Assembly (NCBI GenBank): GCA_015486055.1
Contig: WFSJ01000024.1
Span: forward strand, 1-46,828
Direction of reading: 5' to 3'
Length of the DNA: 46,828 nucleotides
DNA from: Acidobacteriota bacterium
Lineage (GTDB): Bacteria; Acidobacteriota; Aminicenantia; S016-38
Each line of letters opens with the position of its first letter. The stretch's first letter is position 1. Made by a program: the position numbers and the translations under genes. Shown in pieces: positions 1 through 46,828 of the stretch. The notes beneath the pieces are model-generated. The model ran no database searches, had not been told where the DNA came from, and was given only the letters and a program-made list of their open reading frames with translations.

Positions 1-1084
1 CCGTAGATAAAAGTTCATAGATTTCTTCCTCCTCTCCGTTTTCTATCCAGTCTCTGAAAGAAGGACTGCCAGTTATTATGTCAAAAGGGAATTTCTGTTG
101 CTCATATTCATAAGGAGGCGGAAGGAACTCGGACTTTTTGTAAAAGGAAAAAATCCTTTTTGCAAGGAGAAGGCCTGTCTTTAAAGGCCTAAACCTTTTA
201 TCAAAGCAGCAGAGTTCAACCCCGAAACAGAGCTGCCCTTTATATTTATCAAAGGTTGGGGAAAAAGCAACCGGGAGGAATTTTACCCCATCAATTTCTC
301 CAAGGGAGCTTATAAGTTTATAGCCACTTATAAAAGGTGCTCCTATATATAAAAATGGTTTTGTCGTGCCCCTTCCCTCTGAGATATTTGTTCCCTCAAA
401 TATAACATTTCCACCATAGGCAAGCAGGGAATTGAAGGATGGAAGATTCGGAGAGGGATTTATCCATGGAAACCTGAGCTCTCTGAATGTTTGTTTCCTT
501 TTCCAATCTGACCTGAATACTTTAAGCTCAAGGCCAAAGCTTTGAACCTCATTGAACATCACAGCGAGTTCACCAATGCTCATCCCGTGTATCATCGGGA
601 GTGGGAATAACCCAACAAAGGAAGTGTAATTCATATCAAGAGGCTTTCCTTCAATGAGTTCACCCCCTAAAGGGTTTGGCCTGTCAAGCACGAAGATTGT
701 CTTTCCTTTTCCTTTTAATAGTTCCATCAATTTGTAAAGACTCCAGATGTATGTGTAAACCCTTACTCCTACATCCTGAATGTCTACAACGATTATATCT
801 ACATCCTCTATAAAATCAGGAAGAGTCGGGGAAGCGGAGTAAAATGGATGGATGGGAATGCCCAGTAGAGGATGATTCATTCCTTTGGTCTCTATCATGT
901 TTGCCTGCGCTTCATGGAAAAACCCGTGTTGGGGAGAAATTATCCCAAGCAGGTTAAAGTTTTCTGAAATGGCTATCTCCGAAGGGATTAAATTTGAGGT
1001 AAAAGATGCCTGATTTGAGAAAAGGGCAAAATTCATGCCCATAAACCTGTTTTTTTGGCTCAAAAACCTATCAATTCCCAACAT
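1..1084 (-). CDS. namZ: NamZ-like exo-beta-N-acetylmuramidase (DUF1343), 3' end cut by window edge
   Basis: Reading leftward from ATG at 1084, the frame is open to the window edge, giving about 361 residues without a stop. Segments typical of the DUF1343/NamZ family are visible: an N-terminal 'FALFSNQASF', 'SPQHGFFHEAQA', 'VVDIQDVGVRVYTYIW', 'VLDRPNPLGG' and 'MIHGMSIGELAVMFN'. NamZ enzymes remove terminal N-acetylmuramic acid from peptidoglycan fragments, so a role in wall recycling or scavenging is inferred. No signal peptide is evident. The start overlaps the 3' end of the upstream phosphatase gene by 14 bp, so it is the distal gene of an mscS-phosphatase-namZ operon. The family call is firm. 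The substrate is inferred from the family, and the C-terminus is not visible. Confidence 0.85.
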   Translation of the reverse strand, partial: MLGIDRFLSQKNRFMGMNFALFSNQASFTSNLIPSEIAISENFNLLGIISPQHGFFHEAQANMIETKGMNHPLLGIPIHPFYSASPTLPDFIEDVDIIVVDIQDVGVRVYTYIWSLYKLMELLKGKGKTIFVLDRPNPLGGELIEGKPLDMNYTSFVGLFPLPMIHGMSIGELAVMFNEVQSFGLELKVFRSDWKRKQTFRELRFPWINPSPNLPSFNSLLAYGGNVIFEGTNISEGRGTTKPFLYIGAPFISGYKLISSLGEIDGVKFLPVAFSPTFDKYKGQLCFGVELCCFDKRFRPLKTGLLLAKRIFSFYKKSEFLPPPYEYEQQKFPFDIITGSPSFRDWIENGEEEEIYELLST

Positions 1085-2504
1085 TCTTTACTATTCCCAC
1101 CATTGTTAGATCATCGTCCCTTTCCTCTCCGCATTGCTTTTCCATCTTCCTGAGGAGAGCATCCATGGCTTTGCTTGGTTTTTCCCAGTGTTCTTCTATT
1201 ATTCTTATAAGCCTTTTTACTCCAAACTCATTTCTCCCGCACCTTTGCTCCACTGCCCCATCTGTAAATAAATAAACTGCCTGATACTCTTTAAGATTTA
1301 TCTTTTTAACTGTGTAAACAGGGTCCTTTACAACCCCGAGGACAATATCGCTTCCCTCTTTCTGTTCAGCCTTGCCATCTTTTATAATGATTGGATAGTG
1401 ATGCCCAAAATTAACATATTCAAAGATCTTCTCTTTCTTTTTTAGATATCCAATTATTCCTGTTATAAATTGGTTGTCCTCAGTCTGGGAGAGAAAAAAC
1501 GCGTTCAAGCACTTTACCAATTTTTCCAAGGAAGTTTCCTTGGAGTAAATCATCAAGGCTGAATGAAAAAATGACATAAGAAGGGAGGCAGGAATGCCCT
1601 TTCCAGAAACATCTGCTATAACAACAAGGAGGTTGTCTTTGCCTTTCAATTTGAAGTTGAAGTAATCTCCTCCGACCTTATGGGCTGGTATCGTCCTGCC
1701 GTATATTTTGAAATCCTTGAATTTAGGGAATCTGCTTGGAAGAAAGTGGAACTGGATTCTCCTTGCCACCTCAAGCTCTTTCAGTGTAAGTTTGTGGTCA
1801 ACAAAGCTTGAGTAAAGCCTTGCCCGTTCTATAACTATTCCTGCTATAGAGGCAAAGACTTCAAGCACTCTCCTTTCCTTTTCTGTAAAAGAATTTTCCT
1901 TCGTATCCTCTATGTTTATAGCCCCGATTATTCTTTCTCCTACCCTTATCGGAACTACAATCTCTGCGCGGGTTTCTTCCTTAACCTTGTAATACCTCGG
2001 TTCATCTCTTACATCTCCGATTATGATAGGCTTTCCATGCATAATGGACCAACCGACAAGACCCTTTCCGAACTTCAGATGAAGGTGCTTTTTTTCCTCT
2101 CTTTTATATCCCTTGGAAAGAAGAGAAAATATTTCCTTCCTTTTCCTGTTAACAAGGTAAATTGAGAGAAACTCACCCGGAAGGATGGACCTTATAGTCC
2201 TTAGAACATCAGTTAATGTTTGTTTCCATCCAACTGATAAGGAGAGTTTTTCAGCGACTTCCGTAACCTTTTGAAGAGCTGTTGAGCTTCTCTGAAGTTC
2301 CTCGGCCTTATGGAAAAGGGAAATGAGCTTTCTTATGAGAGAAATTTCTCTTAAGCTCAATTCCCCTCTATATATGATACAACCCCCCCTTACTTTGCAT
2401 CTCTTCCCGTTCAATTGCCTGCCGAGAATTAATTTATCCTTCTTTACATAACCCCAATCCTGCCCGAGAATCTCCGAAATTATGGATTCAAACTCAGTCT
2501 TCAT
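1071..2504 (-). CDS. GAF domain plus PP2C/SpoIIE-type Ser/Thr phosphatase (RsbU-like)
   Basis: 477 aa. Residues 1-75 are an unrecognised N-terminal region. Residues ~85-232 form a GAF domain ('GKGLVGWSIMHGKPIIIGD', 'IVVPIRVGERIIGAINIED'). Residues ~245-475 form a SpoIIE/RsbU phosphatase domain with the metal-binding acidic motifs 'VGGDYFNF', 'VIADVSGKGIPASLLMS', 'LFTDGAVEQ' and 'RDDDLTMVGI'. In other bacteria such proteins dephosphorylate anti-sigma-factor antagonists or related regulators in response to a ligand sensed by GAF. No kinase or STAS partner is in the window. The start lies 11 bp inside the 3' end of mscS, so the two are probably translationally coupled. No membrane segment is seen, so it is cytoplasmic. 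The target is unknown. Confidence 0.9.
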   Translation of the reverse strand: MKTEFESIISEILGQDWGYVKKDKLILGRQLNGKRCKVRGGCIIYRGELSLREISLIRKLISLFHKAEELQRSSTALQKVTEVAEKLSLSVGWKQTLTDVLRTIRSILPGEFLSIYLVNRKRKEIFSLLSKGYKREEKKHLHLKFGKGLVGWSIMHGKPIIIGDVRDEPRYYKVKEETRAEIVVPIRVGERIIGAINIEDTKENSFTEKERRVLEVFASIAGIVIERARLYSSFVDHKLTLKELEVARRIQFHFLPSRFPKFKDFKIYGRTIPAHKVGGDYFNFKLKGKDNLLVVIADVSGKGIPASLLMSFFHSALMIYSKETSLEKLVKCLNAFFLSQTEDNQFITGIIGYLKKKEKIFEYVNFGHHYPIIIKDGKAEQKEGSDIVLGVVKDPVYTVKKINLKEYQAVYLFTDGAVEQRCGRNEFGVKRLIRIIEEHWEKPSKAMDALLRKMEKQCGEERDDDLTMVGIVKNVGN

Positions 2505-3408
2505 CCTTTTTCTCTAAAAAAGGGCTGTAAACCCTGTATGTGGGATAGGCAAGAGAAATCTCGGGTTCTTCAGAAAAAACCCTTAATATTTCTTCCCAGA
2601 TTTCCTCTTCACTTACCCTTCTCATCTTAGGCTTGCAAAGATATCTGATTGTAAGAAGAACACCGCTCTCCTTGACGGTTGTGTAAACTTTCGGATTTAA
2701 ATATTTGTAGTAAATCATGAATCTTGCCATCTTTTTCTTGAGTGCTTCCTTGGCTTCCTGAGAAAAATGAACAGAATGTTCATCAGCTATCTTGCTGAGG
2801 ATATTTTTTGCCTTTGCCCAGTTACTTTCAAAGGTAATGAGGACAGGAATTTCATTCCATATAAAACCAAACCCGTTATTGTAGTTTACAAGATGATGGG
2901 AGAAAACATATCTGTTTGGTATATGAACCACTCTTCCAGTGGACTGGTCTGATTCCACCCAGTTTCCAACCTCAAGAAGAGAAAATTGAAACGTCCTTAT
3001 GTCTACAACATCTCCCTTCACCCCGGTCACTTCAACCCTGTCTCCAATATTAAAGGGTCTGCGCAGGATTATGAACAACCAGCCAATCCAGTCAACTATA
3101 ATGTCTTTCATAGCCACAGCAAGACCCGCGGAAAACAATCCTATTATTGTGACGAACTGAGAGAGTTTCTCCGCCCAGATAAAGAGAATTATTATGAAAG
3201 CTGAAAATGAAGAGAGATAAGCTGAAACTTTCCTTACCCTGTATTTTGATTTAACACTTCCGCTCTGGGACTTTATAAAGATAAGAACCATCCGGTGGAT
3301 TACAAAGAATATTATTATTACAAGCAAGGAAAGGGCTATTTTCTTTAGAGGAAATCCCCCTGAAAAGAAAGGAGATTTGAGAAATTCTTTTATTTTTTCC
3401 ACAAGCAT
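2494..3408 (-). CDS. MscS-family small-conductance mechanosensitive channel
   Basis: 304 aa. Three hydrophobic segments (about residues 22-45, 62-85 and 85-112) are followed by the MscS beta domain ('RRPFNIGDRVEVTGVKGDV', then 'IPNRYVF' and 'LVNYNNGF') and a C-terminal alpha/beta region. The pore helix is the Gly/Ala-rich stretch 'GLFSAGLAVAMKDIIVDWI'. The family releases solutes across the inner membrane on osmotic downshock. ATG at 3408 has no Shine-Dalgarno and directly follows TAAAAT (3409-3414). An in-frame GTG at 3402 lies 6 nt after that hexamer, matching the leaderless pattern elsewhere in the window, so the true start may be two codons downstream. First gene of the leftward operon. 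Confidence 0.9.
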   Translation of the reverse strand: MLVEKIKEFLKSPFFSGGFPLKKIALSLLVIIIFFVIHRMVLIFIKSQSGSVKSKYRVRKVSAYLSSFSAFIIILFIWAEKLSQFVTIIGLFSAGLAVAMKDIIVDWIGWLFIILRRPFNIGDRVEVTGVKGDVVDIRTFQFSLLEVGNWVESDQSTGRVVHIPNRYVFSHHLVNYNNGFGFIWNEIPVLITFESNWAKAKNILSKIADEHSVHFSQEAKEALKKKMARFMIYYKYLNPKVYTTVKESGVLLTIRYLCKPKMRRVSEEEIWEEILRVFSEEPEISLAYPTYRVYSPFLEKKDED

Positions 3409-3425
3409 ATTTTACAGGGCTACCC

Positions 3426-3454
3426 TTGACAATTCCACTCTTTTTTAGGAGAAT
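3426..3454 (+). promoter_or_regulatory. Promoter for tRNA-Phe
   Basis: TTGACA at 3426-3431, a 17-nt spacer and GAGAAT at 3449-3454. Initiation near 3461 would give a tRNA precursor with only a few 5' leader bases. The -35 is perfect; the -10 matches at four of six positions. Confidence 0.55.
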
Positions 3455-3464
3455 AATTTAATAA

Positions 3465-3537
3465 GCCGGGATAGCTCAGACGGTAGAGCAGGGGACTGAA
3501 AATCCCCGTGTCGGCGGTTCGATTCCGTCTCCCGGCA
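3465..3537 (+). tRNA. tRNA-Phe(GAA)
   Basis: A 73-nt cloverleaf. Acceptor GCCGGGA pairs with TCCCGGC, followed by discriminator A. The anticodon stem GGGGA/TCCCC encloses loop CTGAAAA (anticodon GAA), and the T arm carries TTCGATT. CCA is not encoded (ATTT follows), so the CCA-adding enzyme is needed. Seven T residues follow directly, and a CDS starts 11 nt after the discriminator base. Confidence 0.97.
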
Positions 3538-3548
3538 TTTTTTTATGT

Positions 3549-4409
3549 ATGGAAAAGCACACAAAAATGGAGATCAGAAATTTCGCTTATATAATAAGCG
3601 GTTCCATTGTTATAGGATTTGCCTATGCCTTATTCCTTATTCCTCATCACATAGTTCCAGGCGGTGTTTCGGGAATAGCTATTATACTGAACTATTTCTT
3701 TAAACTTCCTGTAGGAACAGTTTCTTTGGTTCTTAACATACCGATTCTTTATCTTGGAGTGAAGGTCCTTGGAGGAAAATATGGACTTCGCACTATCGTG
3801 GGAATGTTTATTTTGAACTTTGCCATTGACTTCATGCATGAAGTCCTGAAGTTGCCCTCAGGGACCGGAAATCCCCTCCTTGCTTCCATATATGGGGGAA
3901 TCCTGCTCGGTCTTGGGCTTGGCCTTGTCTTCAAGGGAAGAGCTTCCACAGGGGGGACAGATGTTATAGGAATGATAATAAATAAATGGACTGGGATGAG
4001 TATTGGGGTAGGAATATTCATGGTTGATTTTATAATAATATCCTGTGCGGGGATAGCTTTCCACTCGTTGGAAGCCCCTCTATTTGGTTATCTGACTCTA
4101 TTTTTGTCTTCCAAACTAATAGACTTTGTTCTGGAAGGCTGGAGCTATGCAAAATTAGCCGTAATAATTACAGAAAAGGAGGAGGAGATAAAGGAATTTG
4201 TCCTTAAAAAAATGGGAAGGTCAGGGACATTTCTTTACGGAGAAACATTCTTCCTTGGGAAACCAAGAAGAGTTGTCATGACTGTTATATCAAGGAAGGA
4301 ATTTCCCGGCTTAAGACAGGAAATAAGAAAAATAGACCCTAACTCCTTCATGATAGCTACAGAAGTTTACGAAGTTATAGGAAAAGGATTTAAGGCCCGC
4401 GGCCTGTGA
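3549..4409 (+). CDS. YitT family membrane protein (YitT_membrane + DUF2179)
   Basis: 286 aa with about five to six transmembrane segments in residues 10-200, including 'IPHHIVPGGVSGIAIIL', 'LVLNIPILYLGVKVLGGKY' and 'GRASTGGTDVIGMII', all characteristic of the YitT family. Residues ~215-275 form the soluble DUF2179 tail ('GRSGTFLYGETFF', 'VVMTVISRKE', 'DPNSFMIATEV'). Its transport role is not settled in the family. The ATG is only 11 nt after the tRNA-Phe discriminator base and has no Shine-Dalgarno, so expression probably comes from the tRNA transcript, with tRNA 3' processing creating a very short leader (inference). The 3' end overlaps the convergent thioredoxin-like gene by 20 bp. Confidence 0.9.
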   Translation: MEKHTKMEIRNFAYIISGSIVIGFAYALFLIPHHIVPGGVSGIAIILNYFFKLPVGTVSLVLNIPILYLGVKVLGGKYGLRTIVGMFILNFAIDFMHEVLKLPSGTGNPLLASIYGGILLGLGLGLVFKGRASTGGTDVIGMIINKWTGMSIGVGIFMVDFIIISCAGIAFHSLEAPLFGYLTLFLSSKLIDFVLEGWSYAKLAVIITEKEEEIKEFVLKKMGRSGTFLYGETFFLGKPRRVVMTVISRKEFPGLRQEIRKIDPNSFMIATEVYEVIGKGFKARGL

Positions 4410-4773
4410 GGATTTCAGCTAAATCCTCTTCAATGGACTTTTTCGGATGTTCTATTATCCTGCCTATTTCTTCATTGTTCCTATAAATAATGAATGTGGG
4501 GACCCTTTCAATATTGTATTTTGTTCTCAAAGGGTGTTTTCTCGTTCTGGGAAGAGGTAAAAGCTCATAAGATATATCAGGATTTTGCGCTTCCCAAATC
4601 ACCTTTATGAACTGGGGAACATGGAGTTGAGAATCCTTACACCAATAACCAAAGACCACAAGAACCTTATAGTTCCCCTTAACCTTAGCTATTTCTTCAA
4701 TAGCCTTTTTCTTTGGATGATAATTGGGAAAGAGCAGGGAAAATGTAAACAGTAATGGGATGATTCCCTTCAT
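4390..4773 (-). CDS. Thioredoxin-like protein with a single active-site Cys
   Basis: 127 aa. The hydrophobic N-terminus (residues 1-17, 'MKGIIPLLFTFSLLFP') looks like an export signal or membrane anchor. The rest is a thioredoxin-like fold: 'YKVLVVFGYWCKDSQLHVP' places Cys45 where the CXXC motif begins, but the second Cys is Ser48, and a cis-Pro segment 'RVPTFIIYRN' follows. A CXXS-like site suggests a monothiol or non-redox role rather than a classical disulfide reductase. It starts 3 bp after the exbD stop, so the two are co-transcribed, which suggests an envelope function. The family fold is fairly sure; the reaction is unknown. Confidence 0.7.
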   Translation of the reverse strand: MKGIIPLLFTFSLLFPNYHPKKKAIEEIAKVKGNYKVLVVFGYWCKDSQLHVPQFIKVIWEAQNPDISYELLPLPRTRKHPLRTKYNIERVPTFIIYRNNEEIGRIIEHPKKSIEEDLAEILTGRGP

Positions 4774-4776
4774 TTT

Positions 4777-5202
4777 TTATTCTGCTGGAATTGGAACAAG
4801 GGCTACTGCATCTGCCCCTGCAGTTTTGCACTTATCAATCAGGTCAACAACATTCTGATAGCGAACCTTTGGCCCCACCCTGAGGAATATCCTCCTGTCA
4901 ATTCTGGTGGAGAACTTCATCTTCAAAGTTTCAATAAGCGCATCATAAGTTACTGGCTGATTATTCAAGCTTATATCCATCTTTCCTGCAGCACCCTTTT
5001 TTACAACCAGCATTGGAATTGTAGATTTAGTAATGGTCTGTCCTTTTACAGGAGTTTGAACCTCGGGGAGTTTCACATCCATTCCCTGCTGAGCAACAGG
5101 AGTGAGAACCATGAAAATTATCAGAAGGACCAATAAAACATCACAGAAAGGAACCACATTGGGATCGGATTTTATTCCACCACTTTCTGCAGAAATACTC
5201 AT
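4777..5202 (-). CDS. exbD: ExbD/TolR family energy-transducing protein
   Basis: 141 aa. After a short cytoplasmic N-terminus there is one transmembrane helix, 'DPNVVPFCDVLLVLLIIFMV', with the conserved proton-path Asp in 'PFCDV'. A periplasmic domain follows ('QGMDVKLPEV' through 'VVDLIDKCKTAGADAVALVP'). ExbD works with an ExbB/MotA-type channel to couple the proton gradient to outer-membrane events; no exbB is visible here. The start is ATG 5202 rather than the TTG just upstream, because AAGGAGG lies 7 nt before the ATG. A strong promoter precedes it. A thioredoxin-like gene follows in the same operon, and a barrel protein gene diverges. Confidence 0.92.
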   Translation of the reverse strand: MSISAESGGIKSDPNVVPFCDVLLVLLIIFMVLTPVAQQGMDVKLPEVQTPVKGQTITKSTIPMLVVKKGAAGKMDISLNNQPVTYDALIETLKMKFSTRIDRRIFLRVGPKVRYQNVVDLIDKCKTAGADAVALVPIPAE

Positions 5203-5230
5203 CAATTTTCCTCCTTGATTTTCTCAAGAA

Positions 5231-5259
5231 ATTTTACCCCCTATTTCTTATGATGTCAA
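5231..5259 (-). promoter_or_regulatory. Promoter for the exbD operon
   Basis: On the minus strand: TTGACA (5259-5254), a 17-nt spacer, TAAAAT (5236-5231). The leader is about 22 nt and contains AAGGAGG. Confidence 0.75.
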
Positions 5260-5314
5260 TCTGAAATTTTCATTGTTTTTACAAATTTGTATTTGACATG
5301 AGTTAAAAATTCCT

Positions 5315-5343
5315 TTGACATTCCAAATCAATTAACTTATTAT
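5315..5343 (+). promoter_or_regulatory. Promoter for the barrel protein gene
   Basis: TTGACA (5315-5320), a 17-nt spacer, TATTAT (5338-5343). GGAGG (5359-5363) and ATG 5370 follow. A second TTGACA at 5293-5298 lacks a good -10. Confidence 0.75.
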
Positions 5344-5369
5344 CTAAAACAAAAAGATGGAGGTTTGAA

Positions 5370-5897
5370 ATGAGAAAAGCGAACTTGTTGACCATTGTTT
5401 TTTCACTAATTCTGATTGTCCCGTTATTTTCAGGCACAAAGATAGTCTCTGTAAATCCAATAGGATTGATCTTTGGAGATCTAAATGTTGGAGTAGAATA
5501 TCTGAGGCCTTCCTGTCTTAATCCTGTGATCGGTGGGGACCTATATATTTATTCCTCTGGGGGTTGGAGCACTTTTGGTTTTGGCCTCAGAGGTGGGATA
5601 AGGAAATATTTACAAAGGACCTCAGGGGAAGGGCTATATTTGGGGGGATATGCAGAGACAGGATTTCTTTCTGCTAAATATTTATCAAGTTCTACGAATT
5701 CCTTTCTTTTTGGGATATCTGGAGGTCCTGGATATCAGGCGATTTTCAATAATAAATATATAGTTGGGCTTGAAGGGGGAATTTCTTTTTGGGCCTCAAG
5801 CGGAATAAGCGTCGGAATAGGAGGAGAAACCTATAATCTCGGACATTACTCCGGAGTTAAACCTTATGGAGCAATCTATTTAGGAATAAAGATTTAA
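5370..5897 (+). CDS. Small exported beta-barrel-like outer-membrane protein
   Basis: 175 aa. Residues 1-22 ('MRKANLLTIVFSLILIVPLF') form a Sec signal peptide with cleavage probably near 'SGT'. The mature part alternates polar and hydrophobic residues with many Gly and aromatics ('GLIFGDLNVGVEYL', 'GGWSTFGFGLRGGI', 'YLGGYAETGF', 'GGPGYQAIF', 'VGLEGGISFW') and ends in 'PYGAIYLGIKI', the pattern of a small (about eight-strand) outer-membrane barrel. No specific family is recognised. It has its own promoter and GGAGG and is transcribed away from exbD; a perfect palindrome follows its stop. Localisation is inferred; the function is unknown. Confidence 0.75.
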   Translation: MRKANLLTIVFSLILIVPLFSGTKIVSVNPIGLIFGDLNVGVEYLRPSCLNPVIGGDLYIYSSGGWSTFGFGLRGGIRKYLQRTSGEGLYLGGYAETGFLSAKYLSSSTNSFLFGISGGPGYQAIFNNKYIVGLEGGISFWASSGISVGIGGETYNLGHYSGVKPYGAIYLGIKI

Positions 5898-5908
5898 ACT
5901 TGCTATAT

Positions 5909-5928
5909 GGGAAGCAAATTTGCTTCCC
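5909..5928. terminator. Perfect 20-bp palindrome between convergent genes
   Basis: GGGAAGCAAA followed directly by TTTGCTTCCC, between the barrel gene stop (5897) and the convergent pckA stop (5937). It can form a hairpin from either strand. T-tracts are weak on both sides, so a bidirectional terminator or transcript-end stabiliser is likely but not certain. Confidence 0.55.
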
Positions 5929-5936
5929 CTCCTGTT

Positions 5937-7565
5937 TCAGATTTCAACTGCCTTGAGTATTTCCTCGTAAAGACCCGGGAATTTCTTCATATATTCTTTC
6001 CTCTCCTGGATTAGCTGGTTTGTAAGCTTTTCTGCCGTCTCCTCTGTATAGTAATTGGAAAGGGAAAAGGGTTTAAGGTCAAGGTCCGGGATGTGCTTTG
6101 GAACGAGAGTTTTGAATTTGGAGTGTTTCTCCCACTGGATTGTGTTTTTCATAATTGCCCTTATTGCTGCTGCATTGTCCTTTATCTTTATCTTGTAAAA
6201 TCCAGTTCCCCTGTCATTTCCAGCTTCTCCTATTTTGCCTGTATTCATTAGATATGCTTGAACCTTGTCCTGCGGTAGCCCTCTATAAAGGTCATAAAAT
6301 ATGTTTCCCTCTTCTCCTTCAGGTCCAACTATGAAAGGGTTTGTTCCAACAACCCTGACTGACTGGCCTGCCTTTGTTGGGTCCCCTGCAGAGGTTTCTA
6401 TACTCTCCCCGAGCATAAAGGTAGCTGCTGCCTGCGCTGGGTTAAGCTTCTGGATCATTGGAAGTATGTCGCTTCTCCTTGTTATGAAAAGGAATATAAG
6501 ACCGTCTATCTCTGAAAGTGGAGGGATGTTTATGGTATCTGATTTCCACTCTCCGAGGTCTGACCACTGGATTATTCCCCTTCCATTTCCCGTTAGTGTG
6601 AGGTCCTGAAAGTACACTTCACCCTTCCAGTCAGCTAAAACATTTTCAAGAAGTGCGGAGGGTTTTCTCGCTGACTCGTAAATTAAAGGCTGAGATTCCC
6701 TTTCAAGGCCGTCTGTTTTTATAAAAAATCCTATTTCAGTCCCATAAGCAGAGCCATCAGGCCTGAGTGCAACGAAATCGTCCTGAACTATCCAGACCCT
6801 TTCTCCTTCTTCGGGATTTAGACCCCATGGGTGGACAGAATGGGTTGTTTTCCCTGTGCCTGAAAGCCCAAAAAGCAATATTGAATATGTTTTCAGCTTC
6901 CCATCCTTGTCTTTTACCCTTGCCAGCTTGGTCCCTGCATGAAGCCCAAGATATCCCTTGTCCCTCTTTGCCCTATACATTGCCATTCTCAGGAAGCCCT
7001 TCTTTATTTCCCCGTAATAATCAGTGCCGAGGACAAAGGTCAGGTTTATTTCAGGAAATACAATGACCTGGCGGTCTTTTTCCTGCCATTCCGGAATGAA
7101 AACTATATAAAGTTCAGGTCCCGGGGCATTTGGGTTGTAATCAGGAAGGGATTGAGTCCACATATAAGGGAGCCTTATGGTGTCTCTTCTTCCTATTGAG
7201 AAAAGAAGGTGCATGTGAGGGTTAAAGTCCGGATTTATTCCCATATTCCTGTGGTGCTGTATTAGGGGAGCTTTTTTTAGGTATTGGAAAACGAGTTCCA
7301 AAGTCTGAGGAAGTTTTTCAAGGAGTTTTTTCCTTTCATCTGTCCATGGGATGGAGTTCATAAGCTCCTGGTCATCAGCATATAAATAAGTGAGCTTCGC
7401 GCTTCTGTTTCTTACTGATGTGAGGAACGCTAAGCTTCCATCCTTTGTAATAAATCCGTGCTTCACAGCCTCCTCCTTCATCTCTTCAACTGAAGGAGTC
7501 CTGACATTAGGATATTCAAAGGCTTTCTTTACCCTTTCAAGAATTTCCTTTTGATTTAAATTCAT
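5937..7565 (-). CDS. pckA: ATP-dependent phosphoenolpyruvate carboxykinase
   Basis: 542 aa, the usual length for ATP-type PEPCK. It contains 'GTDYYGEIKKG' (the paired Lys), 'GYLGLHAG' (metal-binding His), the kinase P-loop 'LFGLSGTGKTTHS', and 'VQDDFVALRPDGSAYGTE' (metal-binding Asp segment). PEPCK interconverts oxaloacetate and PEP with ATP/ADP. With the glycolytic operon at 30759-33666 this gives the cell a gluconeogenic or anaplerotic node. The C-terminal half ('LGESIETSAGDPTKAGQS') departs from the classic sequence, so this is a divergent branch. GGAGGTTGCT precedes ATG 7565, and a promoter is visible. Monocistronic. Confidence 0.95.
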   Translation of the reverse strand: MNLNQKEILERVKKAFEYPNVRTPSVEEMKEEAVKHGFITKDGSLAFLTSVRNRSAKLTYLYADDQELMNSIPWTDERKKLLEKLPQTLELVFQYLKKAPLIQHHRNMGINPDFNPHMHLLFSIGRRDTIRLPYMWTQSLPDYNPNAPGPELYIVFIPEWQEKDRQVIVFPEINLTFVLGTDYYGEIKKGFLRMAMYRAKRDKGYLGLHAGTKLARVKDKDGKLKTYSILLFGLSGTGKTTHSVHPWGLNPEEGERVWIVQDDFVALRPDGSAYGTEIGFFIKTDGLERESQPLIYESARKPSALLENVLADWKGEVYFQDLTLTGNGRGIIQWSDLGEWKSDTINIPPLSEIDGLIFLFITRRSDILPMIQKLNPAQAAATFMLGESIETSAGDPTKAGQSVRVVGTNPFIVGPEGEEGNIFYDLYRGLPQDKVQAYLMNTGKIGEAGNDRGTGFYKIKIKDNAAAIRAIMKNTIQWEKHSKFKTLVPKHIPDLDLKPFSLSNYYTEETAEKLTNQLIQERKEYMKKFPGLYEEILKAVEI

Positions 7566-7593
7566 AGCAACCTCCAGCCTATTCAGTAAGGAG

Positions 7594-7622
7594 ATTTTAA
7601 TATAATTTCATCATTATGTAAA
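7594..7622 (-). promoter_or_regulatory. Promoter for pckA
   Basis: On the minus strand: TTTACA (7622-7617), 17 nt, TAAAAT (7599-7594). The leader contains GGAGG. It overlaps the divergent promoter region of the TPR gene. Confidence 0.65.
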
Positions 7623-7637
7623 TCCAGGCAAATGTAA

Positions 7638-7643
7638 TATAAT
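7638..7643 (+). promoter_or_regulatory. -10 box of the TPR protein gene, predicted leaderless
   Basis: TATAAT lies 6 nt before ATG 7650. Initiation about 7 nt downstream falls on the A of the ATG. There is no Shine-Dalgarno and no good -35 at 16-18 nt. Confidence 0.6.
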
Positions 7644-7649
7644 TTAACT

Positions 7650-8297
7650 ATGGGTGAATATGAAAGGATTCTTGGTGTTTCTGATGATTGTTCTTTGCAG
7701 GATCTAATTAGTGTTTATCTTAAGAGGCTCGAATCTTTGGTGAATAGAGCAAAAAACATTGGATGGAAGGGCTTTATCCATCAGGGGTCTATATTTAGAA
7801 GGGTTAACGATGCTTTTATTCGGCTTTATAATGAGAAATTTGCGAGCTCAAGGAGGGATCCCGACTATGAAAAAGCAGGGGAAGTTTTTAAAAAGGGGAA
7901 GGAACGCTATTATAAAAATGATTACAGGGAAGCTGCTGATCATTTCCAGAGGGCAATAGGATTTTCGAAGAGGCACACATATTATGGTTTTCTCGGGCTG
8001 GCTTTCAAGAAGATGAAAAGCTATGATTCTGCTGTCAAGGCATTTCAAGAGGCAATAAAGCTGTATCCAACAAGTAGAGATTACTGGATGAATCTCGGTG
8101 ATATATATCAGGAGGCAGGTCAGAAAGAGAAAGCTCTTGAAAGCTATGCCTCAGCCTACCTCGTTGATCCTTCTGATACAAAACCCCTTGAAAGGATGGA
8201 TGAGATTGACCCTGAAGCGTTTATTCTAAAAAAGAAAGATACAGGAGACTCAAACTTCGGTAAGTTTGTGAAGAGAATTTTTAAGAAGAAGTTTTAG
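7650..8297 (+). CDS. TPR protein with degenerate J-like N-terminus
   Basis: 215 aa, soluble. The first ~65 residues ('YERILGVSDDCSLQDLISVY' and 'RRVNDAFIRLYNEKF') resemble a DnaJ J-domain in layout but lack the HPD motif, so they are not expected to stimulate DnaK. Residues ~75-185 hold about three TPR units ('YREAADHFQRAIGF', 'YDSAVKAFQEAIKLYP', 'KEKALESYASAYLVDP'). The C-terminus is Lys-rich. TPR proteins act as assembly scaffolds; the partner is unknown. The 3' end overlaps the convergent cNMP-FHA gene by 17 bp. The start is supported by a -10 box 6 nt upstream, which implies a leaderless mRNA. Confidence 0.8.
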   Translation: MGEYERILGVSDDCSLQDLISVYLKRLESLVNRAKNIGWKGFIHQGSIFRRVNDAFIRLYNEKFASSRRDPDYEKAGEVFKKGKERYYKNDYREAADHFQRAIGFSKRHTYYGFLGLAFKKMKSYDSAVKAFQEAIKLYPTSRDYWMNLGDIYQEAGQKEKALESYASAYLVDPSDTKPLERMDEIDPEAFILKKKDTGDSNFGKFVKRIFKKKF

Positions 8298-9009
8298 TTT
8301 TTTCCTTGAAGAAAAGAGAAATCCTCCCAAGTGTGATCTTATCCCCATCTTTTAGCTCATAAAGAAATCCTGTGGTCAATCTTCTGTTGTTCAGGAAAGT
8401 TCCATTGAGAACTCCTATTTCTTCCCTTATAAAGAAATTTCCTTCTTTAAGTATAATCCTGCCGTGTCTTCTGGACACGAATCTATTTTCATCGTAGTCT
8501 GTAAGGTCTACATGGGGAACAAAATCGCTTGCAAGATCCTTCCTGCCAAGGAATGTTATCTTTGTCTTTATAGGGAATTTCTCCCCTGTATCTTCAAGTT
8601 CAAGCCAAGCTTCTATACTTTCGGGAAGTGGTTCTTCTTCCATTTCCTTCTCTTTCTTTATGCTTATCCCAGCCTTTTCTATAAAGCCATAAAGATCCCT
8701 CAATCTTGAAGCTTGCTTTCTCATGATTCTTATTGCTAAGTTAGGGGAGGATTTTATTATTTCATCAAAGACCTTTTCGTCTATCAGTACCAATTTGCAA
8801 TCCTCAAGAGCTATAGCATCAGCTACCCTTGGTTCTCCTGTTAAAAGTCCTATATCACCAAAGAAATCCCCCTTTTCGAGAGTAACTATATCTTCGCCTC
8901 TTCTTGTGATTTTCACCTTTCCTTCGTGGATCAAATACATAAATCTTCCTTCCTCCCCTTCCTTAAAGATCACAACATCTTTTGGCACATCAATGGTTTC
9001 TTTTCCCAT
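8281..9009 (-). CDS. Cyclic-nucleotide-binding domain fused to FHA domain
   Basis: 242 aa. Residues ~1-110 form a CRP-type nucleotide-binding domain ('VVIFKEGEEGRFMYLIHEG', 'LEKGDFFGDIGLLTGEPRVA', with the phosphate-binding cassette around 'GEPR'). A linker of charged residues follows, and residues ~145-240 form an FHA domain ('VDLTDYDENRFVSRRHGRI', 'NGTFLNNRRL', 'LKDGDKITLGRISLFF'). There is no helix-turn-helix, so it is not a transcription factor. It probably links a cyclic nucleotide (or a related ligand) to recognition of phosphothreonine proteins. A PP2C phosphatase (1071-2504) and a second FHA protein (18577-19146) are in the same window. It has a consensus promoter with ATG 8 nt after the -10. 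Confidence 0.9.
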   Translation of the reverse strand: MGKETIDVPKDVVIFKEGEEGRFMYLIHEGKVKITRRGEDIVTLEKGDFFGDIGLLTGEPRVADAIALEDCKLVLIDEKVFDEIIKSSPNLAIRIMRKQASRLRDLYGFIEKAGISIKKEKEMEEEPLPESIEAWLELEDTGEKFPIKTKITFLGRKDLASDFVPHVDLTDYDENRFVSRRHGRIILKEGNFFIREEIGVLNGTFLNNRRLTTGFLYELKDGDKITLGRISLFFKEKTKTSS

Positions 9010-9017
9010 ATAAATTT

Positions 9018-9046
9018 ATTTTATAATGAGGTTTTTCCTTTGTCAA
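9018..9046 (-). promoter_or_regulatory. Promoter for cNMP-FHA gene, near-leaderless
   Basis: On the minus strand: TTGACA (9046-9041), 17 nt, TAAAAT (9023-9018), then 8 nt to ATG 9009. No Shine-Dalgarno is possible in that space. Confidence 0.75.
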
Positions 9047-9051
9047 ACTGA

Positions 9052-9057
9052 TATAAT
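9052..9057 (+). promoter_or_regulatory. -10 box of the Fe-alcohol dehydrogenase operon, predicted leaderless
   Basis: TATAAT with exactly 6 nt to ATG 9064 and no Shine-Dalgarno. The -35 region is not recognisable and would overlap the divergent promoter at 9018-9046. Confidence 0.6.
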
Positions 9058-9063
9058 TTTTCC

Positions 9064-10206
9064 ATGAAGAAATTTCTTTTCGCTCTTCCAACAAAAATAT
9101 ATTTCGGGAAAGGTGAATTTAAAAAGGCAGGTGAGATAATAAATAAAGAAGTAATAGAAAGAGATAAGAGGATTTTTCTTATTACAGGGAGGAATTTTGC
9201 TCAGAAGTCAGGTCTTGTAGACTCCATTAAGAATCAACTGAGGAGAATAATTATAGCGCATTTCAACGGAATAACCCCGAATCCAAAGGTTGAGGAAATA
9301 GAAACTGCGGCTCAAATAGCAAGGAAGGAAGATATAAACCTTATAATTGCCCTTGGCGGTGGTTCTGTGATGGATGGAACAAAGCTCGCTGCGGCCCTTG
9401 CCGTATCCGGGGGAAAACTAAGTGATTATTTCAAAGCAGAAAATAAGTTTAGAGGGAGTATCCCTGTGATTGCTATTCCAACTATTGCTGCCTCGGGCTC
9501 AGAGGCAGACCCTTATGCCGTTGCTTCAGACCCTGAGAGAAAGGAAAAGAGGGGATTTTATTCCCCATTTTTTTATCCAGTGATTGCAATATGGGATCCA
9601 GAGCTTACATATTCTCTTCCCCTTTCCACAACAGCCGATGGCGTAGTTGATATAATTTCCCATTCCCTTGAGGGATATATCTCAGGGGAAAAGGCTGCTC
9701 TTCAGAACGGTTTTACAGAAGTGATAACAAGAGAGGTTATGAATTCCTGGGAGGATGTAAGAAGGGGAAAGAATATTGAACAGGCCAGGGAGCGACTCTG
9801 CTGGGCTTCTACTCTTGCAATTTCACCCTTCCTATCAGCGGGAAGAGGTGGTCATTTTGTCCTCCACGCTATAGAACATGCGGTTACCGGAATTTATGAC
9901 AGTATCCCCCATGGAAGAGGGCTTGCTGCTCTTCTCATTCCATACCTTTCTGTTGTTGGAAGAAAAAGGGGGGACAGAGTTTCGTCGTTTACAAAGGCAA
10001 TATTTGACATTTACCACTGGGAGACCGGCCTTAAGGAATTTAAGAGTTGGATGGAGAGGGAAGGCCTTTACCACACCCTTTCCGAACTCGGCGTAGATGA
10101 TATTCACCTTGTGGAAGAGAAGGCGTGGGAAACCGGGAAGGAAAGATATATTTCAGTGGATATGACAAGGGATGATCTGAGAGAGATTCTGGAAAGGTCT
10201 AAATGA
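9064..10206 (+). CDS. Iron-containing alcohol dehydrogenase (butanol dehydrogenase/YqhD-like)
   Basis: 380 aa, the typical length of group III iron ADHs. The NAD(P)-binding Gly motif 'LGGGSVMDGTKLAAAL' and 'PTIAASGSEADPYAV' are present. Candidate metal ligands lie in 'DGVVDIISHSLEGY' (Asp and His), 'HAIEHAVTG' and 'IPHGRGLA'. The family reduces aldehydes to alcohols, or the reverse, with NAD(P)H; BdhA/YqhD-type is the closest look. The substrate cannot be read from sequence. The stop overlaps the start of the flavin reductase-like gene (ATGA), so they form an operon with the antiporter-like gene, suggesting fermentative or aldehyde-detoxifying redox metabolism. Confidence 0.9.
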   Translation: MKKFLFALPTKIYFGKGEFKKAGEIINKEVIERDKRIFLITGRNFAQKSGLVDSIKNQLRRIIIAHFNGITPNPKVEEIETAAQIARKEDINLIIALGGGSVMDGTKLAAALAVSGGKLSDYFKAENKFRGSIPVIAIPTIAASGSEADPYAVASDPERKEKRGFYSPFFYPVIAIWDPELTYSLPLSTTADGVVDIISHSLEGYISGEKAALQNGFTEVITREVMNSWEDVRRGKNIEQARERLCWASTLAISPFLSAGRGGHFVLHAIEHAVTGIYDSIPHGRGLAALLIPYLSVVGRKRGDRVSSFTKAIFDIYHWETGLKEFKSWMEREGLYHTLSELGVDDIHLVEEKAWETGKERYISVDMTRDDLREILERSK

Positions 10207-10727
10207 GGGAATGGAAAAGTCCCCAGCTTCCTGTTCCATATCCCCTTGTAATTGCTGTTTCAGGTGGGAATAACCCCAACCCTTCAACATATATTTTTTA
10301 TGGTCAGTTCAATGAGAATCCAATAATAATTGGGATAGGGATAAAGGCAAAGAGGTTAACTTATAAATTGATAAAGGAAACAGGGGATTTCACTGTAAAC
10401 TTTGTGGGTAAAGAAATTCTTAAGGGAGCTGATTTGGCAGGTATTGTCTCAGGATGGAAGGAGGATAAATCCTCAATTTTTAAATGGCTTCCCTCTCGGA
10501 AAGTTTCATCACCCATAATAAATGGTTCTCCCCTTTCTTTGGAGGTAAGATATCTGAAGGAAATCCCATTTACAGACCATATATTACTTCTCGGGGAAGT
10601 TCAGGAAGTGGTATTGAGAGAAGATGTGGGGGAGGAGGATTTCGTTCTTTCCTCTTACAGTAAAGCTACCTATTACAAGGTTGGGGAGATTCTTGGGAAA
10701 TGGGGTTTTTCCCGGAGAGGTATATGA
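10203..10727 (+). CDS. Flavin reductase-like (flavoredoxin family) FMN-binding protein
   Basis: 174 aa. The flavin-reductase-like fold is suggested by the N-terminal 'YPLVIAVSGGNNPNPSTYIF', 'NPIIIGIGIKAKRLTYKLI', 'GDFTVNFVGKEILKGADLAG' and the later 'LSLEVRYLKEIPFTDHILLLGEVQ'. Members bind FMN and transfer electrons or reduce flavins. The ATGA overlaps at both ends (with the iron ADH and with the membrane protein) indicate tight coupling in a three-gene operon. No signal peptide. The family is fairly sure; the physiological electron donor is unknown. Confidence 0.82.
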   Translation: MREWKSPQLPVPYPLVIAVSGGNNPNPSTYIFYGQFNENPIIIGIGIKAKRLTYKLIKETGDFTVNFVGKEILKGADLAGIVSGWKEDKSSIFKWLPSRKVSSPIINGSPLSLEVRYLKEIPFTDHILLLGEVQEVVLREDVGEEDFVLSSYSKATYYKVGEILGKWGFSRRGI

Positions 10728-11770
10728 CCTTATCTCTCAAGCTCATTCTTTCCTTTATTTTTATTCTCTTCCTTTCCATCTTTGGAAAGAAGAAGCTCAA
10801 TGCAGGGGAAAGTTCCTTCTCTTTGGTTGTGGTTTTCTATATTTTTTCTGGGTTTCTTCTTTCCTTCGGTTTCAAAGAGGAACTCAGATTGCTATCTCCT
10901 TTTTTTTTACTTTGTCTTGGGATCGTCGGCTTCCTTGAGGGAGCCTCCATTAATTTTTCAAGACTTGAGTTAAAAAGGGGGATAAAACTACCTGTATTAA
11001 AATTCGTTCTTTTTTTCTCCTATTTCTTTTTGGCTTTTTTTCTAATTTCTAAAAGTTTTATGCTTTCTCTTTCGGTTTCTACTTTGCTTACCCCAATTTC
11101 AATAAGGATTTCATCCATTAAGATAAGATTGTTAGCCTCGCTGTGGGAGATATTCTCTATTCTAATTCTCGGTGTAATTTTTTCCTTGGAAAGGGGCAAT
11201 TTTCTTGCTTCTTTGGCTCTTCACATTCTCTTCGGGGTCTTATTGGCACTGATAACTTATATTTCTCTGGGAATTAAGGCAAGCAGCGCAGAGAGGAATG
11301 CGATTATAATAGGGATTCTCTTTCTTGGTGCTTCTTCTGCTTCTTTCTTGCTTCTTTCCCCAATATTTGTAGGCTTCATAGCAGGGTTAATCTATGCAAA
11401 TCTTCCAAGATTTACAGGAGTGGAGAACCTGCTTCCTGAACTTCTAAACTTAGAAAAGCCAGCCTTTCTATTTCTCCTTATATCCCTTGGGATTTTCTCC
11501 TCAGCGCTTGGGATTGTTTCCCTGCTTTTAGCCGGTTTATTCTTTGCTTTGAAGATTCCCCCTGCTGCATTGTCCCGGGAGGCTTCCTTCATTTTAATAC
11601 CCCCAGTATCTGTTGCGATGGCTCTTAGCCTGTTTTTCCACTTTCCCGCTCTTTTCTCTTCTCAGATTCTTACTGCCTTTACAGTGTCCCTCATTTTTTC
11701 GGAAATAATAATGTTTATCCTATTGAATTATTCAGGCAAGTGTAATATAATAGTAAAAAGGGGGCGATAG
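10724..11770 (+). CDS. Polytopic membrane protein, Na+/H+ antiporter-like
   Basis: 348 aa with about ten or eleven hydrophobic segments and hardly any soluble part. The layout and segments such as 'FLLCLGIVGFLEGASINF', 'LSVSTLLTPISIR', 'GFIAGLIYANLPRFTGVE' and 'LFFALKIPPAALSREA' recall CPA-type cation/proton antiporters, but I see no clear catalytic Asp pair, so the transport role is tentative. The start is ATG 10724, sharing ATGA with the upstream stop, rather than ATG 10700. The last codons run through the tmRNA promoter and 11 bp into the tmRNA gene, an unusual overlap. Confidence 0.7.
   Translation: MTLSLKLILSFIFILFLSIFGKKKLNAGESSFSLVVVFYIFSGFLLSFGFKEELRLLSPFFLLCLGIVGFLEGASINFSRLELKRGIKLPVLKFVLFFSYFFLAFFLISKSFMLSLSVSTLLTPISIRISSIKIRLLASLWEIFSILILGVIFSLERGNFLASLALHILFGVLLALITYISLGIKASSAERNAIIIGILFLGASSASFLLLSPIFVGFIAGLIYANLPRFTGVENLLPELLNLEKPAFLFLLISLGIFSSALGIVSLLLAGLFFALKIPPAALSREASFILIPPVSVAMALSLFFHFPALFSSQILTAFTVSLIFSEIIMFILLNYSGKCNIIVKRGR
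11723..11751 (+). promoter_or_regulatory. Promoter for tmRNA
   Basis: TTGAAT (11723-11728), 17 nt, TATAAT (11746-11751). The mature tmRNA 5' G lies 9 nt after the -10 box, near the expected start site. The promoter sits inside the 3' end of the membrane protein gene. Confidence 0.8.
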
Positions 11771-12105
11771 GATTCGACAGGGATGAAGCGGTGGTAAGGC
11801 TGCATGCCGAGGTGCCGTCAACCTCGTAAAAAGGCGGCGACCCAATAAGTGCGAACGATCTTGCACTCGCTGCCTGAGTGAGGTAGCCGTCTGTTGATAA
11901 CCTGCCCTGAGGGTTTCAGCGGGCGAAAAAAATCAGGGTTGCCTTGGGACTTTTCTCCAGGGTCTCAGGGCGAGATTAAAGGAGATAGCTCTTTTTGGCT
12001 TTGCCTCTTCAGGCCAAAAGGGGCGAAACAAGAATGGAGGGGATAAGCATGTAGATGTCTTTTTGTCGCCATCTCTGGACGCGGGTTCAATTCCCGCCGC
12101 CTCCA
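11760..12105 (+). ncRNA. ssrA: Transfer-messenger RNA (tmRNA)
   Basis: 346 nt. The 5' end GGGGGCG pairs with CGCCTCC at 12098-12104, followed by discriminator A. The T arm is GCGGG-TTCAATT-CCCGC (12081-12097). 'GGGGGCGATAGGATTCGACAG' style 5' ends are typical of tmRNA. The tag frame starts at GCG 11851 and reads ANDLALAA with TGA at 11875-11877, giving a short tag with the classic LAA end. CCA is not encoded. It rescues stalled ribosomes. Pseudoknot regions are GC-rich in 11890-12010. Confidence 0.95.
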
Positions 12106-12124
12106 CTTTAACACCTATTTGTGG

Positions 12125-12130
12125 TAAAAT
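12125..12130 (+). promoter_or_regulatory. -10-like box before amiC, predicted leaderless
   Basis: TAAAAT lies 7 nt before ATG 12138. There is no Shine-Dalgarno and the -35 is unclear. Readthrough from the tmRNA promoter is an alternative source of transcript. Confidence 0.45.
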
Positions 12131-12137
12131 CCCTTAC

Positions 12138-13178
12138 ATGAAGTTTCTGAGATTTTTTTTGTTATTGTTCCTGATTTCTCTGGCATTTTCTCAAAACCCT
12201 AAAATAAGGTATGCCGACCATGATAGATTTTCTCGCTTCGTTGTTGAAACAGACGAGGAGATAGAATACAGGATATTCTTCCAGGGGGAATTTTCAGTCA
12301 GGCTTGAGCTTTCAGGAGATTTTGATATATCCCCCATCAAAAATATGGAGAGCCGACTTCTAAAATCCTTACAAGTCAACAGGCAAGAGGGTAAGACAAT
12401 TCTTATCCTCAACTTCAAAAAATCATCCACATGGAAATTGTTTGAGCTTTACGAACCCTTCAGGATAGTAGTGGATGTAAAAGAGAGACCAAAGGGAAGG
12501 ATTATTAAACCTCTTGTGAGAACAATAGTTCTTGACCCTGGTCATGGAGGCGGGGAAACAGGAGCAGTTGGGAAGGGGGGCACCGCGGAAAAGAAACTAT
12601 CCCTTATTTTTTCAAAGGAGCTGAAGACGATCCTCGAAAGGAATTTAGGAGTAAGGGTAATACTTACAAGAGAAGATGACAGCTTTGTTTCCCTTGATGA
12701 AAGAACTTCTATAGCAAACAATGCGAAGGCAGATTTGTTCATTAGCATACATTTTAACTATTCACAAGACCCAAGTGTAAAGGGACCCGAGACGTATTTT
12801 CTGAGCTACGAAGCAACAGATACAGAATCAAGACTTATGGCTTACAGGGAGAATCTCGGAAAGATAAAGGAAGCGCCCTCTTCAGATATAGAACTTATAC
12901 TCTGGGATATGGCCCAGAGCCAGTATCTTTACCAGTCAAGCCGTCTCGCAGAAATGATCCAGATGGAACTTTCTTCCGAGCTCGGTGTCAAAAACAGAGG
13001 AGTAAAACAGGCTCCATTTAAAGTTCTTATGGGAGCAACCATGCCTGCAGTTTTAGTTGAGGTTGATTTTATCTCCAATCCTGATGAAGAGAAGCTCCTT
13101 TTAAAACAGGATTTCAGAGAGGGTCTGGAAATGGCAGTTTTTAGAGGGATAGAAAAATACATAAGTTTTTTGAGATAG
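12138..13178 (+). CDS. amiC: N-acetylmuramoyl-L-alanine amidase (AMIN-like + Amidase_3)
   Basis: 346 aa. Signal peptide 'MKFLRFFLLLFLISLAFS'. Residues ~20-110 resemble an AMIN domain ('RFSRFVVETDEE', 'FRIVVDVKE'). Residues ~125-345 form the Amidase_3 zinc domain: 'IVLDPGHGGGETGAVG' (His ligand), 'AEKKLSLIFSKEL' (Glu ligand), 'ADLFISIHFN' (His ligand) and 'AVLVEVDFISN' (catalytic Glu). It cleaves the MurNAc-L-Ala bond of peptidoglycan in the periplasm. An upstream in-frame ATG at 12063 lies inside the tmRNA and is rejected. The stop abuts the gerMN-like gene; first gene of a cell-envelope operon. Confidence 0.92.
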   Translation: MKFLRFFLLLFLISLAFSQNPKIRYADHDRFSRFVVETDEEIEYRIFFQGEFSVRLELSGDFDISPIKNMESRLLKSLQVNRQEGKTILILNFKKSSTWKLFELYEPFRIVVDVKERPKGRIIKPLVRTIVLDPGHGGGETGAVGKGGTAEKKLSLIFSKELKTILERNLGVRVILTREDDSFVSLDERTSIANNAKADLFISIHFNYSQDPSVKGPETYFLSYEATDTESRLMAYRENLGKIKEAPSSDIELILWDMAQSQYLYQSSRLAEMIQMELSSELGVKNRGVKQAPFKVLMGATMPAVLVEVDFISNPDEEKLLLKQDFREGLEMAVFRGIEKYISFLR

Positions 13179-13757
13179 ATGAAGAAAATTCTATTCTTTT
13201 CAATGTTTATTTTTGCGTTGGGTCTCCTGGTTTCCCTGCTGATATACCTTGGTTCCAAAGGTTCAGGCTCTGAAAAGCCTTTACCGATACCAAAGGAAAA
13301 GCAGAAGCAGAATGTAGAGATTGAAGGGAAGAAAAAAGAAGTGAACCTGTTTTTCCCCACTTACGAAGGCTATCTCCTCCCTGTAAAATGGCAGATAGAA
13401 GTAAAGGGTAGTGATAGGGAAGAAGCAGAGGAAATTGTTAATGCTCTAAAAAATTCCCCGGAGGGTGCCAAGTCCCCCTTTCCTCCAGGAGGGGGGGTAA
13501 GGCGAGTGTTCATCTCAGGCAATACTGCCGTCGTTGATCTTTCCCTTCCAGAAGAAGGAACAGGTGCTCAGGAGGAACTCCTTGTAATTTATTCAGTGGT
13601 GAATTCCCTCATTTACAATATTGCGAGAGTAAACGAGGTAAAAATAGTGATAGAGGGGATGGAGAAAGAGACTCTTTTCGGGCATATAAGCCTTAAATAT
13701 CCCTTCTTTATGGATATGAGCTATGTTGCTGAGGGAAAAACCGATAGGAATATTTGA
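13179..13757 (+). CDS. GerMN domain membrane-anchored protein
   Basis: 192 aa. One N-terminal transmembrane helix or signal (residues 4-24), a polar Lys-rich linker (30-52), then a GerMN domain (~55-175): 'VNLFFPTYEGYLLPV', 'FPPGGGVRRVFISGNTAVVDLS', 'EELLVIYSVVNSL' and 'VKIVIEGME'. GerM-like domains occur in spore proteins but also in many non-sporeformers next to amidases, so sporulation is not implied. It begins on the base after the amiC stop and overlaps murI by 35 bp, placing it in wall metabolism. The precise function is unknown. Confidence 0.85.
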   Translation: MKKILFFSMFIFALGLLVSLLIYLGSKGSGSEKPLPIPKEKQKQNVEIEGKKKEVNLFFPTYEGYLLPVKWQIEVKGSDREEAEEIVNALKNSPEGAKSPFPPGGGVRRVFISGNTAVVDLSLPEEGTGAQEELLVIYSVVNSLIYNIARVNEVKIVIEGMEKETLFGHISLKYPFFMDMSYVAEGKTDRNI

Positions 13758-14523
13758 CTCCGGGATAGGGGGTCTTACTGTCTATAGGGTATTGAAGGAG
13801 GTATTACCCAGAGAGTCCTTTATATACCTTGGCGATACAGCAAGGCTTCCTTATGGCACAAAATCCAGGAGGGCGGTTATAAAATTTTCCAAGGAGAATA
13901 CAGAGTTCCTTCTAAAATTCGGAATAAAGGCCCTTGTGATTGCATGCAATACTTCATCTTCCTTTGCCATTCGGGAACTAAAAAGTATTTATTCCTCACT
14001 TCCAATAATAGGAGTAATAGAACCAAGTGCTAAAAGCGCTCTTGAAAGTAGCAGTGGAAAGAGTATAGGAGTAATAGGGACGGAAGCCACGATAAGGAGC
14101 GGAAGATATAAGGAAATCCTTAAGAAAGGAGGTGCTAAGGTTTTTTCGCAGCCCTGTCCTTTATTTGTTCCCCTTGTTGAGGAAGGCTGGATTAACCATA
14201 GAGTTACGGAGTTAGTAGCAGAGGAATATATCGGATGGATGAGGGGGAAGATAGATACCCTTATTCTTGGATGCACTCATTATCCTGTTATAAAACATGT
14301 GATAAGAAAGGTTGTAGGGAATGAGATTAAGCTTATAGAGTCAGGGCAGGCGGTTGCCAGCGGCCTAAAGACCCTTTTGAATGAAAAGAAAATTCTCAGA
14401 GAAGATGGTTATGGGGAAGATAAATTTTTTGTAACGGACTTCCTTGAGAAATTTTCAAAAGTAGCGAGGATTTTTCTCGGGAGAGAAGTGAAAATAGAGG
14501 AGAGAAAATTCTCATTGTGCTAA
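13723..14523 (+). CDS. murI: Glutamate racemase
   Basis: 266 aa. Signature motifs are all present: 'PIGIFDSGIGGLTV' with the substrate-binding Asp/Ser, 'YLGDTARLPYGTKS', 'ALVIACNTSSSFA' with the first catalytic Cys, and 'LILGCTHYPVI' with the second catalytic Cys. It makes D-glutamate for peptidoglycan in the cytoplasm. ATG 13723 lies 35 bp inside the GerMN gene, giving the expected length. Neighbours amiC and dapF also serve the wall. Confidence 0.96.
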   Translation: MLLREKPIGIFDSGIGGLTVYRVLKEVLPRESFIYLGDTARLPYGTKSRRAVIKFSKENTEFLLKFGIKALVIACNTSSSFAIRELKSIYSSLPIIGVIEPSAKSALESSSGKSIGVIGTEATIRSGRYKEILKKGGAKVFSQPCPLFVPLVEEGWINHRVTELVAEEYIGWMRGKIDTLILGCTHYPVIKHVIRKVVGNEIKLIESGQAVASGLKTLLNEKKILREDGYGEDKFFVTDFLEKFSKVARIFLGREVKIEERKFSLC

Positions 14524-14544
14524 AATTCTCATTGGAGGTGAAAA

Positions 14545-15984
14545 ATGAAGAAAGGAAAGATTCTGGTAATAGCTTTGTTAGCCTTAATCTTAGGTTTATT
14601 TCTCGGTAGCAGGGGAATTTTCTACAAGAACAAGAAGGCTGAGATTTCAGTATTTGTGCCAAAGGAAGCTATAGCAGGGGAAACAATTCCATTTAACGAC
14701 ATATTCGTGAAGGTGGCTGAAAAGGTTCGCCCTGCTGTTGTAAGGGTTGAAACTGAATCATTTGTGGAAATTGAAAATCCTTTCGGCGACTTTTTCTCTG
14801 ACCCATTCTTTAGAAGATTCTTCGGGGAATCTCAACCTCCAAATGTTCCTCAAAAGAGAAAAGTAGTAGGCCTCGGTTCAGGTTTCATAATTTCGCCGGA
14901 CGGTTATATTGTGACCAACAATCATGTTGTTGATGAGGCGAAGAAAGTGAAGATCAAGCTCACAGATGGAAGAGAATTTAAGGCAGTAATAAAGGGAAGG
15001 GACAAAAAGTCTGACCTTGCCCTTCTTAAAATAAAAGCCCGAAATCTTCCTTTCGCAAAGTGGGGAGATTCCTACAAGATAAGGGTTGGAGAATGGGTTC
15101 TGGCAATAGGAAATCCACTTGGTCTGGATTATACGGTTACCGCAGGAATAATTTCAGCTAAGGGTCGACAGCTTCAACTTTCAGAATACGAGGATTTTAT
15201 CCAGACTGATGCTGCGATAAACAGGGGAAACAGCGGGGGACCTCTCGTCAACCTCAAAGGGGAAGTAATAGGGGTTAACTCCGCCATAGTCACGAGCTCT
15301 CCTGGTGGAGCCTTTATGGGGCTGGGATTTGCAATTCCCTCTAATATAGCAAGAAAAGTTATAACACAGCTCAAAAGCACAGGGAAGGTTGAAAGAGGCT
15401 ATCTTGGGGTTTACATGCAGGCTATAACAGATGATATGGCCAAAAGCCTCGGGCTTAAATCTACTAAGGGAGCTATAATCTCCGAGGTAGTAAAATCCTC
15501 TCCCGCAGATAAAGCAGGGCTGAAGCGATATGATGTTGTTATCGGAATAGACGGAAAAGAAGTAAGGAATCCCCTTGACCTTAAGGTAGAGATTATGAAA
15601 CATTCCCCTGGGGATGAGATTACTCTCAAAGTGATAAGGGATGGAAAGATAAAAGAAATAAAAGCAAAGCTTGGAAGTGAGACCAAAGCTCCATCGCTTG
15701 CATTGACTAAGACGAATCTTGGGTTGGAAGTAGCTCCTCTCTCGAGCAGTCTGAGAAAGATGGGATACAAATACGGTGTTGAGGTTGTTAAAGTCTACAG
15801 GGGAAGCTCGGCGTCTTCGGCTGGTATTGCGGCAGGAGATGTTATCCTTGAAATAAATAGAAAGCCTGTAAGAGGAGTAGCTGAATTTAACGAAATGGTC
15901 AGCAGACTGAAGAAAGGTGATATTGTTATGTTGACTATTTCCAGGGGGTTGCAGACGATGATTGTAACTTTAAGGGTAGATTAA
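14545..15984 (+). CDS. degP: HtrA/DegP-family periplasmic serine protease with two PDZ domains
   Basis: 479 aa. An N-terminal hydrophobic anchor/signal spans residues 5-22. The trypsin-like domain has the triad His127 ('VTNNHVVDE'), Asp157 ('KKSDLALLK') and Ser230 ('NRGNSGGPLV'). A Phe-rich loop ('DFFSDPFFRRFF', ~82-93) corresponds to the LA loop. PDZ1 spans ~290-385 ('YLGVYMQAI', 'GAIISEVVKSSPADKAGLK') and PDZ2 ~390-478 ('NLGLEVAPLS', 'GSSASSAGIAAGDVILEIN'). It degrades or refolds damaged envelope proteins. GGAGGTG lies 5 nt before ATG. The stop overlaps the dapF start by one base. Confidence 0.95.
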   Translation: MKKGKILVIALLALILGLFLGSRGIFYKNKKAEISVFVPKEAIAGETIPFNDIFVKVAEKVRPAVVRVETESFVEIENPFGDFFSDPFFRRFFGESQPPNVPQKRKVVGLGSGFIISPDGYIVTNNHVVDEAKKVKIKLTDGREFKAVIKGRDKKSDLALLKIKARNLPFAKWGDSYKIRVGEWVLAIGNPLGLDYTVTAGIISAKGRQLQLSEYEDFIQTDAAINRGNSGGPLVNLKGEVIGVNSAIVTSSPGGAFMGLGFAIPSNIARKVITQLKSTGKVERGYLGVYMQAITDDMAKSLGLKSTKGAIISEVVKSSPADKAGLKRYDVVIGIDGKEVRNPLDLKVEIMKHSPGDEITLKVIRDGKIKEIKAKLGSETKAPSLALTKTNLGLEVAPLSSSLRKMGYKYGVEVVKVYRGSSASSAGIAAGDVILEINRKPVRGVAEFNEMVSRLKKGDIVMLTISRGLQTMIVTLRVD

Positions 15985-16811
15985 TGGAGTTTTATAAAGT
16001 TCATGCTCTTGGAAATGACTTTATAGTAGTTGAAAAGGATTGGATTAGAGAAGAGCCCCGAACTCTTTCGAAAGCCATATGTCACAGGCATTTCGGTGCC
16101 GGGGCGGATGGCCTAATAATTATAGAGAAGAGAGGGGATAGTTTTGGATTCAGGATTTTCAATGCTGATGGTTCAGAAGCTGAAATATCTGGAAATGGCA
16201 TAAAATGCGCTTCAGCTTACCTTTATTACAGAGGACTGACTAGGGAGAAGGAAATTAAGTTCAATAGCTTGGTCGGCGAAAGGAGTGTATGGCTTAAAGA
16301 GAGGAACGGAAGCAAATTCATATTTAGGGTTTCAATGGGAAAACCAAAACTCTCCTCGGATTCTATCCCCTTTGATGATGGAACTTACAGGGAAAAAATA
16401 ATAGATTATCCCCTTTCAATAGGAAACAGAATTTACCCCATAACCCTTGTTTCCGTTGGGAATCCCCACGCCGTACTTTTCTTTGACAATTTCCCTTCAT
16501 CCCTTGAATGGAAAGAGATTGGTAGTGAAATAGAAGAACATCCCTTTTTCCCTGAGAGGACGAATGTGGAATTTGTGAAGATAATTGACAACTCTTCCAT
16601 AGAGGTTCTTTTTTGGGAAAGAGGTGTAGGAGAAACTTATTCCTCAGGTAGTGGTTCATGTGCCTCTGCTTATGCAGCTTATTTGAAAGGGTTGGTTGGA
16701 AATAGAGTGCTGGTTAGGACACCTGCAGGTAATATAATTGTGGAGGTGAATGAGGAAATAGTAACAGAAGGGCCAGTTGAGGTTATATATAGAGGGGAAT
16801 GGCTAAAGTAG
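15984..16811 (+). CDS. dapF: Diaminopimelate epimerase, second catalytic Cys replaced by Ser
   Basis: 275 aa with the two-lobed DapF fold: 'MEFYKVHALGNDFIVV', 'HFGAGADGLIII' and 'FNADGSEAEISGNGIKCASAY' with the first catalytic Cys (Cys75). In the second motif the usual ERGVGETxACGTGA reads 'ERGVGETYSSGSGSCASA', so the second catalytic Cys position is Ser221, while a Cys remains at 226. It converts LL- to meso-diaminopimelate for peptidoglycan and lysine. The adjacent wall genes support that role, but the substitution makes the mechanism worth checking; a related epimerase activity is possible. Overlaps htrA by 1 bp and pgsA by 13 bp. Confidence 0.85.
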   Translation: MEFYKVHALGNDFIVVEKDWIREEPRTLSKAICHRHFGAGADGLIIIEKRGDSFGFRIFNADGSEAEISGNGIKCASAYLYYRGLTREKEIKFNSLVGERSVWLKERNGSKFIFRVSMGKPKLSSDSIPFDDGTYREKIIDYPLSIGNRIYPITLVSVGNPHAVLFFDNFPSSLEWKEIGSEIEEHPFFPERTNVEFVKIIDNSSIEVLFWERGVGETYSSGSGSCASAYAAYLKGLVGNRVLVRTPAGNIIVEVNEEIVTEGPVEVIYRGEWLK

Positions 16812-17347
16812 AAAAATCTTCTCTGAATTTACCCAATATATTAACTTTATTTAGGATATTTTTGGTTCCTATAATTGTAGCATCCTTGCTCGTTCAATTT
16901 AAGGGGAGGGCCTTTTTGGCCCTTAGCCTTTTCCTTCTTGCTGCTTTCACGGACTTTGTGGACGGTTATCTTGCCCGCAAGAGAGAACAGATAACGACTC
17001 TTGGAATACTGCTTGACCCCTTAGCCGACAAACTTCTAATTACATCTTCCTTCATATCACTTGTTGAACTTGGGTTGGCTCCTGCATGGGCTGTGATAAT
17101 TATAGTCGGAAGAGAAATCGCTGTGACTGGAATCAGAGCCATTGCAGCAAGCTCTGGAATGGTAATCCCGGCTTCTTCCTATGGTAAAAAGAAGATGTTC
17201 TTTGAGGTGCTTACGATATCAATACTCATACTTACTATTAGATTTCCTTTCCTGAAAGTTTCTGGCGTAGTACTCCTTTATATAAGTGTAGTGCTCTCAT
17301 TGTTCTCCGCAGGAGATTATATAATAAAGTTTGCTAAAGTAACATGA
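16799..17347 (+). CDS. pgsA: CDP-alcohol phosphatidyltransferase (PgsA-like)
   Basis: 182 aa with about five transmembrane segments. The family motif DG(x)2AR(x)8G(x)3D(x)3D is complete: 'DFVDGYLARKREQ' then 'TLGILLDPLADK'. 'NLPNILTLFRIFLVP' at the N-terminus is typical of PgsA, which makes phosphatidylglycerophosphate from CDP-diacylglycerol. The next gene encodes inositol-1-phosphate synthase, so transfer to inositol phosphate (PI-type lipid synthesis) is an alternative to consider. Inner membrane. The start overlaps dapF by 13 bp; last gene of the amiC-pgsA operon. Confidence 0.9.
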   Translation: MAKVEKSSLNLPNILTLFRIFLVPIIVASLLVQFKGRAFLALSLFLLAAFTDFVDGYLARKREQITTLGILLDPLADKLLITSSFISLVELGLAPAWAVIIIVGREIAVTGIRAIAASSGMVIPASSYGKKKMFFEVLTISILILTIRFPFLKVSGVVLLYISVVLSLFSAGDYIIKFAKVT

Positions 17348-17410
17348 TAGTAGTATATTTAAAAGCCATGGGAAAGTTTTTATTATTTCTTTCAAAATAG
17401 GAGGTGAAAA

Positions 17411-18499
17411 ATGAGCAAGATTAAAGTAGCCATTTCAGGAACAGGGAACTGTGCAAGTTCTCTCATTCAAGGGGTTTATTATTATTCCGAAACAAAAGAT
17501 ACTGTTGGATTGATGTATCCAAGTTTTGGGGAATATAAACCTTCGGACATAGAAATAGTAGCTGCTTTTGATGTTGACAAAAGAAAGGTAGGGAAGCCTT
17601 TAGAAGAGGCTTTATTCTCTCCGCCAAATTGCACGATGAAATTCTGGGATAAAATTCCGAAAACAGGAGTTATAGTTAAAATGGGCCCTATATTTGATGG
17701 CGTTGCAGCACATATGTATGAATATCCTGAAGATTTAAGTTTTCGCCCCTCAGATGAAACGCCTGTTGATGTGGTAGAAACGCTGAAGAATTCAGGGGCA
17801 GATATTCTTGTAAATTATATGCCCGTGGGTTCAGAAGAGGCTTCAAGATTTTATGCAGGAGCTGCCCTTGAGGCAAATATTGCATTTATCAATGCCATGC
17901 CGACATTTATAGTTTCAGACCCTCAATGGGGAAAAAAGTTTGAAGATAAAGGACTTCCGGCTATAGGCGATGATGTTAAAAGCCAAGTGGGCGCTACAAT
18001 AGTTCACAGGGTACTGACGAAGCTATTTGAGGACAGGGGCGTGAGGATAAATAGGACGTATCAGACCAATTTTGGGGGGAATACAGATTTTCTTAACATG
18101 CTTGAGAGGAAGAGGCTTGTAACAAAGAGAATATCCAAAACCGAAGCTGTAAGATCACAAATGGAAAAGAAGTTAGACGATTACCATATATATGTAGGTC
18201 CATCTGACTTCGTGCCATGGCTAAAGGACAACAAGATCTGCTATATAAGAATGGAGGGAGAAGGATTCGGTCATAATCCCATAATAATAGACCTCAAGCT
18301 TTCTGTTGAGGATTCTCCAAATAGCGGGGGAATAATTATAGATGCCATAAGAGCAGCCAAAATTGCCCTTGATAGAGGTCTTAAAGGACCTTTGACCTCA
18401 ATTTCCGCATTTACTATGAAACATCCTCCAAAGCAGTATTCAGACTGGGAAGCAAAAAAGATGGTGGAGGACTTTATAAAGGGAAAAATAAATAGGTAG
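17411..18499 (+). CDS. ino1: Myo-inositol-1-phosphate synthase (L-type, archaeal/actinobacterial style)
   Basis: 362 aa, the short prokaryotic form. The N-terminal Rossmann motif 'KVAISGTGNCASSLIQG' binds NAD. Characteristic segments include 'VNYMPVGSEEASRFYAGAAL', 'AIGDDVKSQVGATIVHRVL', 'TYQTNFGGNTDFLNM' and 'SAFTMKHPPKQYSD'. The enzyme converts glucose-6-phosphate to 1L-myo-inositol-1-phosphate, a precursor of inositol lipids or of inositol phosphate solutes in thermophiles. AGGAGGTG precedes ATG by 5 nt. Its placement 63 bp after a CDP-alcohol phosphatidyltransferase hints at inositol phospholipids. No other solute-synthesis gene is visible. Confidence 0.93.
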   Translation: MSKIKVAISGTGNCASSLIQGVYYYSETKDTVGLMYPSFGEYKPSDIEIVAAFDVDKRKVGKPLEEALFSPPNCTMKFWDKIPKTGVIVKMGPIFDGVAAHMYEYPEDLSFRPSDETPVDVVETLKNSGADILVNYMPVGSEEASRFYAGAALEANIAFINAMPTFIVSDPQWGKKFEDKGLPAIGDDVKSQVGATIVHRVLTKLFEDRGVRINRTYQTNFGGNTDFLNMLERKRLVTKRISKTEAVRSQMEKKLDDYHIYVGPSDFVPWLKDNKICYIRMEGEGFGHNPIIIDLKLSVEDSPNSGGIIIDAIRAAKIALDRGLKGPLTSISAFTMKHPPKQYSDWEAKKMVEDFIKGKINR

Positions 18500-18504
18500 A
18501 AATG

Positions 18505-18533
18505 TTGCCTGACCGACTTAAAGAGGTTATAAT
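18505..18533 (+). promoter_or_regulatory. Promoter for zinc-ribbon/FHA gene
   Basis: TTGCCT (18505-18510), 17 nt, TATAAT (18528-18533), followed by a ~37-nt leader with GAGGGG before ATG 18577. Confidence 0.7.
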
Positions 18534-18576
18534 ATAAAAGAAGGTTGTGTTGGGAAAACATAAAGAGGGGTAATTT

Positions 18577-19146
18577 ATGATTATTGAATGTCCGAAGTGT
18601 GGGAAAAAATATAAGTTTGATGATTCAAAATTCGCCCCGGATGAAAAGTCAAAGAAGGTAAGATGTAAAAACTGTGGTACTGTTTTTGAAATATTCAATC
18701 CTTTCTATGAGGAGTCCACTGCAGATAAAACATTAGAAGGTGAGGAGACAGTCACAAAAAAAGCTGAGAAGGAAGAGGAATCCACTACAAAGGAGCAACT
18801 TATAAAGGAAAAAGGGGAGCCCTATCTTCCCGATGATAAGGAATATGTTCTTTATATAACAAAGGGCGCAAAGCAGGGTTTTAAGTATAAGATGGAAAAG
18901 CCCGTTGTAGTTGTGGGTAGATATAATGTTGACCTCGTAATCCCAGATAGGCAAGTATCAAGGAAGCATATTGCCATAGAGGCATTTGGAGATAGAGTGA
19001 TAGTAAAGGATCTTCATAGCACAAATGGCACCTATTTGAATGGGGAAAGGGTTTTTCAAGCTGAACTTCAGGACCAGAGTGAAATTCTTCTCGGAGGAAC
19101 TACCCTACTCTTTTTAAAACTGCAGAAGGACACAGAAGTCTTCTGA
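18577..19146 (+). CDS. MJ0042 zinc-ribbon plus FHA domain protein
   Basis: 189 aa. Residues 1-42 form a zinc-ribbon of the MJ0042 type: two CxxC knuckles, 'IECPKCGKKYKFDD' and 'VRCKNCGTVFEIF'. A charged, probably disordered linker (45-85) follows, then an FHA domain (~88-185): 'YITKGAKQGFKYK', 'VVGRYNVDLVIPDRQVSRKH', 'VKDLHSTNGTYLNGERV'. FHA binds phosphothreonine peptides; the zinc-ribbon may contact protein or nucleic acid. It has its own promoter. The membrane AlkP-like gene starts with GTG immediately after its stop, so they are coupled. Confidence 0.9.
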   Translation: MIIECPKCGKKYKFDDSKFAPDEKSKKVRCKNCGTVFEIFNPFYEESTADKTLEGEETVTKKAEKEEESTTKEQLIKEKGEPYLPDDKEYVLYITKGAKQGFKYKMEKPVVVVGRYNVDLVIPDRQVSRKHIAIEAFGDRVIVKDLHSTNGTYLNGERVFQAELQDQSEILLGGTTLLFLKLQKDTEVF

Positions 19147-20712
19147 GTGAAAATAGTTAAGCTATTTTTCCCTTCATTTGTTGTTTCTCTGTGGGGGGGA
19201 TTCTCAATTTCCATATTTGTTAAGCTTTTAAACTTTTCCTCCATCTTGGATTATTCCTATCTTATTTTGTCTTTGATGTATTTTTTGATATTTCTGATAC
19301 CGTTAATGCTGGTTTCCATTTTTTTTAGAATTGCCTCAGGGGGTAAAATTTCCGCGCTGAATTCAAGATATCTATGCAGCTTTTTTTTTCTCCTTTCCTT
19401 CCTTTTTTCTCTCCTTGTTTATTTTAACTTGAGGTATCTGAGGAATCTCCTTCCCGGAAGAATATATTTTACAGTGATTGGGCTCGGGATAAGCTTTGGG
19501 ATAATTTCCCTTCTCAGTCTTTCTCTTATTCCCAGAAAAAGCAAGGCAATATTTGCAGTTTTCACCCTCTTTTCTTTCCTCGTGATTTTTTCCTTCTTGT
19601 ATTTTCCGAAACTGAGATATAAGACTGAACCTCAAAATCAGCTTATAACCTCCGTACAGAGCCCTGCCAGGAGAGTTATATTGCTATATATGGAAGGACT
19701 TTCCTTGGATGATATTCTGAAATTTTCTGAGAAAAGAGAGCTTCCGAATTTTTCCTACCTTATGGAAAAAGGAGCATGGGGAAAGGTCCTTTCCCCAAAA
19801 CCTTGTTCCTCTCCCACAACTTTTTTCTCATTTTTAAGGGGCAAACTTCCTAAAAATACTGGCTATTCGTCATACAGAGTGTTTTCCATCCGCGGTAAAG
19901 GAAAATTCACTCTCCTTCCGAGGTGGGCATTTTTCCAAGCACTTACAAATATAGGAGTTCTGAAAGTTAAGGCTGAGATAAAGAAACCGAACTGTGGGGT
20001 AGTTGATCTTGTGAGAAGGTCCGGTGGGAGAGCAGACATTATAGAAGCAGGAAAATACAGACTCAGGAGGGAACTGTTAGATTCCTTTTTTCCTAAGGTC
20101 CAGGAAGGCTCCTGGCAATATTCCACTCTCCTTCAGAGTCTTAGCAAGGACTTTGATGTGTCAGATAGAGCTCTTAAAATGGTTGGTAAATATAATATGT
20201 TAGTAGCAAAGTTTGAAGGGATGAAGGAAGTTAAACTTCGTTTTCTTAAATATTCTTCAGGTTATTACCCATTTGTAGACCCGGGGGAGCTTGAGAGATA
20301 TATGGAAATTATTGAAAGGTATTATCAGATTTACGACCAAATAATAGGGAGATTCCTTACCCTATTCTCTTCTGATGATTTGCTAATTATTGTTTCCCCA
20401 TTCTCCGTGGAAGTTCTTCCCCTTTGGAGGTCCTATGTTGAAGTAATTTTTGGAGACAAATTGACATGCGGAGATTATTTTGACTGTCCTGATGGACTTT
20501 TCTTTGCCTTTTCCAAAAATGTCTCCCTGAAGAATTCTTCTCTTTCTTTGCTTGATATTGCCCCGACAGTTTCTTACTTTCTTGGGCTTCCTGTCGAGAA
20601 AGAATCGGATGGGAGGGTAGCTTCGGAGATCTTTGAAAGGAAATTTTCCATTGAAAATCCCATATTCTTCATTCATTCTTATTCTTCTTTTCTAAAAGAA
20701 GAGATAAAGTAG
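19147..20712 (+). CDS. Membrane-anchored alkaline-phosphatase-superfamily protein, probably catalytically impaired
   Basis: 521 aa, GTG start directly after the FHA gene stop. About four transmembrane helices lie in residues 8-155. The exported part resembles type I phosphodiesterase/AlkP proteins: 'ILLYMEGLSLDDIL', 'LPNFSYLMEKGAWG', 'SSPTTFFSFLRGKLPKNTGY' and, near the end, 'LSLLDIAPTVSYFLGLP' and 'DGRV'. The first metal-ligand Asp (usual DG) is Glu183, and where the family has SDHG this protein reads 'IIVSPFSVEV'. The fold is kept but metal binding looks lost, so a binding or regulatory role is possible. The linkage to an FHA protein suggests signalling at the envelope (inference). Confidence 0.72.
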   Translation: MKIVKLFFPSFVVSLWGGFSISIFVKLLNFSSILDYSYLILSLMYFLIFLIPLMLVSIFFRIASGGKISALNSRYLCSFFFLLSFLFSLLVYFNLRYLRNLLPGRIYFTVIGLGISFGIISLLSLSLIPRKSKAIFAVFTLFSFLVIFSFLYFPKLRYKTEPQNQLITSVQSPARRVILLYMEGLSLDDILKFSEKRELPNFSYLMEKGAWGKVLSPKPCSSPTTFFSFLRGKLPKNTGYSSYRVFSIRGKGKFTLLPRWAFFQALTNIGVLKVKAEIKKPNCGVVDLVRRSGGRADIIEAGKYRLRRELLDSFFPKVQEGSWQYSTLLQSLSKDFDVSDRALKMVGKYNMLVAKFEGMKEVKLRFLKYSSGYYPFVDPGELERYMEIIERYYQIYDQIIGRFLTLFSSDDLLIIVSPFSVEVLPLWRSYVEVIFGDKLTCGDYFDCPDGLFFAFSKNVSLKNSSLSLLDIAPTVSYFLGLPVEKESDGRVASEIFERKFSIENPIFFIHSYSSFLKEEIK

Positions 20713-20735
20713 CCTTCTGGGCCGAAGCATAAATT

Positions 20736-20764
20736 TTGATCTGTAGACATCTATGATTTAATAT
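20736..20764 (+). promoter_or_regulatory. Promoter for the DUF72-CCA-M16 operon
   Basis: TTGATC (20736-20741), 17 nt, TAATAT (20759-20764). An 8-codon reading frame (20768-20794) lies in the leader before ATG 20799, which has GAGGT upstream. Confidence 0.5.
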
Positions 20765-20798
20765 CTAATGAAGGAGGATGATATTCTGAGGTAAGAAA

Positions 20799-21485
20799 AT
20801 GAAGATTGGTTGTGCTGGTTTTTGTGAGTCAAGGAAGAGATATTTTTCAGAATTCAGTGTAGTTGAGGTCCAACACAGTTTTTACAATCCCATATCCTTA
20901 GGACTCCTGAGAAAATGGAGGGAAGAAGCACCTGTTGGCTTTGAATTTACTCTTAAGGCTCTTCAGATAATTACACATCCTCCTTCTTCTCCTACCTACA
21001 GAAGGTTCAAGGGGAAACGCCCAAAAAGGGGCGGTTTTTTCCTCCCTTCAAAGGAAGTTTTTGAAGCTTGGGATGTGACTTTGAGGGAAGCTAAAGCCCT
21101 TGATGCAAACATTGTCATTTTCCAGCTTCCCCCAAGTTTTTGCCCTTCTCACCAGAATCTCGATAATATGGAGAATTTCTTCAAATATATAGAAAGGGAA
21201 GAGCTAAAACTTGGGATTGAGCTCAGATGTGAAGAATGGAGGGGAAAGATAAGGGAGATATGTGAGAGATTTGGCCTTTTCCATGTTGTAGACCCCTTTA
21301 CATGGGAAAAAGAATGGGGAAAACTCAATTATTTCAGGCTTCACGGGAAGGGAAATTACAAGTACAGATTCGAAGATGAAGATCTATCTTTTTTAGTGAA
21401 CAAGCTCAACCGAGATTCCTATGTGATATTTAACAACATATACTCTATTACAGATGCGAGGAGGTTCAAAGATTTTCTCTTTTGA
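20799..21485 (+). CDS. DUF72 family protein
   Basis: 228 aa, TIM-barrel-type DUF72 family. The N-terminus 'IGCAGFCESRKRYFSEFSVVEVQHSFYNP' region matches family layout (GxxGW-like start, then the 'E.n.tFY' segment). Later 'FEFTLKALQIITH', 'ANIVIFQLPPSFCPSHQN' and 'YFRLHGKGNYKYRF' are typical. The biochemical role of the family is not settled. Soluble, no signal peptide. It overlaps the tRNA nucleotidyltransferase gene by 32 bp, so it is the first gene of a five-gene operon. Somewhat short relative to common members but complete. Confidence 0.85.
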   Translation: MKIGCAGFCESRKRYFSEFSVVEVQHSFYNPISLGLLRKWREEAPVGFEFTLKALQIITHPPSSPTYRRFKGKRPKRGGFFLPSKEVFEAWDVTLREAKALDANIVIFQLPPSFCPSHQNLDNMENFFKYIEREELKLGIELRCEEWRGKIREICERFGLFHVVDPFTWEKEWGKLNYFRLHGKGNYKYRFEDEDLSFLVNKLNRDSYVIFNNIYSITDARRFKDFLF

Positions 21486-22917
21486 TATAGCTCATAGGGA
21501 TTTTTTCCTTTCTCTCTTTGGAAGGGATGTCTATCTTGTTGGGGGAGGGGTAAGAGACCTTCTTCTCGGTAGAGGAATTAAGGAAATTGACCTTCTTATA
21601 GCCCGTTACAGCTTAGAAGACATAACCGAGAAACTCAGGCCCTTCGGGAAGATAAACTTGGTAGGCAAAAGTTTTGCCGTTCTTAAATTTCACTATGAGG
21701 GAGAAGTAATTGAGATAGCCATACCCAGGAAGGAGAGGAGAGCGATTTCTGAATCCTCTTCCCACAAGAATTTTATAGTGGAGGCAGACCCTTTTCTTCC
21801 CATAGAAGAGGATCTTAAGAGAAGGGACTTTACGGTTAACAGTATGGCAATGAGACTTTCTGACTTTGAGATAATAGACCCATTAGGAGGTAGGCAGGAT
21901 GTTAAGAAAAAAATTCTCAGGATGAGTAACCCTGAAGCGTTTTCTGACGACCCTCTCAGAGTTCTCAGGGCAGCGAGATTTGCGGCGAAGCTGGACTTTA
22001 AAATTCATAATGAAATATATCAGAGGGCGAAAAAAATTTCTTTCACTGAAATACCAAGGGAAAGAATATTGGAAGAAATATACAAACTTCATTGCACAGA
22101 AAGACCCCAGAGAGGATGGGAAGAATTGCTTCCTCTGGGAGTTCTTGAGAAGGTATTCCCTGAGCTTTATATTTTGACCTTCTGGATCCAGGATGGCATA
22201 TTTCACCCTGAGACTGATTATTACGGGAACCACACTATATGGCCTCATACATTACTGACATTAATGCAGGCAAGCAGGCTTGCGAAACTATATGAGATTA
22301 AAAATGGTAGGAGACAAGCATTGCTTTTTTCTGCTCTTCTCCATGATATAGCAAAACCGTCCTGCAGCAAATGGGAATGGAAGGGAGATAGACTTGTTAT
22401 TAGGACTGTGGGGCACGATATTGAGGGTGAAAATATGGCAAAGGAATTTTGCGGTAGGTTTGGGATACACAGCTACATGGGATATCCTTTGAGAAAAAGA
22501 ATATTGAAGCTTGTAAAAACTCACCATAGGTTATCTGAGATATACAACCAAAGAGAATCTGTCACTAAAAAGGCTTTTAACAGGTTTGCCAAGGAGCTGG
22601 ATGGGGAATACATGCTCGGTATCCTACTTGATGTTGCTGATAGAAATGCAAGGGGACAATCGCCTTTAAATGATATAGATGAGCCGGGGAGATGGCTCCT
22701 TGAGAAGTTTGAGGAGTTTAAAACCTCTGAGGTAATAAAACCGTTGGTTATGGGAAGGGATTTGTTGTCTATTGGCTTCAACCCGGGTCCAAAGCTTGGT
22801 GCAGTTCTCAAAAGGTTATATGAAATGCAACTTGATGGGGAATTTGATAAAAAGGAGGAGGGGATAAAGCTCGCTGAGAAAGTAACAATTGAAATTTTCG
22901 GAATTCATAGGGTATAG
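21454..22917 (+). CDS. cca: CCA tRNA nucleotidyltransferase / poly(A) polymerase with HD domain
   Basis: 487 aa. The nucleotidyltransferase head has 'VYLVGGGVRDLLLGRG' followed by 'KEIDLLI', where the usual metal-binding DxD is Glu44-x-Asp46. 'RRDFTVNSMAMRL' and 'SDDPLRVLRAARFAAKL' are the template-recognition motifs. An HD domain follows ('LLFSALLHDIAKP', 'KTHHRLSE'), then a C-terminal 'GPKLGAVLKRLYEMQLDGEF'. It adds or repairs CCA at tRNA 3' ends; tRNA-Phe and tRNA-Ser here lack encoded CCA, so the activity is needed. The Asp-to-Glu change is conservative. Overlaps DUF72 upstream; M16 follows after 8 bp with AGGAGG. Confidence 0.9.
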   Translation: MRGGSKIFSFDIAHRDFFLSLFGRDVYLVGGGVRDLLLGRGIKEIDLLIARYSLEDITEKLRPFGKINLVGKSFAVLKFHYEGEVIEIAIPRKERRAISESSSHKNFIVEADPFLPIEEDLKRRDFTVNSMAMRLSDFEIIDPLGGRQDVKKKILRMSNPEAFSDDPLRVLRAARFAAKLDFKIHNEIYQRAKKISFTEIPRERILEEIYKLHCTERPQRGWEELLPLGVLEKVFPELYILTFWIQDGIFHPETDYYGNHTIWPHTLLTLMQASRLAKLYEIKNGRRQALLFSALLHDIAKPSCSKWEWKGDRLVIRTVGHDIEGENMAKEFCGRFGIHSYMGYPLRKRILKLVKTHHRLSEIYNQRESVTKKAFNRFAKELDGEYMLGILLDVADRNARGQSPLNDIDEPGRWLLEKFEEFKTSEVIKPLVMGRDLLSIGFNPGPKLGAVLKRLYEMQLDGEFDKKEEGIKLAEKVTIEIFGIHRV

Positions 22918-22925
22918 GAGGAGAA

Positions 22926-24164
22926 ATGAATTTTAAATTTAGAAAGGCAAAAACTTCAAATGGTATGGACATTATATTTATTGAAAGACCGTACTCTCCT
23001 ATGATTAGCTTCCAGGTATGGGTAAGGGCTGGTTCTAAATATGAAAGGCCTGGCATAACGGGGATAAGTCATATGATTGAGCACATGATGTTCAAGGGCT
23101 CCTCAAAATATGGTCCCCAGGAGCATGCAAAGAGAGTTCAAGATATTGGCGGGGAATTTAATGCCTTTACAGGCCATGACAAAACAGTGTATTACGAAAA
23201 TATAGCTCCTCAGCACCTTGAGAACATAATAGAGATGGAATCCGATAGATTTCTACATCCACTTTTTAACCAAGAAGAATTCCTCAGGGAAAGAGATGTT
23301 GTAATGGAGGAAAGGCTCCTCAGAACGGATAACTCCCCGTATGGGAAAGGCCTTGAAGAACTATTTTCTCTCAGCTTCGTGGCCCATCCTTACCACTGGC
23401 CAATAATTGGATGGAAATCTGATATAGCCTCATACACAAAGGGAAAATTGATTCATTATTTTAAGGAGAGATATAGTCCTAAGAACATATTTTTCGTAGT
23501 AAGCGGTAAAGCTGAATTTGAAGAAGTAGTTTCTCTGATTGATAGATATTTTGGAGGTTTGGGAGGAGAAGACAGCGAAACTTATAATCTCCCTCAAGAA
23601 CCCCAACAGAAAGGTAACCGCTGGGGAGAGGTAATAATGGATGTAGGTATTCCTTTTATATTTATGGGTTATGTTCTTCCAGGATATGGAGCCGATGCTT
23701 ATCCTCTTATCTCAATTCTTGATAGGATAATTACAACAGGGGAAAGTTCAAGGCTGTGGAGGAAGCTTGTTCACGAGGAAGGTATTGCCTCAGATGCAGG
23801 AGGGGGAGTTTATTCGTTAGGAGACTACAGTATATTTTTCCTTTATGCCATGGCAAAAGAAGGAAAGTCCCTTTATGACTTAGAGAAAAGGATGGTGAGT
23901 TTGCTGGGCGAGGCAGAGATAGAGGATAACGAGCTTGAAAAAGCGAGGAACCAGAGCTTAGCTAATGTGATCTCATCCTTAGAAAAGTCATTTTACACAG
24001 GTCTTGTTTCTGGAGAAGGTTATATAAATAAGCAAGATCCCTCCTATTTTCTAAGGAATCTTGATATATTGAAAAAGGCGGGAAAAGAGGAAGTTGAGAG
24101 AGTATGGAGGGAATATTTAAGAGAGGGTAGGAGGAATACAGTTTTTATAAAGGGGGAAAGATGA
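22926..24164 (+). CDS. M16 zinc peptidase, catalytic subunit
   Basis: 412 aa. The inverted zinc motif HxxEH is intact at residues 49-53 ('ISHMIEHMMFKG'), with the third ligand Glu about 76 residues later in 'RDVVMEERLL'. 'GGEFNAFTGHDKTVYYEN' and 'HPYHWPIIGWKSDI' are typical. No signal peptide, so cytoplasmic or released by another route. The downstream gene, sharing ATGA, encodes the partner subunit with the Arg/Tyr pair, the arrangement of mitochondrial processing peptidase-like heterodimers. It degrades oligopeptides; the specific substrate is unknown. Confidence 0.94.
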   Translation: MNFKFRKAKTSNGMDIIFIERPYSPMISFQVWVRAGSKYERPGITGISHMIEHMMFKGSSKYGPQEHAKRVQDIGGEFNAFTGHDKTVYYENIAPQHLENIIEMESDRFLHPLFNQEEFLRERDVVMEERLLRTDNSPYGKGLEELFSLSFVAHPYHWPIIGWKSDIASYTKGKLIHYFKERYSPKNIFFVVSGKAEFEEVVSLIDRYFGGLGGEDSETYNLPQEPQQKGNRWGEVIMDVGIPFIFMGYVLPGYGADAYPLISILDRIITTGESSRLWRKLVHEEGIASDAGGGVYSLGDYSIFFLYAMAKEGKSLYDLEKRMVSLLGEAEIEDNELEKARNQSLANVISSLEKSFYTGLVSGEGYINKQDPSYFLRNLDILKKAGKEEVERVWREYLREGRRNTVFIKGER

Positions 24165-25441
24165 TTTTCAAAAGAAAATTTATGGAGATATCAGGAGTAA
24201 AAGGAGCAATTTATCAACGGAGAAAGGGAGAAACCCTTAGCGGAGAAATTGTTCTTTTAGGCGGGAGAAGTGTTGACACAGACGGGAAGGAGGGAATTTC
24301 TTCCCTTCTTTCTTCCCTTTTTAACAGGGGTTGTGAGGACCTAAATTACGAGGAAATAGTGGGAGAACTTGAAAGGATGGGTTCCTCAATTTCAGCTTCT
24401 GCAGGGACTGACTCTATAACTATAACATTCTGGACAATGAAGGAGTTTGTAGCAGAGACAATTGATATATTATTAAAATGCCTGAGTTCGCCAAGATTTC
24501 CTCAGGATGAATTGGAGAAAGAGATTGAGAGGCAGGTAAATGAGATGAAGAGAACCTGGGATATTCCTGAAATTGCAGCCTCAAAGATTTTCCAGCACAG
24601 GGTTTTTGGTTCCCATCCATATTCAAAACACGAAAAGGAAATTACATTAAGAAGGATAAGCAGAGAAGAACTATTAGATAGAAAGGAGAAAGAATTCAGA
24701 AGGAAAAGAGCTATTGTTGTAATTAGCGGTTCCCATCCAGACTCTGAGGGAATCCTTAAAAGAGTTGTGGATATGCTTGATGGGGAAGGGGAAAGATTTT
24801 CCATGAGGTTGCCCAAACTTCATGAAGGAAGAAAAATTTATTTTTACCAGAAGGAAAATGCTGAGCAGACACAGATAAGGATGGGTCATCCATCCTTTCC
24901 GAGATCTTTTCCAAACTACGAGGAAGCAGTCATTTTTAATTATATTCTCGGAGGAGGAGGATTTTCCTCAAGGTTGATGGAAAAAATAAGGGCTAAGGGA
25001 GGTCTTACCTACTCAGTAAGATCTTCCTTCACTCCGATGTTGTTTGGAGGCCTTTTTTCAATTTCAACTTTCACAAAACCTGAGAATACCGATGAAATCA
25101 TAGAGGAAATTATAAAAGAGATTGAAAGAACCTTGAGGGAAGGAGTAACCCGTGAGGAAGTTGAGAAAGCTAAGGGATATTACCTTGGACATTTCCCATT
25201 AGAACTTGAAACTCCTGTTCAGATAGGCTCCCTCCTGTCGGAAATTCTATTTTACGGTCTTAAAGAGGAATATCCTGAAGAATTTATCCATAGAATAAAG
25301 AATATCAGAGCAGAGGATATCAATTTTATTGCCCCTCAGCTTATAAAGCCCGACAGTTTTGTTATAACGGCAGTTGGGAATAAAGAAGCTAAGGAAAAGC
25401 TTGGAAAACTCGGAAAAGTTGAGGAGGTGATTCCAGAATAA
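24161..25441 (+). CDS. M16 peptidase-like partner subunit, lacking HxxEH
   Basis: 426 aa. The position of the zinc motif reads 'GISSLLSSLFNRGC' with no His, so this chain cannot bind zinc. The C-terminal half keeps the substrate-binding Arg/Tyr element 'GGGGFSSRLMEKIRAKGGLTYSV', as in non-catalytic subunits. It overlaps the catalytic subunit gene by ATGA, so the two are co-translated and very probably form an active heterodimer. Not a pseudogene: the reading frame is full length and the loss is normal for this subunit type. Confidence 0.92.
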   Translation: MIFKRKFMEISGVKGAIYQRRKGETLSGEIVLLGGRSVDTDGKEGISSLLSSLFNRGCEDLNYEEIVGELERMGSSISASAGTDSITITFWTMKEFVAETIDILLKCLSSPRFPQDELEKEIERQVNEMKRTWDIPEIAASKIFQHRVFGSHPYSKHEKEITLRRISREELLDRKEKEFRRKRAIVVISGSHPDSEGILKRVVDMLDGEGERFSMRLPKLHEGRKIYFYQKENAEQTQIRMGHPSFPRSFPNYEEAVIFNYILGGGGFSSRLMEKIRAKGGLTYSVRSSFTPMLFGGLFSISTFTKPENTDEIIEEIIKEIERTLREGVTREEVEKAKGYYLGHFPLELETPVQIGSLLSEILFYGLKEEYPEEFIHRIKNIRAEDINFIAPQLIKPDSFVITAVGNKEAKEKLGKLGKVEEVIPE

Positions 25442-25456
25442 AATGAGAGGGATACA

Positions 25457-26584
25457 ATGAAAGGAAAAGTTTTAATTCTTGGAGGTGGAAGACAGGGAAC
25501 ATATGTAGCAAAAGCGCTATCTGAAGACGAAATCCCTGTTAGTGTTTGGGATATTTCTGAGGAGGCAATTAAGAGCATATCCTCTCTGTCTTTTGTAAAA
25601 GCAGAGAGAAAGAATATATTTCATTTGTCCTCCTTAGAGGAGGAACTTTCCAATTTTCAGATTGTGGTGGATGCCCTTCCTGGAGATGCAGGATTTGAGG
25701 CCCTTGAAAAGTTAGCTGAAGCAGGAAAAGATGTAGTGAGTTTTTCCTTTATGAAGAAGGACTATTTTCTTTTAGATGAGAAGACTAAGGAGAAGGGAGT
25801 AACCATAATTCCTGACTGTGGGATAGCTCCGGGTCTAACGAATCTCCTTGTCGGAAATGGACTTTCAAGAATGCCTAATGCGGATAGAGTTTTTATCTGG
25901 GTGGGTGGGCTCCCTAAGCATCCTCTTCCCCCCCTCTATCATAGTATAACATGGTCAATAGATGACTTTCTTGATGAATACAAGAGGCCTGCAAGGGTGA
26001 GGAGGAATGGAATTTTAAAGGAGATAGAGCCTCTCAGTGAAATAAGAAGGGAGGAAGACTTCCCCATTGCGAACCTCGTTTCATTTCCCTCAGATGGTTT
26101 AAGAAGCCTTCTGAAGACAACAGATGTGATGAATATTGAGGAAAGGACGCTGAGATATTTACCCCATATAGAAAGGATAAAAGTGCTCAACGATCTTGGT
26201 TTCCTTAACGAGGAGTTCTTAACCCTTCTCAATGCTTCTTATCCTGTAAAATACATTACAGCGAGAATACTGGAGAAAAAATTCTCCTCTTTTTCTGAGG
26301 AAGACTACATAATAGGAAGAGTTGAAATCAGCGGCAGGAAGGTATCTCGCTCCTATGATATATTTGCAGAATATGATTATGAAACTTCAACTACTGCAAT
26401 GAGCAGGGCTACCTCTATTACTGCTTCTGCCTTTGTGAAACTTCTGCTGAGAGGAGAAATTGTTGAGAAGGGAATGCTTCCCCCGGAGAAATTCGGTGAT
26501 AGAGAGGCAATTCTTAGAAGTGTTTTGAAGGAGTTAAAGCAACATAATGTAATGGTAAGAGAAAGGATAAAACCAGCGATTTGA
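25457..26584 (+). CDS. Saccharopine dehydrogenase family protein (lysine 6-dehydrogenase-like)
   Basis: 375 aa. N-terminal Rossmann fold 'KVLILGGGRQGTYVAKAL', then 'VVDALPGDAGFEALEKLAEAG', 'VTIIPDCGIAPGLTNLLVG' and 'VFIWVGGLPKHP', features of saccharopine dehydrogenase/lysine 6-dehydrogenase proteins. It is an NAD(P)-dependent amino acid dehydrogenase; the exact substrate is not readable. GAGGG lies 7 nt before ATG. It follows the M16 pair, so amino acids released from peptides may feed it (inference). It is a different branch from the SDH at 44253-45569, which has a partner LKR. Confidence 0.85.
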   Translation: MKGKVLILGGGRQGTYVAKALSEDEIPVSVWDISEEAIKSISSLSFVKAERKNIFHLSSLEEELSNFQIVVDALPGDAGFEALEKLAEAGKDVVSFSFMKKDYFLLDEKTKEKGVTIIPDCGIAPGLTNLLVGNGLSRMPNADRVFIWVGGLPKHPLPPLYHSITWSIDDFLDEYKRPARVRRNGILKEIEPLSEIRREEDFPIANLVSFPSDGLRSLLKTTDVMNIEERTLRYLPHIERIKVLNDLGFLNEEFLTLLNASYPVKYITARILEKKFSSFSEEDYIIGRVEISGRKVSRSYDIFAEYDYETSTTAMSRATSITASAFVKLLLRGEIVEKGMLPPEKFGDREAILRSVLKELKQHNVMVRERIKPAI

Positions 26585-26600
26585 ACTTTAACCTATCTAA

Positions 26601-26606
26601 TATAAT
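26601..26606 (+). promoter_or_regulatory. Orphan -10 box between convergent genes
   Basis: TATAAT on the + strand, 7 nt before ATG 26614, the leaderless spacing seen elsewhere. No -35 at 16-18 nt. The only reading frame it could drive is the 26-codon ORF at 26614. Confidence 0.35.
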
Positions 26607-26613
26607 CTAAACT

Positions 26614-26694
26614 ATGAAGTTCTTACCGTTACTCTTCCTTAGAAAGTTCATAGAACTGTCGGAGCCTTTTTTTTACCTTGTCATGTATCTTTAG
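26614..26694 (+). CDS. Possible 26-residue hydrophobic peptide antisense to the 3' end of lonB
   Basis: ATG 26614 to TAG 26692-26694 encodes a peptide starting [12 protein letters not shown] and ending FFYLVMYL, with two hydrophobic stretches flanking a short polar part. A TATAAT lies 7 nt upstream, matching other leaderless genes in this window, and most of the ORF is antisense to the lonB C-terminus. It could be a small membrane peptide or only an antisense transcript, or chance. Low confidence. Confidence 0.22.
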   Translation: MKFLPLLFLRKFIELSEPFFYLVMYL

Positions 26695-28965
26695 GTATTT
26701 TTCTCCCATCATAAATTCGGCAAGTTCCTTTATATTGCTTACAGCATAAATTTTGAATTCTCCTTTTTCCATAGAACCAAGAACCTCATTTTTGAGACTC
26801 AGATCTTCAATGTTTTCCTCAGGTATTACAACTCCATTTTCATCCTTTATTCCTTTTAACTTGCACACATCGTAAAATCCTTCTATCTTCTCGTTTACCC
26901 CACCAATTGGCTGGATTTCTCCCTTCTGGTTTATTGATCCTGTAACCGCATAGTTTTGTTTTATTGGCATCTCCCCTATGGAGGATAGAAGGGATAGGAA
27001 CTCGGCCGCAGAGGCTGAATCGCCGTCTATTTCAGAATAACTCTGTTCAAGAACTATCTTTCCTGATAATGTCAGGGGAAATTCCTGAGCAAATTCTTGG
27101 GTAAGTAGTCCTGTTAGAATTAAAACCCCTTTTGTATGAATTGGTCCTGAAAGCGCAGCTTCCTTCTCAATATCAACTATACCCCCTTTCCCTGCCCCTG
27201 TTGATGCGGTTATTTTAACAGGTCTCCCAAACTTCAGCCCATCAATTTCTATGTATGTGAGCCCATTTATCTGACCGATTTTTTCCCCCTCTGTATCAAT
27301 TTTTAATATCCCTTTTTTGAACATTTCCCTATCCTTTCTTTTGAAAAGGGATGTCCTGTCCATTCTTGACTCGATGCTTTTTTTGAGGTCTTTTTCCTTT
27401 ATTTGTTTTCTTCCCTCTTCTCTGGCGTAAAAATCTGCCTCAGAGATTATCTCTATAATGAGCCCAAAATTGTTGCTTATCTTCCCCCTTTCCCCTGCCA
27501 TCCTTGATGAAAATTTCATGAGCTCGATGAAAGCTTCCCTGCTTAGGGGCAACAGCCCATTCTCTTTTGAATATTTGTGAAGAAAATTTGCAGTATTGCG
27601 GACATTTTCCTTATTCATCTCCATTGTCCAGTCAAATTCCGCCTTTATTCTGAATATCTCTCTGAACTCAACATCCCAATGATAAAGAAGGGAATAATGT
27701 TTATATGAACCTATCAATATCACCTTGACATCCAGAGGAACAGGTAGGGGTTTCAGGCTTCTTACCGAAACAGGGTTGAGGAGGTTTTCAAGGTCTTCAA
27801 TCTGGACACTTGCAGTGATGAGGGACCTTTTAAGGCTTTTCCATACAAGGGCGTTGACGATGTCCTCTGCATGAATTATGAGGAATCCACCATTTGCTTT
27901 GAGTAAAGACCCTGCCTTTATCATGGTAAAATCCGTTGTCACTGTTCCCAAAACCGATTCTCTCTCTATGCTGCCTATAAGATTTTTATATGAGGGATTG
28001 TTTTCTATTATTACTGGTGCCCCCCCTGTCCTTGAATTGTCTACGGCAAGATTCACAGAATATCTTTTTTTTATAAGCCGAAGGGCCTCCTCTTTAGCTT
28101 CTTCAATTTCATTTATGCTGGATATAAAATTTTCCTTAGCCTCCTCAAGAAATTTGGATGCCTGAATGCTTTTAGAAAACTTCCTTTTAAGAGGTCTGAA
28201 TTCTATTGTCCATCTTCTTTTTACTGCCGATTTCTTTACTCTTGCTATACTCTCTTTAAATTTTTTATCAAGGGTTGATTTCTTCTTTGAAGCTTTTTCC
28301 AACTGAGCTTCCAATTTTGTTCTTTCTTTTATTATGTTTTTCCTTTCCTGCTCGGGAAGTTTTGAGAACTCCTCCTGGCCTATCTTTTTATTATTCTTTG
28401 TAGGGATTATGGAGATTCCAGCCTGTGAGATCTCAAGAACGAATCCCATTTCTTCCGCGATTTTTTCAAGGCTCTGAAGCATCTTTGCGTTTTTCTGATT
28501 GTATTTTTCTTGAACGCTTTTCATTGCTTTGGAGAATTCCTTTGATTCCTTGAGGTTAATGACAAAAGAGACCATATGCTCTATTGCTCGTTCCATTTCC
28601 TGTTTCAATTCCCTCCCGAGCCCTGGCTCAACAAAGATTGGAATGGGAGAATAGTTATCCTGAAAATTATTTACGAAGCAGAGATCAAATGGTGTTCCCA
28701 AGCCTGATGCGATTGTTTCAAGATAGGATTTTACTGCCGAGGTCCTTCCTGTCCCGGGTTCTCCCGCAACGAAGATGTTAAAACCTCTCTTTTTTATCTT
28801 TAATCCAAGTTCAAGAGCCCTGAGAGCACTTTCCTGTCCAATTATCCCCTTAAATTCCGCAGATGGCTTAAACGACTCAGGAACCAGGCCTGAAGGTATT
28901 TTTGCCTCAGCTTCTTCCCTTTTTACTTTCCTCACTGAAAACACCCATTTTTCTGAATTTTTCAT
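26629..28965 (-). CDS. LonB-like ATP-dependent protease (AAA_32 + Lon catalytic domain)
   Basis: 778 aa. Residues 68-76 'GEPGTGRTS' are the Walker A, with Arg in place of the usual Lys, a feature I recall as common in this Lon-like family. A coiled-coil-rich insert spans ~130-290 (many Lys/Glu, '[18 protein letters not shown]'). Further ATPase motifs include '[16 protein letters not shown]'. The C-terminal Lon domain has the Ser-Lys dyad Ser650 ('[12 protein letters not shown]') and Lys693 ('[12 protein letters not shown]'), 43 residues apart as in Lon. It degrades proteins in the cytoplasm. ATG 28965 lies 59 bp inside accA; GTG codons at 28944 and 28935 are alternative starts. Confidence 0.92.
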
Positions 28966-29878
28966 ATCTCTTTCTTAACCTTTCCTCAGGGTCCATTTTT
29001 TCAATTTCCTTGAGGTTTCTTAAAAGGGCCTCATCCACATTCTTGTAAGCTATCTCAGGGAAGCTGTGGGCACCCCCAGGCGGCTCAGGAATTATCTCAT
29101 CCGCTATCCCGAATTTATATAGGTCCTTAGCTGTTAGTTTTAGATTCTCTGCCGCCTCTTCAACTGCCCCCTGATTCCTCCATAAAATAGCTGCGCATCC
29201 CTCAGGGGAAATTACTGAATATGTGGAGAACTGGAGCATTAAAATTCTGTCGGACACACCTATTCCAAGGGCTCCTCCGCTTCCACCTTCTCCGATCACA
29301 ACTGAGATTATCGGAATTTTTAGCGCTGCCATTTCCCTAAGGTTGTATGCTATGGCTTCAGCCTGCCCTCTTTCTTCCGAGCCTATCCCAGGGTAGGCTC
29401 CCGGTGTATCTATGATAGTTATAACTGGCCTTGAGAATTTTTCCGCAAGCCTCATTATTCTCAGAGCCTTTCTATAACCCTCTGGATTTGCCTGTCCAAA
29501 ATTTCTTCTTATCCTTTCCTGAGTAGTTCTTCCCTTTTGATGTCCCACAACCCCTACGGATTCACCATGATAGAAACCGAAACCTGCAACTATGGCAGGA
29601 TCATCTGCAAATCTCCTGTCCCCATGGAGCTCTACAAAATCGTCAAAGATGGAGTAAATATAGTCAAGGGTATAAGGTCTATTGGGATGGCGTGCAAGAA
29701 GGGTTTTCTGCCACCTTGAAAGAGAGGAAGTGAGTTTTTCCCATTCTTCTTTGAGTTTTTCCATAAGTTCTGCTTCCTTTTTTCTTGCCTCCTCGTCGTT
29801 TCTCCTCTGAAGCTTTTTTATCTCCTCTCTAATCTCCACAATTGGCTCTTCAAAAGGGAGGTTATTTTTCTTTACCAT
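28907..29878 (-). CDS. accA: Acetyl-CoA carboxylase carboxyltransferase subunit alpha
   Basis: 323 aa, standard AccA length. The coiled N-terminus ('[20 protein letters not shown]') is followed by '[14 protein letters not shown]', '[17 protein letters not shown]', '[19 protein letters not shown]', '[19 protein letters not shown]' and '[19 protein letters not shown]'. It forms, with AccD, the carboxyltransferase that makes malonyl-CoA; accD is not in the window. GAGAGG precedes ATG 29878. It overlaps thi4 by 17 bp upstream and lonB by 59 bp downstream, so it sits in the middle of a tight operon with unrelated neighbours. Confidence 0.96.
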
Positions 29879-30659
29879 ATTTTTCCTCTCTTATTTTTGA
29901 TATTATAAGTTGGGCAGCTTTCTTTCCTGAAAGGAGCATCCCTCCGAATATCGGGCCCATCCTCGGTCCCCCGAAAGTGGCATTGGCTGCCATACCTGAG
30001 ACTATCAATCCTGAAAAGGCCTCTCTTGTATTTGAAGCAACGAAGGCCTCTGCTTCTTCTGCCCACATGGACCTTTCTCCTTCCATTTTCCCCGAAGGGG
30101 TGCTGAGCTTCACTCTGCTCTTCCCTTGGAGAATATTTACAATCTCGGCATCATGTCCTGTAGCATCCAAGAGATATTTTGAATTCACTGTAAGTGGATC
30201 AACATCCAGCCCTGCCACTTCCACTGTAGACCAGTTGACAACAGCTCCGCATACCCTTCCCTCCTTTAACACGACATCCTCCACGAAAATCCCGTTGAAA
30301 ACCTTTGCCCCTGCAAGGATTGCCTTTGAGGTGAGCAGCGTAGTTGCAAGGACTGAATCAGCCACATAGTATCCTTCTGAAAATTTCTTATTGGGAATCT
30401 CAAATTCATCAAGAATCTCCTTCCCTTCTTGCTGGACAACTATTGTGTTAAACATCATTCCTCCTCCCCACATTCCTCCTCCTATGCTGAGCTTCCTTTC
30501 GAATACAGCTGTTTTCAGGCCAGACTTTGCAAGGTAATAGGCCGCTACCATTCCAGAGGGGCCGCTTCCTGCTATTGCAGCATCCATATCAATGTAATTC
30601 AACAGTTCTTCTGTATAAGTTTTGATAATTGCTTCCGTTATCTTTTTTTCCTCAATCAT
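29862..30659 (-). CDS. thi4: Thiazole synthase of the Thi4 family
   Basis: 265 aa. '[20 protein letters not shown]' and '[20 protein letters not shown]' form the dinucleotide-binding and Thi4 signature regions; '[12 protein letters not shown]' and '[19 protein letters not shown]' follow. Thi4 makes the thiamine thiazole from NAD and glycine; archaeal types take sulfur from sulfide. At the position of the yeast sacrificial Cys (archaeal His) I align Asp152 in 'GLDVDPLT', which is neither. The start at 30659 is chosen because GGAGG lies 5 nt upstream; an open frame extends to 30887 but crosses the gapA promoter and start. First gene of thi4-accA-lonB. Confidence 0.9.
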
Positions 30660-30678
30660 TTTTTCCTCCATTTCCAGA

Positions 30679-30707
30679 ATTATCCTATGAAAAAAACTTA
30701 TTGACAA
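30679..30707 (-). promoter_or_regulatory. Promoter for thi4 operon
   Basis: On the minus strand: TTGTCA (30707-30702), 17 nt, GATAAT (30684-30679), then a ~13-nt leader with GGAGG. The -35 overlaps that of the divergent gap promoter. Confidence 0.6.
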
Positions 30708-30729
30708 GAAAAACTCTTTCTCATAAGAT
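30701..30729 (+). promoter_or_regulatory. Promoter for the gap-pgk-tpiA-secG operon
   Basis: TTGACA (30701-30706), 17 nt, TAAGAT (30724-30729). A second TATAAT at 30735-30740 has no matching -35. AAAGGAGG precedes ATG 30759. Confidence 0.7.
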
Positions 30730-30755
30730 AAGTTTATAATAGAAAAAGGAGGTAA

Positions 30756-32928
<2,173 letters not shown>

Positions 32929-32932
<4 letters not shown>

Positions 32933-33666
32933 GACCTTTTATAGCAGGAAACTGGAAGATGAATCATACTCCTTCTTCTGGAAAGAAATTCGCAGAGGAA
33001 CTTGTTCCAAGGATAAAGAGCCTTGGCGCTGACATTGTGATATTTCCCCCATTTGTTGCGATTCCTTCTCTATATGAAGTTACAAAGGGAACGTCACTGA
33101 AGATAGGGGCTCAAGATTTCTATTGGGAAGAGAAAGGGGCATTTACAGGAGAAATCTCTGCTGAGATGCTTAAAGAAGCAGGGGCAGAGTATGCAATAAT
33201 AGGACATTCCGAGAGGAGGAATATATTCGGAGAGTCAGACGAGCTTGTAAATCTCAAGCTGAAAACTGCTGTGGACTCTGGTTTGAAACCGGTACTTTGC
33301 ATAGGAGAGAAACTTGCAGAGAGAGAAAGCGGAAGGACAAAGGACAAGATAAAATTCCAGCTTGACGCCGGCCTTTCAGGTGTTTCAACAGAGAAGGTTA
33401 TAATAGCTTATGAACCGATATGGGCAATTGGGACGGGAAAGACAGCCACTCCTCAGCAAGCCGAAGAAATTCATTGCTTTATAAGCGAGTATCTGGATGA
33501 AAGGGTAAAAATACTTTATGGAGGTTCTGTAAAACCTGCCAATGCTTACCAATTGATGACCCAATCCCACATAGATGGCGTCCTTGTTGGTGGAGCTTCC
33601 TTGAAAATTGATAGTTTTTATGATATAATCCGAAATGGAATTAAGGCTTTCGAGGAGAAGAATTAA
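32929..33666 (+). CDS. tpiA: Triosephosphate isomerase
   Basis: 245 aa. 'FIAGNWKMNHT' carries the catalytic Lys, 'AIIGHSERRNIFGE' the catalytic His, 'IAYEPIWAIGTGKTAT' the catalytic Glu and the flexible loop, and 'ILYGGSVKPAN' the phosphate site. It interconverts dihydroxyacetone phosphate and glyceraldehyde-3-phosphate. Overlaps pgk (ATGA) and secG (TAATG). Confidence 0.97.
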
Positions 33667-33959
33667 TGTATACGATAATTCTCGTTTTCCATGTGATTAT
33701 TGCCTTCCTGCTTATCGTTGTAATTCTCATGCAGAGCGGCCAGAAGGCGGATATAGCCTCTGTTTTTGGGGGTTCAAGCAGTCAGACAGTTTTCGGACCA
33801 AGGGGAGCAACTACTATTCTTGTTAAAGTAACGGCTGTGCTTGCTACCCTTTTTATTATCACATCGGTTTCCCTTTATGTTCTTTCCTCAAAGGCTCATC
33901 CAACTTCTGTCCTGCAGAAGTCAGTTGTAGCTACCGAGAAGTCGGGCACAAAGAAATAG
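33666..33959 (+). CDS. secG: Preprotein translocase subunit SecG
   Basis: 97 aa with two transmembrane helices (about residues 2-20 and 52-75) joined by a Gly/Ser-rich loop, 'MQSGQKADIASVFGGSSSQT' being the classic SecG segment. It assists SecYE in protein export. The tpiA-secG order is common in bacteria. It overlaps the tpiA stop by one base, and tRNA-Leu begins 7 bp after its stop. Confidence 0.92.
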   Translation: MYTIILVFHVIIAFLLIVVILMQSGQKADIASVFGGSSSQTVFGPRGATTILVKVTAVLATLFIITSVSLYVLSSKAHPTSVLQKSVVATEKSGTKK

Positions 33960-33965
33960 ATTGGT

Positions 33966-34051
33966 GCCGAGGTGGCGGAATTGGCAGACGCGCCAGCTTG
34001 AGGTGTTGGTGGGTGTCCCCCGTGCGGGTTCGAGTCCCGCCCCCGGCACCA
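33966..34051 (+). tRNA. tRNA-Leu(GAG)
   Basis: An 86-nt class II tRNA. Acceptor GCCGAGG pairs with CCCCGGC with one A-C mismatch; the anticodon stem CCAGC/GTTGG encloses TTGAGGT (anticodon GAG). The T arm is GCGGG-TTCGAGT-CCCGC. Discriminator A is followed by an encoded CCA, unlike the Phe and Ser tRNAs here. No separate promoter is visible, so it is likely cut from the gap-secG transcript. Confidence 0.95.
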
Positions 34052-34053
34052 TT

Positions 34054-35175
34054 TTAACCCTTAAATTTCCTTGAGAGCTTTATTGTAAACCAGAGGGGTA
34101 ATATTGCCACAACTCCTGCCCAGATAAGGAAGGAACTCATAAGGCCGAATTTATAAGAAAGGAAACCAAATATTATTGGCCCTGTGCAGAATCCTAAATC
34201 GCCCATTGATGACACGAATCCCATTGTGACTCCCCTCCTTGCTTCCTCAGCAGTTCTCAAGGTCATAGCAGTTATGTTGGGATATATGGAGCCTATTCCT
34301 ATACCCATGAGAATTCCCCCAAGGAGAAATATGGGTGTATTTACGGCAAAAGATGCAACAACAAATCCGGCGGAAAAAGACAGAAATGCAGGGATCAGAA
34401 TGAAAGGTTTTCCCCAAGAAGGCAAGAGTCTCCCAAAATATCCTCTTATTAGGACAGAGAGCAGAGAAACGACAGTGAAGAAAAGCCCTGTGTCCACACC
34501 GGGTCTTACCTTCTCTATTAAAGGTATAAATGGGAACGCCACATTGACGCTCCAGCCGAGAAAGAAATTTAACATCCCGAGGAGGAATATTTCCAGTCTT
34601 ATCTTTAGTTTCACCTTTGTTTTTTCCTTTTTATTTGTATTCTTTATCGAGAGGATTATCGGGATTGATATTGCGGCGGATATTCCTCCAAATACGAACA
34701 TTGCAGGGAATCCGAATTTTTTTGCAATTCTTATTGCCATGTATGGGTAGATAAAATAAGGTAATAGATAAAATACAGAGAGGGTGGAAACATTTGATGT
34801 GAATTTTCTAAGGTGGGCGCCTTCTACGCTTTGTAAAAGAGAACCGAGACTATACCAGGCAAATCCCAGGCCTGTTGTTATCCTGAGGATGACTATAATT
34901 GGAACCCTTTCCCCCACTGCAGCTAATGAAAAGAGGGAAAGGGAGAATATTAATGCACCAAGTAAAAGAATGAATTTTACAGAGATGGAATCCGCAATTT
35001 TTCCCCCTATTGGTCTTGCCAAAAGGGCAGTCCAGGAAAAGAGAGATACTATTATTCCTATTTGAGCATCATTGAGACCTATATTCTTCAGAAAGAGAGA
35101 AAAATAGACAAGGGTTGCCACACCCCCGTAAAGGAGGAATGTTGAAAGGGAAATTTTCGCCAGGTTTTTTCTCAT
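34054..35175 (-). CDS. Major facilitator superfamily transporter
   Basis: 373 aa with twelve predicted transmembrane helices. The MFS A-loop equivalent 'LLARPIGGKIADSISVKFIL' lies after helix 2; 'ITTGLGFAWYSLGSLLQS' and 'GIGIGSIYPNITAMTL' are typical of sugar or drug-efflux-type members. The substrate is unknown. ATG 35175 is chosen because an open frame running further upstream would cross the divergent pepD gene and its promoter; no Shine-Dalgarno is evident. Its stop is 2 bp from the 3' end of tRNA-Leu. Transcribed divergently from pepD. Confidence 0.88.
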   Translation of the reverse strand: MRKNLAKISLSTFLLYGGVATLVYFSLFLKNIGLNDAQIGIIVSLFSWTALLARPIGGKIADSISVKFILLLGALIFSLSLFSLAAVGERVPIIVILRITTGLGFAWYSLGSLLQSVEGAHLRKFTSNVSTLSVFYLLPYFIYPYMAIRIAKKFGFPAMFVFGGISAAISIPIILSIKNTNKKEKTKVKLKIRLEIFLLGMLNFFLGWSVNVAFPFIPLIEKVRPGVDTGLFFTVVSLLSVLIRGYFGRLLPSWGKPFILIPAFLSFSAGFVVASFAVNTPIFLLGGILMGIGIGSIYPNITAMTLRTAEEARRGVTMGFVSSMGDLGFCTGPIIFGFLSYKFGLMSSFLIWAGVVAILPLWFTIKLSRKFKG

Positions 35176-35180
35176 TTGTT

Positions 35181-35209
35181 TTGACTTGGACTTATTTATC
35201 AGATAAATT
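35181..35209 (+). promoter_or_regulatory. Probable promoter for pepD
   Basis: TTGACT (35181-35186), 17 nt, TAAATT (35204-35209), then GGAGGTG and ATG 35228. The -10 is imperfect. Confidence 0.5.
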
Positions 35210-35227
35210 TTATATGGAGGTGAAAAA

Positions 35228-36652
35228 ATGAACAAGGTGTTTGAAGGACTTAAACCAGAGCTTCTCTGGAAGCACTTTAATGAGATAAGGAAGATACCCC
35301 GCTGTTCAGGGGAAGAGGGGAAAATAAGGGAATATGTTGTTAATTTTGCAAGGCAGAAAGGCTTTGAGTATGAGGTTGATAATGTAGGTAATGTTCTCAT
35401 AAGGAAAGGAGCGTCCCCCGGGAAGGAAAATGCACCTGGTGTTGTACTTCAGGGCCATATGGACATGGTTTGCGACAAGAACTCTGACGTTCAGCATGAT
35501 TTTTCCAAGGATCCGATCAGGGTTAAAATTGAGGATGGATGGGTAACGGCAGATGGGACAACGCTCGGGGCTGACAACGGGATTGGGGTAGCGGCAGGAT
35601 TGGCTGTTTTAGAGGACGATTCCCTGACTCATGGTTCCTTAGAAGTTCTCCTTACAATAGATGAGGAGAGAGGGCTTACGGGAGCATCAAATATAAAGCC
35701 TGGATTTCTTAAAGGTAAATACCTTCTTAACCTTGATAGCGAAGACGAGGGAATATTTTTCATAGGTTGCGCAGGGGGAAGGGATACTGTCTTCAGGTTA
35801 AAGACGAAAAGAAAGAAAGGCAGTAGAGATGCCTTTGAGATAAAGGTCTCAGGTCTTAAGGGAGGACACTCAGGGGTGGATATTCATCTCCAGAGGGGAA
35901 ATGCCATAAGGACAATTGCAAGAGTTCTGTATGAGATGGGGGATGCCGAGATTTCCCTTATAGAGGGCGGAAACAAGAGAAACGCAATTCCAAGGGAGAC
36001 AAGAGCGATTGTCTTTTCAGACGAGAATAAAGTGAAATCAGCTGTAGAAAAGGTGCTTGGGGAAGTAAAAGAAGAGCTGAAATATTCTGACCCAGGGGTT
36101 AAAATTGAATATTCAAGGGCAGGGGCAAAGGATTACATTAAGGAGAGCAAGAGGCTGATAGATTTTCTTCTTTCTCTTCCTCATGGAGTTCTTGCGATGA
36201 GCCTTGCAATGAAAGGACTGGTTGAGACCTCAACAAATCTGGCGATAGTAAAAACAGAGGAGGATTTTGTAGAGATAGTTGAGAGCAGCAGAAGTTCAAT
36301 AAATTCCTCCCTTGACTTTGTTTGCGATCAGCTCAGAGCGCATGGTAACCTCGCAGAAGTTGATGTAGAGCAGGGTAAGGGATATCCAGGATGGTCACCT
36401 AATCCGGATTCAAAAATTCTAAAAACAATGAAGAAGGTCTATAAGAACCTTTTTGGAAGGGAACCAGAGGTCACAGCAATTCATGCTGGCCTTGAGACTG
36501 GTATAATTGGAAAAAATTATCCTGAAATGGAGATGATATCCTTTGGCCCAACCATAAAATATCCCCATTCACCTGATGAGAAGGTTGAAATAGAAACAGT
36601 GGAGAAATTCTGGAGGCTCCTTATTGAGACTCTCAAGGAGCTTGCGGTTTAA
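35228..36652 (+). CDS. pepD: Aminoacyl-histidine dipeptidase (M20 family, PepD)
   Basis: 474 aa. Metal-binding and catalytic segments are 'VVLQGHMDMVCDKNSDV' (His, Asp), 'TTLGADNGIGVAAGLAVLED' (bridging Asp), 'LTIDEERGLTGASN' (catalytic Glu pair), 'LLNLDSEDEG' and 'IHAGLETGII' (His). It hydrolyses Xaa-His and other dipeptides in the cytoplasm and complements the M16 peptidases in peptide use. GGAGGTG lies 6 nt before ATG. Its stop overlaps the convergent rtcB stop by 4 bp, so no room exists for a terminator. Confidence 0.94.
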   Translation: MNKVFEGLKPELLWKHFNEIRKIPRCSGEEGKIREYVVNFARQKGFEYEVDNVGNVLIRKGASPGKENAPGVVLQGHMDMVCDKNSDVQHDFSKDPIRVKIEDGWVTADGTTLGADNGIGVAAGLAVLEDDSLTHGSLEVLLTIDEERGLTGASNIKPGFLKGKYLLNLDSEDEGIFFIGCAGGRDTVFRLKTKRKKGSRDAFEIKVSGLKGGHSGVDIHLQRGNAIRTIARVLYEMGDAEISLIEGGNKRNAIPRETRAIVFSDENKVKSAVEKVLGEVKEELKYSDPGVKIEYSRAGAKDYIKESKRLIDFLLSLPHGVLAMSLAMKGLVETSTNLAIVKTEEDFVEIVESSRSSINSSLDFVCDQLRAHGNLAEVDVEQGKGYPGWSPNPDSKILKTMKKVYKNLFGREPEVTAIHAGLETGIIGKNYPEMEMISFGPTIKYPHSPDEKVEIETVEKFWRLLIETLKELAV

Positions 36653-38085
36653 CCTTTGATAACGAGTAGGGGCCTCATCCTTGCGACTTTTCTTGAGATG
36701 GAGGCCCCTACTATTGTCTCAACTACAAGGGATACATTCTTATAAGCCTCTGGCATCTCTTCCGTAACTGTCCTTCTACTTGCAGAGCGGACAAGAATTC
36801 CAAAGGATGCAAGCTCCTTTTCTATTGATCTTCCCTTTGCTTCTTTTACAGCTTTGTGCCTGCTCATCAGCCTTCCAGCACCATGGCAGCTTGATCCAAA
36901 AGTCTCATCCATTGCCCTTTTTGAGCCAACAAGAAGGTATGAAAATCTTCCCATATCCCCCGGAATTATCACCGGTTGTCCTGTCTCCCTGTATTTTGGG
37001 GGAAGTTCACTATGTCCTGGTGGAAATGCCCTTGTTGCTCCTTTCCTGTGGACTGCAAGGGTCATTCTCTTTCCATCAACTGTGTGCACCTCTTTTTTTA
37101 TAATGTTATGGGCATGGTCGTATATTAAATTGAGACCCATCTGCTCCTGGCTCATGCCAAGGGATTCCATGAAGGCTTCCCTTAGCCAGTGCATGATTAT
37201 CTGCCTGTTTGCCCACGCGAAGTTGGCGGCAGATGCCATTGCCCTAAGGTATCTTTCCCCTTCAGGAGAGGAGATTGGAGCGCAGGCGAGCTGTTTGTCA
37301 GGTAGCCAGATTTTGTATTTTGAAAGGGCCCTTTCCATTACCACAAGGGAATCGGTTGCAACCTGATGTCCAAAGCCTCTGGAACCTGTATGAATCATTA
37401 TGGTGAGTTTCCCCTCCTCAAGACCAAACTCTTTTGCTATTTTCTCATCATATATCTGATCAACAACCTGGACCTCAACGAAATGATTTCCCGAGCCGAG
37501 GGTTCCAAGCTGGTTCTTCCCCCTTTCAAGGGCTTTCTGGGAGACCTCATCTGGCACAGCCCAAGGGAGTCTTCCGTAACTCTCCGTGGAGGAAAGATCT
37601 TCTTCCTTTCCATATCCTCTTTTAACAGCCCAGCGGGCTCCTTCCTCAAGCACTTCCTTCAATTTTGAGTGGGAAAGATGAAGTTTTCCCTTAGAGCCAA
37701 CGCCGCTTGGAATTTTTCTGAACAGGGTATCAATAAGCTTTTTCTTCCTTTTTTCTATATCCTTTTTTTTGAGATTTGTTCTTATTAGCCTTAACCCACA
37801 GTTTATATCAAATCCAACCCCACCGGGGGAGACGATTCCCTCCTCCCAGTTTGTTGCTATAACCCCTCCAATTGGGAGGCCATATCCGAAGTGGATATCA
37901 GGCATTGCAAGGGATGCTTTTACAATCCCAGGAAGAGTCGCTGCATTAGCGACTTGCTGAAGAGCTCCGTCTTCAACTGTCCGTATTATCTCATCATTCG
38001 CATAGATAATGCCTGGGACCCTCATTTTCCCGCTTTTTGAAATTTTCCACTTGTATTCTCCTATTCTTTCCAGTTTTTCCCTCAT
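36649..38085 (-). CDS. rtcB: RNA-splicing ligase RtcB
   Basis: 478 aa. 'GKMRVPGIIYAND', 'DIHFGYGLPIGGVIA', 'GGVGFDINCGLRLIRTNL' (metal-binding Asp/Cys), 'LGTLGSGNHFVEVQ' and 'HTGSRGFGHQVATDSL' (metal His residues), and 'GSSCHGAGRLMSRHKA' (guanylylated His) mark the family. It joins 2',3'-cyclic phosphate and 5'-OH RNA ends with GTP. No archease (its usual activator) is in the window. The start is set at ATG 38085, six codons inside the longest frame, because TATAAT lies exactly 6 nt upstream (leaderless pattern); the longer form would overlap that -10 box. Confidence 0.94.
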   Translation of the reverse strand: MREKLERIGEYKWKISKSGKMRVPGIIYANDEIIRTVEDGALQQVANAATLPGIVKASLAMPDIHFGYGLPIGGVIATNWEEGIVSPGGVGFDINCGLRLIRTNLKKKDIEKRKKKLIDTLFRKIPSGVGSKGKLHLSHSKLKEVLEEGARWAVKRGYGKEEDLSSTESYGRLPWAVPDEVSQKALERGKNQLGTLGSGNHFVEVQVVDQIYDEKIAKEFGLEEGKLTIMIHTGSRGFGHQVATDSLVVMERALSKYKIWLPDKQLACAPISSPEGERYLRAMASAANFAWANRQIIMHWLREAFMESLGMSQEQMGLNLIYDHAHNIIKKEVHTVDGKRMTLAVHRKGATRAFPPGHSELPPKYRETGQPVIIPGDMGRFSYLLVGSKRAMDETFGSSCHGAGRLMSRHKAVKEAKGRSIEKELASFGILVRSASRRTVTEEMPEAYKNVSLVVETIVGASISRKVARMRPLLVIKG

Positions 38086-38091
38086 ATTGAT

Positions 38092-38097
38092 ATTATA
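38092..38097 (-). promoter_or_regulatory. -10 box of rtcB, predicted leaderless
   Basis: Minus-strand TATAAT, 6 nt before ATG 38085. The -35 region is weak and would overlap the hisS promoter. Confidence 0.6.
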
Positions 38098-38102
38098 TTC
38101 CA

Positions 38103-38131
38103 TTGACAGACAAACTTTACCCTTCTAAAAT
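38103..38131 (+). promoter_or_regulatory. Consensus leaderless promoter of hisS
   Basis: TTGACA (38103-38108), 17 nt, TAAAAT (38126-38131), 6 nt, ATG 38138. It is the clearest leaderless arrangement in the window. Confidence 0.85.
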
Positions 38132-38137
38132 AGAGCC

Positions 38138-39427
38138 ATGGTTAAACAGGAAATAAGAAACTACAGGGGGATGAGGGACTTTCTTCCTGAGGATATGAGA
38201 AGGAGGGAATATGTTTTCGGGATTCTTGAGGAGATTTTTAAGGCCCACGGTTTTGAGAAAATAGAAACTCCAGCAATAGAGCTGTGGGAAATTCTTTCCG
38301 GAAAATATGGGGAGGAGGAAAAGCTGATTTACAGATTCAAGGATAGGAAGGGAAGAGATATTGGTCTCCGCTACGACCTTACTGTCCCGTTAGCAAGGGT
38401 AGTTGCTCAACACAAAAGTGAACTTACCTTTCCATTCAAGAGGTATCAAATGGAGAGAGTCTGGAGGGCGGATAGACCGCAGAAGGGGAGATACAGGGAA
38501 TTTTACCAGTGCGATGTTGATATTGTGGGAACAAAATCCATGCTTGCGGATGCAGAGGTCATTTCGGTAATTTACGAAACCCTGAAAAGACTCAACTTCA
38601 AAAATTTTATTATAAGAATAAACAACAGGAAGCTTATAAAAGCTCTTTATGAAAAAATCGGTGAGGGAAGTGAATTAGAAGTAGCAAGAGCAGTAGACAA
38701 GATGGATAAGAAAGGACCTCGGGGAGTGAAGGAGGAACTTTTAAACAGGGGAATTTCTCCCTCTGGTTCTGACATTATTCTTAAGGCAATGGAAATAAAG
38801 GATATAAAGGAAGCTAAATCTTTCTATGGAAATTGCGAAGGGGTAATGGAACTTGAGGAACTTTTTTCTTATCTTGTTGATTATGGAATTTTGGAGGAGC
38901 ATTTTGCTTATGACCCTTCTCTTGCAAGGGGACTTGATTATTATACAGGCCCAATATTTGAGACTGTTGTCAGAAAACCCAGAATAGGGAGTATAACTGG
39001 GGGAGGGAGATACGATGGACTCATAGGAGCCTTCAGGGGAGCCGAAATTCCTGCCACAGGGACAAGTCTTGGGGTTGAAAGGTTAATAGCGGTTATGGAG
39101 GAACTTTCTATGTTTCCTACTGGGATAAGCTCTCCTGTAGATGTTATTGTGTGTCATTTCGCTGAGACGAAGGGCGAGGCGGTGAAGATAGCGAGTAAAC
39201 TCAGGGCCGAGGGAATAAGGACCGATCTTTATACAGGGGAGAAAGACTTGAGGGCCCAGCTGGGTTACGCAGCGGGGAATGGGATTTCCTTTGTGGTTAT
39301 AGTTGGAGATGAAGTGAAAGAAGGGAAGGTGGTTCTGAAAAATTTAAGAAGCAGGAAGCAAAAGATCCTTTCTCTGCAAGATGTAATTTCTGAAGTAAAA
39401 AACTTTGCAGAAGTGAGGGGGAAGTGA
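38138..39427 (+). CDS. hisS: Histidyl-tRNA synthetase
   Basis: 429 aa class II synthetase. Motif 1 region 'RGMRDFLPEDMRRREYVF', motif 2 'RPQKGRYREFYQCDVDIVG', the histidine-specific 'LARGLDYYTGPIFE' and motif 3 'TGTSLGVERLIAVME' are present, with 'GGGRYDGL' and a C-terminal anticodon-binding domain from ~330. It charges tRNA-His in the cytoplasm. The mRNA is predicted to be leaderless. tRNA-Ser follows 16 bp after the stop and may be co-transcribed. Confidence 0.97.
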   Translation: MVKQEIRNYRGMRDFLPEDMRRREYVFGILEEIFKAHGFEKIETPAIELWEILSGKYGEEEKLIYRFKDRKGRDIGLRYDLTVPLARVVAQHKSELTFPFKRYQMERVWRADRPQKGRYREFYQCDVDIVGTKSMLADAEVISVIYETLKRLNFKNFIIRINNRKLIKALYEKIGEGSELEVARAVDKMDKKGPRGVKEELLNRGISPSGSDIILKAMEIKDIKEAKSFYGNCEGVMELEELFSYLVDYGILEEHFAYDPSLARGLDYYTGPIFETVVRKPRIGSITGGGRYDGLIGAFRGAEIPATGTSLGVERLIAVMEELSMFPTGISSPVDVIVCHFAETKGEAVKIASKLRAEGIRTDLYTGEKDLRAQLGYAAGNGISFVVIVGDEVKEGKVVLKNLRSRKQKILSLQDVISEVKNFAEVRGK

Positions 39428-39443
39428 TATTATTTCAAAGAAA

Positions 39444-39532
39444 GGAGAGGTGCTGGAGCGGTTGAACAGGGTCGCCTGCTAAGCGATTGTCCCGTAAATA
39501 CGGGACCGTGGGTTCGAATCCCACCCTCTCCG
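39444..39532 (+). tRNA. tRNA-Ser(GCT)
   Basis: An 89-nt class II tRNA. Acceptor GGAGAGG/CCTCTCC with discriminator G; anticodon stem GTCGC/GCGAT with loop CTGCTAA (anticodon GCT). The long variable arm is GTCCCG/CGGGAC, and the T arm is GTGGG-TTCGAAT-CCCAC. CCA is not encoded. A CDS starts 11 nt downstream. Confidence 0.96.
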
Positions 39533-39543
39533 TCATTTTTGAT

Positions 39544-40203
39544 ATGAAGCTTGCGAATCTTATTTTTTCAACAAATGCTAAGATTGATGCATTGAGAACA
39601 ATCTATTTCGCCGGGGAGGGAATTTCGGGAAGAAGGATAAGTCTTCTCGGAGAGATAAATCCCAGATCCTGCCAGCTTGCCCTTCAGGAATTGATAAAAT
39701 TGGGAGTACTCAGCAGGGACGGGACAGGAAAAGCACATAAATTTTATCTCAACAGAACTCACCCTCTTTATGAAGAACTTCTTATGCCAATGTTTGAGGG
39801 AGAAAGGAAACTTTACAGAAAGATAGGCGAAAGAATAATAGAGCTTTTGCAAACTGTGGAAAATGGGGATTCTCTAATCTCAATCTGGGGCTATGAAAAA
39901 AGAGCTAAGGGAAGCAGAACTCAAGGTTTAATCCTGCTTTTTGGGAGGGAATTTGATAGGAAGAATCTCAAGAAGGTTGAGAAAAAGGTTATTAAATCTG
40001 TACTTGATACTTTAAGCACAAATATTGAAACCAAAGCTATCCTTCTTAATGATCTCGTTAAGGGAGAAAAACTCAGGAAGATAACGCAAGGTGCTGTCCT
40101 GAGGGTTATATTCGGAGAAAAGCCGGGGAACATAGCAGAAGATCTTGGCATAAAGAAAGGCCCGATACGCCTTCTTCTTTCCACCAGTTTTTCTGTTTTT
40201 TGA
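39544..40203 (+). CDS. Winged-helix protein with degenerate nucleotidyltransferase-like domain
   Basis: 219 aa. Residues ~5-70 form a winged helix-turn-helix ('RISLLGEINPRSCQLALQEL', 'LGVLSRDGTGKAHKFYLN'). Residues ~100-175 look like an MNT-type nucleotidyltransferase core, but where active members have GSxARG...DxD this reads 'ISIWGYEKRAKGSRTQGLIL', without the acidic pair. DNA binding is likely, catalysis unlikely; function unknown. ATG 39544 is chosen since the open frame further upstream lies inside tRNA-Ser. It starts 11 nt after the tRNA without Shine-Dalgarno. The next gene has its own -10 box. Confidence 0.65.
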   Translation: MKLANLIFSTNAKIDALRTIYFAGEGISGRRISLLGEINPRSCQLALQELIKLGVLSRDGTGKAHKFYLNRTHPLYEELLMPMFEGERKLYRKIGERIIELLQTVENGDSLISIWGYEKRAKGSRTQGLILLFGREFDRKNLKKVEKKVIKSVLDTLSTNIETKAILLNDLVKGEKLRKITQGAVLRVIFGEKPGNIAEDLGIKKGPIRLLLSTSFSVF

Positions 40204-40212
40204 TAAAAGTTC

Positions 40213-40218
40213 TATAAT
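40213..40218 (+). promoter_or_regulatory. -10 box of the degenerate M16 pair, predicted leaderless
   Basis: TATAAT with exactly 6 nt to ATG 40225, and no Shine-Dalgarno. The -35 would lie inside the upstream gene and is not clear. Confidence 0.6.
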
Positions 40219-40224
40219 CCAATT

Positions 40225-41475
40225 ATGAGGAAAATTTTCCTCTTTTTCCTTTTGTTTTCCTTTGCCTTTTCCCTTGAAACCTTTACTCTACGCAACGGAA
40301 TGAGGATAATCATCGTAAAAAAGGACACGCCGTTTGTATTTATTAACCTATATTATAAAGCAGGTTCCTTTTTTGACCCTCATAAACAGGAAGGGATGTC
40401 CTATCTTGTTTCAAGGATGAGTTTTTTGGGGACTAAGAGAAGCAGGCCCTGGGAGCAGGTTTTTTTCTTGAAGAGGATTGGGGGAGGAATTAATGTGGAG
40501 GTGAATCAGGATTATGCAATTTATTCAAGCTATTTTCCGAAGGAAGAACTTCCCCTTGCCCTTTGGTATGAACTTGAAAGAATGAAGTCCCTTTCACTGA
40601 GAAGAGACAAATTCCTCAGAGAGAGAGAAAAGGTCGCTCGACAGCTTGAGAATGAGACAAGAACAAATCCCTGGTTTAAAATTTATTCGACTCTGCTTGA
40701 GAATTGCTATAGGTCAACTCCTTATTCCCACCCACCCTGGGCGACTTCAGAGGAAATAAGGAAAATTAGATTACCGAGACTCGTGAATTTTTATTCGACC
40801 TATTATCAGCCGAAACTTGCTACTTTAGTGTTGGTTGGAAATATTGGGCAAGATGGGAAAGAGTTAATAGAAAAAATGTTTTCTCCCATCACAGGAAAAG
40901 AGATAATTCTTCCAGAAAGAGTAGAATTCTTGGCAAGGGATAATTCGGTAAACCTGAATATAAATATAAAAGCGAAGGGAGGATTTGTAATATCCTATAG
41001 GATTTCTAACCCGAAGTTATTGGAGAGACTTAGTCTTGAAATAGTAAAGAGGGAAATAGAAAGGAAAGTTCATGAGAAAAGGATAAAGGAAAAGCTCGGG
41101 GATACAATGTCAATAAAGGTTGACCACCTCGTTTACTCCTCACTTATATCTATTGCATTTACAGGTGACCATTCCCAGGACTGGGGAAGATTTGTCCAGG
41201 ATCTTATAACGAAGCTCAGAATAATACCCTTAAGAGAAGAGGAACTGAGGGGGATAAAAATGGAAATTCTAAGGGAAATTAGAGAGAAAGAAAGCATACC
41301 TTACGAATGGGGGAAACAGATAGGAGAGCTCTATTTGGTTTTTGGCTCAAGCGAGGAGAAAACCCTTTCGACTCTCCTTGGTATAAGCCCGACAGCCCTC
41401 AGGGAAATCGTGAGGGTGAATCTTTATCCCTTTGATAGAACTATAATTCATTTGAGATCATGGAAAGAAAAATGA
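40225..41475 (+). CDS. Exported M16 peptidase-like protein without zinc motif
   Basis: 416 aa. Signal peptide 'MRKIFLFFLLFSFAFS'. The M16 fold is recognisable ('FTLRNGMRIIIVKKDTPFV', 'YKAGSFFDP', 'YYQPKLATLVLVGNI'). At the HxxEH position it reads 'GMSYLVSRMSFLGT' (Tyr60, Ser63, Arg64), so zinc cannot be bound as usual. Unlike the pair at 22926-25441, this protein and its partner are both exported and both lack the motif. A peptide-binding or scaffolding role in the periplasm is one guess. Overlaps the next gene by ATGA. Confidence 0.8.
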   Translation: MRKIFLFFLLFSFAFSLETFTLRNGMRIIIVKKDTPFVFINLYYKAGSFFDPHKQEGMSYLVSRMSFLGTKRSRPWEQVFFLKRIGGGINVEVNQDYAIYSSYFPKEELPLALWYELERMKSLSLRRDKFLREREKVARQLENETRTNPWFKIYSTLLENCYRSTPYSHPPWATSEEIRKIRLPRLVNFYSTYYQPKLATLVLVGNIGQDGKELIEKMFSPITGKEIILPERVEFLARDNSVNLNINIKAKGGFVISYRISNPKLLERLSLEIVKREIERKVHEKRIKEKLGDTMSIKVDHLVYSSLISIAFTGDHSQDWGRFVQDLITKLRIIPLREEELRGIKMEILREIREKESIPYEWGKQIGELYLVFGSSEEKTLSTLLGISPTALREIVRVNLYPFDRTIIHLRSWKEK

Positions 41476-42668
41476 CAAAGATTTTTGCCTTTTTGACATC
41501 GGTTTTTCTCCTTTTTTCAATTAATATTACAATGCTTCCTTCTCGGGGAGAGCTACTTTCGATAACGGTATTTTCACCTTGTGGGAGAGCCGATGAGGAG
41601 AAGCGAGGTCTCCTTTCATTGCTTTTAAATTACCAGAAGGAGAATTGGAGGAGGCAAATCTGGGCTACAGGCATTAAAATCGATGCCAACTTAGGGTTAG
41701 ATTCCTCTTATTTCAGGATTATTTCCCTTAAAAACTTTTGGTCAACTGCCTCTAAGATAACCTCTTCACTTATTTATGATTCTCAGATAGCCCCAGCTGT
41801 GCTCGCCAGGGCAAAGAACTACATGTCCCTGAACCTTCCCAAACCCACCATAAAGGAGTTTGCTCCCTTTTTGTTTTATCCCTCGTCAGATTATGCCAAG
41901 CCATACCCAGAAGTAGCTGATATAATGAGGGCTTCTCCCAAGGATGTTTTGGGGATAAAAAGGAAATGCTTTTCCCCGAATGTGATAAAGATAGTTGTCG
42001 AGGGAAATTTTATTCCTTCCCTTATAAATAATACATTGGTAAAGAAGAAGAATTTTCCTTATGAAGCTAAGCTCGCCGAACCACCGGATAAGCCTGCTTT
42101 GGGTTACGGGTTTCTTCAATATAGTGAAACCCATGTTATATGGTTTTTCAAGATTATAGAAGACAAAGAAATATATCCTATTAAACTATTAATTCATTCT
42201 CTCACTCGGAAACCTGATGGCTTGCTCTATTCTGTACTTCCTTCAGAGTGTGATGTGAAATCAGGGATTATGTATGGGAGGAATGTTTCCTTCGGCTGGA
42301 TTGACATAAAAGGGGGAAGCCTTAATAAAATTTTCCTAAATTCCAGTGAGGTGCTAAAGGAAAAGATGAAGGGAGGGATAAACATGATTGAACTGGGAAA
42401 AATAAAAAGATATATGAAAGGTAGGGAAGGATTTGAGGAAAGCCTTCCCTGGCAAGGCATGAGAAGCCAATGGGAAAAGTTCAATATGGAAGGAGAAGAA
42501 GAGAGCCTTCATGAGGTTAACAGGATTCTTTCCAGTTTTCCATTAAGGAGTGTAACAGTTCTATTTACTGGAAAAGAGGATGAAATGAAAGGAATTCTTG
42601 AAAAGGTGAATACAATAGGAGTCCTTAATGAGAGGGGGAAATTCCTTTATGAGCTTTCCAAAGAATAA
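41472..42668 (+). CDS. Second exported M16-like protein, strongly degenerate
   Basis: 398 aa. ATG 41472 shares ATGA with the preceding stop and gives a good signal peptide ('MTKIFAFLTSVFLLFS'); ATG 41460 is less likely. The arrangement 'CGRADEEKRGLLSLLLNYQK' occupies the place of the zinc-binding helix with no His or Glu pair, and 'CFSPNVIKIVVEGNF' and 'KPALGYGFLQYSETHVIWF' follow the M16 layout. Similarity is weak and the assignment leans on gene pairing with the upstream M16-like gene. Its stop is 2 bp from the convergent amidotransferase gene. Confidence 0.6.
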   Translation: MTKIFAFLTSVFLLFSINITMLPSRGELLSITVFSPCGRADEEKRGLLSLLLNYQKENWRRQIWATGIKIDANLGLDSSYFRIISLKNFWSTASKITSSLIYDSQIAPAVLARAKNYMSLNLPKPTIKEFAPFLFYPSSDYAKPYPEVADIMRASPKDVLGIKRKCFSPNVIKIVVEGNFIPSLINNTLVKKKNFPYEAKLAEPPDKPALGYGFLQYSETHVIWFFKIIEDKEIYPIKLLIHSLTRKPDGLLYSVLPSECDVKSGIMYGRNVSFGWIDIKGGSLNKIFLNSSEVLKEKMKGGINMIELGKIKRYMKGREGFEESLPWQGMRSQWEKFNMEGEEESLHEVNRILSSFPLRSVTVLFTGKEDEMKGILEKVNTIGVLNERGKFLYELSKE

Positions 42669-42670
42669 CG

Positions 42671-43444
42671 CTATATTTTTTCCCTCATTTCTTTTAACGC
42701 TGCATCAACTATAAATACTTCCCCGTCTCTTAGTTCTTTCCAATTTTCCTCTGAAAGTGTCTCTGCTGATATGACCACAGCTTCTTCTACTTTAAGGGCG
42801 CTTGATCTTATCGCCAGATGAGTAGACTTTGAAGCACAACAGAGTTCGTTTCCTGGTTTTTTCCTTACATAAAATAGTGGGAAATTTCCCTTTTTGAAGG
42901 CGAAAAGACGATCTCCATTGGTAATAAGGAAATTGAGAGAATTGTAGTAGGAAACAGACTCTATTTGCTTGACTGTTTTGGAAACTGAATTAACAGGGTC
43001 TTTTTCGTCCCAGTTCTGGAGGAGAAGATAAAATAATCTTTCGCTGTCGGTTTCGCCCTTTATTTTTTTCTTCCATTTGAGTTCAAGAAGATTTTCCACT
43101 GCCTTCCAATTTTCTATTGTTCCCATGTGGGCGAACATAAAATTCCCTTCAGAAAATGGGTGAGTGTTATACTCGCTGAGTTCTCCCACAGTCTTTTCCC
43201 TTATATGGAAAATTACAATTTTTGAATGGATGGTTTCGGCAAACTTCCAGAATTTTTCTTCTTTCGGTTCAAAATTCTTTACTACTGGGATCCTTAAAGT
43301 TTTGGTTTTTCCCATCTCATACCAGCCAAATCCTATGCCGCTCTTCAACTTTTCAATTACTTTCTCTTCCTCTACCTCTTCCCTTAAAAGAAGGAAGTTA
43401 ACATCCACATCTTTTTTTGCGATTATTCCAAATAATCTGCTCAT
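42671..43444 (-). CDS. Class-II glutamine amidotransferase-like protein lacking the catalytic Cys
   Basis: 257 aa. N-terminus 'MSRLFGIIAKKDVDVNF' matches YafJ-type class II amidotransferases, which begin MCRLxGI; here the nucleophile position is Ser2. 'REKTVGELSEYNTHPF' is conserved. 'FMFAHMGTIEN' replaces the usual HNG with HMG (Met107 for the oxyanion-hole Asn). Glutaminase activity is therefore doubtful, though Ntn hydrolases with N-terminal Ser exist. ATG 43444 is chosen over the open frame reaching 43588 because it restores the family N-terminus and has TATAAT 7 nt upstream. Confidence 0.78.
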   Translation of the reverse strand: MSRLFGIIAKKDVDVNFLLLREEVEEEKVIEKLKSGIGFGWYEMGKTKTLRIPVVKNFEPKEEKFWKFAETIHSKIVIFHIREKTVGELSEYNTHPFSEGNFMFAHMGTIENWKAVENLLELKWKKKIKGETDSERLFYLLLQNWDEKDPVNSVSKTVKQIESVSYYNSLNFLITNGDRLFAFKKGNFPLFYVRKKPGNELCCASKSTHLAIRSSALKVEEAVVISAETLSEENWKELRDGEVFIVDAALKEMREKI

Positions 43445-43451
43445 CACTTTT

Positions 43452-43479
43452 ATTATATATCTGACTTTTATAAAATCAA
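43452..43479 (-). promoter_or_regulatory. Promoter of the amidotransferase-like gene, predicted leaderless
   Basis: On the minus strand: TTGATT (43479-43474), 16 nt, TATAAT (43457-43452), then 7 nt to ATG 43444. No Shine-Dalgarno. Confidence 0.6.
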
Positions 43480-43597
43480 CCCCAGAAGGTAAAAATTTAC
43501 CGAAATGTTGTTCAAAAGATCTTCCTTTTCTCTTAATCGCAGACATTTTCAAAAAAGGATATGTTTTAGAGTGCCTAAAAATCCACAAACAGTTTTA

Positions 43598-43922
43598 TTA
43601 TTTTTTTGTCTCTGCAGTATGGGTTTTCAGAAATTTCGCTATGGTCCCTATCTCCACACTTATGTCAAGAAATTCATAAAGGTTTATTGTAAAGTTATTA
43701 ATACTTATCTCATTAAACTTGTATTTTGCATTTTTACTCTCCCTCTTTCTTATTACAACCCCTCTCTATAAAAGTTTGAGATGGTGAGAAGCAGGGGAAG
43801 ATGTAATCTCAACTTTCTCTGCTATCCTTGAGATTGGCATGAATTCCTTGGATGCTTATCGCCGATCTTCCTGAGTCTCCGACGCTTCTGAAAATCCTAA
43901 CAGGCGCAACCATGCTTTTCAT
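43598..43922 (-). pseudogene. Broken ArsR-family winged-helix regulator
   Basis: Read leftward, the segment from ATG 43922 encodes 'MVAPVRIFRSVGDSGRSAI', the start of an ArsR regulator. The frame then shifts, and from 43840 the new frame gives 'MPISRIAEKVEITSSPASHH' then 'LKLL', the HTH recognition helix. A TAG at 43766-43768 interrupts it, after which 'RGVVIRKRESKNAKYKF' (the wing) and 'INLYEFLDISVEIGTIAKFL' run to TAA 43598. One frameshift and one in-frame stop therefore separate three recognisable pieces of a ~105-residue protein. It lies upstream of the amidotransferase-like gene on the same strand. Function lost unless decoding is unusual. Confidence 0.75.
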
Positions 43923-44252
43923 TCTTATATTAAGAATTTTATAAAGAAGAGGAGACTTGGAGAAAGAATCTCTGAGTTTTGCTGAGAGTTTCCTGGTTAT
44001 CAAAAGAGGAAGGGAAAAGGAAAGGAAGAAAGAATCGAGAGGGGTTGCTTATCTAAGTCCGACGCTTGAGTTAAAAGATAATTCAGGCAAGAGGACTGGT
44101 TTTTATTAGCCTAAATATCTCTTTTGAGGTTTTCTTGATGGGAATATTGCATTTTCTGAAGATTGTTCTATCAAATAGGTTTTCTTTAATGAAGGAAAGC
44201 AAGAACTGTACCTGAAACACAATCTTAAAATTTTCGCTATTGAACCTTTCAA
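43923..44252. other. Stretch without an intact gene; possible further coding remnant
   Basis: No complete gene is seen. On the minus strand a frame open from just past the SDH stop to TGA 44083-44085 reads protein-like ('FKIVFQVQFLLSFIKENLF', 'IPIKKTSKEIFRLIKTSPL') but has no ATG; the first possible start is GTG 44220. A short string GTCCGACGCTT-like occurs near 43877 and 44057 but is not an array. Together with the adjacent ArsR remnant this looks like a decaying region, with no recognised family for the second piece. Confidence 0.4.
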
Positions 44253-45569
44253 TTATGATCGGAGAATTTTTACTTCTTCTTTGAATTTTATTCCCATGGA
44301 TTCGAGCTCTTCAAGAACGGGTTCATAAATTTCCTTGATAACTGGAATAAGAACTCCTCTTGAGCCAATTTTTCCCTCTAATATCATTTTTACACCGATT
44401 GCTGCGGGGAGTGATACTGTTTGGGCAATAGAAGTTTCCTGTCCATAGAGGCCGAAGTCCAAAAGAAGAGAAGCATGTTTTTCCTTGTTCCCGTTGGGAT
44501 ATTCTGCCTCTATTTTGTGAAGAAGTATGTCCATATCTCTTTCACCTCTTCTGTATCGCATTTTCTTCCAGAGAAGGTCAATAAGCAGATCTATTGGAGA
44601 AATTCTTTCTGCTTCTATTTCATCCTCTGAGAGAAGCCCTACCCATCTGAGTTTATCTATCTCCTTTTCTCCTGCTTTGTATTTTCCAGTGAGTTTTTTT
44701 TCTATTTCTCCTTTCTTACATCCGAGGACCTCTGCTGTAAATTCTCTGTAGCTTTTCTTCCCTTCCCTTACGCTTTCACTCAAGTATCCTATTCTTGAGA
44801 TGATTGCCCAGAGTTTTGACCATCCCGGATAACGGAGAGTTCCCCTGAACATTGTTTTTGTGGTCTCTATTCCGTAAAGCTTCATATATGGTAGAGAATC
44901 TCTGTTTGGGTAGTATTCAAGTTGTCCAACCCTTTCTATTTTTATTGGGTGATGATTGAGGAAAAGTTCTTCTCCTGGAATCTCAATTGTCTCTCCGCCC
45001 TCAAGATATTTTGCAGAATTCCTGCCTGCGAGTGCAACTCCTTTTGGTGACCATCCAAATTTGTACTTTAATGGGTTGTCTGCGGCTTCTGGAGCAGGAA
45101 GAGCTCCGCAATACGAACGAAATGCGGTTATTTTGCCCCCTTTTCCCTTTACACCATTAATGATCTTCATTGCGGACATGTGGTCTATTCCAGGGTCGAG
45201 CCCCATTTCGTTCAGGAAAATGAGGTCCTTGCTTTTTGCTTCTTTGTCAAGTGCTGCCATTTGGGGTTTTACATAGGAAGTGGTGACAAGATGTTTTTGA
45301 TGCTTCAGGCAGGTCTTTGCAACTTCAAGGTGATAGGTATAGGGAAGAAGGCTTACAACCACATCTGCCCACTGAACAAGCATTTCCAAGCCACCTTTAT
45401 TTTCAACTGTCCAAGGGAAGGCTCTTCCCTTTGGATTTCCTTTAATTAATGCTTCTGCCCTTGAGATTGTCCTCGAGGCAACCGTTACCTCTATTCCCTC
45501 ATGTTCAAGGAGATAACGGACCATTGGCTTTGATACAAGCCCTGCTCCAAGAATGACTACTTTTTTCAT
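44253..45569 (-). CDS. Saccharopine dehydrogenase (glutamate-forming half of a split AASS pathway)
   Basis: 438 aa. The N-terminal Rossmann motif 'KVVILGAGLVSKPMVRYLL' and 'VTVASRTISRAEALI' bind NAD(P); 'DVVVSLLPYTYHLEVAKTCL', 'LNEMGLDPGIDHMSAMKII', 'TAFRSYCGALPAPEAADNPL' and 'YKFGWSPKGVALAGRNSAKY' are hallmarks of eukaryote-like saccharopine dehydrogenase (LYS9/AASS C-terminal half). It converts saccharopine to aminoadipate semialdehyde plus glutamate, or the reverse. It starts 4 bp inside the LKR gene (ATGA), so both halves are made together. Lysine degradation is the likelier direction, since dapF indicates a DAP route for synthesis. Confidence 0.93.
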   Translation of the reverse strand: MKKVVILGAGLVSKPMVRYLLEHEGIEVTVASRTISRAEALIKGNPKGRAFPWTVENKGGLEMLVQWADVVVSLLPYTYHLEVAKTCLKHQKHLVTTSYVKPQMAALDKEAKSKDLIFLNEMGLDPGIDHMSAMKIINGVKGKGGKITAFRSYCGALPAPEAADNPLKYKFGWSPKGVALAGRNSAKYLEGGETIEIPGEELFLNHHPIKIERVGQLEYYPNRDSLPYMKLYGIETTKTMFRGTLRYPGWSKLWAIISRIGYLSESVREGKKSYREFTAEVLGCKKGEIEKKLTGKYKAGEKEIDKLRWVGLLSEDEIEAERISPIDLLIDLLWKKMRYRRGERDMDILLHKIEAEYPNGNKEKHASLLLDFGLYGQETSIAQTVSLPAAIGVKMILEGKIGSRGVLIPVIKEIYEPVLEELESMGIKFKEEVKILRS

Positions 45570-46828
45570 GATTCCACTCCTTTTATGAATTTTTTAAGAT
45601 ATTTATAATCGGGCGTAAGCTGACCCTTGTGGACAATTACTGCCCTTTTTATCTCAGAGGGAAGATCAAGATTTTCAAATGGTGCAAGAAAATCAGCCTT
45701 TGCTATCTCGGGAATGAATCCCTTAAGGACATTGCTAAAATATATTGAAGACTCTCTTGGAATTTGAGATGGAAGTATGTCAACTGCAAGAATAAGGGGG
45801 CCTTTGCCTGTAAGCTTATGGATTGGAGTTCCTGATTCAACATCATATAGGAAAACCGGATCTGCTGGTTCTGTGCTTTTTACTGTTGCTTCTACTGCAC
45901 CTTCAATATCACAGCTTATATCCCCGATTACCTTAAGCTTAGCTTCCCCGTAATAGAGCTCCTTCAAGTCTTCTTTTGTTATGAGTCTCGGATATTTCTC
46001 CTCCCAGTAAATTGCATTTATGAAGACTGTAAGATATGGAAGATATTTCTTGAAAACCCCGCGGTATTTCCGAGGGTTCCTGTAATAATCCTGGAGGTCA
46101 AATTTCCCTTCCTTTGGTTCTACCATATGCCATTCTTTAAATACTACTTTATAAATAATTTTTGCGTCAGGATTTATATTTGAGATTCCCTCTGGCTGAA
46201 CCTCTTTTACAGGAAGAAGATCTATTATTTCTTGGGCTCCCTTTGATACATTACCGTAGCCTCCAAATCCAATCACAAAGGGAAGAGATGAGCAATTTAA
46301 GCCTCTTTCCTTTATTTCATTCCCAACAGCCTTTATTTCTTCTTTCGCTTCCTTTAAGGAGTAATATTCATGGGATGGTTTGAGTCTTGAGAAAGGAGTA
46401 TCTATTCCCTCTTCCTTCATTCTTTGCCCAATAGCCCACAGAGTATCGATTGCTCCAGCATAGCCTGCGAAAGTTCCGAAGAAAATTAGCCTTCTTCCTT
46501 TTTCATTCGTTATTTTTTCATAGTCTATCAGTGTTGTTTTAAGGTCAAGAAGCTTTCTCAACATCTCCATATTGTAGGGCTGGCCCTTTATCGTGTGGGA
46601 AAAAAACATGTAAACCTTCTCTGGAATAAGCTTTGCGGGAGGGATTTCTTTTATGCCCAATATGATATCCGCTCCTGAAAGATCCGTATTTAACTCTGCT
46701 CCTGCTTCTTCAAACTCCCTATCATGGAAAATCCTTATAGGGGATGGCTGAACCACAAATTTTAGCCCTTTACCAATAAGTTCTTTTACGTCCTGTGGGA
46801 TGAGCGGGGTCCTTCTTTCCCAAATACT
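45566..46828 (-). CDS. Lysine-ketoglutarate reductase (LKR), 5' end beyond window
   Basis: About 420 residues visible; the frame stays open past the right edge, where the first readable residues 'IWERRTPLIPQDVKELI' match the LKR/AASS N-terminus, so only a few residues are missing. 'VVQPSPIRIFHDREFEEAGA', 'DIILGIKEIP', 'MFFSHTIKGQPYNM', 'FGTFAGYAGAIDTLWAIGQR' and 'FVIGFGGYGNVSKGAQEI' are characteristic. It condenses lysine with 2-oxoglutarate to saccharopine using NADPH. In animals and plants LKR and SDH are fused; here they are separate genes overlapping by 4 bp. ATG 46756 is internal to the family's N-terminus and is not the start. Confidence 0.93.
   Translation of the reverse strand, partial: SIWERRTPLIPQDVKELIGKGLKFVVQPSPIRIFHDREFEEAGAELNTDLSGADIILGIKEIPPAKLIPEKVYMFFSHTIKGQPYNMEMLRKLLDLKTTLIDYEKITNEKGRRLIFFGTFAGYAGAIDTLWAIGQRMKEEGIDTPFSRLKPSHEYYSLKEAKEEIKAVGNEIKERGLNCSSLPFVIGFGGYGNVSKGAQEIIDLLPVKEVQPEGISNINPDAKIIYKVVFKEWHMVEPKEGKFDLQDYYRNPRKYRGVFKKYLPYLTVFINAIYWEEKYPRLITKEDLKELYYGEAKLKVIGDISCDIEGAVEATVKSTEPADPVFLYDVESGTPIHKLTGKGPLILAVDILPSQIPRESSIYFSNVLKGFIPEIAKADFLAPFENLDLPSEIKRAVIVHKGQLTPDYKYLKKFIKGVES

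Follow-up and report, generated by a model that had tools for sequence, protein, structure and literature searches.

Two neighbouring genes at 40225-42668 encode M16 homologues that both lack the HxxEH zinc motif and both begin with signal-like N-termini. Double-dead M16 pairs of this ancient, exported kind are so far seen in a single bacterial class. The genes lie in a stretch of 46,828 nucleotides (the window; contig WFSJ01000024.1 of an Acidobacteriota bacterium). The genome belongs to a class within Acidobacteriota which we take to be Aminicenantia. We give an even chance to the reading that the two products form an exported M16B-type heterodimer, whose zinc site was lost once and which has been maintained as a non-proteolytic complex or peptide chamber.

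Identity, zinc site and N-termini of the two chains

The features of the window used in the analysis are the following.

22926-24164, + strand: active cytoplasmic M16 chain with HMIEH (P0003), used for comparison
24161-25441, + strand: its partner chain without HxxEH and with the R/Y pair (P0004), used for comparison
39544-40203, + strand: upstream gene, 219 aa, no Pfam match, between hisS and chain A in 7/7 genomes of the window's family
40225-41475, + strand: chain A, M16 homologue without HxxEH, 416 aa (Pfam PF00675/PF05193)
40225-40275, + strand: signal-peptide-like N-terminus of chain A, MRKIFLFFLLFSFAFSL, hydrophobic core 2.81 (heuristic only)
40402-40416, + strand: HxxEH position of chain A, reading YLVSR (Tyr60-Arg64) in the alignment to HMIEH of P0003
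40480-40539, + strand: substrate-binding edge-strand region of chain A, residues 86-105 (from alignments)
41460-42668, + strand: chain B, strongly diverged M16 homologue, 402 aa (hhalign and fold)
41472-41525, + strand: signal-peptide-like N-terminus of chain B, hydrophobic core 2.63 (heuristic)
42222-42281, + strand: region of chain B where active partners bear the R/Y pair, lost here (from alignment)

A preliminary description of the window had proposed an exported M16-like pair at this place, and the open reading frames of both chains were confirmed at these coordinates. They overlap by 16 nt; an alternative ATG start of chain B at 41472 forms an ATGA overlap with the stop codon of A. Chain A matched PF00675 (E 2.9e-13) and PF05193 (E 1.6e-6), and its top PDB sequence matches were the bacterial M16 proteins 4nnz, 5euf and 3amj. 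The single sequence of chain B had no match in Pfam, NCBIfam or the PDB sequences. A seven-row profile of the B chains of the window's family (f1, seven genomes including the window's own) was aligned to active M16 partner chains over 362 columns (hhalign 98.0%, E 1.5e-13) and to dead B chains of the class (hhalign 97.8%). The latter match covers a C-terminal stretch of the VYD..G...Y type, before which the match to the active B chains stops. The AF2 model of chain B (mean pLDDT 73.7; five models, 73.7 down to 50.2) adopts an M16 fold, with 7v4y_A as its top PDB match (Z 23.8, rmsd 4.4, 339 residues) and M16B proteins or complex III core chains as the leading PDB entries. When class B chains were scanned singly, 20 of 23 matched PF05193 (M16_C), the window's own B not being among them.

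The preliminary description had called both chains M16-like and had named a second protein outside M16 as the outcome that would overturn it. Library searches with B came up empty, but profile, fold and relatives show that it is M16: the N- and C-domain profiles recognize A directly and B through hhalign and its class relatives. The AF2 model of chain A was poor (mean pLDDT 61.3), with residues 32-123 in the N-terminal half below 50. Two cysteines of chain B, Cys41 (SPCGRAD) and Cys170 (KCFSP), are invariant in all seven f1 B chains; a disulphide between them would suit an exported protein.

Loss of the zinc motif from both chains, also part of the preliminary description, was confirmed by the YLVSR reading in A and by an alignment gap at the HxxEH position of B. 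An active M16B heterodimer has HxxEH and the distal Glu in one chain and the R/Y pair in the other; the window pair has neither the former nor the latter (R/Y in 0/7 f1 B chains). Both of its M16 chains are without a working zinc site, as in the bc1 core I/II proteins. In the edge strand of A, NAxT of active chains is replaced by NVEV. The pair at 22926-25441 had been said to keep the motif in one chain, and indeed HMIEH is found in its first chain and no HxxEH in the partner. To judge from the sequences, an active cytoplasmic pair and a dead exported pair would thus be present in the same genome, as had been proposed.

Signal-like N-termini were called from the best 12-residue Kyte-Doolittle mean near the N-terminus at a threshold of 2.0, which is a heuristic and not SignalP. 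By this measure the signal peptides attributed earlier to both chains are borne out (values in the list above), and the N-termini of the cytoplasmic pair stay below the threshold (0.78 for P0003 and 0.87 for P0004). The hydrophobic core reaches at least 2.40 in the A chains of all seven f1 genomes and at least 2.0 in six of the seven B chains, the seventh (G005) having 1.90. The A chain of G001 is without a clear signal-peptidase site. Two active chains, L190 and L199, likewise pass the test, through a stretch that is internal.

Conservation of the pair and loss of the zinc site across the class

All seven f1 genomes carry the two genes side by side and dead, and the motif position of A reads YLVSR, YLTSR, YLSSR, YLTGM, YLVSM, YLTAM and YLTGM. 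A scan of named genomes with the f1 B profile gave matches only in the six f1 relatives; outside f1, B's own sequence gave two weak matches, and its profile weak ones. These weak B matches first suggested that the pair is private to f1, a view that was overturned by dead A chains across the class. An A profile was run over 142 class genomes and loci were taken from all families; 81 of the 142 were sampled, each by its best profile match and not at random. In most other families, too, HxxEH is missing from the best A homologues and from the second M16 chain that comes after them. Altogether, a dead A chain was found in 77/81 sampled genomes, in all 12 families. The four genomes not scored as dead are G021, G033 and G127, in which the fetched locus is an active M16, and G026, in which a dead A is present by signature pattern, but within a long open reading frame.

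None of the 77 dead A chains keeps both zinc histidines. The first ligand is replaced by Tyr in 60 and remains His in 5; at the second, Asn stands in 50 and His in 1. The base Glu is retained in 40/77 and the distal Glu also in 40/77, which would favour a pair that is still a peptidase, working through another metal site or mechanism. The absence of both zinc histidines from any one A chain argues against such an enzyme, as does the base Glu position of f1, which is Ser, Gly or Ala in 7/7, and we consider it very improbable.

Directly after the dead A chain the reading frame stays open for at least 370 codons in 74/77 loci, a test that counts open frames and not M16 matches. In the frames after the 77 dead A chains no HxxEH was found. 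Two of the remaining three frames are ended by the contig or stretch end; at the third locus (L113) the frame is shorter and B lies further on. At L113 (genome G009, 3951-6746) the dead B frame begins ~270 nt after A, unlike at the other loci, possibly through a frameshift or an assembly error. Open reading frames above 560 aa (L124, L133, L135, L145, L151, L153, L154 and L177), which are read-through or antisense extensions and single-chain proteins, were omitted from the motif alignment; some B chains, including the sole one of f10, are therefore missing from the 62 that were counted. Class-wide, N-termini are signal-like by the 2.0 threshold in 75/77 A and 59/62 B chains. Lipoprotein anchoring was considered and rejected, lipobox-like strings being found in only 2/77 A and 1/62 B chains.

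The signature Y-L-x-[EQ]-N-x-M-F covers only part of the dead group, f1 being outside it, and was searched in a draw of 396 genomes of the phylum. It occurs in 17/47 class genomes and in 0/349 others; the reversed signature matched once in the 396 genomes, and the H-x-x-E-H form is present in 319 of them. In the rest of the phylum, 20/20 loci from 19 genomes have HLFEH in one chain; these were chosen among high-scoring matches and are not a strict top 20, so a dead pair may occur among the lower-ranked M16 genes of those genomes. Twenty other M16 loci of the class were also fetched, and all have HxxEH in a chain. The A chain at L126:1921-3249 contains the string HIDEH away from the motif position, which itself reads HLLQN; a bare search for an HxxEH string can thus give a wrong picture.

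The recurrence of the dead pair in f1 and of dead A chains in the sampled class genomes excludes a sequencing error or a loss in one genome. A search for conserved dead pairs in relatives had been proposed as a check, and relatives with an intact motif as the finding that would contradict the idea; the search yielded the dead pair throughout f1 and dead A chains in nearly the whole sample, and no intact motif appeared in the 77 A chains or in the frames behind them.

One tree comprised 71 chains, which a branch with SH-aLRT 99 divides into 36 dead A chains, drawn from 12 families, and 35 active chains of class and phylum. The motif and distal-Glu columns had been removed for this tree. A first tree that included partner chains showed the same split with SH-aLRT 93, under the star level. 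Both trees are quick, unrooted searches with SH-aLRT as the sole support measure, without bootstrap or AU test, and f1, f2 and f5 stand on long branches in them. That the dead A chains group together even with the motif columns removed makes one ancient loss of the zinc site likely; this loss would date back to the common ancestor of the class or earlier. An independent loss in f1 was rejected, f1 lying inside the dead group in both trees, with the caveats on the trees just given.

Purifying selection on the pair is seen in two pairs of f1 relatives (G003/G006 and G004/G005, neither of which includes the window's genome). The dN/dS values are 0.11 and 0.14 for A and 0.05 and 0.15 for B; in the same pairs hisS has 0.06 and 0.06, xerC 0.05 and 0.07, and the upstream gene 0.07 and 0.09. 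All these ratios are rough because 7/10 dS values exceed 1. A and B are thus constrained, mostly evolving faster than the three reference genes, and the values speak against decay. That the two genes are decaying pseudogenes would agree with the loss of active-site residues taken alone. Their frames are open, however, without internal stops in all seven f1 genomes, and together with the constraint this leaves the pseudogene explanation next to no probability.

Substrate contacts and candidate roles

In M16 enzymes the substrate is held along an edge strand, in the NAxT region (described in an excerpt of PMC9291397), and is contacted by an R/Y pair that the other half contributes (excerpt of PMC12731061). 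In families f3, f4, f6-f9, f11 and f12, the B chains retain R and Y/F in 44/48 cases, and the A chains mostly retain N-A. The R/Y pair is lost from the B chains of three families (f1 0/7, f2 0/2, f5 0/5). NAxT is broken in 7/7 f1 A chains, the Asn still being there in 5/7. On a simple reading of these alignments, the zinc site would have been lost first and the substrate contacts later, in three families including the window's.

In the reading that we favour, the clam-shell chamber formed by the two chains may capture envelope peptides that are extended or misfolded and leave them uncut, acting as a holdase, peptide carrier or peptide sensor. Heterodimer formation, periplasmic location and peptide binding are what we infer. 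Further remodelling, with loss of the chamber's canonical substrate contacts, would have taken place in the window's lineage. A chamber that binds peptides without proteolysis agrees with the survival of R/Y in most B chains of eight families. The periplasmic peptide-binding chamber of the preliminary description is accordingly only partly upheld: it is plausible in much of the class, but f1 lacks the very residues that make the best case for peptide binding. A precedent for a non-cutting M16 binding chamber may be seen in proteolytically inactive IDE, which, according to an excerpt of PMC3623905, complexes amyloid-beta and blocks fibrils in a chaperone-like manner. The wider proposal of a class-wide "pseudo-peptidasome", in which an exported double-dead heterodimer derived from one loss would capture peptides in the envelope as a counterpart of the bc1 core, has in our view somewhat less than an even chance.

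With R/Y lost in f1, the chamber idea is weaker there and a structural scaffold is a live alternative, in which the dead pair would be a stable block of a larger envelope complex and bind no free peptides. Both chains are dead, as is usual in core proteins; bovine core I reads YFVEH, with the same His-to-Tyr change as 60/77 A chains, and R/Y is absent from core proteins (both from an excerpt of PMC12731061), as it is from f1, f2 and f5. No membrane-complex genes were recognized among the neighbours inspected, some of them by Pfam scan, and a pair built purely as a scaffold sits poorly with the R/Y retained in the eight other families. We regard the scaffold as unlikely, and as the main rival for the window's own pair.

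The closest analogue would be the mitochondrial bc1 core I/II pair, which likewise consists of two usually non-proteolytic M16 chains and, in core I of cattle, shares the Tyr at the first zinc ligand with the dead A chains; the missing R/Y pair is shared with f1 in particular (excerpt of PMC12731061). The core proteins lie on the matrix side of mitochondrial complex III (same excerpt), whereas the window pair is bacterial and exported-looking, no recognized complex III genes adjoin the dead pair, and eight families mostly keep R/Y. Two half-size M16 chains, as here, also make up the bacterial M16B pairs TTHA1264/TTHA1265, SPH2681/SPH2682 and PA0372/PA0371, which are among the best sequence or structure matches of the window pair. 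The first two are described as active in an excerpt of PMC12731061, whereas the window pair has no HxxEH in either chain. With YfmH/YfmF, which are associated with EF-P modification, the relation is weak: chain A scores 26.9 bits for NF047421 and 11.4 bits for the second NCBIfam equivalog model, against cut-offs of 250 and 285, and the cytoplasmic chain of the window reaches 67.2 bits for NF047421, also under 250. Single-chain M16 proteins of the PqqL/FusC type are likewise exported but consist of one chain.

A single-chain M16 occurs in the window's genome too, on contig C39 (L181:1160-3616, - strand); it is exported-looking, 819 aa long and has HFLEH. It is the third M16 locus of the genome and could share a compartment with the dead pair as its active partner. 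The preliminary description had advised looking for a third catalytic partner; a candidate thus exists, and its partnership with A and B is possible. Its presence would favour a dead pair that regulates an active M16 sharing its compartment, for example this enzyme, or serves it as an alternative partner, whether through mixed pairing or by keeping hold of the enzyme's substrates. An active pair that looks exported exists in some relatives as well: the f1 genomes G001, G003 and G004 carry an additional M16 pair (L182, L183, L184) that has HMLEH and whose N-termini are signal-like, and none of this type was found in Pfam searches of the window's genome. Against regulation stand the encoding of the dead chains side by side, each A being followed in nearly all loci by a long open frame without HxxEH, and the single-chain enzyme's possession of both halves already. 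We consider the regulator improbable.

Bacterial M16 pairs are described with one active chain, and dead core proteins for mitochondria, in an excerpt of PMC12731061; in the part consulted, a 2024 review of pseudopeptidases treats M16 through MPP (PMC11266112). No bacterial double-dead M16 pair came up, by title or abstract start, in searches of an open-licence library. The occurrence of such a pair across 12 families indicates a selectable non-proteolytic role of the M16 clam-shell in bacteria, and a protease fold seems to have been retained for a job other than peptide cutting. It offers a free-standing system for asking what pairs like core I/II do. The graded loss, of the zinc site in all families read and of the contacts too in three, provides natural variants for binding tests.

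Gene context

The order hisS, 219-aa gene, A, B is found throughout f1, and a XerC-like gene follows B in 6/6 relatives. In the window, B is followed by a convergent gene for a class-II glutamine amidotransferase (42671-43588, - strand), and the closest xerC match of the genome (74% identity) lies on contig C3. In f3, f4 and f6-f12 a formiminotransferase-cyclodeaminase gene usually comes after the pair; 47 loci contain a member of this gene cluster, of which one representative was scanned. The f2 pair sits after a pantoate-ligase gene and the f5 pair is located elsewhere; the adjacency of A and B is constant across families. A function could not be taken from this context: the neighbours identified (formiminotransferase-cyclodeaminase, SAM synthetase, pantoate ligase, a class II tRNA synthetase, hisS and a XerC-like recombinase) are housekeeping genes that differ between families, and they therefore give no substrate.

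An open reading frame from 39487 starts inside a tRNA-Ser gene (39444-39532), and the ATG at 39544 is probably the real start of the upstream gene. A tmRNA gene is also present in the window at 11760-12106, with the tag ANDLALAA.
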